Notes under the pieces: model-generated
The model's database searches: none
What the model was told of the DNA's origin: nothing
The model's input: only the letters and a program-made list of their open reading frames with translations
Part shown: in pieces, positions 1 through 49,290 of the stretch
Numbering within the stretch: position 1 is the stretch's first letter
How the letters are laid out: each line of letters opens with the position of its first letter
Made by a program: the position numbers and the translations under genes
DNA from: Acidimicrobiia bacterium
Lineage (GTDB): Bacteria; Actinomycetota; Acidimicrobiia; Spongiisociales; UBA11373
NCBI GenBank assembly: GCA_040878325.1
Contig: JBBDMM010000011.1
Span: forward strand, 19,305-68,594
DNA length: 49,290 nucleotides
Direction of reading: 5' to 3'

Positions 1-30
1 TTGGCCCCCCCCCGGCCTCGCTGCGCTCGG

Positions 31-106
31 CCCGCTACCCGCTTCCCGCTTCCCGCCAGGCCGCAGCAACTTCTTGCCGGCTGCGGGTAGCGGGAAGCGG
101 AAAGCG
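31..106. repeat. Inverted heptamer repeat array
   Basis: Four head-to-tail heptamers of the form CCCGCTW lie at 31-58 (CCCGCTA, CCCGCTT, CCCGCTT, CCCGCCA). After a 24-bp gap, the opposite orientation follows at 83-103 (GCGGGTA, GCGGGAA, GCGGAAA). The two arms can pair into a long imperfect hairpin. The array lies upstream of the GNAT gene in an otherwise featureless 147-bp start of the window. It is unrelated in sequence to the other heptamer arrays in the window but has the same 7-bp period. Confidence 0.8.
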
Positions 107-147
107 ACTCCCATCCGTTAGCTTGTCACGGAACTCAGGAGGTGCCG

Positions 148-921
148 TTGAGATCCGGATGCTTTGCCTGCGAGGTCGTGGTGGAAGGCGACGATGCGGA
201 GGCGGTTGCCGATCGATTTGTCGAGCACGCCGCCAAGGACCATGACTGGTCCTATCCCGAGCATTCCCTCCGCAACTACGCGATCAACTACGCGGCGGCC
301 GTCGAGCGGGTCGATGGCCCGACCGAGCGGCTGAGCGAGATCGGTGAGGTCACGGTGCATCCGGCCACCGCCGATCGCATCGACGACTGGCTGCGTCTCT
401 TCGATCACGAGCGCTTCGCCGGCAACCCGGACTGGGCGTCGTGTTACTGCCGGGAGCCGCACGAGCCCCCGGCTGCCGACGACCCGGAACGCCTGTGGAG
501 CGACAATCGGGCGGCGATGATCGAGCGGCTGCGCAACGGCAGCACTTTCGGATATCTCGCTTATGTGGATGGCAAGGTGGCCGGCTGGGTGAATGCCTCC
601 ACCCGGGACACCTACGGGAAGCACCACAGGCCCGAGCCCGACGGTCCCGACCCGTCGTCGGTGGTCGGCGTCTCGTGCTTCGTGATTTCGCCGCCCTACC
701 GGAAGCACGGGGTAGCCGGGGCCCTGCTCGACCGGGTGATCGCCGACACCGGAGCCAGGGGAGGATCCTGGGTCGAGGCGTATCCCCTCCTATCGCCGGA
801 AGCGGGTGACCCGGGGAGTTTCCGGGGACCGCGCCAGATGTACGACGCCCGGGGGTTCGAGCCGGTCGATTCCCGGGAGACCGAGACGGTGGTGCGCCGG
901 CCGGCCGATCGACCGGCGTGA
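148..921 (+). CDS. DUF1059-like/GNAT acetyltransferase fusion
   Basis: This 257-aa protein joins two modules. Residues 1-60 resemble the small DUF1059 family, with a Cys-rich start (GCFACEVVVEG) and a HA..HDW motif. Residues 75-250 form a GNAT acyl-CoA N-acyltransferase fold, with the acetyl-CoA loop in the stretch GVSCFVISPPYRKHGVAGAL. Substrate is unknown. The start is set by the ribosome binding site: AGGAGG at 137-142 is 5 nt from a TTG at 148, whereas the GTG at 142 lies inside the Shine-Dalgarno itself. The gene converges on the MgtC-like gene, 15 bp apart. The GNAT assignment is firm; the DUF1059 call rests on motif resemblance. Confidence 0.8.
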   Translation: MRSGCFACEVVVEGDDAEAVADRFVEHAAKDHDWSYPEHSLRNYAINYAAAVERVDGPTERLSEIGEVTVHPATADRIDDWLRLFDHERFAGNPDWASCYCREPHEPPAADDPERLWSDNRAAMIERLRNGSTFGYLAYVDGKVAGWVNASTRDTYGKHHRPEPDGPDPSSVVGVSCFVISPPYRKHGVAGALLDRVIADTGARGGSWVEAYPLLSPEAGDPGSFRGPRQMYDARGFEPVDSRETETVVRRPADRPA

Positions 922-936
922 CCTAGCGGCGGACCG

Positions 937-2184
937 TCACACCAGGAACCAGGCCGCCACGGCCCCGACGGCCGCTGGCAACAGGATGGCGGCAACCCGG
1001 ATGCCCAACGACTTGGAGCCGAGCACCATCGACAGGCCGGCCTTGACGAGGGTGTTGACGGCCACCGCCGCCATCACCGCTTTGGCCCCCGTGTCGACCG
1101 GCACCGTCCCGCTGCGCACGAAATTGGCGGTCGCCAAGGTGATCGCGTCGACATCGTTGATGCCAGAAACCGCACCGACCGCACTCAGCGATGCCTGCGA
1201 CACGTTGTCGATGAGGGCCTTGGCGACGAACACCACGGCGCCATACAGCGCCCCGAACTGAAGGGCGCTGGCGAGCGTCACCGGATTGCGGATCTTCAGG
1301 TCGGAGTCGGCCGTGTCGTGGCGCGTCGATCGGCGCCAGGTGACGGCTGCCGACCCGATGACCGCCACGAACAGGGCGGAGAGGGGGATGACCAGACGAC
1401 GGCCGAGCTGCGGCTCCACCACGAACGCTTCGATCAGCACTCGCGCGTACATCACGCCAGATGCGGCCAGGATCCCGGCGGCGAGAGACCCGGTCACTTC
1501 GGGCGACCGCCGACTCATCCGGGCGAAGCCGAGAGTCACCGCGGTCGACGACACCAGACCGCCGAGGAGCCCGGTGGGGGCCAGGCCCCGCGGGCCGAGG
1601 GCACGGAGCGCCACATAACCCGCCAGCCCGATGCCGGCGACGAACACGACCATCAACCAGATTTCGAATGGGTTGATCGCCTCGAAAGGCCCGAGGTTGC
1701 GATTCGGCACGAGCGGCAGGATCACGGCAGTGAGGACGCCGAAACGCAGTAGCGCCCGCAGGTCCTCGTCGGTGAATCGGCCAACGACCCCGTGAATCCA
1801 GACCTTGGACTGGAGGAGGGCGGCGACGCCGACCGCCAGTGCCAGCGCGGGTACTTCGTGTTCGGTCCACACCAGGACGCCGATGACGAAGGCAGCGAAG
1901 GAGGCCGCCTCCGTCGTCGTTCCGGCTGCGCCGCCGCGTGCCATCGAGTAGTACTCCACCACCAGCAGCGCGACGAATCCGGCGGCGGCCACGGCGAAGG
2001 CCGCCCGACCGATCTCTGCGCCCATGAACGCCGCCCCGGCTCCCCACACCGCGTAGAGGGTGAACGTCCGCATCCCGGAGAACGCCATGCTCTCGCTGCC
2101 GCGAGCCACCTGGCGTTCGAGCCCGATCAGCGCACCGAGGGCCGCTGCCAGCAGGAACCGCAGGATGACGGTGGTCTCATCCAC
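937..2184 (-). CDS. MgtC/SapB-DUF4010 membrane protein
   Basis: This 415-aa polytopic inner-membrane protein starts with an MgtC/SapB-type segment (RFLLAAALGALIGLERQ near residues 8-25) and continues with a DUF4010-type C-terminal half rich in Gly/Ala membrane helices. Members of this combined family are usually annotated as magnesium-related or virulence-type membrane proteins, but transport is not established. I chose the GTG at 2184, 2 nt after the UBP zinc-finger stop, over the TTG at 2256, because the longer form overlaps the whole end of that gene and has no spaced ribosome binding site. It is the last gene of the leftward redox-signalling operon. Confidence 0.8.
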   Translation of the reverse strand: MDETTVILRFLLAAALGALIGLERQVARGSESMAFSGMRTFTLYAVWGAGAAFMGAEIGRAAFAVAAAGFVALLVVEYYSMARGGAAGTTTEAASFAAFVIGVLVWTEHEVPALALAVGVAALLQSKVWIHGVVGRFTDEDLRALLRFGVLTAVILPLVPNRNLGPFEAINPFEIWLMVVFVAGIGLAGYVALRALGPRGLAPTGLLGGLVSSTAVTLGFARMSRRSPEVTGSLAAGILAASGVMYARVLIEAFVVEPQLGRRLVIPLSALFVAVIGSAAVTWRRSTRHDTADSDLKIRNPVTLASALQFGALYGAVVFVAKALIDNVSQASLSAVGAVSGINDVDAITLATANFVRSGTVPVDTGAKAVMAAVAVNTLVKAGLSMVLGSKSLGIRVAAILLPAAVGAVAAWFLV

Positions 2185-2186
2185 CT

Positions 2187-2510
2187 CTAGGAGAGGGTCT
2201 CGACGGCCGGAGGTGAGAGGTTCCGCCCCATTCCATCTGGATAACACCACGCCCAATCCTCACCAGGTTCGAGCGTCCGTACCACGGGGTGCCCGGACGC
2301 TTCGACATGCTTGCGAGCGTGCTGGTTCTTCGAAGCCTCGCAGCAGCCGATGGCGCGGCACTCGACGCAGAATCTGAGGTGCACCCACGTGTCGCCGAGG
2401 GCAAGGCACTGCTCACATCCCCCTTCGGGGCGGGGGTCGATGGGCATCGCCAGGAGGTGCTCGCACTTGGGCGGCTTGGAGGGCTTCTCCTTGCGGCGTC
2501 TGATCCTCAT
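2187..2510 (-). CDS. UBP-type zinc-finger protein
   Basis: This 107-aa protein is almost entirely a ZnF-UBP domain. Candidate zinc ligands are C16/H18, C32/C35, C48/C51, C56 or C57, H64, H68 and H74, and the aromatic WVHLRFCVEC segment is typical of the fold. In eukaryotes this domain binds the free C-terminal Gly-Gly of ubiquitin; bacterial versions have no proven ligand. Its ATG overlaps the kinase stop by 4 bp (ATGA), so translation is probably coupled. It sits between the sensor kinase and the MgtC-like protein, suggesting an adaptor role, which is inference. The N-terminus is very basic (RIRRRKEK). Confidence 0.88.
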   Translation of the reverse strand: MRIRRRKEKPSKPPKCEHLLAMPIDPRPEGGCEQCLALGDTWVHLRFCVECRAIGCCEASKNQHARKHVEASGHPVVRTLEPGEDWAWCYPDGMGRNLSPPAVETLS

Positions 2511-3901
2511 GCGGGGGGTCCTTCGACGGGGAGTTCCACCCGAAAGGTAGTGCCGTCGGGTCCGGTTTCCTTCACCAGCACGTTGCCGCCGTGACGCTGG
2601 ACGACGATGGAGAATGCGATTCCCAGACCCTGCCCGGTCCCTTTGCCGGGCTCCTTGGTCGTGAAGAAGGCGTCGAAAATGCGCGGCTGGACCTCCGGGG
2701 GTATACCCGGCCCGTCGTCGGAGATCTCCACGACCACTTGGTCCTCCTCGCGAAACGCCCGAACCGCGATCTTCGCGCCGCCGTGCTCATGGATCGCATC
2801 CGCCGCGTTGTCGAGAAGGTTGGTCCACACCTGGTTGAGTTCGCTTCCGTAGGCCGGGATCGGGGGAAGATCCTCGAATTCGGTCACGATCTCGATGTCC
2901 TTTAGCTTCGACCGCAGGATCAAGAGGGTGTCGTTGATACCGGTGGTCACGACGACATCCTGGATGGGTGCCTGGTCGAGATAGGAGTAGTCCTTCATCG
3001 ACTTGACCAGGGTGAACACCCGGGTGGCGCCCTCCTTGGTCACATGGATCAGGTCATGGGCGATTGCCCCGGCGGTAATCAGGCTGACTGCCCGAGACAA
3101 CACTTGCCCTGTGAGCCCCAACGCCTCCAGTGCCTCAGGGTCGACGCCGATCTCGACCAGAGCCGACGCATGCGACCACGCCTCTTCGACGCCTTGTTCC
3201 TCGAGCCACGCCTCCAGCGTCGACTCGACGTCGCTGCGGGCGAGGGGGTCGGTCGGGGTGGGTGCGGGACGGTTCCCGGCAGCCAGGCGCTCGAGGAGGC
3301 CGGTCACGCTGGGCGGTACGCCCTCCGCGCCGAACGCCGACCGTGCCTCCACGTAGCGGTCGACTGCTTCGCCGAGCTCCTCGGCTGCACGCTTCACCGC
3401 CGAGGCCGGGTTGTTTATCTCGTGGGCCAGGCCGGCGCTGAGAGTGCCCAGTTGAGCCATCTTCTCGCTATGGCGGACCAGGGACTCCGTTTCACGCCAC
3501 CGCCGGAGCAGCACGCCGAACATCGCCCTGGCACCCTTGGGACTGGTTTCGAGAACCCGGTCGAGACTGGCCTTCTGGATCTCGAGCAACCGGGAGTCGG
3601 TGCGGGCGCGCACGGTGGCGGATCGCGGCGCCGGGCCGATGATCGCCGCCTCCAGCGGCGCCATTTCCCCGATCACGTCGCCCCGGGTTCGCACTGCCAC
3701 GAGCACTTCGCGATTCGCCGATTGCTTGGTGATCTCGAGGGTCCCGTCGATCACCACGTAGGCATCGTCGCCAAAGTCGCCCTCTTGGAACAGCTCGGTG
3801 TCGGCGGCGAGGGCGACCTCCCGCGAGTCCTTGGCGAGCGCCTCGAGGTCGGCATCATCGAGATCGGAGAAGAGCGATACGGCCCGGAGGAGTTCGAGCA
3901 C
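2507..3901 (-). CDS. Cyclic-nucleotide-binding sensor histidine kinase
   Basis: This 464-aa cytoplasmic protein has an N-terminal cNMP/CRP-like sensor domain (about 5-125, with GDVIGEMAPLE and PRSATV). A linker follows, then a HisKA-type dimerisation helix with H160 in LSAGLAHEINNPAS, and a C-terminal HATPase domain with N box (NLLDNAADAI), G1 (DDGPGIP) and G2 (GTGQGLGIAFSIV). No membrane helix is seen. The GTG at 3901 is 2 nt after the stop of the response regulator-reductase fusion; the longer reading frame upstream is antisense-free shadow of that gene. The kinase probably phosphorylates D62 of the upstream fusion, which is inference from gene order. Confidence 0.88.
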   Translation of the reverse strand: MLELLRAVSLFSDLDDADLEALAKDSREVALAADTELFQEGDFGDDAYVVIDGTLEITKQSANREVLVAVRTRGDVIGEMAPLEAAIIGPAPRSATVRARTDSRLLEIQKASLDRVLETSPKGARAMFGVLLRRWRETESLVRHSEKMAQLGTLSAGLAHEINNPASAVKRAAEELGEAVDRYVEARSAFGAEGVPPSVTGLLERLAAGNRPAPTPTDPLARSDVESTLEAWLEEQGVEEAWSHASALVEIGVDPEALEALGLTGQVLSRAVSLITAGAIAHDLIHVTKEGATRVFTLVKSMKDYSYLDQAPIQDVVVTTGINDTLLILRSKLKDIEIVTEFEDLPPIPAYGSELNQVWTNLLDNAADAIHEHGGAKIAVRAFREEDQVVVEISDDGPGIPPEVQPRIFDAFFTTKEPGKGTGQGLGIAFSIVVQRHGGNVLVKETGPDGTTFRVELPVEGPPA

Positions 3902-3903
3902 GG

Positions 3904-5535
3904 TCAGACCGTGCCGAGGTACTGATGGACGAAGCTGATACACACCGAACCCTGACCGACCGCCGATGCAACCCGTCGCACCACCCCATGGCGAACGTCG
4001 CCTGCGGCGAATACACCGGGGATGCTGGTCTCCATCAGGTAGGGATCGCGCTCGAGCGGCCATTTCTTCATGTCGAGGTCGGTACCCGTGAGGATGAACC
4101 CTTGCTCGTTGACTGCTACCAGATCCCTGATGAAGTCGGAGTGGGGTCGGGCGCCGACGAACACGAAGACGGCGGCGCACTCTCGTTCCACCCGGTCGTT
4201 GCCTTCCATCAGGATCACGCCCTCCAGTCGGGTCTGGCCGAGCATCTCGACTATCTGGGTGTCGAGCAGGACCTCGATGTTCTTCGTGGCCCGAATTTGA
4301 TCGACCAGATACTGCGACATCTTCGACTCGATGCTGTTGCCGCGGACCACGATCGTGACGGTGCTCGAGTACCGGCTGAACATCATCGCCGCCTGTCCCG
4401 CCGAGTTCGCCCCGCCGATCACGAACACCGGCCGATCCCGGTAGGTGGACGCCTCAGAAATGGCGGCGCCGTAGAACAGCCCGGCGCCGGTGAACTTCTC
4501 GTACCCGGGCACTTCCAACGTCCGCATGGTCATACCCGTGGCGACCACGATCGCCTTCGACGCGATCTCCGTACCGTCCGAGAGGGTGGTGATCTTGGTC
4601 GCTTCATCGACCCGAACCGATCCGACTTCGCCGGCGGTCACGATCTCGGCTCCGAGCCGCAGCGCCTGCGTGGTGGCCCGTCGGGCAAGATCGGTACCGC
4701 TGATGCCCTTGGGGAACCCCAGGTAGTTCTCGATACGCGAGCTGGTACCGGCCTGCCCGCCGGTCGAGTCACGCTCGAGGATCGTGACGCTGAGCCCCTC
4801 GGACGCGCCGTAGACGCCGGCAGCCAGTCCGGCGGGGCCGGCCCCGATGACGACCAGGTCGTAGAAGGGCTTCTCGGCTTCGACCCGCATTCCCACCTGC
4901 GCCGCGAGGGTCCGCCGGTCGGGCTCGACCAGCCTGGTTCCATCGGGCATGAGGACCACCGGGATGTGGTTCTCGGCGGCGGAGGCGATGGCTGCAGCCT
5001 CCTCGTCCCGCTCGACGTCGGCGAAGCGATACGAGATCTGGTTGCGGGCGAGAAAGTCCTTCACTTCATGGGTCAGCGGAGACCAGGTGGTGCCGATCAC
5101 CCGGATACCTTCGTATGGCAGTTCAACAGTCTGGTTCCACTCGTCCAGGAGGTCATCGAGCACCGGATACAGGTGGTCCTCGGGTGGATCCCAGGGCTTC
5201 ATCAGATAGTGGTCGAGACCCACCTGGTTGATCGCCTGGATGGCGGCCTCGGTGTCGGCGTAGGCGGTGAGAAGCACGGTGCGCGCCTGTGGGTAGATAC
5301 GGGCTGCCTTCTCGAGGAAATCGGTGCCCGTCATCTGCGGCATGCGCTGGTCGGCCACGATCAGTGCCAGTTGGTCGCCCCGGCCCTTGAGTCCATCGAT
5401 CGCTTCCAGCGCCTGAGCGCCTGAACTGGCGCGGAGGATCCGGTAGTCGGCGGCGTACTTCGTGCGCAGGTCTCGTTCCACCGCCGCCAGCACCTGGGGG
5501 TCGTCGTCGACGGTGACAATGAATGGTTTGGCCAT
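3904..5535 (-). CDS. Response regulator fused to thioredoxin-reductase-like flavoprotein
   Basis: This 543-aa protein has three parts. Residues 1-125 are a receiver domain with acidic pocket D10-D12, phosphoacceptor D62 (ADQRMP), T90 and K113. Residues 143-205 resemble a glutaredoxin fold whose active site reads TTWSP instead of CxxC. Residues 225-543 are a TrxB-type FAD/NAD(P)H oxidoreductase with GAGPAG at 231-236, a second nucleotide motif near 371-383 and GVFAAGDVR near the end. Where true thioredoxin reductases carry CxxC, this protein has GLFYGAAIS (352-360). It should bind FAD and NAD(P)H but cannot do dithiol exchange by the usual route. It is the first gene of a four-gene operon with 2-4 bp junctions. 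Confidence 0.9.
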   Translation of the reverse strand: MAKPFIVTVDDDPQVLAAVERDLRTKYAADYRILRASSGAQALEAIDGLKGRGDQLALIVADQRMPQMTGTDFLEKAARIYPQARTVLLTAYADTEAAIQAINQVGLDHYLMKPWDPPEDHLYPVLDDLLDEWNQTVELPYEGIRVIGTTWSPLTHEVKDFLARNQISYRFADVERDEEAAAIASAAENHIPVVLMPDGTRLVEPDRRTLAAQVGMRVEAEKPFYDLVVIGAGPAGLAAGVYGASEGLSVTILERDSTGGQAGTSSRIENYLGFPKGISGTDLARRATTQALRLGAEIVTAGEVGSVRVDEATKITTLSDGTEIASKAIVVATGMTMRTLEVPGYEKFTGAGLFYGAAISEASTYRDRPVFVIGGANSAGQAAMMFSRYSSTVTIVVRGNSIESKMSQYLVDQIRATKNIEVLLDTQIVEMLGQTRLEGVILMEGNDRVERECAAVFVFVGARPHSDFIRDLVAVNEQGFILTGTDLDMKKWPLERDPYLMETSIPGVFAAGDVRHGVVRRVASAVGQGSVCISFVHQYLGTV

Positions 5536-5580
5536 GGTTGCCTCAGGTGGTCAGGTTCGATGATCTCACTTCGGACAGCC

Positions 5581-6411
5581 CTAGTCGGGGTCGAGCGGCA
5601 AGTAGCGGTGGGATATGCGCCCCTCTTCCGTGATTTCGATCAGTCGGAAACCCGACGGGTCGCTACCGAGGGGATAGCCGACCGGGCCCGAGGTGACCAC
5701 TTCGAGGTCGCCGTAGCTGGCGATGTTGTTGCGGTGCCAATGCCCGGCGATCGACAGGCGAACCCCGGCGCGGCGCATCTGCTCGACGAGAGGGATCCGC
5801 CTCTCCGTCGGGAGGTTCCAGTAGTTGTCCTCCTCGTGGAGGCTTTCGAGGAAGAGGGGGTGGTGCCCGACGACGATCGGCGGCTCGCTCGAATCGAGCG
5901 CGTCGGCGATGAACTCCCGCTGCGCAGCCCACTCTGCCGGCGCCGATTCGGGGTGGTCGATGACCACGGTGTTGAGGACGACGAACGACACCGGGCCGGC
6001 CCGAAACGTGTAGTAGTCGTCCCCGTAGACCGCCCGATAGGCGGCGATGCTCGCCGGCGTCGGCACGACCGTATCCGCGGCGATGTCGTGGTTTCCGGGG
6101 GCGAATCGCATCGGGATGTCGGGGTCGAGATGGGTCGAGATTTCTAGGAAGGTGCTCAGCTGATCCTCGCTGTTGGGATCGTCGATCATGTCGCCCCCGA
6201 ACAGCACCAGATCGGGCCGTAGATGGTTGGCCGCCCCGACCGCCTTCCGGTACATCGCCGCGTCCCACTCGTGTCCCTGGGTCGGTGGCACCGCCTCCAC
6301 GTACATGCCCTGAGCCGCGTATTGGGCCGCCGCTTCTTCGGACAGGCCACTGAACGAGGCGTACAGGCCCAACTGGCTGTCGGCGAGAAACAGCACCCGG
6401 AACGATTTCAT
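5581..6411 (-). CDS. CPPED1-like calcineurin-type metallophosphoesterase
   Basis: This 276-aa protein has the full set of metallophosphatase motifs: DSQ in LFLADSQLG, GGDMIDD, GNHD, GHHP and GHWH. The first motif has Gln in place of the usual His, as in the CPPED1 branch of the family. No clear signal peptide is present, so a cytoplasmic enzyme acting on a phospho-protein or nucleotide is likely, with unknown substrate. The ATG at 6411 is preceded by a weak AGG. It lies 45 bp upstream of the response regulator-reductase operon in the same direction and could be co-transcribed. Confidence 0.87.
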   Translation of the reverse strand: MKSFRVLFLADSQLGLYASFSGLSEEAAAQYAAQGMYVEAVPPTQGHEWDAAMYRKAVGAANHLRPDLVLFGGDMIDDPNSEDQLSTFLEISTHLDPDIPMRFAPGNHDIAADTVVPTPASIAAYRAVYGDDYYTFRAGPVSFVVLNTVVIDHPESAPAEWAAQREFIADALDSSEPPIVVGHHPLFLESLHEEDNYWNLPTERRIPLVEQMRRAGVRLSIAGHWHRNNIASYGDLEVVTSGPVGYPLGSDPSGFRLIEITEEGRISHRYLPLDPD

Positions 6412-6569
6412 GGCAGTCGCCTCAGGGGGTGCTCGATAGATCGGCGCGTAGTGAACACGGCGGCAGAAGCGTAAAGGATTCGCTGCGTATTCCTGATAGG
6501 CGAAGGTCTGGCAAACCTAGAGTTGCGCAATCAGGCGATTCGCGTCCGCGAACCGGAGGAACCGAATTC

Positions 6570-6650
6570 ATGGCCATAGGTGACGTAACCATCGCGCAGG
6601 CCGACAGCGACGGCACCACGATTCCGGGCCCGTTCACCGTATCCGGGTGA
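6570..6650 (+). CDS. 26-aa upstream ORF coupled to dehydratase
   Basis: A short ORF starts at ATG 6570 behind a strong GGAGGA (spacing about 9 nt). It ends in TGA at 6648-6650, which overlaps the GTG of the dehydratase (GTGA). The dehydratase has no ribosome binding site of its own, so this ORF may deliver ribosomes to it by coupling. The peptide is rich in Thr (4), Ile (3) and Val (2) but has no run of regulatory codons and no recognised family. It could be a leader peptide or a small protein; whether it is expressed cannot be told from sequence. Confidence 0.45.
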   Translation: MAIGDVTIAQADSDGTTIPGPFTVSG

Positions 6651-7615
6651 ACCACCCCACCATCTCCGAGGTAACGGCTGCCGCGGCGCGAATCGCCGGA
6701 ATCGCCCGGGTAACCCCGCTGGTCGTGTCGCCGTCTCTGTCGAGATTGGGCGGGCCAGTGCGCCTCAAGGCCGAGTGCCTGCAGGAAACCGGGTCCTTCA
6801 AGGTGCGTGGCGCGGCCAACGCCCTGCTGTCTTGGGACCCCGAATCGGTGGCCGCCGGGGTGGTGGCCGTCTCGAGTGGCAACCACGGCCGGGCCGTGGC
6901 CCATGTGGCCCGTCTCCTCGGCTTCCCCGCCACCGTATGCGTCTCGGCGAGGGTCCCGGCGAACAAGGTCGAGGCCATCGAGGGTCTTGGTGCTCGGGTG
7001 GTGGTCGGAGGGCCCGATCAGGACGACGCCGAGGCGGCCGCTCGTCGACTTGTGGCCGACGAGGGCCTCGCGTTCATCCATCCCTTCGACGATCCCGCCG
7101 TCATCGCCGGGCAGGGGACCATCGGCATCGAGATCCTGGATGCATTCCCCGACTGCGAAGCGATCGTGGTGCCCCTGTCGGGTGGGGGCCTGATATCCGG
7201 GATCGCGGTGGCCGCCAAGGCCATCTCGCCTGGCATCAGTGTGATCGGAGTGAGCCAGGAGCGCGGCCCGGCGATGCATCGAAGCCTCGCCGCCGGCAGC
7301 CTCGTCGGCGTGGTCGAGGAGGACACCCTGGCCGATGCCCTCGCCGGGGGGTTGGGAGAGGAGAACCACCACACGTTCGAGATGTGCCAGGCACTGGTGC
7401 ACGACACGGTGCTCGTGTCCGAGTCCGAGATCGCCACCGCGATGAAGTTTCTTCACGACGATCACGGTTGGCGGGTAGAGGGTGGGGGAGCGGTGGGAGT
7501 TGCCGCCGTTCTGGCGGGCAAGGTGGCGACCCCTGGTCCGACAACCGTGGTCGTCAGCGGCGGGAACGTAGGTGACGACGTGTTCAAGCGGGCACTAGAT
7601 GCCGCCCGCGGATGA
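6647..7615 (+). CDS. Threonine/serine dehydratase-like PLP enzyme
   Basis: This 322-aa fold-type II PLP enzyme has the Schiff-base lysine K52 in ETGSFKVRGA, the substrate loop SSGNHG (76-81) and the phosphate-binding SGGGLISG. It is a single catalytic domain without the C-terminal ACT-like regulatory region of biosynthetic IlvA, so it resembles catabolic threonine/serine dehydratases and the hydroxyectoine-utilisation dehydratase EutB. Substrate cannot be assigned. The GTG start overlaps the stop of the short upstream ORF. The following aldehyde dehydrogenase is 116 bp downstream in the same direction, which fits a catabolic pair. Confidence 0.85.
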   Translation: MNHPTISEVTAAAARIAGIARVTPLVVSPSLSRLGGPVRLKAECLQETGSFKVRGAANALLSWDPESVAAGVVAVSSGNHGRAVAHVARLLGFPATVCVSARVPANKVEAIEGLGARVVVGGPDQDDAEAAARRLVADEGLAFIHPFDDPAVIAGQGTIGIEILDAFPDCEAIVVPLSGGGLISGIAVAAKAISPGISVIGVSQERGPAMHRSLAAGSLVGVVEEDTLADALAGGLGEENHHTFEMCQALVHDTVLVSESEIATAMKFLHDDHGWRVEGGGAVGVAAVLAGKVATPGPTTVVVSGGNVGDDVFKRALDAARG

Positions 7616-7675
7616 GAGCGCGATGCGCGATGCGGCCCACCAGTGGGCGTACCCTGGGGAGGCGCGCCTTCTTCT

Positions 7676-7724
7676 GGGGGCTGGGGACTGGGGACTGGAG
7701 ACTGGAGACTGGAGACTGGAGACT
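7676..7724 (+). repeat. Seven-copy heptamer tandem repeat
   Basis: Seven head-to-tail 7-bp units run to 8 nt before the aldehyde dehydrogenase ATG: GGGGGCT, GGGGACT twice, then GGAGACT four times, followed by GGATCAG. Read on the other strand, GGGGACT is CCCCAGT, a member of the CCCCRRT heptamers known as STRR in cyanobacteria. The units contain GGAG and therefore also supply the only Shine-Dalgarno-like sequence before the gene. Confidence 0.95.
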
Positions 7725-7731
7725 GGATCAG

Positions 7732-9186
7732 ATGAATCTCGTAGAACGGCTCGTGGCCGACGGCAAGACCGGCCTCTACATCGGCGGGGAATGGCGCCAG
7801 GGTTCGGCCGGCGGGACGATCGATGTGCGCGATCCTGCCTCGGAGGAGATCGTGGCGTCGGTCGCCTCGGCGAGTCCCGAGGATGCGCTCGCCGCAGTTG
7901 CCGCCGCGCACGACGCCTTTGAAGACTGGGCCGACCGTGCTCCCCGGGACCGGGGTGAAATCCTCCGCAAGGCATTCGAACTCCTCCTCGATCGCGAGAA
8001 GGACTTTGCCGAACTGATCGTCACCGAGAACGGCAAGGCGTTCCCCGATGCGATCGGCGAGGTGCGGTACGGGGCCGAGTTTTTTCGGTGGTTCTCGGAG
8101 GAGGCGGTGCGCAATCGCGGCGAGATGTATCGGGCGCCGGCGGGCGACAAGCGGGTCTTCGTCGTGTACCAGCCGATCGGGGTGTCACTCCTGGTGACGC
8201 CGTGGAACTTCCCAATGGCAATGGGCACTCGCAAGATCGGACCTGCCCTGGCGGCTGGGTGCCCGGTGGTCCTCAAGCCGGCCTCCGATACACCGCTCAC
8301 CGCCCTGGCCCTGGCTGACCTCCTCGAAGAGGCTGGGTGCCCGCCAGGGGTAGTGAACGTGATTCCGTCCTCGTCCTCCTCTGCGGTGGTCAACACCGCG
8401 ATGGCAGACAGCCGGGTGCGCAAGCTGTCGTTCACGGGATCGACCGAGGTGGGAAGAGTGCTGCTGGGGGAGGCAGCGAAGAGGGTGCTCAGCGTGTCGA
8501 TGGAGCTCGGGGGGAACGCTCCCTTCCTCGTGCTGGGAGACGCCGACCTCGACGCCGCCGTCATCGGAGCGGTGCAGGCGAAGATGCGCAACGCCGGTGA
8601 AGCATGCACCGCGGCGAATCGGTTTTACGTGCACTCCACGGTGGCGGACGAGTTCGCCTCTCGGCTGTCGGCAGCCATGGAGTCGATGCAGGTTGGGGGA
8701 GGCATGGAGCGGGGTACCGAGGTGGGTCCGCTGATCAATGCCTCGGCTCGCGACAAGGTCGCCGAGTTGGTCGACGAAGCGGCCATGGAGGGCTCGGTCC
8801 TCACGGGGGGAAAGGCGCCCGATCGCAAGGGCTACTTCTACCTGCCCACCGTCATCAAAGATGTTGCCCGCAGTGCGGGCATCCTCGCCACCGAGATCTT
8901 CGGCCCGGTTGCCCCGATCGTGCGGTTCGACGACATCGACGACGCGGTCGAGCAGGCGAACGGCACCGACCTGGGGCTGATCTCGTACGTCTTCACCGGC
9001 GACGAAAGGATCGGGCTGTCGATCGCCGAGAGATTGGAAGCAGGGATGGTCGCCCTCAATCGAGGGTTGATCTCTGACCCGGCGACGCCGTTCGGGGGCG
9101 TCAAGGAGTCGGGGCTGGGGCGTGAGGGCTCGCACCACGGGATGCAGGAATTCCTCGAGACGAAATACATCGGCGCCAACTGGTAG
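7732..9186 (+). CDS. gabD: Succinate-semialdehyde-type aldehyde dehydrogenase
   Basis: This 484-aa ALDH-superfamily enzyme has N159 in TPWNFP, the nucleotide-binding FTGSTEVG (234-241), general base E258 in MELGG and nucleophile C292 in NAGEACTAANR. It is closest in character to NAD(P)+-dependent succinate-semialdehyde dehydrogenases (EACTAANR and the KESGLGREGS C-terminal motif). The ATG at 7732 fits the family length; the reading frame continues upstream through the heptamer repeat but those 40 codons translate repeat DNA. Together with the dehydratase upstream it suggests amino-acid catabolism. Exact aldehyde substrate is not proven. Confidence 0.88.
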   Translation: MNLVERLVADGKTGLYIGGEWRQGSAGGTIDVRDPASEEIVASVASASPEDALAAVAAAHDAFEDWADRAPRDRGEILRKAFELLLDREKDFAELIVTENGKAFPDAIGEVRYGAEFFRWFSEEAVRNRGEMYRAPAGDKRVFVVYQPIGVSLLVTPWNFPMAMGTRKIGPALAAGCPVVLKPASDTPLTALALADLLEEAGCPPGVVNVIPSSSSSAVVNTAMADSRVRKLSFTGSTEVGRVLLGEAAKRVLSVSMELGGNAPFLVLGDADLDAAVIGAVQAKMRNAGEACTAANRFYVHSTVADEFASRLSAAMESMQVGGGMERGTEVGPLINASARDKVAELVDEAAMEGSVLTGGKAPDRKGYFYLPTVIKDVARSAGILATEIFGPVAPIVRFDDIDDAVEQANGTDLGLISYVFTGDERIGLSIAERLEAGMVALNRGLISDPATPFGGVKESGLGREGSHHGMQEFLETKYIGANW

Positions 9187-9203
9187 CCCCGAGCGCTGCG
9201 CGC

Positions 9204-10388
9204 CTACCGCGTGCGGACTTCGTTGACCCCGGCGCCACCGCGCACCTTGTCACCGGCGGACGCCACGATGAGGTCGTTCCCGCGGCCGCCAGAGAGAGTG
9301 TTGCGGCCGGCCCCTCCTTCGATCACGTCTCTGCCTGACCCGCCGATGATTCGGTCGTCACCATCACCGCCGTAGATGCTGTCATTGCCGCCGCGGCCGC
9401 AGATGACATCGTTGCCGCCGAGACCGTAGATGGTGTCTGCCCCGCCGAGCCCGACGATCACGTCGCGCCCGTTGGTCCCCTTCAACACATCTGGCCCGCT
9501 CGTGCCGAGGATGGTCGGCTGGAGTCCCTTGCACAGTTGGTATGTGCGCACGATGGGTCGAGCACCGGAGACGAAGTCGACTCCGACGTTGAATCCGTTG
9601 ACCTTGACGAGCGCTTCGTTCTGGGATCCCGCGAGCGAACCGCCGGAAGCCGAGATGACGCGCTTCCCGTCGGCTACCTCGATCGCGTAGCCGCCGCCGG
9701 CGTTGGTCTTTGCCTGCCGGCCTCCGGCGGTGACGGTCACCCCGAGGAGACCCTCACCGAGGTCCATTCGGCCGTTGCGGTTGTCGTCCGAGTAGACGAC
9801 CCCGGTGACGAAGAGCAGCGGGTTGTCTCTCATGCCGGTGTGGACTGCCCAATAGTTCGACGAGTCGCTTCGCCCCACTCCGATTTCGAGGTAGTCGGCG
9901 AAGGTGCCTTCTCCGAAGATGTGGCGCCGGTGGGAGGGTGAGTTGGCGAAGCTGCCGACCACCCGGATCGCCACGCTGCTGCCCGAGTTCAGCGACTCGA
10001 TGTAGTTCGCATCGTCGGACCACCACGACGGCAGCGGATAGCCCGCGTCGCGCGCCAATTTGTTGGGCCACTTTCCGGTGGCCGCGCTCTGGTGGGCGAA
10101 ATAGCCGAATCGTGCCATCTCGTTGGCCTTGAAGGTCGCCGACTCAGCCAGGGCCTGGTTGAGGGCAACCGGTGGCTGGGGGAGCACGTCGGACGGCACC
10201 GACGAGTTCGTCTCCGCACCGAAGGCGGCGGGACCCCAGCGGGCCCGATTGATCTCATATACGACGAGTTGTGCCTCGACGATGGGATCGATCGCTGCAT
10301 CGGCCTCGGGGGTGTGAAATGCCGCTGCGGCGACCAGCGCCAGGGCTGTTACGAGGACGAGCAGGCTGCCACGGAGAGTAGTCATCAT
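9204..10388 (-). CDS. Secreted CAP-domain protein with RTX repeats
   Basis: This 394-aa protein has a Sec signal peptide (1-31), a CAP/SCP domain (about 33-200, with ANEMARFGYFAH and SPSHRRHI), and an SdrD-B-like beta-sandwich (about 202-265, GVVYSDDNRNGRMDLGEGLLG). It ends in about ten RTX nonapeptides of the GGxGxDxUx type (290-390) that should bind calcium. No sorting signal or membrane anchor follows, so it is probably released or held through calcium and cell-wall contacts. The first of two Met codons is at 10388. It shares orientation with the sortase gene 65 bp upstream. Confidence 0.85.
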   Translation of the reverse strand: MMTTLRGSLLVLVTALALVAAAAFHTPEADAAIDPIVEAQLVVYEINRARWGPAAFGAETNSSVPSDVLPQPPVALNQALAESATFKANEMARFGYFAHQSAATGKWPNKLARDAGYPLPSWWSDDANYIESLNSGSSVAIRVVGSFANSPSHRRHIFGEGTFADYLEIGVGRSDSSNYWAVHTGMRDNPLLFVTGVVYSDDNRNGRMDLGEGLLGVTVTAGGRQAKTNAGGGYAIEVADGKRVISASGGSLAGSQNEALVKVNGFNVGVDFVSGARPIVRTYQLCKGLQPTILGTSGPDVLKGTNGRDVIVGLGGADTIYGLGGNDVICGRGGNDSIYGGDGDDRIIGGSGRDVIEGGAGRNTLSGGRGNDLIVASAGDKVRGGAGVNEVRTR

Positions 10389-10453
10389 GACTACTCATCG
10401 GAGAGGTTCCCCGTGAGCTTGAACAGAAAATGGTGAGGACCCGTCTGCGGTGA

Positions 10454-11509
10454 CTAGCCCGCAGGGGTGGAGGTCGACTCGAACGGGAGCGGCTGACGCG
10501 GTCCCGCGTACAAGGTGCCGTACACCTCGGCGACCTCGTCCGCGTTGGGCCCTTCGACGAGCTTGGAGAACACGATCATCCGCTGTTGTGAGGTGTACTT
10601 CGGGTGGCAGGTGATCAGCGTGAGCCAGGCTCCGTCCATCGGCTGCACCACCCAGGTGTCGGTTGGCCGCACCAACTCCACCGACACCACCTGGTAGGTG
10701 TGCACCCCGATCAGCGTCTCGACGGTGAACCGATCTCCCGGGGCCATTCGGTCGAGGTTGCCGAACGGCCCGCCGTAGGTGGTGCGGTGGCCGCTGATGA
10801 CGGCGTTCCCGTACTGACCAGGCATCGGAGTGCCCGGCATGTGCCCCGGGCCCTTCTTGAGATGACTCGGATTGACCCCTTGAACGACCACCCAGTCGAT
10901 CGATGCGGCGGGGATCACGATCCGTCCGAGTGCCTCGCCATTCGGCGGGTCCGCCTCGAACATCCACCCCGCCAACTGGGTGGGGTCGTTGATCATCGGG
11001 GTCGTTTCGACCGGAGCACCGAAGATCACCGGGACGTCTTCCTCGGTCTCGAAGTCGCCCTCCACCACCGACTCCACGTCCGAGGGCGCGGCGTCAGGGT
11101 CGAAGGCCGCGGCGAGGAGGCCGCTCGCGGCGAGGGACTGCCGCTGGACGAACTGATCGCGCAGATCGTCCTGAGCTCGGGCGGCGGCGCGATCGGACAC
11201 CACCACCGACGAGAGGCTGTAGAAGACCGCGCCGCCACCAGCCAGCAGCAGGAGGAGGCCGGCGATCAATGGGACGATGAAGCTTCGGCGCCTCGGCGTT
11301 CCTTCCGACGCTGAGTCGTCGGGAGGTTCGGTGGAGGTTCCTTTGTGAACTGAGACGGGGCGCGGCGTCGGCGACTGCTTCTTGGTCGATGCGGTGGAGG
11401 CACGTGCGGGGCGCTTGGGCGCGACGATGCGCCCGTCGAACACGCCGATGTCGGCCGACTTGTCGTAGGTCAGCGCCGCCGACCCGGTCTCGGGGACTTT
11501 CGTCGCCAT
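10454..11509 (-). CDS. Sortase family transpeptidase
   Basis: This 351-aa membrane enzyme has a Lys/Pro/Thr-rich cytoplasmic tail (1-77), one membrane helix (78-100), a spacer and a C-terminal sortase beta-barrel. The catalytic triad is visible as H241 (ISGHRTTYG), C301 (TLITCHP) and R310 (SQQRMIV). TLITC and the actinobacterial N-terminal extension fit class E/F-like sortases, but class is not certain. The ATG at 11509 was chosen because residues upstream do not resemble the family. The likely substrate is the divergent RTX protein at 11784, whose C-terminus has LPNNG, a hydrophobic helix and RRR. Confidence 0.9.
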   Translation of the reverse strand: MATKVPETGSAALTYDKSADIGVFDGRIVAPKRPARASTASTKKQSPTPRPVSVHKGTSTEPPDDSASEGTPRRRSFIVPLIAGLLLLLAGGGAVFYSLSSVVVSDRAAARAQDDLRDQFVQRQSLAASGLLAAAFDPDAAPSDVESVVEGDFETEEDVPVIFGAPVETTPMINDPTQLAGWMFEADPPNGEALGRIVIPAASIDWVVVQGVNPSHLKKGPGHMPGTPMPGQYGNAVISGHRTTYGGPFGNLDRMAPGDRFTVETLIGVHTYQVVSVELVRPTDTWVVQPMDGAWLTLITCHPKYTSQQRMIVFSKLVEGPNADEVAEVYGTLYAGPRQPLPFESTSTPAG

Positions 11510-11522
11510 GACGGTCGAGACT

Positions 11523-11531
11523 ACTCGGAGT
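11523..11531. promoter_or_regulatory. Near-BldD-like palindrome before sortase
   Basis: The palindromic 9-mer ACTCGGAGT lies 14 bp upstream of the sortase ATG. It matches the core pattern ACNCWGNGT seen twice before the EPS operon except at the central W position (G here). It may be an operator shared by cell-surface genes, but a single 9-mer with one mismatch is weak evidence. Confidence 0.3.
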
Positions 11532-11637
11532 GGCAGGGAGTGGAGAAGTTTTCTCGCTCGATCAGCGAGCTCGGTCTGGGGGTGCCTGCCAGCGATCGCT
11601 CCCAGGAAGGCGGTCCGGCGGCGCACAGCCCCGGTAT

Positions 11638-11667
11638 TTGCCACGCAGAGCGCGCGGTGACTATGAT
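11638..11667 (+). promoter_or_regulatory. Sigma70-like promoter for RTX surface gene
   Basis: TTGCCA at 11638-11643 and TATGAT at 11662-11667 are separated by 18 bp and lie in the divergent region between sortase and the RTX surface protein. A transcript would start near 11674, leaving a leader of about 110 nt before the ATG at 11784. Confidence 0.6.
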
Positions 11668-11758
11668 CCGTGGCTTCAAGGAGGGGAACGCCAGGGCCTT
11701 GGGCCCGGCAGCGCCGATTCAGGACCGCCGCTTGCGGTCGGGCGGGGCGTCGGATCCG

Positions 11759-11776
11759 GGCTCCGAACCAGGAGCT
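11759..11776 (+). promoter_or_regulatory. Hairpin that covers the ribosome binding site
   Basis: In the leader of the RTX surface gene, GGCTCC (11759-11764) can pair with GGAGCT (11771-11776) across a 6-nt loop. The 3' arm contains the AGGAG Shine-Dalgarno for the ATG at 11784. A second hairpin, GACCGC/GCGGTC, lies at 11723-11739. The arrangement could hold translation down, for example until temperature or a ligand opens it; no known riboswitch class was recognised. Confidence 0.4.
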
Positions 11777-11783
11777 AGGTGTC

Positions 11784-13271
11784 ATGTCGGCAGTTGTTCA
11801 TTCGCAGCGGGGGCGGGTTGGTGGCGCGCTCATCTTGGTAGGGGCGATGCTGCTTGCGTTCGCCGGCATCGTCGTCATCGGTGCGGTGCCCGCTTCGGCT
11901 GCCGCCGGCGACGCCTGCCTGCTGTCTCCTTCCGATGGTCCCTTCGACTTCGACCCCGGCAGCGGCACAGTCACCTACAACGTCATCAACGGCACCGCCG
12001 GTGACGACAACATCTCCGGGACGACGGGTGACGACCTCATCTATGGCAACGGCGGCAACGACACCATCAACGCCCTCAGCGGCAATGACATCATCTGCAC
12101 CCTCGGTGGCAACGACACGATCAACGGGGACAGCGGGAACGACAGCATCTTCGCCGGCGATGGCGACAACGATGTCGACGGCGACGCCGGTGCGGACGTG
12201 ATCGTGACCGGTTCGGGCAACGACACGATCCAGGGTGGCGAGGACTCCGATGACATCGACGCGGGCGACGGCGACAACGATGTCGAGGGCAACAGTGACG
12301 CCGATGTGATCGTGACCGGTTCGGGCAACGACACGATCCAGGGTGGCGACGGCGCCGATGACATCGACGCGGGCGACGGTGACAACGATATCGAGGGCAA
12401 CGGTGGGGCCGATGTGATCGTGACCGGTTCGGGCAACGACACGATCCAGGGTGGCGACGATGCCGACTCCATCACCTCCGGGGCTGGCAACGACGACATC
12501 GAGGGCAACGGGGGCGCCGACTGCATCGCCGCCGGGGCGGGCATCGACGTCATCTCCGGTGGAGACGGGGCTGACCAGATCTCCGGTGGGTCGGGCAACG
12601 ACGCCATAACCGGCAACGGAGGCAACGATCAGCTCTCGGGAGGCGCCGACGACGACACCCTCACTGGGAACGCTGGTGCCGACGTGTTCGACGGCGGACC
12701 CGGTACGAACATCTTCGTCGATTTCAACGCCGTTCAGGGGGACATCGAGGGCACTGCCACTGTCAGCTGTGCCTCCGCGGAGGACACGACCGGTACCACG
12801 ACTACGACGATCGCGGGGGGGTCGACGACGACGACGTTGGGTAGCGGCAGTACGACGACGACGTTGGGTAGCGGCAGTACGACGACGACGTTGGGTAGCG
12901 GCAGTACGACGACGACATTGGAGTTGGGTGACGGGACCACGACGACGACGTTGGGGAACAGCACCACGACGACGGTGCTCGGCCCGGATACCACGACCAC
13001 GACGGTGGCGGGTACGACCACGACCGTCGGCGATGGCACGACCACGACTGCCGGCGACGGCACCACCACGACGGTGTTGGGCCCCGACGAACCGACGACC
13101 ACGACGACGGTTGGTGGGACCACCACGACCGTGCTGGGGCCGGACGATCCCGAGTTGCCGAACAATGGCGCCGGGCACCTGCTGGCGATCCTGCTCGGTG
13201 GGCTCGGGTTCGTGTTCATGGGCAGCGGCTCGCTGGTGATCGCCACCGAGCGCCGTCGCCTGTTCCGCTAG
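11784..13271 (+). CDS. Sortase-anchored RTX-repeat surface protein
   Basis: This 495-aa protein has a signal peptide (about 1-38), a long array of RTX-type calcium-binding nonapeptides (about 65-330), and a Thr-rich spacer with TTTT runs (about 335-455) that would cross the wall. The C-terminal sorting signal is LPNNG at 458-462, then a hydrophobic helix and RRRLFR. LPNNG departs from LPxTG by Asn for Thr. No enzyme domain is present, so it may act as a calcium-dependent adhesin or surface-layer element. ATG 11784 has AGGAG upstream. It is divergent from the sortase gene, which supports an enzyme-substrate pair. Confidence 0.88.
   Translation: MSAVVHSQRGRVGGALILVGAMLLAFAGIVVIGAVPASAAAGDACLLSPSDGPFDFDPGSGTVTYNVINGTAGDDNISGTTGDDLIYGNGGNDTINALSGNDIICTLGGNDTINGDSGNDSIFAGDGDNDVDGDAGADVIVTGSGNDTIQGGEDSDDIDAGDGDNDVEGNSDADVIVTGSGNDTIQGGDGADDIDAGDGDNDIEGNGGADVIVTGSGNDTIQGGDDADSITSGAGNDDIEGNGGADCIAAGAGIDVISGGDGADQISGGSGNDAITGNGGNDQLSGGADDDTLTGNAGADVFDGGPGTNIFVDFNAVQGDIEGTATVSCASAEDTTGTTTTTIAGGSTTTTLGSGSTTTTLGSGSTTTTLGSGSTTTTLELGDGTTTTTLGNSTTTTVLGPDTTTTTVAGTTTTVGDGTTTTAGDGTTTTVLGPDEPTTTTTVGGTTTTVLGPDDPELPNNGAGHLLAILLGGLGFVFMGSGSLVIATERRRLFR
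12198..12521 (+). repeat. Three 108-bp tandem repeats within RTX array
   Basis: Three copies of a 108-bp unit start at 12198, 12306 and 12414. The first 43 bases of each copy are identical and the rest diverges progressively. Each unit encodes 36 residues, that is four RTX nonapeptides. The identity at DNA level suggests recent duplication, so copy number may vary between strains. Confidence 0.9.
12840..12920 (+). repeat. Three 27-bp tandem repeats, Thr-rich linker
   Basis: Three units of 27 bp (12840-12866, 12867-12893, 12894-12920), with one base change in the third, encode repeats of GSGSTTTTL. They form the start of the wall-spanning Thr-rich spacer of the sorted RTX protein. Confidence 0.9.
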
Positions 13272-13284
13272 ACCCTGAAATGCC

Positions 13285-13321
13285 CGACTGGGGCCGGCGC
13301 CGCAAGGCGGCGGCCCAGTCG
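13285..13321. terminator. Hairpin terminator after RTX surface gene
   Basis: An inverted repeat beginning CGACTGGG and ending CCCAGTCG closes on a GCAA tetraloop, with small internal mismatches. It starts 14 bp after the stop of the RTX surface gene. There is no T-run, which is usual in high-GC actinobacteria. Confidence 0.65.
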
Positions 13322-13353
13322 CGTCGCCTGCAACAAATCGGTCGCTCCGGCGG

Positions 13354-14283
13354 TTGTTGTCGGTTGTGACCCACGCCATTCGCGGCGAGCGCTTGCTGGT
13401 GCCCTTGTCGCTCGCGCTCGTGTACGTGGTCTGGGGCTCCACCTATCTGGTGCTGCGGTGGGGCCTCGAGGGCTTCCCCGCCTTCGTGATGAATGGCATT
13501 CGCCTCGTGGTCGCCGGAGGGCTGCTCTACCCGATTGCACGGCGGCGGGGAAGGGCACACCCGACGGCGGTGGAATGGCGTAATGCCGCCTTCGTGGGGG
13601 CGGTGCTCTTCATCGGCGGGCTGGGATTGGTGACCGTGGCCGAGGACAACGGCGTCGGTTCCGGCCTGGCAGCATCGGCCGTGGCAGTGATGCCGCTCTG
13701 GGCCGCCCTGTGGAGCGGGCTCTTTGGTCGCTGGCCGAATCGACTGGAGTGGGCCGGGCTGGTCGTCGGCTTCACCGGAGTGATCCTGCTCAGCCGCGAA
13801 GGAGATTTCCGGAGCAGCGGGCTGGGGACGCTCCTGATGGTCTTGTCCCCGTTTCTCTGGGCGTTCGGGTCGGTGGTGTCCTCGCGATTGCGCATGCCGC
13901 AGGGGCTGATGGCATCGGCCGCCCAGATGCTGACAGGGGGCGCGGTGCTCATCGTCGCCGGGCTGGTCCGGGGGGAGCGGATCGAGGAGATGCCAGGGCT
14001 CGGCCCATGGCTGGCCCTGGCGTATCTGACGATCTTCGGATCGCTGTTCGCCTATACGGCGTACGCCTATCTGCTCTCACACACCAGACCGGCGGTGGCG
14101 ACCTCCTACGCCTATGTGAACCCGGCAGTGGCGGTGGCGCTCGGGGTGACTCTTGGCGATGAGGTGATCGGGGTGTGGGCCCTCGTCGGGTTGCCCATCA
14201 TCCTGCTGGGGGTCGCCCTGGTCGGCCTCGCCCAACGGCGTCCCCGGGTCGTGGCTCCGGCGCCGGGTGGCGCCGCCACCTAG
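13354..14283 (+). CDS. EamA/DMT-family membrane transporter
   Basis: This 309-aa protein has about ten membrane helices in two EamA repeats (about 15-145 and 155-295) and the N-terminal signature VYVVWGSTYLVLRWGLEG. It belongs to the drug/metabolite transporter superfamily, YedA-like branch, whose members export amino acids or other small metabolites. Substrate is unknown. The start may be TTG at 13354 or GTG at 13366; neither has a convincing ribosome binding site. Its stop overlaps the stop of the convergent HIT gene. Confidence 0.85.
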   Translation: MLSVVTHAIRGERLLVPLSLALVYVVWGSTYLVLRWGLEGFPAFVMNGIRLVVAGGLLYPIARRRGRAHPTAVEWRNAAFVGAVLFIGGLGLVTVAEDNGVGSGLAASAVAVMPLWAALWSGLFGRWPNRLEWAGLVVGFTGVILLSREGDFRSSGLGTLLMVLSPFLWAFGSVVSSRLRMPQGLMASAAQMLTGGAVLIVAGLVRGERIEEMPGLGPWLALAYLTIFGSLFAYTAYAYLLSHTRPAVATSYAYVNPAVAVALGVTLGDEVIGVWALVGLPIILLGVALVGLAQRRPRVVAPAPGGAAT

Positions 14284-14699
14284 CCGGTCGGCAGGGCGTT
14301 CGCGATTTGGGAGCCGACCCGGAGGCGGTGGGCATCGTCGTCGTAGCGAGTCCGGGGCCAGAAGAAGCCCCGCAGTCCGTCGCCCTTCGACCGGGGGACG
14401 ACATGGACATGGAGGTGAGGCACGCTCTGGCTGATGGTGTTGTTCATCGCCACGAAGGTGCCCTGGGCATCTAGACCCACCCGCACCGCGATCGCGAGGC
14501 GCCGGGCGGTGATGGCGAGGTTCGCCGCCAATTCATCCGGTAGATCCTCGAGGGTGTCGAAGTGGCGGCGAGGAACCAGCAGGGTGTGGCCGATGAACAC
14601 AGGTCGATTGTCGAGGAACCCGATGAACTCCGCCTCATCGAGTACCAGGTCCGCCGGCTGGGCGCCGTCGACGATCGCGCAAAAGGCACATTCGGTCAC
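14280..14699 (-). CDS. HIT-family nucleotide hydrolase
   Basis: This 139-aa protein has the histidine triad HLHVHVVPR in the expected C-terminal position and the N-terminal CAFCAIVDG start that in many HIT proteins helps bind zinc. Family members hydrolyse or transfer nucleotides from substrates such as AMP-lysine or dinucleoside polyphosphates. The C-terminal segment WPRTRYDDD is a common feature of the short bacterial HIT branch. It converges on the DMT gene with a 4-bp overlap. Confidence 0.88.
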   Translation of the reverse strand: MTECAFCAIVDGAQPADLVLDEAEFIGFLDNRPVFIGHTLLVPRRHFDTLEDLPDELAANLAITARRLAIAVRVGLDAQGTFVAMNNTISQSVPHLHVHVVPRSKGDGLRGFFWPRTRYDDDAHRLRVGSQIANALPTG

Positions 14700-14770
14700 G
14701 GCATGACGCTACAGGACGCATAGTGACCCGCCCCTGGCATACTCGGTCGCCGACCACCCGCCAGGAGAAA

Positions 14771-15970
14771 ATGCGGAAGACCCGACGGATCGTGATTCCC
14801 GGCGCGTTGCTGGCGCTGCTCCCCATCATCGGGGTAGCCGGCCAATCCTCCGCCGGCGCGGACAACGTGACTTGTTTCGGGGAGGCGGCGAACGTGATCG
14901 GGACCGATGGCTCCGACACCATCGATCTCCAGGATGGCAGTCATGGCCCCGGGCCGTTCGTCGTGGCGACGTTGGGCGGGAACGACGTGGTGTTCGGGTC
15001 CGATTCTGCCGACACCGTGTGCCTCGGCTCGGGTAGCGACCGATTCGAGGGTCGTGGCGGTGCCGACCGGGCCTCGGGAGGGCGCGGCGGCGACATCTTG
15101 ATCGGAGCCGATGGGCCCGATGCGTTTCGTGGCGGCAAGGGGGGCGACCGATTGATCGGTGGCCCGGGTAGCGACGACCTACGCGGCGGCAAAGGCCAGG
15201 ATCACATCGATGGCGGCTCGGGCGACGATCTCATCAAGGGCGGCCTCGGTGATGACCGCCTCAACGGGGGAGACGGGTCGGGGGCCGACAGTGGGGTCGA
15301 CGACATCCGCGGGGGCCGGGGATTCGATCGGCTGTGGTCGGACTGGAGCCACTTCGACGGCGACGACGACAGCATTCTCCGCGGTGGGCAGGACTACGAC
15401 TACTGCGCCAATGGGGCGGAACAGCATGGCTGTGAGCGCCTCCACTACCAGGCGTCCTCCTTTTCGGCGGCCCGCGAGGAGTGGCGGGACATGATCACCG
15501 ACACCTTCGGCCGATGGGGTCTCGACGAGGAGGACTGCGCCGTCGTCAACAGTGAGGAGCGCTGCGTCGGCCCCCAGATCGAGCAGGCCCTCGACGTGCT
15601 GGTCTGTGAGAGCTGGGGCTTCCCGTTCGCCCTCGCCGGCAGCACCGGCGTCTCTGGACTGTTCCAACACCGCCCCGAGTACTTCCCAGGACGGCTCGCC
15701 AATGCCATGGCCGAAGGATGGGTGGTCTACGACTGGCCGGACAATCCCAGCATCTTCGATCCCGAGTTGAACGCCATGGTGTCGGCGTACCTGGTCTGGC
15801 GATCGCGCGAGGTCCAGTTGGGCCGGATCGCCTACCCAGGGTACGAGTCGGGCCCCCCATACCTCAGCAACTGGGCGAAGGGGCCCGAGCCGTGGGGGCA
15901 CTGGACGTGCGGGGCGCATCGCGGCTTCTGGGATTCGTCCTGGGTACATCCGTCGTTCGACGGAGTCTGA
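14771..15970 (+). CDS. Secreted RTX-lytic transglycosylase-like protein
   Basis: This 399-aa protein has a signal peptide (1-30), RTX-type repeats (about 40-215) and a C-terminal domain (about 232-399) of SLT/lysozyme type. The presumed catalytic acid is E280 in VCESWGFP, followed by GVSGLFQH. The usual GGNP after the Glu is WGFP here. Four Cys in the domain are shared with the next protein, suggesting disulfides. The inner ATG at 14771 is chosen because AGGAG lies just ahead and the signal peptide then starts MRKTRR. It is the first of three co-directional genes and probably a wall hydrolase placed by calcium-binding repeats. Confidence 0.82.
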   Translation: MRKTRRIVIPGALLALLPIIGVAGQSSAGADNVTCFGEAANVIGTDGSDTIDLQDGSHGPGPFVVATLGGNDVVFGSDSADTVCLGSGSDRFEGRGGADRASGGRGGDILIGADGPDAFRGGKGGDRLIGGPGSDDLRGGKGQDHIDGGSGDDLIKGGLGDDRLNGGDGSGADSGVDDIRGGRGFDRLWSDWSHFDGDDDSILRGGQDYDYCANGAEQHGCERLHYQASSFSAAREEWRDMITDTFGRWGLDEEDCAVVNSEERCVGPQIEQALDVLVCESWGFPFALAGSTGVSGLFQHRPEYFPGRLANAMAEGWVVYDWPDNPSIFDPELNAMVSAYLVWRSREVQLGRIAYPGYESGPPYLSNWAKGPEPWGHWTCGAHRGFWDSSWVHPSFDGV

Positions 15971-15989
15971 GCGGAGCACACCCCCGGGT

Positions 15990-17300
15990 ATGCCCATATC
16001 ATCCGGCGCCATGACTCCAGACCTGGGCACGAGGCGCCGCCTCGCCATCCTCACCATCGCCGTCGCGATCGCCGGCGCGACGGTGGTAGTGGCGTTGCCC
16101 GCCGGCGCCGCGGTCAGCCTCTCCGAAGTCGAGGCGGCCGAGCAGGCGCTCGATGACGCCGCGGCAGCCCTTGCCGCGTCCGAGGCCGATCTGGCCGAGG
16201 CCGAATCCGAGCGGAGCCGACTCGACTCCATGCTCGCCCGTCTGGCGGACCGCGAATCGGACCTCGAGGACGAGGCATCGGTCCATGCCCAGTCGGTACG
16301 CGCTCGTATCGCCCGGATGTACATGGTCGCCCAGTCGGGATCGTCCCAACTGGTCGTCACCGATGTCGCCTCCTTCTCGTCCCGTGTCGCCTACCTGGGG
16401 GCGATCGCGGAGCGCGACCGATCAGAGGTGATCGACCTGGCATTCATCGGCGCCGATATCGTCCACCTCCGAGCCGAGGTGCAGGAGGCCATCGGCCATT
16501 GGGAGGGCGAGATCGCCACTCGTGCCGTCGTCGTTGCCGAGCGCCGCTCGGTGCATTCAGAGGTGAAAACGCGGTTCGATAGCCTCCGGGAACAATGGGA
16601 GCGCGAGGAAGCCGCCCGGCAGGCGGCCCTGGAAGCCGAAATACGCCGTCAGGAGGAGGAGCTCGCCAGCCAGACCACCTCCACCGCGGGCCCCACCACC
16701 CGTCCCAACTCGACCACCACCACCGTCATCTACCCCTATGTGCCGAGTGAAGGCGTCGAGCAGTGGCGGTCCCTGGTGAACGAGGTGTTCGGGCGCTGGG
16801 GCCTCAACCAGACGAAGTGCGCGACCCGTGACGGCGTCGAGTTCTGCGTCGGCTCGCAGGTCGACAACGCTCTCAACGTGATGCAGTGCGAGAGCGGAGG
16901 CAATCCGATGGCGCGCAACCCCTCATCGGACGCCTCCGGGCTGTTTCAGCACCTTCCCTTCTACTGGCAGTATCGGGTCGATCGGGTTCGCTCGCTCCAT
17001 CCCGACAAGTCGGGCGGGCTGCCGGCCGACGCTTCGATCTTCAACCCCGAGTACAACGCCACCGTGGCCGCCCTCCTCGTTTGGGAGTCGCGGGAGACCC
17101 TTCTCGGCAATCGCAGCGGCGGTGGGTGGAGCCCGGCGGTGTGGCCAGAGTTCAACTTCGATCGGTACGACGAGGTGGGGCGCGGATACAGCGTATGGGG
17201 CCTCGGCCCTGGTCCCTGGGGCCACTGGTCGTGTGGGGACCGCCGGGGGGTCTACGAGGGCGCCTGGATCCACCCCTGGGCCCAGCAGCAGCAGCCGTGA
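15990..17300 (+). CDS. Secreted coiled-coil lytic transglycosylase
   Basis: This 436-aa protein has a signal peptide (about 14-41), a long Ala/Glu/Arg-rich coiled coil (45-228) like that of PcsB/CwlO-type wall hydrolases, a Thr-rich linker (229-247), and an SLT-type domain (255-430) with catalytic E301 in MQCESGGNP and DASGLFQH. The catalytic domain is clearly paralogous to that of the gene before it (shared FGRWGL, CVG, LVW.SRE, PWGHW.CG). Coiled coils in such hydrolases commonly take part in control by FtsEX-like complexes; that link is inference. An ATG at 16011 is an alternative start. Confidence 0.85.
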   Translation: MPISSGAMTPDLGTRRRLAILTIAVAIAGATVVVALPAGAAVSLSEVEAAEQALDDAAAALAASEADLAEAESERSRLDSMLARLADRESDLEDEASVHAQSVRARIARMYMVAQSGSSQLVVTDVASFSSRVAYLGAIAERDRSEVIDLAFIGADIVHLRAEVQEAIGHWEGEIATRAVVVAERRSVHSEVKTRFDSLREQWEREEAARQAALEAEIRRQEEELASQTTSTAGPTTRPNSTTTTVIYPYVPSEGVEQWRSLVNEVFGRWGLNQTKCATRDGVEFCVGSQVDNALNVMQCESGGNPMARNPSSDASGLFQHLPFYWQYRVDRVRSLHPDKSGGLPADASIFNPEYNATVAALLVWESRETLLGNRSGGGWSPAVWPEFNFDRYDEVGRGYSVWGLGPGPWGHWSCGDRRGVYEGAWIHPWAQQQQP

Positions 17301-18112
17301 CGAGCTTCTGGCAACGGTTCCGCTCCGCGGCTCAGGTACGGCAGCGAACCTGGGGTGAGCCGCGTTCCGCCAACGGGGCGTCGTCGTTCCATCTCGTCTG
17401 GGAGGTGCCGCAGACGCCGCTGATCGAGGTGTCGGCAGTGCTGGAAGTGCTGCAGCAGCCGTCAGTGCGTCGCCTGTACTTCTTCGCCCTTCAGGTGAGC
17501 TTCGCGTCGGATCGGCGGCTGCGCGGCGGTGCCCACCTCGGCCTTCAGTGGAACCCCGCCTTTCCCGACTCGACCGCGGCCAATTGGGGCGGATACGGGC
17601 CTGCCGACGGAGCCTCGCGCCTGCTGGTTGGCTCGCGGTCGCCGTTGAAGAGCAGCCGCAACGACGTCAACACCCGGGACTTCGTCTGGAAGGCGGGTCG
17701 GCGCTACCGGCTGCGAGTGGCGCCGTCGCCCGACGGGCCCCCGGATGTCCACGCCTGGCGGGGGACCATCGCCGACCTCGAGGCCGGGGTCGAGGTGGTG
17801 GTCCGGGATCTCTACACGGATGGCGCGTATCTGACCGCGCCGATGGTGTGGAGCGAGGTGTTCGCCCGGTGCGAGCAGCCGTCGGTGTCGGCCCGGTGGT
17901 CGGACCTGCGGGCGGTGGCGGCATCGGGAGAAGACGTGCGGCCGCAGCGGGTGCGGGTCAACTACCAGTCGCGGGCCGACGGTGGTTGCGACAACACCAG
18001 TGTGATCGTCGACGAACTCGGCCTGGTCCAGACGACCTCGGTCGAGCGTCAGATTCCCCAGGGGGCGCTGTTGCCCGTGCCGGGTAGCGTCCGGCCTCCG
18101 CGGGAGGGCTGA
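17297..18112 (+). CDS. Unknown protein coupled to transglycosylase
   Basis: This 271-aa protein is not confidently recognised. It looks soluble and beta-rich, with repeated Trp/Arg motifs (HLGLQWNPAF, FVWKAGRRYRLRV, MVWSEVFARCEQPS) that resemble DUF3472-type carbohydrate-associated domains. No signal peptide or membrane helix is seen. Its GTG overlaps the transglycosylase stop (GTGA), so the two are translationally coupled and probably act in one process. A role in the cytoplasm or a leaderless export cannot be decided. Confidence 0.6.
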   Translation: MTSFWQRFRSAAQVRQRTWGEPRSANGASSFHLVWEVPQTPLIEVSAVLEVLQQPSVRRLYFFALQVSFASDRRLRGGAHLGLQWNPAFPDSTAANWGGYGPADGASRLLVGSRSPLKSSRNDVNTRDFVWKAGRRYRLRVAPSPDGPPDVHAWRGTIADLEAGVEVVVRDLYTDGAYLTAPMVWSEVFARCEQPSVSARWSDLRAVAASGEDVRPQRVRVNYQSRADGGCDNTSVIVDELGLVQTTSVERQIPQGALLPVPGSVRPPREG

Positions 18113-18116
18113 GGGT

Positions 18117-19406
18117 CTACCGCCCGAAGCGCCGCCGCAGGCTCGCCCAGACCTCCTGATAGTCCTCCTGCAGTGCGGGGAGGGTCGAGGCGTAGGCGGT
18201 GGGGATCAACGGATACCGGGTCTCGAACATGAAGGCCAGGGTGCCCTCGAGCTTCTGCGGCTCGAGGGTGGCATTGGTGGCGCCCTCGAAGGCCTCGTTG
18301 TCGGGCCCGTGCGGCCAGTACTGGTTGTGGAGGCTGAAGCCGCCCGGGTTGAACCCTTCCAGCTTCGCGTCGTAGACCCCGTGGATCAGCCCCATGAACT
18401 CGCTCATGATGTTGCTGTGGTAGTAGGGCGGCCGGAAGGTGTGCTCGGCGACCAGCCACCGGTCGGGGAAGATCACGAAGTCGAGGTTGGCGGTCCCCGG
18501 TCGATCCGACTGCGAGGTGAGCACGGTGAAGATCGACGGGTCGGGGTGGTCGAAGGAAATCGACCCGATCGTGTTGAAGCGGGCGAGGTCGTACTTATAG
18601 GGGACGTGGTTTCCGTGCCATGCCACTACATCGAGCGGCGAGTGGTCGATGTCCGAGGCAAAGAGGCGTCCGTCGAACTTCACGAACACGGTGGCGGCGC
18701 CCTCGGTCTCCTCGTACGCCGCGGTGGGGGCGAGAAAGTCGCGGGCGTTGGCCAGCCCGTTGGCGCCGACCGGCCCCCGCTCGGGAAGATCCAGGTACGC
18801 CCCATAGTTCTCGCACACGTATCCCCGGGCGTGATCGCCCATCAGGTCGACCTTGAACTTCATCGCCCGGGGGATCAGGCACACTTCTCCGGGGACGGCT
18901 TCGATGACGCCGCACTCCGTGGCGATCCGCAGCCCCCCTTCCTGGGGCACGATCAGCAGCTCGCCGTCGGCGTTGTAGAAGTAGGTGCGGTCCATCGACT
19001 TGGTCGCCAGGTAGATGTGGGCCGCCATCCCGTACTGGCCATGGACGTCGCCGTTGGTGGCGATGGTTCGCAGACCGTCGAGCCAGGTGAGCGGGCCGGC
19101 CTCCATCGGAATCGGGTCCCACCGGAGCTGCCCGATCGGCGGCTCGGTTTCCCGGTTGGGGGCGGTGCGGAGATGCGGATGGTCCACCGGACGCAGGTCG
19201 TGGACGTGCAGCACCGACGGCCGCATCCGGTAGAACCAGGTGCGGCGGTTCTCCGCCTTGGGGGCGGTGAAGGCGGTGCCGCTCAACTGCTCGGTGTACA
19301 GGCCCCGGGGAGGCTTTTGCGGGTTGTTCTGCCCCACCGGCAGTGCGCCCTCGACGGCTTCCGAGGCGTGCTCGTTGCCGAATCCGGACATGTACTCGAT
19401 CGTCAT
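18117..19406 (-). CDS. hmgA: Homogentisate 1,2-dioxygenase
   Basis: This 429-aa enzyme opens the ring of homogentisate to maleylacetoacetate in tyrosine/phenylalanine breakdown. It has the full family length, the start YMSGFGNEHASEA, and the iron-ligand region YYHSNIMSEFMGLIHG (His and Glu) followed by QYWPHGPD (His). No other genes of the homogentisate pathway are adjacent in this window. ATG 19406 matches the family N-terminus. Confidence 0.95.
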   Translation of the reverse strand: MTIEYMSGFGNEHASEAVEGALPVGQNNPQKPPRGLYTEQLSGTAFTAPKAENRRTWFYRMRPSVLHVHDLRPVDHPHLRTAPNRETEPPIGQLRWDPIPMEAGPLTWLDGLRTIATNGDVHGQYGMAAHIYLATKSMDRTYFYNADGELLIVPQEGGLRIATECGVIEAVPGEVCLIPRAMKFKVDLMGDHARGYVCENYGAYLDLPERGPVGANGLANARDFLAPTAAYEETEGAATVFVKFDGRLFASDIDHSPLDVVAWHGNHVPYKYDLARFNTIGSISFDHPDPSIFTVLTSQSDRPGTANLDFVIFPDRWLVAEHTFRPPYYHSNIMSEFMGLIHGVYDAKLEGFNPGGFSLHNQYWPHGPDNEAFEGATNATLEPQKLEGTLAFMFETRYPLIPTAYASTLPALQEDYQEVWASLRRRFGR

Positions 19407-19470
19407 CCCGCTCCTCAGTCGTGGGAGGGGAAGGATAGAAGCCGACGGCGGGCGTTAGCCTTCGGCGCTC

Positions 19471-19544
19471 GGGCGCTTAGCTCAGTTGGCTAGAGCGCTT
19501 CCCTTACAAGGAAGAAGTCGGGGGTTCGAATCCCTCAGCGCCCA
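19471..19544 (+). tRNA. tRNA-Val (anticodon TAC)
   Basis: The 74-nt sequence folds as a complete cloverleaf: acceptor GGGCGCT/AGCGCCC, D arm GCTC/GAGC, anticodon arm CTTCC/GGAAG with loop CTTACAA (anticodon TAC), and T arm with loop TTCGAAT. The discriminator is A and CCA is not encoded. Confidence 0.96.
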
Positions 19545-19549
19545 CGGCA

Positions 19550-19765
19550 AACTCGCCCTTTGGGCGAGTTGCTTGGGAGTTCGGCTTGCCGAACTCCAGG
19601 GAACTCCTTCCTTTGGGCGAGTGTCGTGGGCGCCAGCGCGCAGCGCCTTCCCTCTGGGGGCCGTTCAATCGCCACGGAGGCTGGCTGCCCTTCGGGCAGC
19701 TTGGGACTTCGCTTCGCCGAACCCCAGGAAACGCCCTTTCGGGCGGGTTGCCGTCCTCCGGAGGA
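19550..19765. repeat. Hairpin array after tRNA-Val
   Basis: The 262 bp between the tRNA and the next gene are packed with short perfect hairpins: 19550-19570 (9-bp stem, TTT loop), 19576-19597 (9-bp stem, CTTG loop), 19684-19700 (7-bp stem, TTC loop), 19732-19745 (5-bp stem) and the palindrome at 19754-19765. The stretches 19555-19623 and 19687-19748 align with each other as an imperfect direct duplication, each with the same order of hairpins. The first hairpin may end the tRNA transcript. Confidence 0.75.
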
Positions 19766-19806
19766 TGCGCGCTAGGGTCGAAGGTCCGACAAGGCGAAGG
19801 AGCATC

Positions 19807-20076
19807 ATGATCACCGCTGTGATCTACCTCGACACCTCTGACCCCGACGGACTCGGCGCCGCGCTGGGTACTACCGCGCCTCTTTTCGAGGATGTCGCGG
19901 GCTTTCACGGTATGGATCTGCTCCGGGGGATCGAAGACTCCGATCGGTTGCTGATCCTCGCCAGGTGGGATTCAGTGGGTGATCATGAAAAGTGGCAGGA
20001 GTCTCATGTAGGTGAGTTCCTCGGGGCGCTGGGTCCCCACCTGTCGGGTCCACCCGACATCAAGCATTACGAGTAG
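19807..20076 (+). CDS. Antibiotic-biosynthesis-monooxygenase-fold protein
   Basis: This 89-aa protein looks like a single ABM/dimeric alpha-beta barrel domain: beta strand ITAVIYLDTS, then ...FEDVAGFHGMDLLRGIEDSDRLLILARWDS and W..S. Family members include heme-degrading and quinol monooxygenases and many of unknown function. ATG 19807 has AAGGAG four nt ahead; the much longer open frame upstream crosses the tRNA and is not coding. It stands alone between the tRNA hairpin array and a convergent lipoprotein gene. Confidence 0.75.
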   Translation: MITAVIYLDTSDPDGLGAALGTTAPLFEDVAGFHGMDLLRGIEDSDRLLILARWDSVGDHEKWQESHVGEFLGALGPHLSGPPDIKHYE

Positions 20077-20113
20077 CCCCCGGTCCGCCTCTGAAGGCGA
20101 GGAAGGTGGCCGC

Positions 20114-20818
20114 TCACCCTCCGGCCACTCGGGCCGCGATCGCTTCCGCCAAGTCGAACGTGGCGGCCTGGCGGGCGTCGTCGCCCACGACCATGCCGAT
20201 GCGGACGAACTGGAGCAGGTTGCCCTGGGTCCAGATCACCCCGACGACCTGGAAGTCCGGGCCGGTGGCGAGCACGGCTGCCGACCGATCACCCACCGAG
20301 GACTCGAGCGACTCGGCCGCGGTCAGCGCCCCCGGCTCGAGGTCGGTGATCGCGGCGATAAGTTCGGTATCCATGAATGACGATTCGATCAGATCGAGAG
20401 CCACGGAGGCACCGGCGGCGTCGGCGAACAGGTGGGCTCCCGTGATCACCAGGGCCCCCTCTTCGATGAAGGCCGAGAAGGATCCGGCTTGGAAGCCGGC
20501 ACCCTCATAGACCGGGCGCTCCTCGGGGAAGTTCTCGATTGGCCAAATGTCGTCGAGGGTCAGGGGGAACTGCTGGGCGCCGACGATCGGCACCACCCAT
20601 GGATCACCGTCGGTGAGCACTGCCATCGGGAGGTCCTCCGCGGTGAATACGGCCGCCGGGGGAGCGCTGGTGGTAGTCGCTTCCGGCGCGGTGGTCGTGG
20701 TGGCAACCGCGCCAGTGGTACTGACCGCGGCTTGGCTCGTGGTGCTGGCCCCCGATCCGCCCCCGCACCCGAACGCCCCCGTCGACAAGACCAACAGCCC
20801 AATGATCGATCGTCTCAT
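20114..20818 (-). CDS. Thr-rich secreted lipoprotein, unknown function
   Basis: This 234-aa protein has a lipoprotein signal peptide with lipobox at C18 (STGAFGCGGG), a Thr/Ala-rich linker (20-57), and a globular domain of about 175 residues without recognised catalytic motifs. It would be anchored on the outer face of the membrane. It lies 32 bp downstream of the LCP gene in the same direction, so a role in wall glycan attachment is possible but not shown. Confidence 0.7.
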   Translation of the reverse strand: MRRSIIGLLVLSTGAFGCGGGSGASTTSQAAVSTTGAVATTTTAPEATTTSAPPAAVFTAEDLPMAVLTDGDPWVVPIVGAQQFPLTLDDIWPIENFPEERPVYEGAGFQAGSFSAFIEEGALVITGAHLFADAAGASVALDLIESSFMDTELIAAITDLEPGALTAAESLESSVGDRSAAVLATGPDFQVVGVIWTQGNLLQFVRIGMVVGDDARQAATFDLAEAIAARVAGG

Positions 20819-20850
20819 GTGCCCCTCCTCTGATACGCAATGCTACGGAC

Positions 20851-22416
20851 TCAGTCGCCGTCCGGCATCCCGCAGACTTCGTCCAGCGGTTGGAGGTTGA
20901 GTGCCTCCGCTGCCTCGAGGGGCGGGAGAGTGGTGGCGATCTGGACCCGGTCGCGGATCAGGTCGACGTTGGGGACGTTGTACCCCTCCACCTGGTAGGC
21001 GACATATGAGGTGAGCGTTCCGGCGAACTCGGGGGCATTGGGGATGAAGCGCATCGACACGATCTGCTCGGTGTCGACCTTGGCCAAAAGGCTCAGGAAG
21101 TCGGGGAACCGGGCGACCGGGATGTCGGTGATGACGCTGCTCTCGATGGCGGGAACCAGGCTCGGCAGCTCGCGGAGTAGCGACACCGGATCTGCTTCAC
21201 GGGCGAGCGCTTCGAGCACACACCGCTGGCGTCCCATTCGGTCGAAGTCGTCGGCGTCGTGGCGGGTGCGGGCGAATGCCAGGGCGTCGTGACCGTTCAT
21301 CCGGTAGGTCCCCGGCAGGAATTCGATTTCGATCAGGTACCCATCCTCATGCGGATATTCCGCGTCATAGATCCGGCGGGTCACTTGGATCTCCACCCCA
21401 CCGAGGGCGTCGATCATGTCCACGAAGCCGTGGAGGTTCACCATGGCGAAGTAGTCGATCTCCAGCCCCACGAGATGGCCGAAGATCGTCTTGGCGGCAT
21501 CCCCCCCGGTGTTGGCGCCGTCGAACAATGCCGGGTTCTGGAGGCCGTAGGCGTAGATGCCCCAGACCAAATTGCTCGGATCTCCCCACAGCCCATCGGG
21601 CCACTCCGAGTAGGCCGGGTGGTCAGCAGGAATCGGAGTCCGCACGAAGTTACGAGGGATCGAGAACATCGCGGTCCACCCCGTCTCGGAGTCGATGCTC
21701 ACCACGATCATCGTGTCGGTCCGCACTCCGGTGCGTCCTGGACCCGCATCGCTGCCGAGAAGCAGCACGTTGACCCGGTCCTCGCCCTCGAACGGATCCG
21801 GTCGAGTGGTGGTGGTCGTGGCGGGGGGAGTGGTCGTGCTGGTGGTGGTCGCCCCGGGAATCGTCGGGGCGGGTCTGGTGGTGGTTGGGGCAGCCGTGGT
21901 GGTGGTCACCTGATTTGGGTCGGTGGTGAAGTCGTGGGTGAGCAGGTCGTGCAATGCGAGGTTCCTCTCACCGACCCAGCCGTGGGGGATGGCGGTGGCG
22001 ATGAGGATCAGGGCGACGCCGAAGGAGAGGCCGAACAGGATGATCGGTCGGTCGTCCGGTGCGAGGTTGCGGGCGTACATGAACGAGTCGACCACCACCG
22101 CCGCCCGAAACGCCACCAGGATGAAGTTCACTGCAAGCAGTGCGATCAGCAGGCCAGGCTTCTCGAAAAAGGGCCGGGCCAGGTCGAGCGCCAGGTCGAC
22201 TCCCGTCACGTAGAACACCATCGCGAACAGCACTGCCGCAGGGACGACGAACACCGCGGTTATGCCGATACACCACCAGGCTCGTTTGCGGTCGCCGGCG
22301 TAGAGGTGACCGAGGCCGGGCACCACGGCGGATAGCAGTGCGGCTACGAGGGGTTTGGGGCGGTGCCCCCTTGGTGAGGGGAGAGGACGCCCGCCGGGCC
22401 CGAGGCGAGTGGTCAT
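20851..22416 (-). CDS. LytR-CpsA-Psr (LCP) family glycan ligase
   Basis: This 521-aa protein has four N-terminal membrane helices (about 22-145), a Thr-rich linker (about 170-208) and an extracellular LCP domain (about 215-430) with the typical strands NVLLLGSDAG, RTDTMIVVSID, SIPRNF, NLHGFVDMIDALGGVEI and ALAFARTRHDADDFDRMGRQ. LCP enzymes attach polyprenyl-linked glycans to peptidoglycan. The multi-helix N-terminus is longer than the usual single anchor. It is a plausible partner of the EPS locus at 30-42 kb. Confidence 0.88.
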   Translation of the reverse strand: MTTRLGPGGRPLPSPRGHRPKPLVAALLSAVVPGLGHLYAGDRKRAWWCIGITAVFVVPAAVLFAMVFYVTGVDLALDLARPFFEKPGLLIALLAVNFILVAFRAAVVVDSFMYARNLAPDDRPIILFGLSFGVALILIATAIPHGWVGERNLALHDLLTHDFTTDPNQVTTTTAAPTTTRPAPTIPGATTTSTTTPPATTTTTRPDPFEGEDRVNVLLLGSDAGPGRTGVRTDTMIVVSIDSETGWTAMFSIPRNFVRTPIPADHPAYSEWPDGLWGDPSNLVWGIYAYGLQNPALFDGANTGGDAAKTIFGHLVGLEIDYFAMVNLHGFVDMIDALGGVEIQVTRRIYDAEYPHEDGYLIEIEFLPGTYRMNGHDALAFARTRHDADDFDRMGRQRCVLEALAREADPVSLLRELPSLVPAIESSVITDIPVARFPDFLSLLAKVDTEQIVSMRFIPNAPEFAGTLTSYVAYQVEGYNVPNVDLIRDRVQIATTLPPLEAAEALNLQPLDEVCGMPDGD

Positions 22417-22479
22417 TCGACCGTCAGATTACGGGCAATCGCGGGAGGGTCGTCGCAATTGCGATGGGGCTTCGGCGGC

Positions 22480-23070
22480 TCATGCCTCCTCGAGAAGGCC
22501 GATCCGCTCGGCCACAACGATCGCCTCGGCGCGGGTGGCGACTCCAAGCCGCTCGTACAAGTCGTGGAGCTTGCGAAACATGGCCCGCTCCGAGTACCCG
22601 GTGTCGTCGGCCAGGCGGGCCACCGTCGAGCCGCCGGCAAGTGCGATCAACCAGTCGGCTTCGTCCTCGTCGATCTCGGGTCGGGGAGCGTGGAGGTCCG
22701 GCCATTCGGACGCGAGCATCCGGGTGATCTCGGCCGGCAGGCGGGTGCGGCCCTCCAACGCGGCTTGAAGCGCTTCCACGATCTCGCCAGGATCGGCATT
22801 CCAGTCGACAGTGCCGGTGGCTCCATGCGAGTACGCGTGAGCGTGGGCCTCGGGTGTGGGTTCGGGAAGAAGCGCCACCACCACGACTCCGGCCGCGGCG
22901 AGATCGTCCACGCTTTCGCACCCATCGGGGAATCGCAGTGTCACGAGAGCGGCCCTCGGTGACTCCTCGATCCCCACCGGGACGAAACCAGAACGCTCCA
23001 GAGCGGCATCGATACCTCGCCGAAACGACGCGGCGAGCTCGACTACCGCGATGGTTGGTGCGTTGCTCAT
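22480..23070 (-). CDS. Pseudo-receiver LuxR/HTH-type regulator
   Basis: This 196-aa protein has the layout of a NarL-type response regulator: an N-terminal alpha/beta domain (1-115) and a C-terminal helix-turn-helix (about 140-190, WLIALAGGSTVARLADDTGYSERAMFRKLHDLYERLG). The strand where the phosphoacceptor Asp should be reads VVVVALLPEP, so phosphorylation is unlikely and the sensor part may be degenerate or respond to another signal. ATG 23070 has GAGGA just ahead; the longer frame is not supported. It is near the LCP gene (63 bp) in the same direction. Confidence 0.72.
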   Translation of the reverse strand: MSNAPTIAVVELAASFRRGIDAALERSGFVPVGIEESPRAALVTLRFPDGCESVDDLAAAGVVVVALLPEPTPEAHAHAYSHGATGTVDWNADPGEIVEALQAALEGRTRLPAEITRMLASEWPDLHAPRPEIDEDEADWLIALAGGSTVARLADDTGYSERAMFRKLHDLYERLGVATRAEAIVVAERIGLLEEA

Positions 23071-23345
23071 CGTCCTCGGAAGGGTAGCCCTTCGACGGCG
23101 TGGTCCTGCCATCCGACGGCGTCATCGTGCCTATAGCGCGGCCCGCGCCGGGGGGTAGTTGGACTGCGATTACACCGATGTGGTTTCGCTCCGAGAGCCC
23201 GCCGGATGGCGCCGGATATTTGTCATGAACCTGCCATGCCATGGCGCAGACGGGCAACCGGTGTGAGGGTACACATTTCATAACAGCCGATCTTTCAGGT
23301 CGGCGCGCTCCACCAGAGGGTGGGGCGAAACGAGAGGAACAAAGA

Positions 23346-23465
23346 ATGGCGACTGCCAAGAAGCCCGCCGCAAAGAAGAAGGCGGCTCCCAAGAAGGCTG
23401 CTGCGAAGAAGCCGGCCGCAAAGAAGAAGACTGCCGCCAAGAAGCCGGCCGCAAAGAAGCGCTAG
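23346..23465 (+). CDS. 39-aa Lys/Ala-rich histone-tail-like protein
   Basis: The 39-residue product holds 16 Lys and 15 Ala with regular Pro (AAKKPAAKKK pattern), like the C-terminal tail of actinobacterial HupB or histone H1/HC1 proteins, but with no HU body. It would be disordered and bind DNA or RNA by charge. It has its own AGAGGA ribosome binding site and is followed by a strong hairpin, which supports expression. The gene would be missed by length cutoffs. Confidence 0.75.
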   Translation: MATAKKPAAKKKAAPKKAAAKKPAAKKKTAAKKPAAKKR

Positions 23466-23481
23466 CTCGACTTCGAATCAG

Positions 23482-23511
23482 GACGAAGGACGGGGCAACC
23501 CGTCCTTCGTC
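23482..23511. terminator. Bidirectional hairpin terminator
   Basis: A perfect 13-bp stem (23482-23494 with 23499-23511) closes on a GCAA tetraloop. It sits between the histone-tail-like gene and the convergent beta-helix gene and can serve both. There is no T-run. Confidence 0.8.
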
Positions 23512-23544
23512 GCGTTCGGGGTGCTTGTCGGTTTCCCGACGTCG

Positions 23545-25140
23545 TCAACCCTCGCAGCTGTGCATCTGCTCCGCGGCGATGCAGCTGTCGTCTCCTCGTC
23601 CGCCGTTGGCGACATCGAACCCGGCGCCCCCGTCGAGCACGTCCCGACCCCGCTGCCCGTGGATCTCATCGTCGCCGCCACCACCGAAGACATGATCGCT
23701 GCCTCTGCCGCCACAGGCGATATCGTCGCCATCGCCGAGAAGGACTTCATCGGCACCCGCTAGCGCGACGACCACGTCGGCCCCGGCGGTTCCTTCGAGG
23801 TCGTCGTTGCCGCTCGTTCCGATGATCGTGGCGAGGTGGCCGCGACACATCGGGGTCTCGAATGCACCGACGTCCCAGGCACCGTTCGAGGGCCGCTTGA
23901 CACGGTCGTGATCGCGTCGACTGGCGGTCGCCGTACCCGCGTCCTGGGCCGGTCCGTCAGGCTGGTGGCGATAGTTGCCGGGAAGAAAGACTGCGGTGAT
24001 TGAAGCCGTCGAACTCGCAATGTCCTGGCCGGTGGCGGCTCGCCATTCGGCGAGATTCTTCACCGACGAGCCGCCGTCCGTCGTGAACCGCCCGGTGAAG
24101 ATGTTGTGATTGCTCACCAAACCGGGCATCCCCTCAGTGGGCATCTCGATCGCCCCACGCCACTCGTGCCTGATCAGAATCACGTTGTTCAACAGCGTCA
24201 CGTCGCGACAGCCAGGACCGCCTATCACCACACCCCACCGGCCATCGGCGGCCTGCACGATGGTGTTGTTCACGATCGTCACGTTGCGGCTACAGACCGC
24301 GCCGTCCTGGCGAAAGACCGCGATGCCAGTCGCATGGTTCTCGACGATCACGTTCTCGGCGATGAAGGCGTTGGTGACGCCGTCGAGATTGATTCCGGCA
24401 CAACCCTCGGCCCCGTTGCGGTCGATGAGATTCCCGACGATCCGGCCGTTCGAGATGGTGCCGTCACCGCCCAACGAGAGGTCGCCATTCATGTGGAGCC
24501 CGCATCGCTCGTTGTCGTGGAGGTGATTGCGGTTGACTCGGAAGCGGTCGCCCGAGTTCGACAGGTAGATCCCGTGCTCGCCGTTGTGGTGGCTGTCGTT
24601 GCCGACAACCGACACGTCGTCGGTGAAGGCGAAGAAGATCCCGGTCTTGGTCGAGTCGACCCCGTTGTGGTGGACGTGATTCCCGCGGATGGTGATGTGG
24701 TGCGAGTGGGCCTCTTCCGAGCCACGGACATCGATCCCCCAGTTGGGGGCGTTCTCGACCTCGAAGCCTTCGATCACCCAGTACGACACCGTTCCCGGTG
24801 CCGACCACGTCTCCAACTCGATATTGCTGTCGTGCCGATTGTCGGGTCCGGGCCGGTCGACGACCGCCCCGGGCTCTGCAAAAAGGGTGATCCACGCTCC
24901 AGGGGCACCCGACCGCTCGATCCTCATCCCGGCGTAGGCGCCGGGGCGCACCACGATGGTGTCCCCGGGATCGACCTGGTCGACCGCGTGCTGCAGCGTC
25001 TGCCATGGCGCCGCCTCGGTTCCCGCCGAAGCGTCGGACCCGCCCGGGGCAACCCAGTAGGTGGACGACGCTGCCCCAGCGGTGAGCGGGGCTGTGAGGG
25101 AGGCGACGACGAGTAGGACAAGAAGCAGGCGCTTGTGCAT
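23545..25140 (-). CDS. Secreted beta-helix protein with RTX repeats
   Basis: This 531-aa protein has a signal peptide (1-24), then a right-handed parallel beta-helix of pectate-lyase/DUF1565 type (about 25-420, with WVAPGGSDASAGTEAAPWQTL at its start, cut here by domain not by sequence, and repeated NHVHHNG/NVTIVNNTIV turns). It ends with RTX calcium-binding repeats (about 440-520). Such helices bind or cleave polysaccharides; no lyase residues can be assigned. The inner ATG at 25140 starts the signal peptide MHKRLLLVLL. It is divergent from galU. Confidence 0.83.
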   Translation of the reverse strand: MHKRLLLVLLVVASLTAPLTAGAASSTYWVAPGGSDASAGTEAAPWQTLQHAVDQVDPGDTIVVRPGAYAGMRIERSGAPGAWITLFAEPGAVVDRPGPDNRHDSNIELETWSAPGTVSYWVIEGFEVENAPNWGIDVRGSEEAHSHHITIRGNHVHHNGVDSTKTGIFFAFTDDVSVVGNDSHHNGEHGIYLSNSGDRFRVNRNHLHDNERCGLHMNGDLSLGGDGTISNGRIVGNLIDRNGAEGCAGINLDGVTNAFIAENVIVENHATGIAVFRQDGAVCSRNVTIVNNTIVQAADGRWGVVIGGPGCRDVTLLNNVILIRHEWRGAIEMPTEGMPGLVSNHNIFTGRFTTDGGSSVKNLAEWRAATGQDIASSTASITAVFLPGNYRHQPDGPAQDAGTATASRRDHDRVKRPSNGAWDVGAFETPMCRGHLATIIGTSGNDDLEGTAGADVVVALAGADEVLLGDGDDIACGGRGSDHVFGGGGDDEIHGQRGRDVLDGGAGFDVANGGRGDDSCIAAEQMHSCEG

Positions 25141-25288
25141 CCCGGGCTTATCGGCCGCGAGGCGGAGCGGTCTTGAGGAGACGAGCGGCCAGGGGATTGG
25201 GCTCACTGCGCCGGTTTACCCGGAAACCGCGGCTATGCGCGGCGGGCATGCTCGTCAATCGAGGGCCGTTCTGGGACGATACGGGCAC

Positions 25289-26110
25289 ATGACCGTCGAA
25301 ATAGCCGTGATCCCGTGCGCCGGCAGCGGTACCCGAATGCGACCGGCCACCCGGGTGATCCCCAAAGCCATGATTCCGGTGGTCGACCGGCCCGTCATCC
25401 AATACGTCGTCGAGGAGGCCGTCGCCTGCGGGGTCTCGCAGATCGTCTTCGTAGTCGATGAGCGCGTCGGCAACCCGGTAATGAGCCACTTCACGGAAGG
25501 CGAGCCGATCCCGGGTCTCGAAGGCGTCACGTTCACCGCCGTCAGCCAGAACGTTCCCCGGGGGTTAGGCGACGCCGTCCTCCGCACCGCGGCCGTCGTC
25601 GGCGAGCACCCCTTCATCTGCCTGTTATCCGACAACATGTTCGCCGAGCCCGCGCACGCCTACACCAGGTCGCTCATCGAGGTATTCGATGGCCGCCCGG
25701 TGGTGGCGGTGAGGGAGGTGGGGGGCGAGCTCCTCGATCGGTACGGCGTGGTGGCGATCTCCGGCCCGGTGGTGGACGGGGTGGTGGAGGTCACCGGGGC
25801 GATCGAGAAGCCGGGGGTCGACCGCGCCCCATCGTCCCTCGGCATCGTGGGGCGCTATCTCTTTCCGGCTTCGGTATTCGGGGTCCTCAGCGCCGTCGAC
25901 CCCGGCCACGGCGGCGAGCTGCAGCTCACCGATGCGATTCACCGGATGGCCCTGGAGGGCGGTGCCAGGGGCAGGATCGTCGACGACTCGCTGCTCGACA
26001 TCGGGGTGCCATTGGGCCTCGCCGAAGCCACGACCTCGGTGGCGCTCGCCCGCCCCGACCTCGCCCCCGCCTACCGGGCCTATCTGCAACAGGTGCTGGG
26101 CAAGCCCTAA
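25289..26110 (+). CDS. galU: UTP-glucose-1-phosphate uridylyltransferase
   Basis: This 273-aa nucleotidyltransferase has the signature CAGSGTRMRPATRVIPKAM with the conserved Lys of PK, followed by PVVDRPVIQYVVEEA and the LLSDN metal-binding region. It makes UDP-glucose from UTP and glucose-1-phosphate, a precursor for the EPS and wall glycans encoded nearby. GalU and related thymidylyltransferases are similar, but the long VPRGLGDAVL motif favours GalU. Its stop overlaps the stop of the convergent dehydrogenase gene. Confidence 0.85.
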   Translation: MTVEIAVIPCAGSGTRMRPATRVIPKAMIPVVDRPVIQYVVEEAVACGVSQIVFVVDERVGNPVMSHFTEGEPIPGLEGVTFTAVSQNVPRGLGDAVLRTAAVVGEHPFICLLSDNMFAEPAHAYTRSLIEVFDGRPVVAVREVGGELLDRYGVVAISGPVVDGVVEVTGAIEKPGVDRAPSSLGIVGRYLFPASVFGVLSAVDPGHGGELQLTDAIHRMALEGGARGRIVDDSLLDIGVPLGLAEATTSVALARPDLAPAYRAYLQQVLGKP

Positions 26111-27450
26111 GGCCATACCCCGCGGGACTCGGCGGTGGCCTTGGTACGGGCGACGGCGACCAGGGTGGCGGCAGTCCGCAGGTCGGGCGCGGGCAGCTGT
26201 TCGTCGTCAGGGTGCAACCGGGCCCATCGCGAGCGGTAGCCGTCGAGGTCTTCGATCAACGAAGCCCGCTGGGCGACGACCGCCTCGGTGGACCGGTAGA
26301 TGCGCTTGCGCAAACCCTCGTCGACCCGGACGCCGTCCCACTCCTCGTTCTGGAGGTTTTGCACCCATTCGAAGTAGGACACGATCACCCCGCCGGCGTT
26401 GGCGAGGATGTCGGGGAGTAGTTGGATCCCGTTGCCCGCGAGGATCGCGTCGGCGGCCGGTGTGGTGGGCCCGTTGGCAGCCTCGACGACCACTTGGGCC
26501 TTGACCCGATCGGCATTGACCCTGGTGATCTGGTTCTCCATGGCTGCGGGAATCAGGATGTCGCAATCGACTTCGAGGACCTCCAGCGGGGCGAGGTGAT
26601 CGCCGTCGGTCGCACCCACCACGGTGCCGGCGGTGTCCTTGTGAGCCGAGACGCGGGCGACGTCGAGCCCCTTCGGGTCGTGGACCCCGCCCTTGGTGTC
26701 GCTGACGGCCACGATTCGAGCGCCCGCCTCCTGGAAGATGTCCGCCGCAAACCGGCCGGCGTTTCCGTAGCCCTGGATCGCCACCCTGGCTCCGTCGACG
26801 CTGCTGAGGCCGGTAACGCCACCGAGCTCGAGAAACCGCTCGGTGCAGAAGAAGACGCCCCGCGCCGTCGCGGTCGACCGTCCCACCACGCCACCGAGGT
26901 CGAGCGGCTTGCCGGTGACCACCGGAAGGTTGTTCTTCCCCGGATGCATCATGGCGTACGTGTCGTAGACCCAGGCCATGGTCTGGGCATCCGTGTAGAG
27001 GTCGGGGGCGGGGATGTCGGTGTGGGGCCCGATGTTGTCGCCGAGGGCCGCCACGAATCGGCGGGTGATCCTGCGACGCTCGTCCAGTGACAGGGTCTGG
27101 GGATCACAGGTCACCCCGCCCTTGGCTCCTCCGAACGGGAGGCGGGCCAGGGCGCACTTCCAGGTCATCCAGGTGGCGAGCGCCTGCACCTCGTCCTCGT
27201 CGACCGAAGGATGGAACCGGATCCCGCCCTTGCCGGGGCCGCGAGCTGTGTTGTGGAGCACCCGGTATCCACGGAACGTCTCGACGACTCCGTCATCCAT
27301 GACCACCGGAAGGGTGACGATGACCACCTTCTCCGGCTCATAGATCCACTCGGCGAATCCGTTCCACCCGGCGGGGTCATCGACGAATGGCATCGCCCGG
27401 TCGAACTGACTGTGGGCTATGACCCGGGGATTGAGGTCCTCCGCAGTCAT
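26107..27450 (-). CDS. Glu/Leu/Phe/Val-family dehydrogenase
   Basis: This 447-aa enzyme has the N-terminal ELFV dimerisation domain with catalytic lysine K110 in LPFGGAKGGV and substrate-binding K74 and K98, and a C-terminal Rossmann domain with IQGYGNAGR. It interconverts an amino acid (most likely glutamate) and its 2-oxo acid with NAD(P). The ATG at 27450 is preceded by GGAGG; an ATG 12 nt upstream lacks a site. No operon partner is evident. Confidence 0.9.
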   Translation of the reverse strand: MTAEDLNPRVIAHSQFDRAMPFVDDPAGWNGFAEWIYEPEKVVIVTLPVVMDDGVVETFRGYRVLHNTARGPGKGGIRFHPSVDEDEVQALATWMTWKCALARLPFGGAKGGVTCDPQTLSLDERRRITRRFVAALGDNIGPHTDIPAPDLYTDAQTMAWVYDTYAMMHPGKNNLPVVTGKPLDLGGVVGRSTATARGVFFCTERFLELGGVTGLSSVDGARVAIQGYGNAGRFAADIFQEAGARIVAVSDTKGGVHDPKGLDVARVSAHKDTAGTVVGATDGDHLAPLEVLEVDCDILIPAAMENQITRVNADRVKAQVVVEAANGPTTPAADAILAGNGIQLLPDILANAGGVIVSYFEWVQNLQNEEWDGVRVDEGLRKRIYRSTEAVVAQRASLIEDLDGYRSRWARLHPDDEQLPAPDLRTAATLVAVARTKATAESRGVWP

Positions 27451-27542
27451 CGATTCCTCCATGTGGGTGGGCGGGCGATTGAGGCTATCCAGTTCCACGG
27501 GTCGATGCCGCTAAGGGGGTGAGCAAATAGGTCGCTCGCCAC

Positions 27543-28748
27543 CTATGCCGGGTCGAACTCGACCTCGAGCTCGGTCACCCCGCGGAATACCAGGCTGGCA
27601 TGGCGGGGGGGCTCGGGTACCGCCAGCCGCAGGTTGCGCAACCTCTTCGCCAAGGTGGCGAAGGCCGCCTGCAGCTCGACCCGGGCGAGTGGGGCACCGA
27701 GACAGAAGTGGGTGCCCAACGCGAACGAGACATGCGGATTGGACGTCCGGTCGAGTGCCAGCCGCTCGGGGCTCTCGAAAACCCCGGGGTCGTGGTTGGC
27801 AGATCCGTAGAGCAGACCGACCTTGTCCCCGGGGGTGAGGCGCACGCCGGCCCAGTCGAGATCCTCCAGCACCCATCGTTCGAACATCTGCAGCGGCGTG
27901 TCGTATCGCAAGAGCTCCTCGGTGGCCGCGTCGGCCGCGGCTCCGGTGCGGAACAGTGCGAACTGGTCGGGGTTACGGGCGAGCGCCAGAACCCCGTTGC
28001 CGATCCCGTGGACGGTCGCTTCGTGCCCGGCATTCAGCACCAGGATGCAGGTGGCGACCAGGTCGTCGTCCGAGAGTGGATCGTCTGCTGTCGCCAGCTC
28101 CGAGATGAGGTCTTCGCCGGGGTTGTGCCGGCGTTCGCCGACGATCGCACGGATGTAGTCGGCGAACTCGGTCACTGCGCTCTCCGCAGCCTGTTCCTCA
28201 ACCGGGGTCACGTTGACGTCGAACACCTTGACGATGGCGTGGGACCAGTCGAGCAGCAGGCGGTGGTCGCTATCGGGTATTCCCATCAGTTGGGCGACGA
28301 CCGCGATCGGGATGGGGGTGGCGAAGTCGGCGATGACCTCCATCCGCCCCTGGTCGATCACCTCGTCGAGGAGCCGGTTGGCCAGGCGTTCGATCTCGCC
28401 GCGGCGCGCCTCTGCCCTGCTGCGGGCGAATGGCTGCTTTACCGCCCCCCGGATGCGGGTGTGCTCAGGGGGCTCGAGGTCGATGAAAGACCCGCGGATG
28501 AAGCGATACCAGTTGGTGAGGTGCACGGGGTACGACCGGTGGTCGACCTCATTAGGGGCGAGCACGTGACGAATGTCGCGACCGAAGCGCTTGTCGCGAA
28601 GCATCGCCGTTACATCGGCATGCCTTGCGAAGAAGGTCACCCGCCAGTGATCGTCGAAGAACGGCCCCGCCTCGCGCAACCTGGCGTAGGTCGGGTAGGG
28701 ATCGGCGACGAATGCCGGGTCGTACGCGTCGAACTGCACCGATGACAT
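27543..28748 (-). CDS. Cytochrome P450
   Basis: This 401-aa soluble P450 has the I-helix AGHEAT (240-245; Glu in place of the common Asp), the K-helix EELLR (E278, R281) and the heme loop FALGTHFCLG with ligand C349. Length and motifs fit bacterial class I enzymes that need a ferredoxin, but no redox partner is nearby. Substrate is unknown. The ATG at 28748 begins the usual PFxxDPYPTYARLR region. Confidence 0.92.
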   Translation of the reverse strand: MSSVQFDAYDPAFVADPYPTYARLREAGPFFDDHWRVTFFARHADVTAMLRDKRFGRDIRHVLAPNEVDHRSYPVHLTNWYRFIRGSFIDLEPPEHTRIRGAVKQPFARSRAEARRGEIERLANRLLDEVIDQGRMEVIADFATPIPIAVVAQLMGIPDSDHRLLLDWSHAIVKVFDVNVTPVEEQAAESAVTEFADYIRAIVGERRHNPGEDLISELATADDPLSDDDLVATCILVLNAGHEATVHGIGNGVLALARNPDQFALFRTGAAADAATEELLRYDTPLQMFERWVLEDLDWAGVRLTPGDKVGLLYGSANHDPGVFESPERLALDRTSNPHVSFALGTHFCLGAPLARVELQAAFATLAKRLRNLRLAVPEPPRHASLVFRGVTELEVEFDPA

Positions 28749-28876
28749 CGTCACGTATTCAAGTAGGTCAAAGCCGAAGCGCCCCAGCACCGGCTCCAGC
28801 TCCAGCAGGAGCGAATGCTAGGGCTGGTTGTGGCTGGGCCGGAGCGGCGGCAACCCCGGAACCTAGAAGGGCAGCC

Positions 28877-29272
28877 TCACGTGGTGCGTGCCCTGGCCTC
28901 CACCATGATGCAGGGACCGACCAACCCATTGAAATCATTCGCTTCGACGAACTCCCGCACGGCATGGTCACCGGCCCCCGGTTGGACCCACACGTTCATC
29001 AGGCCCAGGTCGAGGCACTCCTGAAGGACGGTGAGCGTCCGCGCCGGCGGCACGACGATGTCGACGATGGTGGGGGCCTCCGGCAGGTCCGCCAGCGAGC
29101 GCCAGCAGGGATCCCCGTCGACCTCGTCACGATTCGGGTTCACCGCGAACACCTTGAAGCCCTTCGACTTCAGGTTGTGGTAGATGATGTTCCCGTACTT
29201 CGAGGGATTGGCGGTGGCGCCGACCACGGCCACGGTGGTGTCGGCGCTCTCGAGCAGCTCGACCAGGCTCAT
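28877..29272 (-). CDS. CoA-binding (YccU-like) protein
   Basis: This 131-aa protein is a stand-alone CoA-binding Rossmann domain: VAVVGATANPSKYGNIIYHNL, then VFAVNPN, VDIVVPP and VWVQPGA. Such proteins bind CoA or acyl-CoA; physiological role is poorly known. It lies downstream of the glycosyltransferase relic and upstream of the P450 in the same direction, but spacing (128 bp) does not suggest tight coupling. Confidence 0.88.
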   Translation of the reverse strand: MSLVELLESADTTVAVVGATANPSKYGNIIYHNLKSKGFKVFAVNPNRDEVDGDPCWRSLADLPEAPTIVDIVVPPARTLTVLQECLDLGLMNVWVQPGAGDHAVREFVEANDFNGLVGPCIMVEARARTT

Positions 29273-29322
29273 GGTTAGGGCAACCTCCGGTGGGCGATGG
29301 GCATTCCCCTACCGACTCCGCG

Positions 29323-29433
29323 TCATTGGGAACGATCCCTACCGTAACGCCCGACCCGATGGAGGTGCTCACCGCCGACGCCGACGTCTACGAGGTAGGT
29401 GGGTACGATCACCGAGACCAGCGGGGCGGTCAT
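29323..29433 (-). pseudogene. N-terminal relic of a GT2 glycosyltransferase
   Basis: A 36-codon frame begins MTAPLVSVIVPTY, which is the standard first strand of family 2 glycosyltransferases, then loses all similarity after the PTY and stops. Its ATG overlaps the stop of the small membrane protein by 4 bp (ATGA), as an intact coupled gene would. The simplest reading is that the rest of the gene has been deleted; a chance 13-residue match is possible. Confidence 0.5.
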
Positions 29434-29744
29434 GGCTCGCGAGTGCGGTGCACCCGCCATGCCCAGGCGGTGCCGAGCATCGCCCCGGCGATCACCCACA
29501 CGACCGGTACCGCCCGTCGTCCCACGTCGATGACGACCGGCTGGGGCAGGCCGAGGCGATCGGAAAGCCCCGCCATGACGAGCGAACCGCCGAGGGCAAG
29601 CCATGCCAGGGGGACCCACGCGATCTCGTTACGGCGACGGAAGGCAAAACGAACCAGGAGCGCCACGCCGAGGGCGATCAGCAGGACAAGGCCCGTCCAC
29701 ACCGCGACCTCGCCGATGAACCGGAGCATTGCGCGCAGGATCAC
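29430..29744 (-). CDS. Small membrane protein, unknown function
   Basis: This 104-aa protein has three likely membrane helices (about 10-30, 41-60, 73-95) with a basic RFAFRRRNE loop after the first. No family was recognised. The start may be GTG 29744 or ATG 29729. It follows the HhH-GPD gene by 19 bp and is coupled to the glycosyltransferase relic, so it may once have worked with that enzyme. Confidence 0.6.
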   Translation of the reverse strand: MILRAMLRFIGEVAVWTGLVLLIALGVALLVRFAFRRRNEIAWVPLAWLALGGSLVMAGLSDRLGLPQPVVIDVGRRAVPVVWVIAGAMLGTAWAWRVHRTREP

Positions 29745-29763
29745 GAGGGCACCTGTCGCACCA

Positions 29764-30324
29764 TCACTCCGTCTTCTTTGCTGCGGCCTTCATCGCCCGC
29801 TTCTGCTCGCGCAGTTCGTAGATCTTGTCGAAAGAGTCGATGTCGGCAATTGATGGCCAATCGGCGGCGGTCTTCTCCCACCCCGGAGGCCCCTGCCCGA
29901 GGCGCTTCCCGACGATTCCTACGAAGATCCGCGCCTTGGTCCTGCCGTACCCCGGAAGGGCTTCGAGTCGCTGGAGGAGGTCTTTGCCGTCGGCGGCCTC
30001 GAGCCAGATGCGTCCGGCATCGCCCGCATACTCATCGACGATCATGGTGCACAATGCCTGACACCGCTCTGCCATGGATCCAGGAAAGCGGTGGAGTGCC
30101 GGGGGGCCCCGAAAGGCGGCCACCAGGTCGTCGCGATCGAGGGCGGCGATTGTCGTCGCGTCGAGGGAGCCGCCGATCCTTTGGGTGAGAAGGTAGGGGG
30201 AGAGGAACGCCCGCTCCATCGGGAACTGTTGGTCGAGCAGCATTCCGATCAATAGGGCGAGTGGACTGGCGGCAAGGAGCCGATTTGCCTCGGCATCCTC
30301 GGTGAAGGGGAGTTCGTTCGGCAT
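29764..30324 (-). CDS. HhH-GPD superfamily base-excision repair-like protein
   Basis: This 186-aa protein resembles the uncharacterised actinobacterial HhH-GPD family: LLIGMLLDQQFPMERAF helices, then LEALPGYGRTKARIFVGIVGKR, a helix-hairpin-helix segment, and a Lys-rich C-terminus (KRAMKAAAKKTE). It probably binds DNA; glycosylase activity is not shown for the family. The ATG at 30324 is favoured over 30351 because the family starts near LPFTEDAEANRLL. It is divergent from the deacetylase. Confidence 0.82.
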   Translation of the reverse strand: MPNELPFTEDAEANRLLAASPLALLIGMLLDQQFPMERAFLSPYLLTQRIGGSLDATTIAALDRDDLVAAFRGPPALHRFPGSMAERCQALCTMIVDEYAGDAGRIWLEAADGKDLLQRLEALPGYGRTKARIFVGIVGKRLGQGPPGWEKTAADWPSIADIDSFDKIYELREQKRAMKAAAKKTE

Positions 30325-30407
30325 CAGACCCTGACCTTGATGGAAGCCCACGGTAGTGCCCGCGAGATTGCCGGAGAGCGGCGGCTCGTCGTCGATACCA
30401 TCGAGCC

Positions 30408-31418
30408 ATGGGCTGGAAGGGGACGATTCTGGATGGAGCGCGCCGCGCCGGCGTTTTGGGACTGGTGGGTCGAGCGTTCGGCGCCGATCGGCTGACGGTA
30501 CTGGCGTATCACCGGGTCACCGATCACACCCGCCCGGGCTTTGCCGGGTTTGTAGGGAACGTCAGCGCCTCTCCGGCCGAGTTCTCCGACCAGATGGAGT
30601 GGGTTGCCCGGAAGCACACGCCGGTCTCTCTCGAGGCCGTGGCCGCCGCCGCGCTCGGCGCGGATCTCCCCGACCGGGCGGTGCTCGTGACCTTCGACGA
30701 CGGGTATCAGGACAACCTCGACAACGCCCTCCCCGTGCTTCGTCGCCTCGGCCTGCCGGCGGCCCTGTTTCTGGCCACGGACCATGTCGGCAGCGGCCAG
30801 CCCTTCTGGTGGGACCGTGCGGCCGAGTTCTTCTGGCGGCACGCCGGGGCCGAAGTAGACCTGCCGATCCTGGGGCACACCACGTGGGACAGCGATGGTG
30901 CCCTATCGCTTGCCGCCCGCTGGATCGCCCGAGCCAAGCTGCTTCAGGACGACGAGAGGGGTGCCGCCGTGGCCGCCATCAAGGCCGCCGCCGGGTCCGA
31001 TGAGGCTCCCCAGGGCCTGGTGATGAACTGGGGTGGGGCACGAGAGATGGCCGCTCACGGTGTCGCCATCGGTGGCCACACCCGGACCCATCCGATCCTC
31101 ACCCGGGTACCCCTCGAAACAGCCCGCGAGGAGATCTCCCGATCCAAAGCAGACGTCGAGCGAGAGATCGGCGCGCCGGCAATCGGCTTTGCGTACCCCA
31201 ACGGCGGAACCGCAGATTTCGACGACGCAGTAGTGGCGGCGGTAGCCGACGCCGGCTATCGGACCGCGTTCACCCTGGTCCCCGGTCCTGCCCGGCTCAG
31301 GGAGGTCGTGGCAGACCCGCTGCGGATCCGCCGGGTGTACGTGCACCACGGCGACGGACTCAGCCGGTTCGCCGCCAAGATGGCCGGGGTGCCGCGGCTG
31401 ACTGGAGCCCTGGCATGA
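30408..31418 (+). CDS. Polysaccharide deacetylase (NodB homology)
   Basis: This 336-aa protein has the NodB motifs TFDDGYQDN (catalytic Asp and metal Asp), HTRTHP (metal His pair) and FAYPNGG. It should remove N-acetyl or O-acetyl groups from a glycan. The N-terminus (ARRAGVLGLVGRAFG) is weakly hydrophobic and not a clear signal peptide. Its stop overlaps the ATG of the phosphotransferase by 4 bp. It faces the EPS operon and is likely part of that pathway. Confidence 0.87.
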   Translation: MGWKGTILDGARRAGVLGLVGRAFGADRLTVLAYHRVTDHTRPGFAGFVGNVSASPAEFSDQMEWVARKHTPVSLEAVAAAALGADLPDRAVLVTFDDGYQDNLDNALPVLRRLGLPAALFLATDHVGSGQPFWWDRAAEFFWRHAGAEVDLPILGHTTWDSDGALSLAARWIARAKLLQDDERGAAVAAIKAAAGSDEAPQGLVMNWGGAREMAAHGVAIGGHTRTHPILTRVPLETAREEISRSKADVEREIGAPAIGFAYPNGGTADFDDAVVAAVADAGYRTAFTLVPGPARLREVVADPLRIRRVYVHHGDGLSRFAAKMAGVPRLTGALA

Positions 31419-32386
31419 AGCCCGCGCAGGAACGCATCCGGGCGGCGGTGGCCGCCTCGCTGCCTCCCGGCTACGGCGCGATCACCCGCTGGTCAAGACC
31501 GCGCCAGGGTGACTGGTCGTGGATGTTCGAGGCGGAGACCGGCGGCGCCGCCCCGGCCACCCTTCTGGTGAAGGTCCCCCGATGGGAGGAGGCGACCGAC
31601 CTGGGTTCGGCGTTGAACGCCGGTCCCCAGAAGGACACTGAGGAGGAATACCGGGCTCTCGAAGCGATCGCGGCGGCGGTGGCGGCGGCGGGGGATCCCG
31701 GGCTCACGGCAGTCGTCCCGGTCGCCTACGTGCGCGAAGTGAATGCGGTCGTCACCGAGCGGCTGCGGGCAGTGCCGCTGCACGACCGGCTGGGCCGTAC
31801 GCGGGGCTCCGACGCCGCGACTCTGTTTCAGCGGGTGGGACGCTGGCTGCGGATCTTCCACGCCACGTCTGATCAGCAACTGGTCCCATTCGAGGCCGGC
31901 CAATTCGAGCGGCTGGCGGATGCGGGCCACCGGGGAGCACTCGGTGACTCTATCGCCGCCGTCGCGGCGGTAGCCCGGGTCCGGTCCGGCCGGCCGGTTT
32001 CGGTGGGGGTGCTCCACGGCGACCTGTCGCTCCGCAACGTCCTGGTGACCATCGACGACCGCGTGGCGGTGATCGACCCGAATCGCTACCGGGGCCGGAT
32101 CGCCGGCGATGCCGCCCACCTGCTCACCGAAGTTCGCCTGGGGAGGTGCCAGTTGATCACTTCGGGCGCGTTCCGCCCGAGATCGAGGGTCGAGCAGTTG
32201 GCAGTGGGGATCATCGATGGCTATCCCGAGATCGACCCCGGCGCTTTGGCGTTCGAGCGAGCGGTGGCCGCGGTGAAGCGCTGGGTCGAAGTGGAGGAGC
32301 GGACCAAGGGGATCGCCCGGCTGGCGCTCCTGCCGGCGCGTCGGTTGTTCAAGTCCGAGGTCGGAGCGCTCCTCCGACAGCCCTAA
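31415..32386 (+). CDS. APH-like phosphotransferase
   Basis: This 323-aa kinase-like protein has the catalytic loop VLHGDLSLRNVLV (Asp base and Asn) and VIDPNRY in the place of the DFG-like metal motif. This is the aminoglycoside/choline kinase fold. Its position coupled to a deacetylase inside an EPS locus suggests phosphorylation of a sugar or glycan precursor rather than drug resistance; this is inference. It overlaps the 3' end of the convergent acetyltransferase gene by 38 bp. Confidence 0.78.
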   Translation: MKPAQERIRAAVAASLPPGYGAITRWSRPRQGDWSWMFEAETGGAAPATLLVKVPRWEEATDLGSALNAGPQKDTEEEYRALEAIAAAVAAAGDPGLTAVVPVAYVREVNAVVTERLRAVPLHDRLGRTRGSDAATLFQRVGRWLRIFHATSDQQLVPFEAGQFERLADAGHRGALGDSIAAVAAVARVRSGRPVSVGVLHGDLSLRNVLVTIDDRVAVIDPNRYRGRIAGDAAHLLTEVRLGRCQLITSGAFRPRSRVEQLAVGIIDGYPEIDPGALAFERAVAAVKRWVEVEERTKGIARLALLPARRLFKSEVGALLRQP

Positions 32387-33455
32387 GGGCGTTGCGGCCC
32401 GCCCAGATCGCCCGGCCGCGGGGACCAAGCGGTCGCCTCAGACGAAGGTCGATGCGGGTGTCGGTGCCCCAGGACTGCTTGTACTCCTCGTCGCCCCGGA
32501 GAAAGTCGAATTCCCTGGCACCCTCGTCGATCGCCCCTTGGATCGCCCGTGCCATGATCGCCCTTCCCGGCCCGAACCTCGACCACGCCGGATCGAACCC
32601 GGTCGTGTAGAAGGAGACCACTTCGCCCACCCGGAAGCATTCGATGATCGCGATCGGGCTCTCGCCGACATCCAGGCGCCAGAGGCGCAATCGGCCGGCT
32701 GCCAGCATTCTGCGTGCCGTCTCGCGATGGAACGCCACCAACTCATCGGTGGCGAACGCCCCCAGGTCGCCGCGGGCGGTACGGACCGTCTGGTGCATCA
32801 CCGCCAGATGGTCCATCGTGTCCTCGAGGTCGGCCGCGGTCGCCACCATGCGGGTGACGACGGGAGCGCCGGCCTCCTGATCGAGCTTGCGCCGGTAGCG
32901 ATCGATGTTCTGCCGGTGGCTGCGGCCAAAGCGCTGGTTGACCAGATCCCACCCGCCATCGAGAGGCAGGTGAGGGCACGGCGTCTCCTCGGCCGCATCG
33001 CCGCGTCGCCGCAGCAGAAGCCTGGGGAGCACACCATCGATGGCCATGCCGTCGAAGTCGATGAGGTCCCACCGGCGGCGAACGTCCACGGCCTCCCACA
33101 GATGGGCGGCCACCGTCGGGTCCTCTCCGGTGGCGATCGGCATGTCCAGGTGGTCAGGTGCGGCCGGGCCGCTGCCGATGATCCGCAGGGATTGGAACGG
33201 TATTCCGAACTTGCGTCCGGGGGCGACATAGAACGGGGCCACGCCGAGCAAGCTCCCATCGACCGGGTGCCGGGCCGTGAAGACTTCCAGGTCGGCGTCG
33301 CGGCCCAGGGTGTCCAGCCATGCGCTCACCCAGGGCCAGGTCATGAACGCCGACCGCACCTGGGATCCGGCGACCAGTGCCTCCCATTCGGGTCCCATTT
33401 CCCTTAACTCGGCGCGCTGGACACGGGTGACGACAGGGAGAGTGCGGGTGGTCAT
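32349..33455 (-). CDS. CelD/FemAB-like GNAT acetyltransferase
   Basis: This 368-aa protein has the double-GNAT layout of CelD/BcsL proteins often found in exopolysaccharide clusters: N-terminal half with PEWEALV..S.....TWPWVSAWL, and C-terminal half with RLWRLDVGESPIAIIECF, FDPAWSRFGPGRAIMARAI and EFDFLRGDEEYKQSW. It probably acylates a sugar or lipid-linked intermediate. It is the last gene of the nine-gene EPS operon; its ATG overlaps the GT2 stop by 4 bp. Confidence 0.85.
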   Translation of the reverse strand: MTTRTLPVVTRVQRAELREMGPEWEALVAGSQVRSAFMTWPWVSAWLDTLGRDADLEVFTARHPVDGSLLGVAPFYVAPGRKFGIPFQSLRIIGSGPAAPDHLDMPIATGEDPTVAAHLWEAVDVRRRWDLIDFDGMAIDGVLPRLLLRRRGDAAEETPCPHLPLDGGWDLVNQRFGRSHRQNIDRYRRKLDQEAGAPVVTRMVATAADLEDTMDHLAVMHQTVRTARGDLGAFATDELVAFHRETARRMLAAGRLRLWRLDVGESPIAIIECFRVGEVVSFYTTGFDPAWSRFGPGRAIMARAIQGAIDEGAREFDFLRGDEEYKQSWGTDTRIDLRLRRPLGPRGRAIWAGRNALRAVGGALRPRT

Positions 33456-34609
33456 GGCTGGTCCCGTTCAGCGCGCTTCCAGACGGCCGTTTGGCCGCCG
33501 CGCATGTGGCGCCACAGTCCGCGAGCCGCGGCGTAGTTCGAGTTCACCAGGAACCGCGGCACGTAGGCCGCCTTGCCCACCGGTCGGAGAAGCGCCGGAG
33601 CCGCGGCGACGGCATAGAACCCCGCCTGGGCGATGAGGGTGATCGGTCCCCACGGTGGGGCCAGCGCCGGCAGCCCGCCGGATGGTGCCACCGCGGTGGC
33701 TGCGATCGACCCGCCGAGCGCGGCGACCATCCCGAATGGCACCAGCGAGCGGAAGATCTTGTGCGACACGAGCATCCACGCCACCAGCGGCCTTCTCCAG
33801 GGGATCTCCCGGTGCAACCTGCCGAACACCTGCCATTGGCCGGCGACCATTCGTGAGCGGCGCTCCCGCTCGGCCCCGGCATCGGAGGAAACGACCTCCT
33901 CGGACACGGATTCGGGCTGGTAGACCACCCGGTAGCCGCGTTTGACCACCCGATGGGCCATCCACTGGTCGTCGTTGACAATGGCGTCGGGGGCAGCCTC
34001 CAACAGGTCACGACGGATCGCGAAGATCTCCCCGTTCACGCCGACCGTGCAACCGAGGCGGCTCTCCATCTGGCGGAGATGGGCCTCGTAGCGCCAGTAC
34101 GCACCCTCGGAGAATCCGAGGTCGGAGTCGCCCCCGGTGACCTTGCGCCCGGTGGCCGCCCCGACGGTCGGGTCGGCGAACGGCGCGACGATCTGCTCGA
34201 TGGCGTCGGGTCGCAGGGTGTTGTTGGCATCGGTGAAGACGACCACATCGCCGGTCGCCCACTCCAGGGCCCGGCTGATTGCGGCCATCTTCCCGCGCCG
34301 TTCGGGACGATGGACCACCTCGACGCCATGGGTGCGGGCTATCCCGGCCGTGGCGTCGTCCGATCCGTCAGCGGCGACGATCACCTGCAGCAGTTCGCTG
34401 GGGTACGCCAGCCCGGCGGTGTCCCTCAGCTTGCGATCGATGACGGCTTCCTCGTTGTAGGCGGCGACGATGAGCGTGACCTTGGGGGAGTGGGGCGGGT
34501 ACTGCCGATCTCGCCCGAACGCCGCGGACAACAGGGTGACGAGCAGGGGATATCCGACATACGTGTAAGTCACCAGGCCGGCACCTGCCCAGAAGACGAG
34601 CCCGATCAT
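33452..34609 (-). CDS. Membrane family 2 glycosyltransferase
   Basis: This 385-aa protein has an N-terminal membrane helix (4-25), a GT-A domain with VTLIVAAYNEE, ADGSDDAT, FTDANN (metal-binding DxD equivalent) and the ND-D/QxxRW-like acceptor segment NDDQW, and further C-terminal helices (about 285-350). This is the layout of processive or lipid-linked-sugar glycosyltransferases such as those of the cellulose/hyaluronan-synthase type. The ATG at 34609 overlaps the upstream GT4 stop (ATGA). Confidence 0.88.
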   Translation of the reverse strand: MIGLVFWAGAGLVTYTYVGYPLLVTLLSAAFGRDRQYPPHSPKVTLIVAAYNEEAVIDRKLRDTAGLAYPSELLQVIVAADGSDDATAGIARTHGVEVVHRPERRGKMAAISRALEWATGDVVVFTDANNTLRPDAIEQIVAPFADPTVGAATGRKVTGGDSDLGFSEGAYWRYEAHLRQMESRLGCTVGVNGEIFAIRRDLLEAAPDAIVNDDQWMAHRVVKRGYRVVYQPESVSEEVVSSDAGAERERRSRMVAGQWQVFGRLHREIPWRRPLVAWMLVSHKIFRSLVPFGMVAALGGSIAATAVAPSGGLPALAPPWGPITLIAQAGFYAVAAAPALLRPVGKAAYVPRFLVNSNYAAARGLWRHMRGGQTAVWKRAERDQP

Positions 34610-35808
34610 TTCGCCACCCCGCCATACACGCCCAGGATCGTCCTGGCGATGGGCGGCCACGTGTATCGATCGGCCGCTCTGGCGGCGCAGGCTCCCATGC
34701 GGGTGGATTCGGCCGGATCGCCGAGCAGCTTGACCATCGCACTGGCGAGTCCGGGCACGTCGCCGGGGGCGACCAGCAATCCCGTCTCTCCGTGGACGAC
34801 GTCCTCGGCGAGTGATCCCAACTCTGAGGCGATCACCGGGCGGCCGTATGCATAGGCCACCTGGAGCACGCCTGACGCGGTGGCCGATCTGTACGGGAGC
34901 ACCACGACATCGGCGGTGCGCATCAGCGGTCCCACCTCCTCGAAGGGCAGATAGCGAGCGTCGATGGTGACGCGGCCGGAGACAGCGCGTCTGGCGACCC
35001 GGTGTTCGAGGTGGGCGGGGTCGACTCCAGCCGGAGGCCCGGCCACGACCAGATGGGCATCGATCTCGCGGGACGCGAGGGCGAATGCGTCGATCAATTC
35101 GTCCAGGCCTTTGCTGGGCCGCAGGCCGCCGAAAAAGAGGGCGGTCGGCTTGCCGGCCGCGATCCCGTAACGCTCCCGCAGGTCGCCGCCGGGATCCTCC
35201 GACCGGAGGAACAGGCCTTCGTCGCCATGGGGGATGACGACGGTGCGAGCCGCTTCGGCCGGATACAACTCCAGGAAGCGAGCACGGTTGGCTTCGCCGT
35301 GCAGGAAGATCACCGAGAAGTACCCGTACGCGGCACGCGTCATGGAGCGGTGGAGAGCCTGGAACGGGCCGCGCGACTCCCGCGGCTCGAACTCGTGACA
35401 GACCTGACTGATGGGGATCCCGGCCCGAACGATTCGCCTGAGGAACCACGCAAGGAAGGGAAAACGGATGATGGCGAACTGGGCGATGTCGGGCTTCTCT
35501 CGCAGAATGAACCTGGTTGCCCGGGCCCACTCCCGGGCATATCGGACCCCCCGCTCCGCCCGGCGCAGTTTGTGGCCGGCCCACACGAAGAGGCGGGCGA
35601 GCCCGTGGTGGCGAGCTGCCGGCTCGATTGCCGGCCACAGCCGCATGATCGGTGCCACCCGAAACGGCGCGTCCATCCCCGCCAGCTCGTAGTGGCGAGA
35701 GGTGACCAGGGTGACGTCTGCCCCCGCTTCGGCGAGCGCCGAGCACATCTGGAACGCGTAGTGGACCATCCCGCCGGATCCGTCCGGCTCGACGACGATC
35801 ATCCTCAT
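34606..35808 (-). CDS. Family 4 glycosyltransferase
   Basis: This 400-aa GT-B enzyme has an N-terminal half beginning RMIVVEPDGSGGMVHYAFQ and a C-terminal GT1/GT4 nucleotide-sugar domain with FFGGLRPSKGLDELI, and the terminal E-rich ASELGSLAEDVVHGETGLL motif. It should transfer a sugar to the growing EPS repeat unit on the cytoplasmic face. Both gene ends overlap neighbours by 4 bp. Confidence 0.9.
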   Translation of the reverse strand: MRMIVVEPDGSGGMVHYAFQMCSALAEAGADVTLVTSRHYELAGMDAPFRVAPIMRLWPAIEPAARHHGLARLFVWAGHKLRRAERGVRYAREWARATRFILREKPDIAQFAIIRFPFLAWFLRRIVRAGIPISQVCHEFEPRESRGPFQALHRSMTRAAYGYFSVIFLHGEANRARFLELYPAEAARTVVIPHGDEGLFLRSEDPGGDLRERYGIAAGKPTALFFGGLRPSKGLDELIDAFALASREIDAHLVVAGPPAGVDPAHLEHRVARRAVSGRVTIDARYLPFEEVGPLMRTADVVVLPYRSATASGVLQVAYAYGRPVIASELGSLAEDVVHGETGLLVAPGDVPGLASAMVKLLGDPAESTRMGACAARAADRYTWPPIARTILGVYGGVAK

Positions 35809-36998
35809 CGGAAACCCCCCGCAGAGATCGCCAGTCGGTATTCGTCGACCAGGCGCGCCGCCTGGCGTTCGAGGTCGAAACGCTCGATGGCAATGCGGCG
35901 GCCCGCCCGCCCCATCGCTGCCGATTGGATCGGAGAGGAGAACAGCCGGCGGACGGCATCGGCCAGCATCGCCGGAGCGTGCGGAGGCACCATGAGAGCC
36001 GAAATGCCCCGATCGACCATCTCGGGGATCCCGCCCACCTCAGTCGCCACGACAGGCAGGCCTGCCGCCATTGCCTCGATTAGAACCGTGGGGAGTGCCT
36101 CGGTGTGAGACGGCAGCACGAACACGTCGGCGGCGGCGAGGAGCCGCGGGATGTCGGAACGGGCACCGGTGAACAGAACCCGATCCTCGAGGCCGAGGTC
36201 GGCGACGATCCGCTCGAGGGTGGGTCGCTGGCTGCCGTGACCCACGACCACGTAGCGGGTGGAAGGATGGGAGTGCACCACTGCCGGCAGGGCCTCGACC
36301 ATGTCGGCGATTCCTTTCTCGGGTCGCAGCACCGCGACCGTCATCGCCACCGACGCATCAATGGCTATCCCCAACTCGTCGCGAGCCGCCGACCGCTTGG
36401 CGGCACCGCCGGGGGAGAACCTGGCGAGCTCGATCCCGTTGTGGAGCGTCACCACCTGGTCTCGCCTCGCCTTGGATCGTCCGATGAAGTGATCCCGTGC
36501 ACTACGGGACACCGAGACGACTCGGGCGCCTCTCGACTTGAGGATCCAGGCCATCAGCCGGTAGCGAGCGGCGTCGCGGCTCCATCGTCGGGGCCGGTCG
36601 ATGGTGTGAATCGTGGCGATAGTCGGAACCCCGAGGCGGTGGGCGGCGACCGTGCCGAGAATGTTGGAGAATTCGAGCTGGGTGTGGACCAGGTCGGGAG
36701 CGGTCCGCTCGATCACTTCGGTCACCCGGCGCAGTGCCCCCGGCTCGCGCAACCGGCGGATGCCCAGGTTGGCCACGGGCACTCCGGCGGCTTCGATCTC
36801 GGCCGCGACCGGGTTGCCTTCACGGTCTTGCATCGTCACCACGGTCGGCTCGACTCCGAGTCGCGCCAGGCGCGGCAGGTAGTCGGCGAGCAGCCGTTCG
36901 GCACCTCCGGGGCCCAGCGAGTCGATCAGATAGAGCACAGAAAGCGGCGACTCGGGAACCGGCAGCGGTGGGGTGGCGCGGAGGCGCGGGGAGCTCAT
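35805..36998 (-). CDS. Family 4 glycosyltransferase
   Basis: This 397-aa GT-B enzyme has the donor loop LGPGGAERLL, an acceptor half with LVHTQLEFSNILG and THTIDRPRRW-like segment, and the C-terminal signature LRPEKGIADMVEALP with HTEALPTVLIEAMAAGLPVV, where the EX7E motif lies. It is a second transferase for the EPS repeat unit and differs clearly from the next gene, so it likely adds a different sugar or linkage. Confidence 0.9.
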   Translation of the reverse strand: MSSPRLRATPPLPVPESPLSVLYLIDSLGPGGAERLLADYLPRLARLGVEPTVVTMQDREGNPVAAEIEAAGVPVANLGIRRLREPGALRRVTEVIERTAPDLVHTQLEFSNILGTVAAHRLGVPTIATIHTIDRPRRWSRDAARYRLMAWILKSRGARVVSVSRSARDHFIGRSKARRDQVVTLHNGIELARFSPGGAAKRSAARDELGIAIDASVAMTVAVLRPEKGIADMVEALPAVVHSHPSTRYVVVGHGSQRPTLERIVADLGLEDRVLFTGARSDIPRLLAAADVFVLPSHTEALPTVLIEAMAAGLPVVATEVGGIPEMVDRGISALMVPPHAPAMLADAVRRLFSSPIQSAAMGRAGRRIAIERFDLERQAARLVDEYRLAISAGGFR

Positions 36999-38482
36999 GG
37001 GCGGTCTCCCGCCAGGCGCCCCAGACCCGCCCAGCCGGCAATGCGCCGGACGGTGGCCGGGTCATAGCGCCACAACGCCACCACATATGCGACCGATCCG
37101 GCCACTGCCGCCGCGGCGAGCGAGGCCAGGTTCCCGGCTCCGGCGGTGAGCCACATCGCGGGAAGAGCGGCGAGTGCCAGCCAGATGCCGGCACCGACTG
37201 ACGGCGCCATCTGCCGCCAAATGTCGCCGAAGGTGGTACCCACCATTCGGTTGGCGACTGCGAGCCGAACCACCGTGTCCAATGCCGCCACCCCGGCATG
37301 CGCCCAGGCCACTCCGACGATGCCATATCGCGCCCCGAACATCAGGGCGGGGATCAGCACCACTAGTTCGAGGCCGGCCAGTTTGGCGAGAATGCCGGGC
37401 CTCCCCAGGGCCTTGTACACGTCGCCGGCGTTCACCCCAATCGACCCGAGGAGAGAGAACACGCACATCACCTGGAGCACCGGGATGGCTTGATTCCATT
37501 GCTCACCAAATAGAGCCCTTACGGCCGGTTCGGCGGTGATGAACAGGCCAACGCACATCGGCACCACCAGCACCTGGGTGTATTTGATGGTGGCGAGGAA
37601 CCCCCGCCGGAGCAATGCCGGCTGATCCTGCAGCTTCGAAAACAGCGGGAAGATCGCCCCGCCCAGCACCCGCCATACCGACTGGATGAGGAGCTCGGGC
37701 AGCCGGTAGGCGAGGGTGTAGACGCCGAGGGCGACATCGCCGAGCAGGCGACCCACGACGAGGTAGTCCAGGTTCGACCAGATGGCGAACTGGATGTCGG
37801 TGACGATGAGGGGCCCGCCGAAACGCGCCAGAGGACGCACCAGGCGGCGGTGGATCCGCACTCGCGGCCTCCACGGGAACACCGTCCAGGCGAGGATCAC
37901 GGATGTGACGACGCCGGCGAGTTGGCCCCAGACCAGCGCCCAGACACCGAAGCCGGCGGCGGCGGCGGCGATGGAGACGGCGCCTTTGACGACGGACCGG
38001 CCTACGTCCGGGATCAGCTTCCGCTTGAAGTCCATGTTCTTGCGGAGGAGGACCAGCTGCACCGAGCCGAGCGCCTCGAGCACGAAGGTGAGGGACAGCA
38101 CCCGCAGCAGGGGCACGACCAGCGGCTCACGGAAGAAGTCGGCCACCAGGGGGGCGCCAAGGAAGCAGAGGGCGGTGAGCAGGGCCCCGGTGATCAGGTT
38201 GAACGCAAACACCGTCTCTGCGGATTCGTCGATGTCGTCCTTGCGCTGGATCAGTGCGCCGCCGAGACCGAGGTCCTTCAGCACGGCCAGGTACGCCACG
38301 GCCACGGTGGCGAAGCCCACCACACCAAAGTCTTCCGGCGTCAAGAGCCGGGCGAGAATCGCCATCGTGACGAGCACGAGCATCTTCCCGGCGGCGAAAG
38401 AGACGTAGTTCCAGATGACGGCGCGAGCCGCCGCCGTGCCCAGTACGGCTTCGTCGGCGGTGCGGTCTTCGGTCAGCGCCAT
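36995..38482 (-). CDS. Wzx/PST-type oligosaccharide flippase
   Basis: This 495-aa protein has about fourteen membrane helices and the N-terminal pattern of polysaccharide transporter (MOP) flippases: AVIWNYVSFAAGKMLVLV, ILARLLTPEDFGVVG, DLGLGGALIQR. It would flip undecaprenyl-linked repeat units across the membrane. The ATG at 38482 has GGAGG ahead and starts 10 bp inside the end of the ligase/polymerase gene. Confidence 0.9.
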   Translation of the reverse strand: MALTEDRTADEAVLGTAAARAVIWNYVSFAAGKMLVLVTMAILARLLTPEDFGVVGFATVAVAYLAVLKDLGLGGALIQRKDDIDESAETVFAFNLITGALLTALCFLGAPLVADFFREPLVVPLLRVLSLTFVLEALGSVQLVLLRKNMDFKRKLIPDVGRSVVKGAVSIAAAAAGFGVWALVWGQLAGVVTSVILAWTVFPWRPRVRIHRRLVRPLARFGGPLIVTDIQFAIWSNLDYLVVGRLLGDVALGVYTLAYRLPELLIQSVWRVLGGAIFPLFSKLQDQPALLRRGFLATIKYTQVLVVPMCVGLFITAEPAVRALFGEQWNQAIPVLQVMCVFSLLGSIGVNAGDVYKALGRPGILAKLAGLELVVLIPALMFGARYGIVGVAWAHAGVAALDTVVRLAVANRMVGTTFGDIWRQMAPSVGAGIWLALAALPAMWLTAGAGNLASLAAAAVAGSVAYVVALWRYDPATVRRIAGWAGLGRLAGDRP

Positions 38483-39942
38483 GCCGCCTCCTGGACTGCA
38501 GCGTCGCGGGATTCGTCCTCGGCTCTCGCCACCGACGGGAACGCCAGGGCGATACCGATTACGAGCCATGCAAGGCGCGCAAACGCCATGTGCAGGAACA
38601 CGGAGGTGACGAGGTACCCGACCAGCGACACCGCGACGGCGAATCCGATGCCATCGGAGCGCAGGTCGGCCATCCGTCTGAAGCGGCGTCGCCCCGCAGC
38701 GAGGGCAGTGAAGGATGCGACGACCAGTCCGGTGAGCGCGACGAGGCCGACGAGGCCGGTCTCGGCGGCAGTCTCCAGGTACAGGTTGTGGGCCTCGCGG
38801 GGTGTGTCGCGCACGTCGATGCCGAGGTCGTCGGAGTACGCGGGATACTCGGCCGCGAAGTTGCCGAAGCCCACCCCGGTGAGGGGGCGATCCCAGAACA
38901 TGGCCATGGCAGCCCCCAACTCGGCGGTACGCCCCCGGAGGGACGGGTCGATCCCGGCCTCGACCTCGCCGACCTCGGTGAGCGAGGTGAGCCGTTCGGC
39001 GTAGCCCGACGGCATCAACGGCAGCGCCGCGACCAGCAGCAGCCCGGCTGCTGCCACCGTTCGAAGGCGCGGCGGATGCCGAACGACCATGAAGGCCATC
39101 ACGATGGCCAGTGCGAGCAGCCCCCCTCGCGAGAACGTGAGCACCACGGTCACCGCCATCGCGACCACGGCGTAGCCGGCGATCGAGCGGAGAAGGCCCG
39201 ATATTTCGTCGCGCATTCGGTCGAAGGCGAGCGGGATGATCATCACCAGCAGTTGGGCATAGAAGTTGGGGTCGCCCACCGGCCCCGAGATTCGGACGTC
39301 ATCCGTCCCCTCGAAGATGTTCTGTACGGCCGACTGGGCGAAGCCGCCAAAGGTGGATCCGAAGGATCCGGTGGCGAACTGGAAGATCGAGAGGGTGGCC
39401 AGCAGCGCGCCGCCCCCGACGAGTGCCCACACCAGGCGATGAAGGTCGGTCGCCCCGCGCAGCAGCATGCCGGCGAGGACCGCCACCGCGCCGTCTTCGA
39501 AGAGGGTGCGGACGGCTCCGGTTCCGTCGCCGGAGTCGCCGGAAATGAGCAGCGAGCCGATGGCGATCGCCCCGTAGGCCGCGACGAGCAGCAACGCCCG
39601 CCCGCCGCCCACCGGCCACTCAGCGGTTGCCCGGCCTCGCAGTATCAGGCCGAGGAGCACGATTGCCACAAGTGGGGCGAAGGTGGGTGGAGCTCCGTGG
39701 AAGTTGGTGGCGACATCGGCAAGGCGCAGCACTGCGAAGGCCGCCACCGCGATGAGGCCCCATTGGGGATCGAGGACTATTGCAGCCGCACCGGCGATGG
39801 CGAGCAGCCCGGCGAGAACCAGAATCGGGGGCAGCACGCCCATGGCGGCGACCCCGGCGGCAACGATGAGGATCACCAGACCGGCGAACCCCCAGATGCC
39901 GCCGCGGCTCGCCCTCCGGCCCCGAGGGGCGGCGAGGGTCAT
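38473..39942 (-). CDS. O-antigen ligase/Wzy-type polymerase
   Basis: This 489-aa membrane protein has about twelve helices and the large periplasmic loop of the Wzy_C/O-antigen ligase family, with GRTAELGAAMAMFWDRPLTGVGFGNF and the following AHNLYLETAAETG (His in the conserved H-N segment). In an EPS cluster with Wzx and Wzz it is most likely the polymerase. The ATG overlaps the Wzz-like stop by 4 bp. Confidence 0.85.
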   Translation of the reverse strand: MTLAAPRGRRASRGGIWGFAGLVILIVAAGVAAMGVLPPILVLAGLLAIAGAAAIVLDPQWGLIAVAAFAVLRLADVATNFHGAPPTFAPLVAIVLLGLILRGRATAEWPVGGGRALLLVAAYGAIAIGSLLISGDSGDGTGAVRTLFEDGAVAVLAGMLLRGATDLHRLVWALVGGGALLATLSIFQFATGSFGSTFGGFAQSAVQNIFEGTDDVRISGPVGDPNFYAQLLVMIIPLAFDRMRDEISGLLRSIAGYAVVAMAVTVVLTFSRGGLLALAIVMAFMVVRHPPRLRTVAAAGLLLVAALPLMPSGYAERLTSLTEVGEVEAGIDPSLRGRTAELGAAMAMFWDRPLTGVGFGNFAAEYPAYSDDLGIDVRDTPREAHNLYLETAAETGLVGLVALTGLVVASFTALAAGRRRFRRMADLRSDGIGFAVAVSLVGYLVTSVFLHMAFARLAWLVIGIALAFPSVARAEDESRDAAVQEAAWR

Positions 39943-40619
39943 CCGACCCTCTGGTACCGGTCGTGCTCTCTGATCGGAGTGACATTCCCATACGCACCGA
40001 GCCGGCCGTGCATGGTCGAGTGGCGCCGGCCGGGCTCGGGATCACGGAGCAGGGCGATCGCCGATCCGACGAGGAGGCCGAGTATGGCCGCCATGCCGCC
40101 GAGTTCGATCAGCCCGCGGTTGGAGGGGGAGGTGGGCAGTACGGCCGGATCGAGCACGTCGGCGTCGTAGATCCGGTAGAACGCCACGAACCGGGCGACG
40201 GCGGCATCGCCGACCGCGCCGGACAGTTGGACTGTCACCACCGGGTCCGGGCCGCGGACGGTGGTGGCGATCAGGTTGGCTTCGGGGAGCACCACGCCGC
40301 CGATCTCATAACCCTCCAAAGAGGCCAGGTCGAGGCCAGCGGCGGCAGCAGCCTCGGCGCGAACGGATTCACTCTGCACGATCTCCACGAGGGTGGTCAT
40401 GATCGACCGGCTGCGGGTCGAGTCGAGGGTCTTGACGCTCTCGGCCACGTCGACGTCATCCGGGGCGCTGTACGGGAAGACCACATAGGTCGCCCGGGCT
40501 TCGTAGACCGGGGAGGAATTGGTGTAGATGAAGGCAGCCGCCCCGAGCGCGATCAGCAGACCCAGGGCCGGGTAGTACCAGCCGAGGGCGATCGAGCGGA
40601 GGGCGCTTCGGAAGTCCAT
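39939..40619 (-). CDS. Wzz-like chain-length protein
   Basis: This 226-aa protein has two membrane helices (about 14-31 and 170-190) around an extracellular segment, and the LPTSPSNRG proline-rich motif before the second helix that is typical of polysaccharide co-polymerases. No Walker motifs follow, so a tyrosine-kinase domain is absent and none is encoded next to it. It would set EPS chain length. ATG 40619 abuts the stop of the sugar transferase. Confidence 0.85.
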   Translation of the reverse strand: MDFRSALRSIALGWYYPALGLLIALGAAAFIYTNSSPVYEARATYVVFPYSAPDDVDVAESVKTLDSTRSRSIMTTLVEIVQSESVRAEAAAAAGLDLASLEGYEIGGVVLPEANLIATTVRGPDPVVTVQLSGAVGDAAVARFVAFYRIYDADVLDPAVLPTSPSNRGLIELGGMAAILGLLVGSAIALLRDPEPGRRHSTMHGRLGAYGNVTPIREHDRYQRVG

Positions 40620-41312
40620 TTACTTGGCGCCTCGCTGGGTGAGCACGGCCGGAATGGTGCGGAACACGATCTGCAAGTCGAACCAGATGCTCCGGCGCTG
40701 CACGTACGCGATATCGAGCCTGGTGCGGTCGTCGAACTCGGAGAGCCCGCGCCCGTAGATCTGCCACAGGCCGGTGATACCCGGCTTGACGTCGAGCCGC
40801 TCCGTTTGCCAGAGGCGGTACGTGTCAGCCATGAAGTCGGTGGGCCGTGGCCCGACGAGGCTGAGACGCCCCATCAGCACGTCCCACAACTGGGGAAGCT
40901 CGTCGAGGCTGGTCTTGCGGAGGAAGCCGCCCGGACGGGTGATGCGCGGATCATTGGTGATCTTGAAGTCGGGCCATTCGAGCTCATTGAGGTGGCGAAG
41001 CTCCCACTTCATCTCTTCGGCGTCGGGGACCATCGTCCGAAACTTGTGCATGACGATGGTCTTGCCCCCGATTCCGGTGCGTCGCTGGGTGAACAACACC
41101 GGTGCGCTGGGATCGTCGATCTTGATGGCGAGCGCGCACATCCCCCACGCCACCACCCACAGCGGCATCGCAAGAATCACGAGAACGACGTCGAGCAATC
41201 GCTTGGCGATGGCATAGGCGTCGCCGGTGAGCATCCGGTGCTCGGGTCGCATCCGGTCGATCCATTCATAGCCGGACCAGAGGGCCGGCCGCGGAGTGGG
41301 GATGGCGGTCAT
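40620..41312 (-). CDS. Polyprenyl-phosphate sugar phosphotransferase
   Basis: This 230-aa protein has the full catalytic core of the bacterial sugar transferase (WbaP/PglC-type) family: the re-entrant helix KRLLDVVLVILAMPLWVVAW, then VLFTQRRTGIGGK, HKFRTM, DPRITRPGGFLRKTSLDELPQ and LVGPRP. It starts each EPS repeat unit by moving a sugar-1-phosphate onto undecaprenyl phosphate. It lacks the extra N-terminal helices of large WbaP enzymes. Its ATG overlaps the stop of the GGDEF-like gene. Confidence 0.92.
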   Translation of the reverse strand: MTAIPTPRPALWSGYEWIDRMRPEHRMLTGDAYAIAKRLLDVVLVILAMPLWVVAWGMCALAIKIDDPSAPVLFTQRRTGIGGKTIVMHKFRTMVPDAEEMKWELRHLNELEWPDFKITNDPRITRPGGFLRKTSLDELPQLWDVLMGRLSLVGPRPTDFMADTYRLWQTERLDVKPGITGLWQIYGRGLSEFDDRTRLDIAYVQRRSIWFDLQIVFRTIPAVLTQRGAK

Positions 41313-42172
41313 CGGCTTGCCACCTCATTGACGGCGCGCAACAGCGGCTCGTGCCTTTGGCCGGCAGCGAGAACGCGCTCGGCGTGCTCGACGAGGCCCT
41401 CGAACGCGATCCCGTCGTCGGGAAAGGCCGCGGTACCGGCGTGGGCGGGTACGCCTACCCGGGCGGCCGCTTCGACCACCCGGCGCACGAGCAGCTCGGC
41501 ACCGGTTTGGTCCGTCTCGGGACTCAAGATGAACAGCTGCCCCGAAGTCCGATGCTCGAAGAGCAGATCGGAACGTCGTAGCTGATCGCCGACCGCCCGA
41601 GCCAGGCGGCCGAGGACGAAGCGGTTGCGCACTGCCCGATCCATGTCACCGGAGGCCTGGTCGATCGCACGGGCGAGGGACCGCTCTTCCGCTACGAGCA
41701 CGGTGAGGGTCATCGGCCGGCCGTGGCGGCGGCTTCGAGCCAGCTCGGCGTGGATCTCCGCCGCGGCCTTGGGTGACTCGATGTCGATCGCCGGCGACTC
41801 TCCGAAGGCGACCGCGCCGAGGGTTTCGTCCAGCTCGGCGAGAATCGTCCCGACACGCTGGCCCAGCCACGAGGCCAGGGCGAGGAATGCAACTTCGGTG
41901 ACCATTACATAGACATCGCCATCAACGGATCGAAACCGGGTGATCGTCCCGCCGAAGAGGAGGTGGATCCCTACGGCGAATGCGGGAACCAACCAGGGTC
42001 GGGCGCGCCGGAGTCCGGCGAACACGAGGGGGGCGGTGACCGCCAGCGCAGCCAGGGCATACACATGCGACGCGATGGCGTCCGAGCCGCGACTGAGCCC
42101 GGCGCGGTCGACCGCGATCGCCGCGGTGAAGAGCAGGACGAGGCCGGCCAATGGCCGACGAAGCCGGATCAA
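41309..42172 (-). CDS. Membrane protein with degenerate GGDEF domain
   Basis: This 287-aa protein has about four membrane helices (8-110) and a C-terminal domain that follows GGDEF diguanylate cyclases: ELARSRRHGRPMTLTVL (143-159), LARAVGDQLRRSDLLFEH (190-207), then GAELLVRRVVEAA and GTAAFPDDG...LVEHAERVLAAG. At the signature site the sequence is TSGQLF (209-214) instead of GGDEF, so it should be catalytically dead. It may bind a nucleotide or partner protein. TTG 42172 has a perfect AAGGAGG six nt ahead. It heads the EPS operon. Confidence 0.8.
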   Translation of the reverse strand: MIRLRRPLAGLVLLFTAAIAVDRAGLSRGSDAIASHVYALAALAVTAPLVFAGLRRARPWLVPAFAVGIHLLFGGTITRFRSVDGDVYVMVTEVAFLALASWLGQRVGTILAELDETLGAVAFGESPAIDIESPKAAAEIHAELARSRRHGRPMTLTVLVAEERSLARAIDQASGDMDRAVRNRFVLGRLARAVGDQLRRSDLLFEHRTSGQLFILSPETDQTGAELLVRRVVEAAARVGVPAHAGTAAFPDDGIAFEGLVEHAERVLAAGQRHEPLLRAVNEVASR

Positions 42173-42236
42173 CAGATGCCTCCTTGGGCGGTCATGGGGC
42201 CAAACTCCGCTCCCGAGCCGGAGTGGTCAGCGCGCC

Positions 42237-42245
42237 ACGCTGAGT
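42237..42245. promoter_or_regulatory. BldD-like box, start-site copy
   Basis: On the minus strand this reads ACTCAGCGT, matching the palindromic core ACNCWGNGT of the Streptomyces BldD box. It lies 3 bp below the -10 element, over the predicted start of EPS transcription. The flanking bases outside the core fit less well. Confidence 0.5.
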
Positions 42246-42248
42246 AGC

Positions 42249-42277
42249 AACATACGCCTTTTGGGCTCCGAAATCAA
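42249..42277 (-). promoter_or_regulatory. Sigma70-like promoter of EPS operon
   Basis: On the minus strand TTGATT (-35, 42272-42277) and TATGTT (-10, 42249-42254) are separated by exactly 17 bp. Transcription would begin near 42242 and the leader to the TTG start would be about 70 nt. Confidence 0.65.
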
Positions 42278-42278
42278 T

Positions 42279-42287
42279 ACTCTGAGT
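42279..42287. promoter_or_regulatory. BldD-like box, upstream copy
   Basis: On the minus strand this reads ACTCAGAGT, a perfect match to the core ACNCWGNGT. It lies just above the -35 element. Its centre is 42 bp, about four helical turns, from the other copy, so both would sit on the same DNA face. The shared stretch extends to CTGAGTAG..AC on the plus strand. Confidence 0.55.
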
Positions 42288-42405
42288 AGTTACGGCCCCA
42301 CCTCTTGTCGAATGACGATTTCGGCCGGTTGTGGCAGGGGCTTGATGAAATTGGCGATACGCAATCCGACAAAAGGGGACCAGCCTCTGACGCGTTCGTT
42401 CTCGT

Positions 42406-42448
42406 ATCGCGGATTTTCGAATCGCGTATCGCGAATTGCGTATCGCGC
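42406..42448. repeat. Heptamer array, ATCGCGN family
   Basis: Units ATCGCGG, ATTTTCG, then after one extra base ATCGCGT, ATCGCGA, ATTGCGT and ATCGCGC. This lies in the 344-bp intergenic region between the EPS promoter and the zinc-ribbon gene. It is the third heptamer array of the window and differs in sequence from the other two. The rest of this region (42290-42405, 42449-42516) shows nothing I can name. Confidence 0.75.
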
Positions 42449-42516
42449 TTGTTGCCCAGCAAGGCTCGCCCCAGCCCCCCACTACCCTCTCCCCACCCCA
42501 CTACTCGGCAGGCAAC

Positions 42517-43230
42517 ATGGAGGACATTCGCAGCCTCGAGGATCTCCTCGATCTTCAGGCGGTCGACTCTGAGATCGACCGCCTGCTCGAACAGCGGGGG
42601 AGTCTCCCCCTCCTCGACGAGTACCGGGCCGCCAACACGCTTTCGAAGCGCCTCGCTGCCGACATCGCCGGGCGGTCCTCCCACTTGCGCGAGGTCGACC
42701 TCGCCGAGGACAAGATCGAAGGGGAGATGCGGATCGACGAGGTGAAGCTCGAGCGGGAGGAGCGGCGGCTCTACGCCGGAGGGCTGAGCGCTCGGGACGC
42801 CGGCCACCTGCGAGACGAAGTCGCCATGCTGCGCACCCGGATTTCGACGCGGGAAGATGAGGCTCTCGCCCTGATCGATCAGCGGGAGGGGCTGCAGGCC
42901 GAAATCGACGCGCTCGAGGAGCGCCGCCGTGGTGTCGTGGAGACCGAGAACCGGCTCGAGGGAGAGATCCAGCGGGAATGGGCCCGGATCGACGAGAACG
43001 TGATCCGCCTTCGTGAGAAGCGGAGCGGAATCGTTCCGATGATCGACCCCGAGCTGGTCGAGCTATACGAGGAGATCCGGCCCTCCAAAGAGGGGGTGGC
43101 GGCGGCTGCCCTGGTCGATGGAGTGTGCGGTGCTTGCCACCTGCGCTTGTCGGCCGCCGAACGATCCCAGGCGCTCAAGGGCCACCCGCCGCGCTGTGTC
43201 CATTGCCGCCGGATACTGTCGCCACGGTGA
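42517..43230 (+). CDS. Coiled-coil zinc-ribbon protein (DUF164-type)
   Basis: This 237-aa protein has a long coiled coil (about 1-180) and a C-terminal C4 zinc ribbon (CGACHLRLS ... CVHCRRILSPR). It belongs to the widespread zinc-ribbon family found next to RNase H and Nif3-type genes in actinobacteria. Function is unproven, possibly nucleic-acid related. ATG 42517 was chosen because family members begin just before the first heptads (DLLDLQAVDSEIDRL). Its stop overlaps the RNase H GTG. Confidence 0.88.
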   Translation: MEDIRSLEDLLDLQAVDSEIDRLLEQRGSLPLLDEYRAANTLSKRLAADIAGRSSHLREVDLAEDKIEGEMRIDEVKLEREERRLYAGGLSARDAGHLRDEVAMLRTRISTREDEALALIDQREGLQAEIDALEERRRGVVETENRLEGEIQREWARIDENVIRLREKRSGIVPMIDPELVELYEEIRPSKEGVAAAALVDGVCGACHLRLSAAERSQALKGHPPRCVHCRRILSPR

Positions 43231-43628
43231 GCCATGTCCTCTACTGCGATGGCGCATCGCGCGGCAATCCCGGTCCTGCCGCGATCGGCTTCGTCCTCCT
43301 CGACCCCACCGGCGGCACGGTGATCGAGATGGGGTCGATGATCGGCATCGCCACCAACAATGTGGCGGAGTACCAGGCGTTGATCACCGGCCTAGAGGCG
43401 GCCCGCACCAAGGGCGTGGACGACCTCGCGGTACGACTGGACAGTCTGCTGCTCGTGCGCCAGGTGAACGGCGAGTTTCGTGTCAAGGCCGAGAATCTCA
43501 AGCCGCTCCACCGTCGGGCGGTGGGCCTGCTGCGAGAGTTCGCCCGGGTCGAGGTGGCTCATGTCCGCCGGCACTTGAACAGCCGGGCCGATGCGCTGGC
43601 GAACGCCGCCTACGACGAGGGAGGCTGA
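43227..43628 (+). CDS. RNase H-type ribonuclease
   Basis: This 133-aa protein is a single RNase HI-like domain. Active-site residues appear as Asp in YCDGASRGNPG, Glu in NNVAEYQAL, Asp in VRLDSLLLVRQV and Asp in NSRADALANAA. It should cut RNA in RNA-DNA hybrids. Many actinobacterial homologues carry a C-terminal acid-phosphatase domain; it is absent here. GTG 43227 overlaps the zinc-ribbon stop (GTGA), so the two are coupled. Confidence 0.9.
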   Translation: MSHVLYCDGASRGNPGPAAIGFVLLDPTGGTVIEMGSMIGIATNNVAEYQALITGLEAARTKGVDDLAVRLDSLLLVRQVNGEFRVKAENLKPLHRRAVGLLREFARVEVAHVRRHLNSRADALANAAYDEGG

Positions 43629-43630
43629 CG

Positions 43631-44167
43631 GTGCTGCTGTGGCATCTCGGCATGACGACACTCGCTGCGCGCTATGTGTTTCGAGATCCCAACATGGACC
43701 TGAGGTGGTTGGCGCTCGGGGCGCTCCTCCCGGACATCGTCGACAAGCCGATCGGCGCGATCTTCTGGAACGACGTGTTCCACAACCACCGGGTGTATGC
43801 CCACTCCTTGTTGCTTCCGGTGCTCGCCCTGGCGGGGGCCATGATCTTCACCCGACGGCGGTCGGTTTCCCGCAAGGCGGCGATCGTGGTGGTGCTGGGG
43901 TGGTTCCTTCACCTGATCCTCGATGGGGTCTGGGCGAGCCCCGGGGCTTTCCTGTGGCCGCTGTTCGGCTTCGACTTCCCGCGAGTCGCCGGCTCCGATT
44001 TCGGCACGCTCGTGGGCAACATGATCAGCAATCCCCTGGTCTGGCTCGGGGAGGTGGCTGGTGCGGCCTACTTGATCTACCTGTGGCGCAGTCACCTCGG
44101 TGAGCCAGGGGCGGTGGCCCGGTTCCTGCGCGACGGGAAGGTCACTCACTCCCTCAGGGTTCGGTGA
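43631..44167 (+). CDS. YdjM-like membrane hydrolase
   Basis: This 178-aa protein has four or five membrane helices and the conserved His/Asp pattern of the YdjM/LexA-binding inner-membrane family: WHLGMTTLAARY, LGALLPDIVDKP, HRVYAHSLLLPVL and LGWFLHLILDGVW. It is classed as a putative metal-dependent hydrolase; substrate unknown. It starts at GTG 43631, 2 nt after the RNase H stop, and overlaps the convergent TauE-like gene by 14 bp. Confidence 0.78.
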   Translation: MLLWHLGMTTLAARYVFRDPNMDLRWLALGALLPDIVDKPIGAIFWNDVFHNHRVYAHSLLLPVLALAGAMIFTRRRSVSRKAAIVVVLGWFLHLILDGVWASPGAFLWPLFGFDFPRVAGSDFGTLVGNMISNPLVWLGEVAGAAYLIYLWRSHLGEPGAVARFLRDGKVTHSLRVR

Positions 44168-44555
44168 CCGGAGCCGCCGGCTCGTAGCCGGCCCGCCGGG
44201 TCTTCGCCAACATTCGGAGCGAGGCCAGGATCAGCAACACGGCGAACATCCTGCGCAGCAGCACGGCGTCGAGGGCGAGGGCGGTTCGCGCCCCGAAAAA
44301 GCCTCCGACCAGTGAGGCGAGGGCGAGCGGCACTACGAGATTCCAATCCACTCGCTTTGCCCGCCCGTGAACGAATCCCGCCACGATCATCGTCGGCACG
44401 ATCACCGCGAGCGAAGTCCCCTGCGCCTCGTGCTGGGCGAACCCGAAAAGGGCAACCAGGGCGGGAACGTAGACGATTCCACCGCCGACGCCGAGGGCTG
44501 CCGACATCACTCCGGCGAGGAGCCCCACCACGATGAGAGCGATGATCGTGATCAT
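44154..44555 (-). CDS. TauE/SafE transporter, C-terminal half
   Basis: This 133-aa protein is one repeat of the TauE/SafE (COG0730) anion exporter fold: GLLAGVMSAALGVGGGIVYVPALVALFGFAQHEAQGTS, cut in the text below twenty, then four helices. Key residues are the GVGGG and QHEAQGTS motifs. Typical full-length members have two such repeats in about 250 residues; this gene carries the second. Its ATG overlaps the stop of the first-half gene by 4 bp, so both are made together and likely pair. Confidence 0.82.
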   Translation of the reverse strand: MITIIALIVVGLLAGVMSAALGVGGGIVYVPALVALFGFAQHEAQGTSLAVIVPTMIVAGFVHGRAKRVDWNLVVPLALASLVGGFFGARTALALDAVLLRRMFAVLLILASLRMLAKTRRAGYEPAAPVTEP

Positions 44556-44905
44556 ATGGCCATCCTGATGGCGGCGACGACCGTGAGGCTGAAGAAGGCC
44601 CGGGCCAGCCAGACGGGGCTCACCCGTGACACCAGAGTCGCCCCGGCAAACGCGCCGATCAGCGAACCGCACAAGATCCATCCGGCGGTGGTCCAGTCGA
44701 CCTCGCCGTCCATGGCAAAGGGAATCAACCCTGCGCTTGCCGCTGCCACGATCACCGCAGCCGAGGTTCCGTGAGCCCGGTGTTGACCCATGGCGAACCA
44801 CAGGACGAGCACCGGGACCATTACCAGGCCGCCTCCAATCCCGAACAGCCCACCGGCAAACCCGGCGGCAAGGCCGAGGGCGGTCGCTTCGAGGGTCCGG
44901 CGCAT
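44552..44905 (-). CDS. TauE/SafE transporter, N-terminal half
   Basis: This 117-aa protein is the first repeat of a TauE/SafE exporter, with GFAGGLFGIGGGLVMVP and QHRAHGTSAAV and four helices. It is translated before, and coupled to, the second-half gene. The break falls exactly between the two repeats of the family. An exporter for sulfite, sulfoacetate or another organic anion is possible; substrate cannot be told. A frameshift in a once single gene is the alternative reading. Confidence 0.82.
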   Translation of the reverse strand: MRRTLEATALGLAAGFAGGLFGIGGGLVMVPVLVLWFAMGQHRAHGTSAAVIVAAASAGLIPFAMDGEVDWTTAGWILCGSLIGAFAGATLVSRVSPVWLARAFFSLTVVAAIRMAI

Positions 44906-44975
44906 TTCGGCGATGGTAGGCCGCAGCAGGTCGCCCCTCTTTGCGTCTCCGGCCGCGATGCCATACCTTCCTCCG

Positions 44976-45971
44976 ATGCGCCTCGGTCTGAGCCCCTCCA
45001 CGCCCGGATTCACCGCCCCCGATCTCGTCGACCTGGCAGTCGAGGCGGAACGGCTCGGGTACGAGGAGGCGTGGGTGGCCGAGGTGGCGGGGCCGGAAGC
45101 GTTCACCCTGCTGGGGGCGTTGGCCAGTCGAACCGAGCGCATGCACCTGGGGGTGGCAGTGGTGCCGGCGATGACGAGGTCGCCGGCGCTGCTGGCGATG
45201 GGGGCGACGACCGTGAGCCAGTTGCTCGGCGGGCGCGAGTTCTCACTCGGCATCGGCTCCTCGTCGAACGTGATCGTGGAGCAGTGGCACGGAGCCGAGT
45301 TCGTCCCTCCGTTGGGTCGGGTGCGCGAGTCGGTCGAGGCCACTCGGGCGCTGCTCGATGGTGAGCGGGAGTACCTCGGCGAGCACCTGACCACCCGGCG
45401 GTTCCGCCTCGATGTTCCTCCAGCGGGGCCGGTGCGGCTGTTCGTCGGCGCCCTCGGCCCGCGGATGTTGCGGCTCGCCGGTGCGGTGGGCGACGGGGTA
45501 TGTCTCAACCTGATGCCGCCGGAGGCAGTGCCCCGCCAGATCGCCGAGATTCGCCGGGGTGCCGACGAGGCCGGCCGCGACCTGCCCGACCACTTCAGGG
45601 TGATGGCCCGGTTCCATGTGGTGATTACCGATGACGTCGACGCGGGGCGAGGGATGATTCGAGCCGGGTTCGGGCCCTACTTCGCCCAGCCGGTCTACAA
45701 CCGGTTCCTCGCCTGGCTGGGCCACGACGACGCCGCCCGGGGGATTGCAGACGCGTTCGCCCGAGGCGACCGTGCCGGTGTGGCAGCCGCATTCTCCGAT
45801 CCGATCGTCGATGGAGTCGGGCTGGTGGGTTCGCCCGACACCATCCGACGGCGATTGGAGGAATACGCCGCGGTCGGGGTCGACGTCGGCGCGCTCAACA
45901 TCATCGGTGATGCCGCCACCGTCTACGCGGGTCTGAAGCAGCTCGCCCGGCCGGTTAGTGCTGGTTCCTGA
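44976..45971 (+). CDS. LLM-class F420-dependent oxidoreductase
   Basis: This 331-aa protein has a luciferase-like TIM barrel: MRLGLSPSTPGF, EAERLGYEEAWVAE, FSLGIGSSS, GALGPRMLRLAGAVGDG and VGSPDTIRRRLEEY. In actinobacteria such enzymes mostly use F420H2 or FMN. Substrate unknown. ATG 44976 is favoured over an upstream ATG at 44790 because the extra residues overlap the divergent transporter gene. It converges with another LLM enzyme, overlapping by 17 bp. Confidence 0.87.
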   Translation: MRLGLSPSTPGFTAPDLVDLAVEAERLGYEEAWVAEVAGPEAFTLLGALASRTERMHLGVAVVPAMTRSPALLAMGATTVSQLLGGREFSLGIGSSSNVIVEQWHGAEFVPPLGRVRESVEATRALLDGEREYLGEHLTTRRFRLDVPPAGPVRLFVGALGPRMLRLAGAVGDGVCLNLMPPEAVPRQIAEIRRGADEAGRDLPDHFRVMARFHVVITDDVDAGRGMIRAGFGPYFAQPVYNRFLAWLGHDDAARGIADAFARGDRAGVAAAFSDPIVDGVGLVGSPDTIRRRLEEYAAVGVDVGALNIIGDAATVYAGLKQLARPVSAGS

Positions 45972-46941
45972 GGCGCGGCAGCACTTCCTCGCCGAGCAGC
46001 CTGATCGTTGCCTCCTGGTCCAACGAGGCGACCTGGAAGGTGACGGCCGAGGCCCCGACGTCCTCACACAGCGGCCGATAGGTCTCGACTATCGCGTCGA
46101 CATCCGGGACGATCGCGTAACGGCCGAGGACCTCTTCACGGGGCATCTCGTCGGCTCGTTCCCGCAGGTCCTGGGGGTCGACCGCCTCGAGGCGGCCCGG
46201 AGCCCGCAGGCCACGCCATGACCGCAGCGCCTGCCATGCCTCGTCGTCGCTGGCGGCGTGGATCGACCATCGGGTGGCGAGAATCGTTGGCGGCTCTCGG
46301 CCCGCAGCGGCGGCGGCTCGGCCCGCCGGTTCGACCACCTGCTCGATGGTGTCGGCGGGGACTTTGACGCTGGTGATGATGCCGTCGGCGAGTTCTGCCG
46401 CCAGCGCCGACGACTTGGGGGCACCGGCGGCCATCCACAGCCGTACGCGCCCGATGGGGGGGCTGTACAGCCGGGCCCGGTCGGTGCGGTAGTACTCACC
46501 CTCGAAGGTGAGTTTCTCACCGTCGAGCAGCCGGCGCATGATCACGAGGGCCTCTCGCATCCGGGCGGCGCGCTCCGGGTATCCCGGGAACTCGTACCCG
46601 AGGGGACCCTCGTTGATGTTCTCGCCGGTGCCAACCCCGAGGTCGAAGCGCCCGCCGCTCAGCCGATCGAGGGTCGCCGCAGCCTGGGCAACCACTCCGG
46701 GGTGGTACCGAAACAGGGGAGTGGTGACGCCGGTGGTTATCCGTACCCGTTCGGTCGCCTGCGCCATCGCCCCGATGGTCGAGAAGGCGAAACCCGCCGC
46801 CGAGTGGTCGTCCACCCACGGATGGAAGTGCTCGGACACCATCAGGCCGTCGAAGCCCACGGACTCGGCGAGGGCGGCGTGGCGGACCAGGTCCTCGGGC
46901 TGCCACTGCTCGTGTCCGCAGAAGTAGTAGAAGTCGGTCAC
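45955..46941 (-). CDS. F420-dependent glucose-6-phosphate dehydrogenase-like enzyme
   Basis: This 328-aa LLM-class protein belongs to the branch that includes F420-dependent glucose-6-phosphate dehydrogenase (FYYFCGHEQWQPEDLVRHA, VSEHFHPW, GVTTPLFRYHPGVVAQA, GVGTGENINEGPLG). If F420-linked it would feed F420H2 to other enzymes such as the neighbouring LLM protein. Substrate remains unproven. GTG 46941 is chosen because AGAGAGG lies 5 nt ahead, over an ATG at 46974. Confidence 0.85.
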   Translation of the reverse strand: MTDFYYFCGHEQWQPEDLVRHAALAESVGFDGLMVSEHFHPWVDDHSAAGFAFSTIGAMAQATERVRITTGVTTPLFRYHPGVVAQAAATLDRLSGGRFDLGVGTGENINEGPLGYEFPGYPERAARMREALVIMRRLLDGEKLTFEGEYYRTDRARLYSPPIGRVRLWMAAGAPKSSALAAELADGIITSVKVPADTIEQVVEPAGRAAAAAGREPPTILATRWSIHAASDDEAWQALRSWRGLRAPGRLEAVDPQDLRERADEMPREEVLGRYAIVPDVDAIVETYRPLCEDVGASAVTFQVASLDQEATIRLLGEEVLPRLRNQH

Positions 46942-47039
46942 GGAACCTCTCTCGCCGAGGGGATGCCCCTCCATGTTCGCGTAGTCTCGCGCGACGCCCG
47001 CCATTGGGGGCAAGACGGAACACGGAAGGGAGTTCCTGT

Positions 47040-47711
47040 ATGAAAGATTGGCAGAAGTACGCCGCCGAGGCCTACGGGACGTTCGTGCTCGTAGGCATCG
47101 GAACCGGGGCGATCCTTGCTTCGGGCGGCGACCTGGTGGCACTCTCATTTGCGTTCGGCCTCGCACTCATTGCGGCGCTGTTCACGGTGGGACGTGTTTC
47201 CGGCGGGCATTTCAACCCTGCGGTGTCGCTCGGTATGTATCTGGACAAGCGTCTCTCGATGACCGACATGCTCTTCTACTGGGTGTCGCAGGCGGTGGGG
47301 GCCATCCTGGCGAGCATGCTGCTGGCCTTCGTGCTCAGCAAGGAGCTCGTCGCGATGACGATCACCCAGTTCACTGAACCCGTCGACGCGTTGGGGGCCT
47401 TTGTAGGGGAGACGGTCTTCACTGCCGTGTTCGTGATGGCCATCCTGGTGCTGGCGAGGAGCCGGTGGACCACGGCCTTCCTCGGAATTGGCCTCACCCT
47501 GACCGCGGTGCATCTGGCCGCCGCCCCGCTCACTGGGGCGTCCGTGAACCCCGCCCGTTCGTTCGCTCCGGCCCTGGTCGGAGGCGAGTTCGGCGACATC
47601 TGGGTGTACCTGGCGGGTCCCGCCGTCGGTGCCCTGGTCGGATGGGTGCTCTACAAGGTGATCATCACCGGGGATACCGACCTCACCGACGACATGCCCA
47701 ACATGATGTAG
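47040..47711 (+). CDS. aqpZ: Aquaporin (MIP family channel)
   Basis: This 223-aa membrane channel has six helices and both selectivity-loop motifs, SGGHFNPAVS and GASVNPARS. Length and the short loops favour a water-selective AqpZ type over a glycerol facilitator. ATG 47040 has AAGGGAG ahead. It is a single-gene unit closed by a strong terminator and divergent from the LLM gene. Confidence 0.92.
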   Translation: MKDWQKYAAEAYGTFVLVGIGTGAILASGGDLVALSFAFGLALIAALFTVGRVSGGHFNPAVSLGMYLDKRLSMTDMLFYWVSQAVGAILASMLLAFVLSKELVAMTITQFTEPVDALGAFVGETVFTAVFVMAILVLARSRWTTAFLGIGLTLTAVHLAAAPLTGASVNPARSFAPALVGGEFGDIWVYLAGPAVGALVGWVLYKVIITGDTDLTDDMPNMM

Positions 47712-47734
47712 CGGGGCTTGGTTGGTCAAATGAG

Positions 47735-47762
47735 GTGAGGGCGCCCTCGCGGGCGCCCTCAC
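47735..47762 (+). terminator. Terminator after aquaporin
   Basis: A perfect 12-bp stem (47735-47746 with 47751-47762) closes on a TCGC loop, 23 bp after the stop codon. Its sequence GTGAGGGCGCCC is related to the stem of the RNase P terminator at 48927. Confidence 0.8.
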
Positions 47763-47786
47763 TGCGTTTCAAGCGCGAGGCGAGTT

Positions 47787-48089
47787 CTACGAACCCCAGG
47801 CCCGCAGCGCCATGATGATCGCTCCCAGCAGAACGACAAACAGCAGGACCGGGATCCACAGCAAGTGGACCCACCCGCGGCCAGTTCGACGCGTCGAGAT
47901 GAAGCGCACGATGGTGACCCCGAAGATGATGCCGCCGATGGCGAAGGGCCAGAACGGAGGGGTGGCGTCGGCGAGCCGGTCGCCGATCAGCCAGGCGAAC
48001 CAACCAAGTGAAAATCCGGCGGCAAGTCCGAGCACCGTCTCATAGAGCAAACGGCCGAGTCCGGGGCGTTGTGTGGTTCTGTCGTCCAT
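47787..48089 (-). CDS. Three-helix membrane protein, unknown
   Basis: This 100-aa protein has three likely membrane helices (about 14-35, 44-62, 74-95) and a basic RRTGRGW loop. No family recognised. Its ATG at 48089 overlaps the lipoprotein stop by one base (TGATG), so it is coupled to that gene and may work with it. The longer frame to 48146 overlaps the lipoprotein and is not supported. Confidence 0.65.
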   Translation of the reverse strand: MDDRTTQRPGLGRLLYETVLGLAAGFSLGWFAWLIGDRLADATPPFWPFAIGGIIFGVTIVRFISTRRTGRGWVHLLWIPVLLFVVLLGAIIMALRAWGS

Positions 48090-48589
48090 CAGTTGTTTCC
48101 CTCGATCAGGTCGGCGGCCATGTCGTAGACCACTCCCGCTCGGCACGCTTGGTCAGCGCCGAGATCGACTTCGACGGTTGTGTCTGGCGCAGGGAATCCG
48201 TAGACCAATCCTCCCACACACGCCCCCGAGGTGTCGGCGACCGTAAACGCCACCACCCACGGGTTGTCAGAGCTCGCGACGTCCTTGGAGTCGACCGAGT
48301 TGATCGCGATCGAGATGCCGTCCGGGTCGGCTGCGACGGCGGAACCCCGCACTGAGATCGGATAGACCGAAATGATTCTCTCGGCCAGGGCCTCTGGGTC
48401 TAGAGCCGCCTCACCCCACAGGGTCACGGTATCGAACAGGAACTGCCGTACAACGGTCGCTTCGGCCACCTGGCCGGCGGCGTCCAGTCCGGCGGTGGGA
48501 CTCTCCGTCGATGTCGAACTGACTCCATCGTCGTCACCGCAGGCGCCGGCGAGCACGAGCAGAACCATCAGGGTCACGCATGATTTCAT
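48089..48589 (-). CDS. Small secreted lipoprotein, unknown
   Basis: This 166-aa protein has a lipoprotein signal (MKSCVTLMVLLVLAGACGDDD, lipidation Cys near residue 17) and a globular domain with two Cys (GACVGG, DQACRAG) that could pair. No family recognised. ATG 48589 has GGAG about seven nt ahead and replaces the longer frame from 48607. Two tandem palindromes lie just upstream. Confidence 0.65.
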   Translation of the reverse strand: MKSCVTLMVLLVLAGACGDDDGVSSTSTESPTAGLDAAGQVAEATVVRQFLFDTVTLWGEAALDPEALAERIISVYPISVRGSAVAADPDGISIAINSVDSKDVASSDNPWVVAFTVADTSGACVGGLVYGFPAPDTTVEVDLGADQACRAGVVYDMAADLIEGNN

Positions 48590-48605
48590 CGAGAACTCCG
48601 CTTCC

Positions 48606-48646
48606 ATTCGGCCGAGTATTCGGCCGAGGGGAGAGTAGGCGTACTC
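48606..48646. promoter_or_regulatory. Tandem palindromes before lipoprotein
   Basis: Two adjoining 12-mers ATTCGGCCGAGT and ATTCGGCCGAGG (48606-48629), each containing the palindrome CGGCCG, are followed by the dyad GAGTA-GGCG-TACTC (48633-48646). They stand 17 bp and more upstream of the lipoprotein ATG and may be operators. Confidence 0.4.
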
Positions 48647-48682
48647 GGTGTTCTCGCGGCCACCCCTGGATCCCAGTGGCTG

Positions 48683-48853
48683 TCAGCGAAAGGCGGTGGC
48701 GATAAACAGGCCAACGGCGAGCGAGACCACCGTGATCACCGGGTGTGAGGCGACACTCCGACCGGGGCCTGGTTGTGCTCCATCGGCGAGAGCCGTCATG
48801 CTGAGCAAGAAGGCCCGGCGGGCCTCTGAGTCGGACAAGATTCTGTGCGCCAT
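48683..48853 (-). CDS. 56-aa single-helix membrane protein
   Basis: This small protein has a polar N-terminal part (MAHRILSDSEARRAFLLSM) and one C-terminal membrane helix (about 35-54, PVITVVSLAVGLFIATAF). It is tail-anchored in layout. No family recognised. ATG 48853 has a strong AGGAGGG six nt ahead; a longer frame to 49012 runs into the RNase P RNA and is rejected. Confidence 0.65.
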   Translation of the reverse strand: MAHRILSDSEARRAFLLSMTALADGAQPGPGRSVASHPVITVVSLAVGLFIATAFR

Positions 48854-48926
48854 TTCATCCCTCCTCGCGAGGGGATACCCCGCATTCTCGGGCGGCAAAC
48901 CGGAATCGAGTCGCGCGGCAGACGCG

Positions 48927-48952
48927 GTGAGGGCCCCCGAAGGGGCCCTCAC
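48927..48952 (-). terminator. Terminator of RNase P RNA
   Basis: A perfect 11-bp stem (48927-48937 with 48942-48952) with a CGAA loop lies just beyond the 3' end of RNase P RNA. It has no T-run. Confidence 0.75.
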
Positions 48953-48957
48953 GATCG

Positions 48958-49290
48958 TCGAGTCCGCCTGTAAGCCGGATCCTGTGCCGACCCGGAGGTC
49001 GGTGGCGGCCATCTATCTGGGCCCGCCGTCGCCGGCGGGCTCGAGCGGCCTACCCGAGACTTGGCGGACGGGCAGCCCTGTCTCTGCTTGGCCTTGCTCC
49101 CGGTGGGGTTTGCCGAGCCGCCCCGGTCACCCGTGGCGCTGGTGGTCTCTTACACCACCCTTTCACCCTTGCCGGCCGCTGGCCCGAAGGCCTGCGGCTT
49201 AGGCGGTCTGCTCTCTGCTGCACTTTCCGTCGGGTTGCCCCGCCTGGGAGTTACCCAGCACCGTGCCCTGTGGAGTCCGGACTTTCCTCG
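48958..49290 (-). ncRNA. rnpB: RNase P RNA (partial, 5' end outside window)
   Basis: The minus strand reads from the window edge GAGGAAAGTCCGGACTCC, the CR-I region of bacterial type A RNase P RNA. It continues with GAAAGTGCAGCAGAGAG, GGGTGAAAGGGTGG, GCCAAGTCTCGGGTAGG and ends with CACAGGATCCGGCTTACAG near the 3' P1/P4 strands. It is the catalytic RNA that removes 5' leaders from pre-tRNA. The first few bases of the gene are cut off by the window end. Confidence 0.95.

Follow-up and report, generated by a model that had tools for sequence, protein, structure and literature searches.

High c-di-GMP usually favours exopolysaccharide, and transcription factors of the VpsT and FleQ type bind c-di-GMP and control exopolysaccharide. 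In Streptomyces, BldD is the c-di-GMP-responsive brake on sporulation, and the protein is also present in early-branching actinobacteria. Streptomyces BldD has been described as a repressor that acts with c-di-GMP at the BldD box (PMC4151990; den Hengst 2010, cited therein); in this account c-di-GMP makes BldD dimerise, and repression follows (PMC4151990). A 2013 review names a BldD orthologue of Acidimicrobium and only guesses at its roles in simpler organisms (PMC4255298), so the presence of BldD in the class Acidimicrobiia was already known. A further system for comparison is PelD, the degenerate-GGDEF c-di-GMP receptor of Pel operons.

The window analysed here is a stretch of 49,290 nucleotides (G000:C11:19305-68594) from an Acidimicrobiia genome (G000) of 18 contigs and 2.21 Mb (2,212,957 bases) that is 98.9% complete. 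A promoter on its minus strand, in front of a Wzx/Wzy-type polysaccharide (EPS) operon, carries two boxes resembling that of BldD. It is likely, in our judgement, that both are operators of the BldD-family regulator of this genome, the c-di-GMP-loaded form of which would repress the operon. The following elements were read from the sequence:

42279 to 42287, minus strand: box 1, ACTCAGAGT (context CTACTCAGAGTAT), a BldD-like candidate operator
42272 to 42277, minus strand: -35 hexamer TTGATT, about 70% conserved across relatives
42249 to 42254, minus strand: -10 hexamer TATGTT, 17-bp spacer, TA...T kept among relatives
42237 to 42245, minus strand: box 2, ACTCAGCGT (context CTACTCAGCGTGG), a BldD-like candidate operator

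The arrangement TTGATT-17 bp-TATGTT with two flanking ACNCWGNGT boxes, proposed in a sequence-only reading of the window, was confirmed. Box 1 ends 1 bp upstream of the -35 hexamer and box 2 starts 3 bp after the -10 hexamer, where it covers the expected start site, with 42 bp between the centres of the boxes. Both are exact matches to ACNCWGNGT, the palindromic core AC-N5-GT of the Streptomyces box, which likewise lies at promoters, and the stretch common to both, CTACTCAG(A/C)GT, is longer than first stated. The paired arrangement at 42 bp differs from Streptomyces, as do the outer operator bases, which are CYAC/GTRG here and TNAC/GTNA there; with CTAC..GTAT and CTAC..GTGG, the two boxes do not match TNAC..GTNA. 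The promoter was absent from the list of a strict sigma-70 scan because it has 8 of the 12 consensus bases, below the threshold of 9, although relatives conserve both hexamers.

Upstream of the EPS promoter, at 42348-42447, there are intergenic heptamer-type repeats with GCGATACGC and CGCAATT units. The genome holds 75 copies of GCGATACGC, 49 of them between genes, versus 10 of the reversed word, and the repeats are similar to the short heptamers repeated in tandem in cyanobacteria. Further tandem repeats, 27, 54 and 108 bp in length, lie in coding sequence at 11984-13147; they are Gly/Asp/Asn-rich, like calcium-binding RTX repeats, and are followed by a Thr-rich array.

Two such cores could have arisen by coincidence, or be merely part of an extended promoter element, as box 1 abutting the -35 hexamer would allow. 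Single cores are indeed no commoner than expected, with 4 ACNCWGNGT observed versus 4.75 expected in the window and 105 versus 141 for the reversed pattern in the whole genome, and single-core counts were therefore uninformative as evidence. However, among the 105 exact cores of the complete 2,212,957-base assembly the pair at the EPS promoter is the only one within 100 bp. The 42-bp pair pattern with one mismatch was also scanned in 59 genomes and was discarded, giving about as many matches as its reversed control; the exceptions were its matches to the EPS promoters of three genomes and, in G004, to sequence immediately upstream of bldD. An exact pair in G007 was probably due to chance, since no BldD or EPS gene was found in that genome.

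Orthologues of the first gene of the operon (gene 1) are present in eight other genomes of the family. A search of 395 Acidimicrobiia genomes found gene 1 in this family only (386 were without it), and for this reason the conservation of the boxes was assessed within the family. The neighbour order gene 1-GPT-Wzz-Wzy-Wzx-GT4 is kept at the available loci, as far as these reach. The promoter alignment comprised seven genomes, G000 included; the promoter of G006 does not align, and a contig end truncates that of G010. Mean pairwise identity was 81% for box 1 and 61% for box 2 versus 33% for the flanks, and 71% for the -35 and 68% for the -10 hexamer, with 30% in the spacer and 30-36% across the flanks. 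The boxes, the -35 and the -10 are the conserved islands of the EPS promoter in most family relatives, and the half-sites AC and GT of box 1, together with the C at -2, do not vary in any of the seven genomes. Both boxes are exact and 42 bp apart in G002, and exact or near matches occupy both places in G008, G012, G003 and G011, the last two with a spacing of 43 bp. G009 is without box 2, and the pair is rearranged in G006, where 20 bp separate two boxes near the start. Conservation of the boxes in close relatives, on which the earlier proposal had been made to depend, was thus observed along with that of -35 and -10. The presence of both boxes at matching positions in five of seven relatives and the invariant half-site of box 1 argue against coincidence.

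A BldD-type protein, which the same proposal implied, was sought in the complete genome with the S. coelicolor BldD sequence, which was checked against PDB chains. The genome encodes one homologue:

G000:C7:41508-41966, minus strand: BldD homologue, encoded elsewhere than the EPS operon, on contig 7

The homologue showed 43% identity over residues 4-153 (E 1.5e-33). Like Streptomyces BldD, it has an N-terminal XRE helix-turn-helix and a C-terminal BldD_C domain (PF21179, 73.4 bits versus a cut-off of 27), and matches to 2ewt (DNA-binding domain) and to 4oaz and 5khd (C-terminal domain) cover nearly the whole protein. The c-di-GMP signature RXD-X8-RXXD, also shared with Streptomyces, is present as RQD-YNGKVLTI-RRDD with all four c-di-GMP-contacting Arg and Asp residues kept, and was found in 30 of the 30 BldDs examined, across which the recognition helix KA(A/S)V(V/L)GAYERGER is near-identical. 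In contrast, Lys84 of Streptomyces BldD, a position said to be Lys or Arg throughout BldD homologues (PMC4151990), is not kept; in a locally uncertain alignment it is Gly in G000 and Gly, Ala or Thr elsewhere. The NCBIfam equivalog model NF050110 gave 150.3 bits, below its cut-off of 250, and owing to this and to the loss of Lys84 we call the protein a BldD-family homologue. Within the family, the BldD_C domain was detected in 12 of 14 genomes, including all nine that have gene 1, and other GGDEF proteins above the Pfam cut-off occur in all 14. At L021:1489-2079, bldD lies between dnaJ and phoH, a neighbourhood that differs from the one in Streptomyces.

The bldD gene itself is a target of BldD in S. 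coelicolor (PMC4255298), and we therefore trained a motif solely on bldD upstream regions, as a palindromic 13-mer learned de novo from 29 genomes, with 150 bp of sequence in front of bldD taken from each. The result, YRCNCWGNGYR, is the Streptomyces core, its outer bases being pyrimidine/C. Its log-likelihood was 108 versus 19-47 in shuffles; the sequence downstream of bldD also yielded a palindrome de novo (score 83.5, unrelated consensus), so the likelihood taken by itself says little. When the motif was trained on the 17 genomes outside the family it read CCACTCAGAGTGG, and in a scan of G000 this version ranked box 1 first of 2.2 million positions and box 2 fourth, with the EPS promoter first among pairs at 26.0 bits versus 20.8 for the next. 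With this independent ranking and the seven-genome conservation, the chance explanation is close to refuted, and we regard it as hardly tenable. Training restricted to the 12 bldD promoters of the family gave a blurred motif that placed the EPS pair only third.

The bldD promoters of the family carry a box about 3 bp after the -10, as box 2 does in the EPS promoter; in G011 the bldD promoter reads TAAGCT-GAT-ACTCAGCGT, where the EPS promoter of G000 has TATGTT-GCT-ACTCAGCGT. Autoregulation, expected of a BldD box, is reflected in the de novo motif of the 29 promoters, with weak boxes only in the bldD promoter of G000 itself. Additionally, bldD promoters in this order (G004:C1:562843-562893; loci L043-L072) were seen to contain boxes in twos or threes, spaced by about 21-22 bp, and one of each set directly follows the -10.

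A motif shared by the bldD and EPS promoters points to a shared regulator and not to which one, and the palindrome might be bound by another XRE-type or an unrelated regulator instead of BldD. The outer bases, unlike those of the Streptomyces box, and the score of the homologue below the equivalog cut-off are in line with this. However, de novo learning returned the established BldD core, Streptomyces bldD is known to be autoregulated, and the recognition helix has hardly changed; we find a different regulator quite improbable. Control of the EPS operon by c-di-GMP and BldD, as the sequence-only reading had suggested, gains support from the homologue, from the conservation of the boxes and from the first rank given to the EPS promoter by the bldD-promoter motif.

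The operon behind the promoter has eight genes, and its TTG start lies about 70 nt beyond the promoter:

42179 to 42185, minus strand: Shine-Dalgarno AAGGAGG, from the sequence; 6 nt separate it from the TTG start at 42172
41309 to 42172, minus strand: gene 1, membrane helices and a degenerate GGDEF, 287 aa (alignment, AlphaFold, Foldseek)
40620 to 41312, minus strand: gene 2, polyprenyl glycosylphosphotransferase (PF02397, 197 bits; TIGR03025 below cut-off)
39939 to 40619, minus strand: gene 3, Wzz-like chain-length protein, weak match (TIGR01005, E 1.5e-4; PF02706, E 0.04)
38473 to 39942, minus strand: gene 4, Wzy / O-antigen-ligase-type polymerase (PF04932)
36995 to 38569, minus strand: gene 5, Wzx-type flippase (PF13440)
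35805 to 36998, minus strand: gene 6, GT4 glycosyltransferase (PF00534)
33452 to 35959, minus strand: gene 7, GT2 glycosyltransferase, 835 aa (PF00535)
32349 to 33455, minus strand: gene 8, GNAT / FemAB-type acyltransferase (PF13480)

The first protein had been described as GGDEF-related, and this holds for its fold and not for its motif. Pfam and NCBIfam models detected nothing in gene 1 and the fold search alone showed GGDEF, with Foldseek matching the AlphaFold model (pLDDT 79.5) to GGDEF structures with E values down to 1.5e-7. The alignment shows that the GGDEF motif has been lost and that all eight sequences keep the RxxD I-site, as RRSD (the G000 form) or RRTD. The product is a degenerate GGDEF protein that probably acts as a c-di-GMP receptor rather than as a cyclase. 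In this it resembles PelD, being membrane-anchored and encoded in a polysaccharide operon, with a catalytically dead GGDEF fold and an RxxD I-site. It differs in that its operon is of the Wzx/Wzy type; Pfam and NCBIfam gave no GAF domain and no Pel-operon match for gene 1 and the operon, and therefore the gene 1 product is not a PelD.

Polysaccharide operons of Chloroflexota (L030-L033) are also headed by a pair of dead-GGDEF and glycosylphosphotransferase genes. The occurrence of this pair there and its absence from 386 of 395 Acidimicrobiia make a transfer between phyla possible. No such boxes were found at the Chloroflexota operons with the same first gene, the upstream regions of L031 and probably of L033 not being usable. 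BldD was not detected in the Chloroflexota genomes having gene 1, in a search that was without a positive control there and used a model that does find BldD in the family genomes.

By analogy with Streptomyces BldD, c-di-GMP would bridge two protomers of the BldD-like protein into a DNA-binding dimer. One dimer would sit on box 1, adjacent to the -35 hexamer, and a second on box 2, covering the start site; four helical turns would separate them along one face of the DNA, and both together would block RNA polymerase. We infer such occlusion as the simplest reading because one box lies against the -35 and the other over the start. High c-di-GMP would then repress the polysaccharide operon and falling c-di-GMP release it, and the BldD-like protein may control its own gene through the same motif. 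The dead GGDEF of gene 1 keeps its I-site, and the operon may therefore be controlled by c-di-GMP twice, the gene 1 product possibly sensing c-di-GMP as a second control at the protein level.

The direction of control is the least certain step of this mechanism. The BldD-like protein on both boxes might instead activate, with box 1 as a class II site and c-di-GMP turning the polysaccharide on. Box 1 is the better conserved of the two and lies directly upstream of the -35, the hexamers are weak, and activation would follow the general tendency of c-di-GMP to promote exopolysaccharide, which repression would reverse. However, box 2 covers the start site in most relatives, as is typical of a repressor position, the same box lies over the start site in bldD promoters, and the developmental targets of Streptomyces BldD are reported to be repressed (PMC4255298). 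We thus consider activation unlikely, and repression by the c-di-GMP-loaded BldD-family protein is the reading that we retain.

The regulatory logic would be similar to that of the VpsT and FleQ type, with a c-di-GMP-binding factor on a polysaccharide promoter, although the proteins and their binding modes are unrelated. The target differs from that in Streptomyces: a Wzx/Wzy polysaccharide operon takes the place of a sporulation gene. A literature search pairing BldD with Acidimicrobiia found no paper, and one pairing BldD with polysaccharide found no title or abstract that gives a polysaccharide operon as a BldD target. Three features appear to be new with respect to the papers searched: the polysaccharide-operon target, outer operator bases that differ from those of Streptomyces, and the connection with a dead-GGDEF gene.

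The EPS promoter supplies a concrete and testable polysaccharide target, as well as an operator motif applicable to the order as a whole. More tentatively, surface polysaccharide could be an early or original role of BldD in actinobacteria, outside sporulation, and in this family the operon could be wired to c-di-GMP twice, in a feed-forward or feedback loop; we hold this to be possible and rather doubtful. If true, the double wiring would consist of BldD at the promoter and the dead-GGDEF receptor from gene 1. The finding suggests that a regulator of sporulation had, or acquired elsewhere, the usual job of c-di-GMP, that of deciding on surface polysaccharide.
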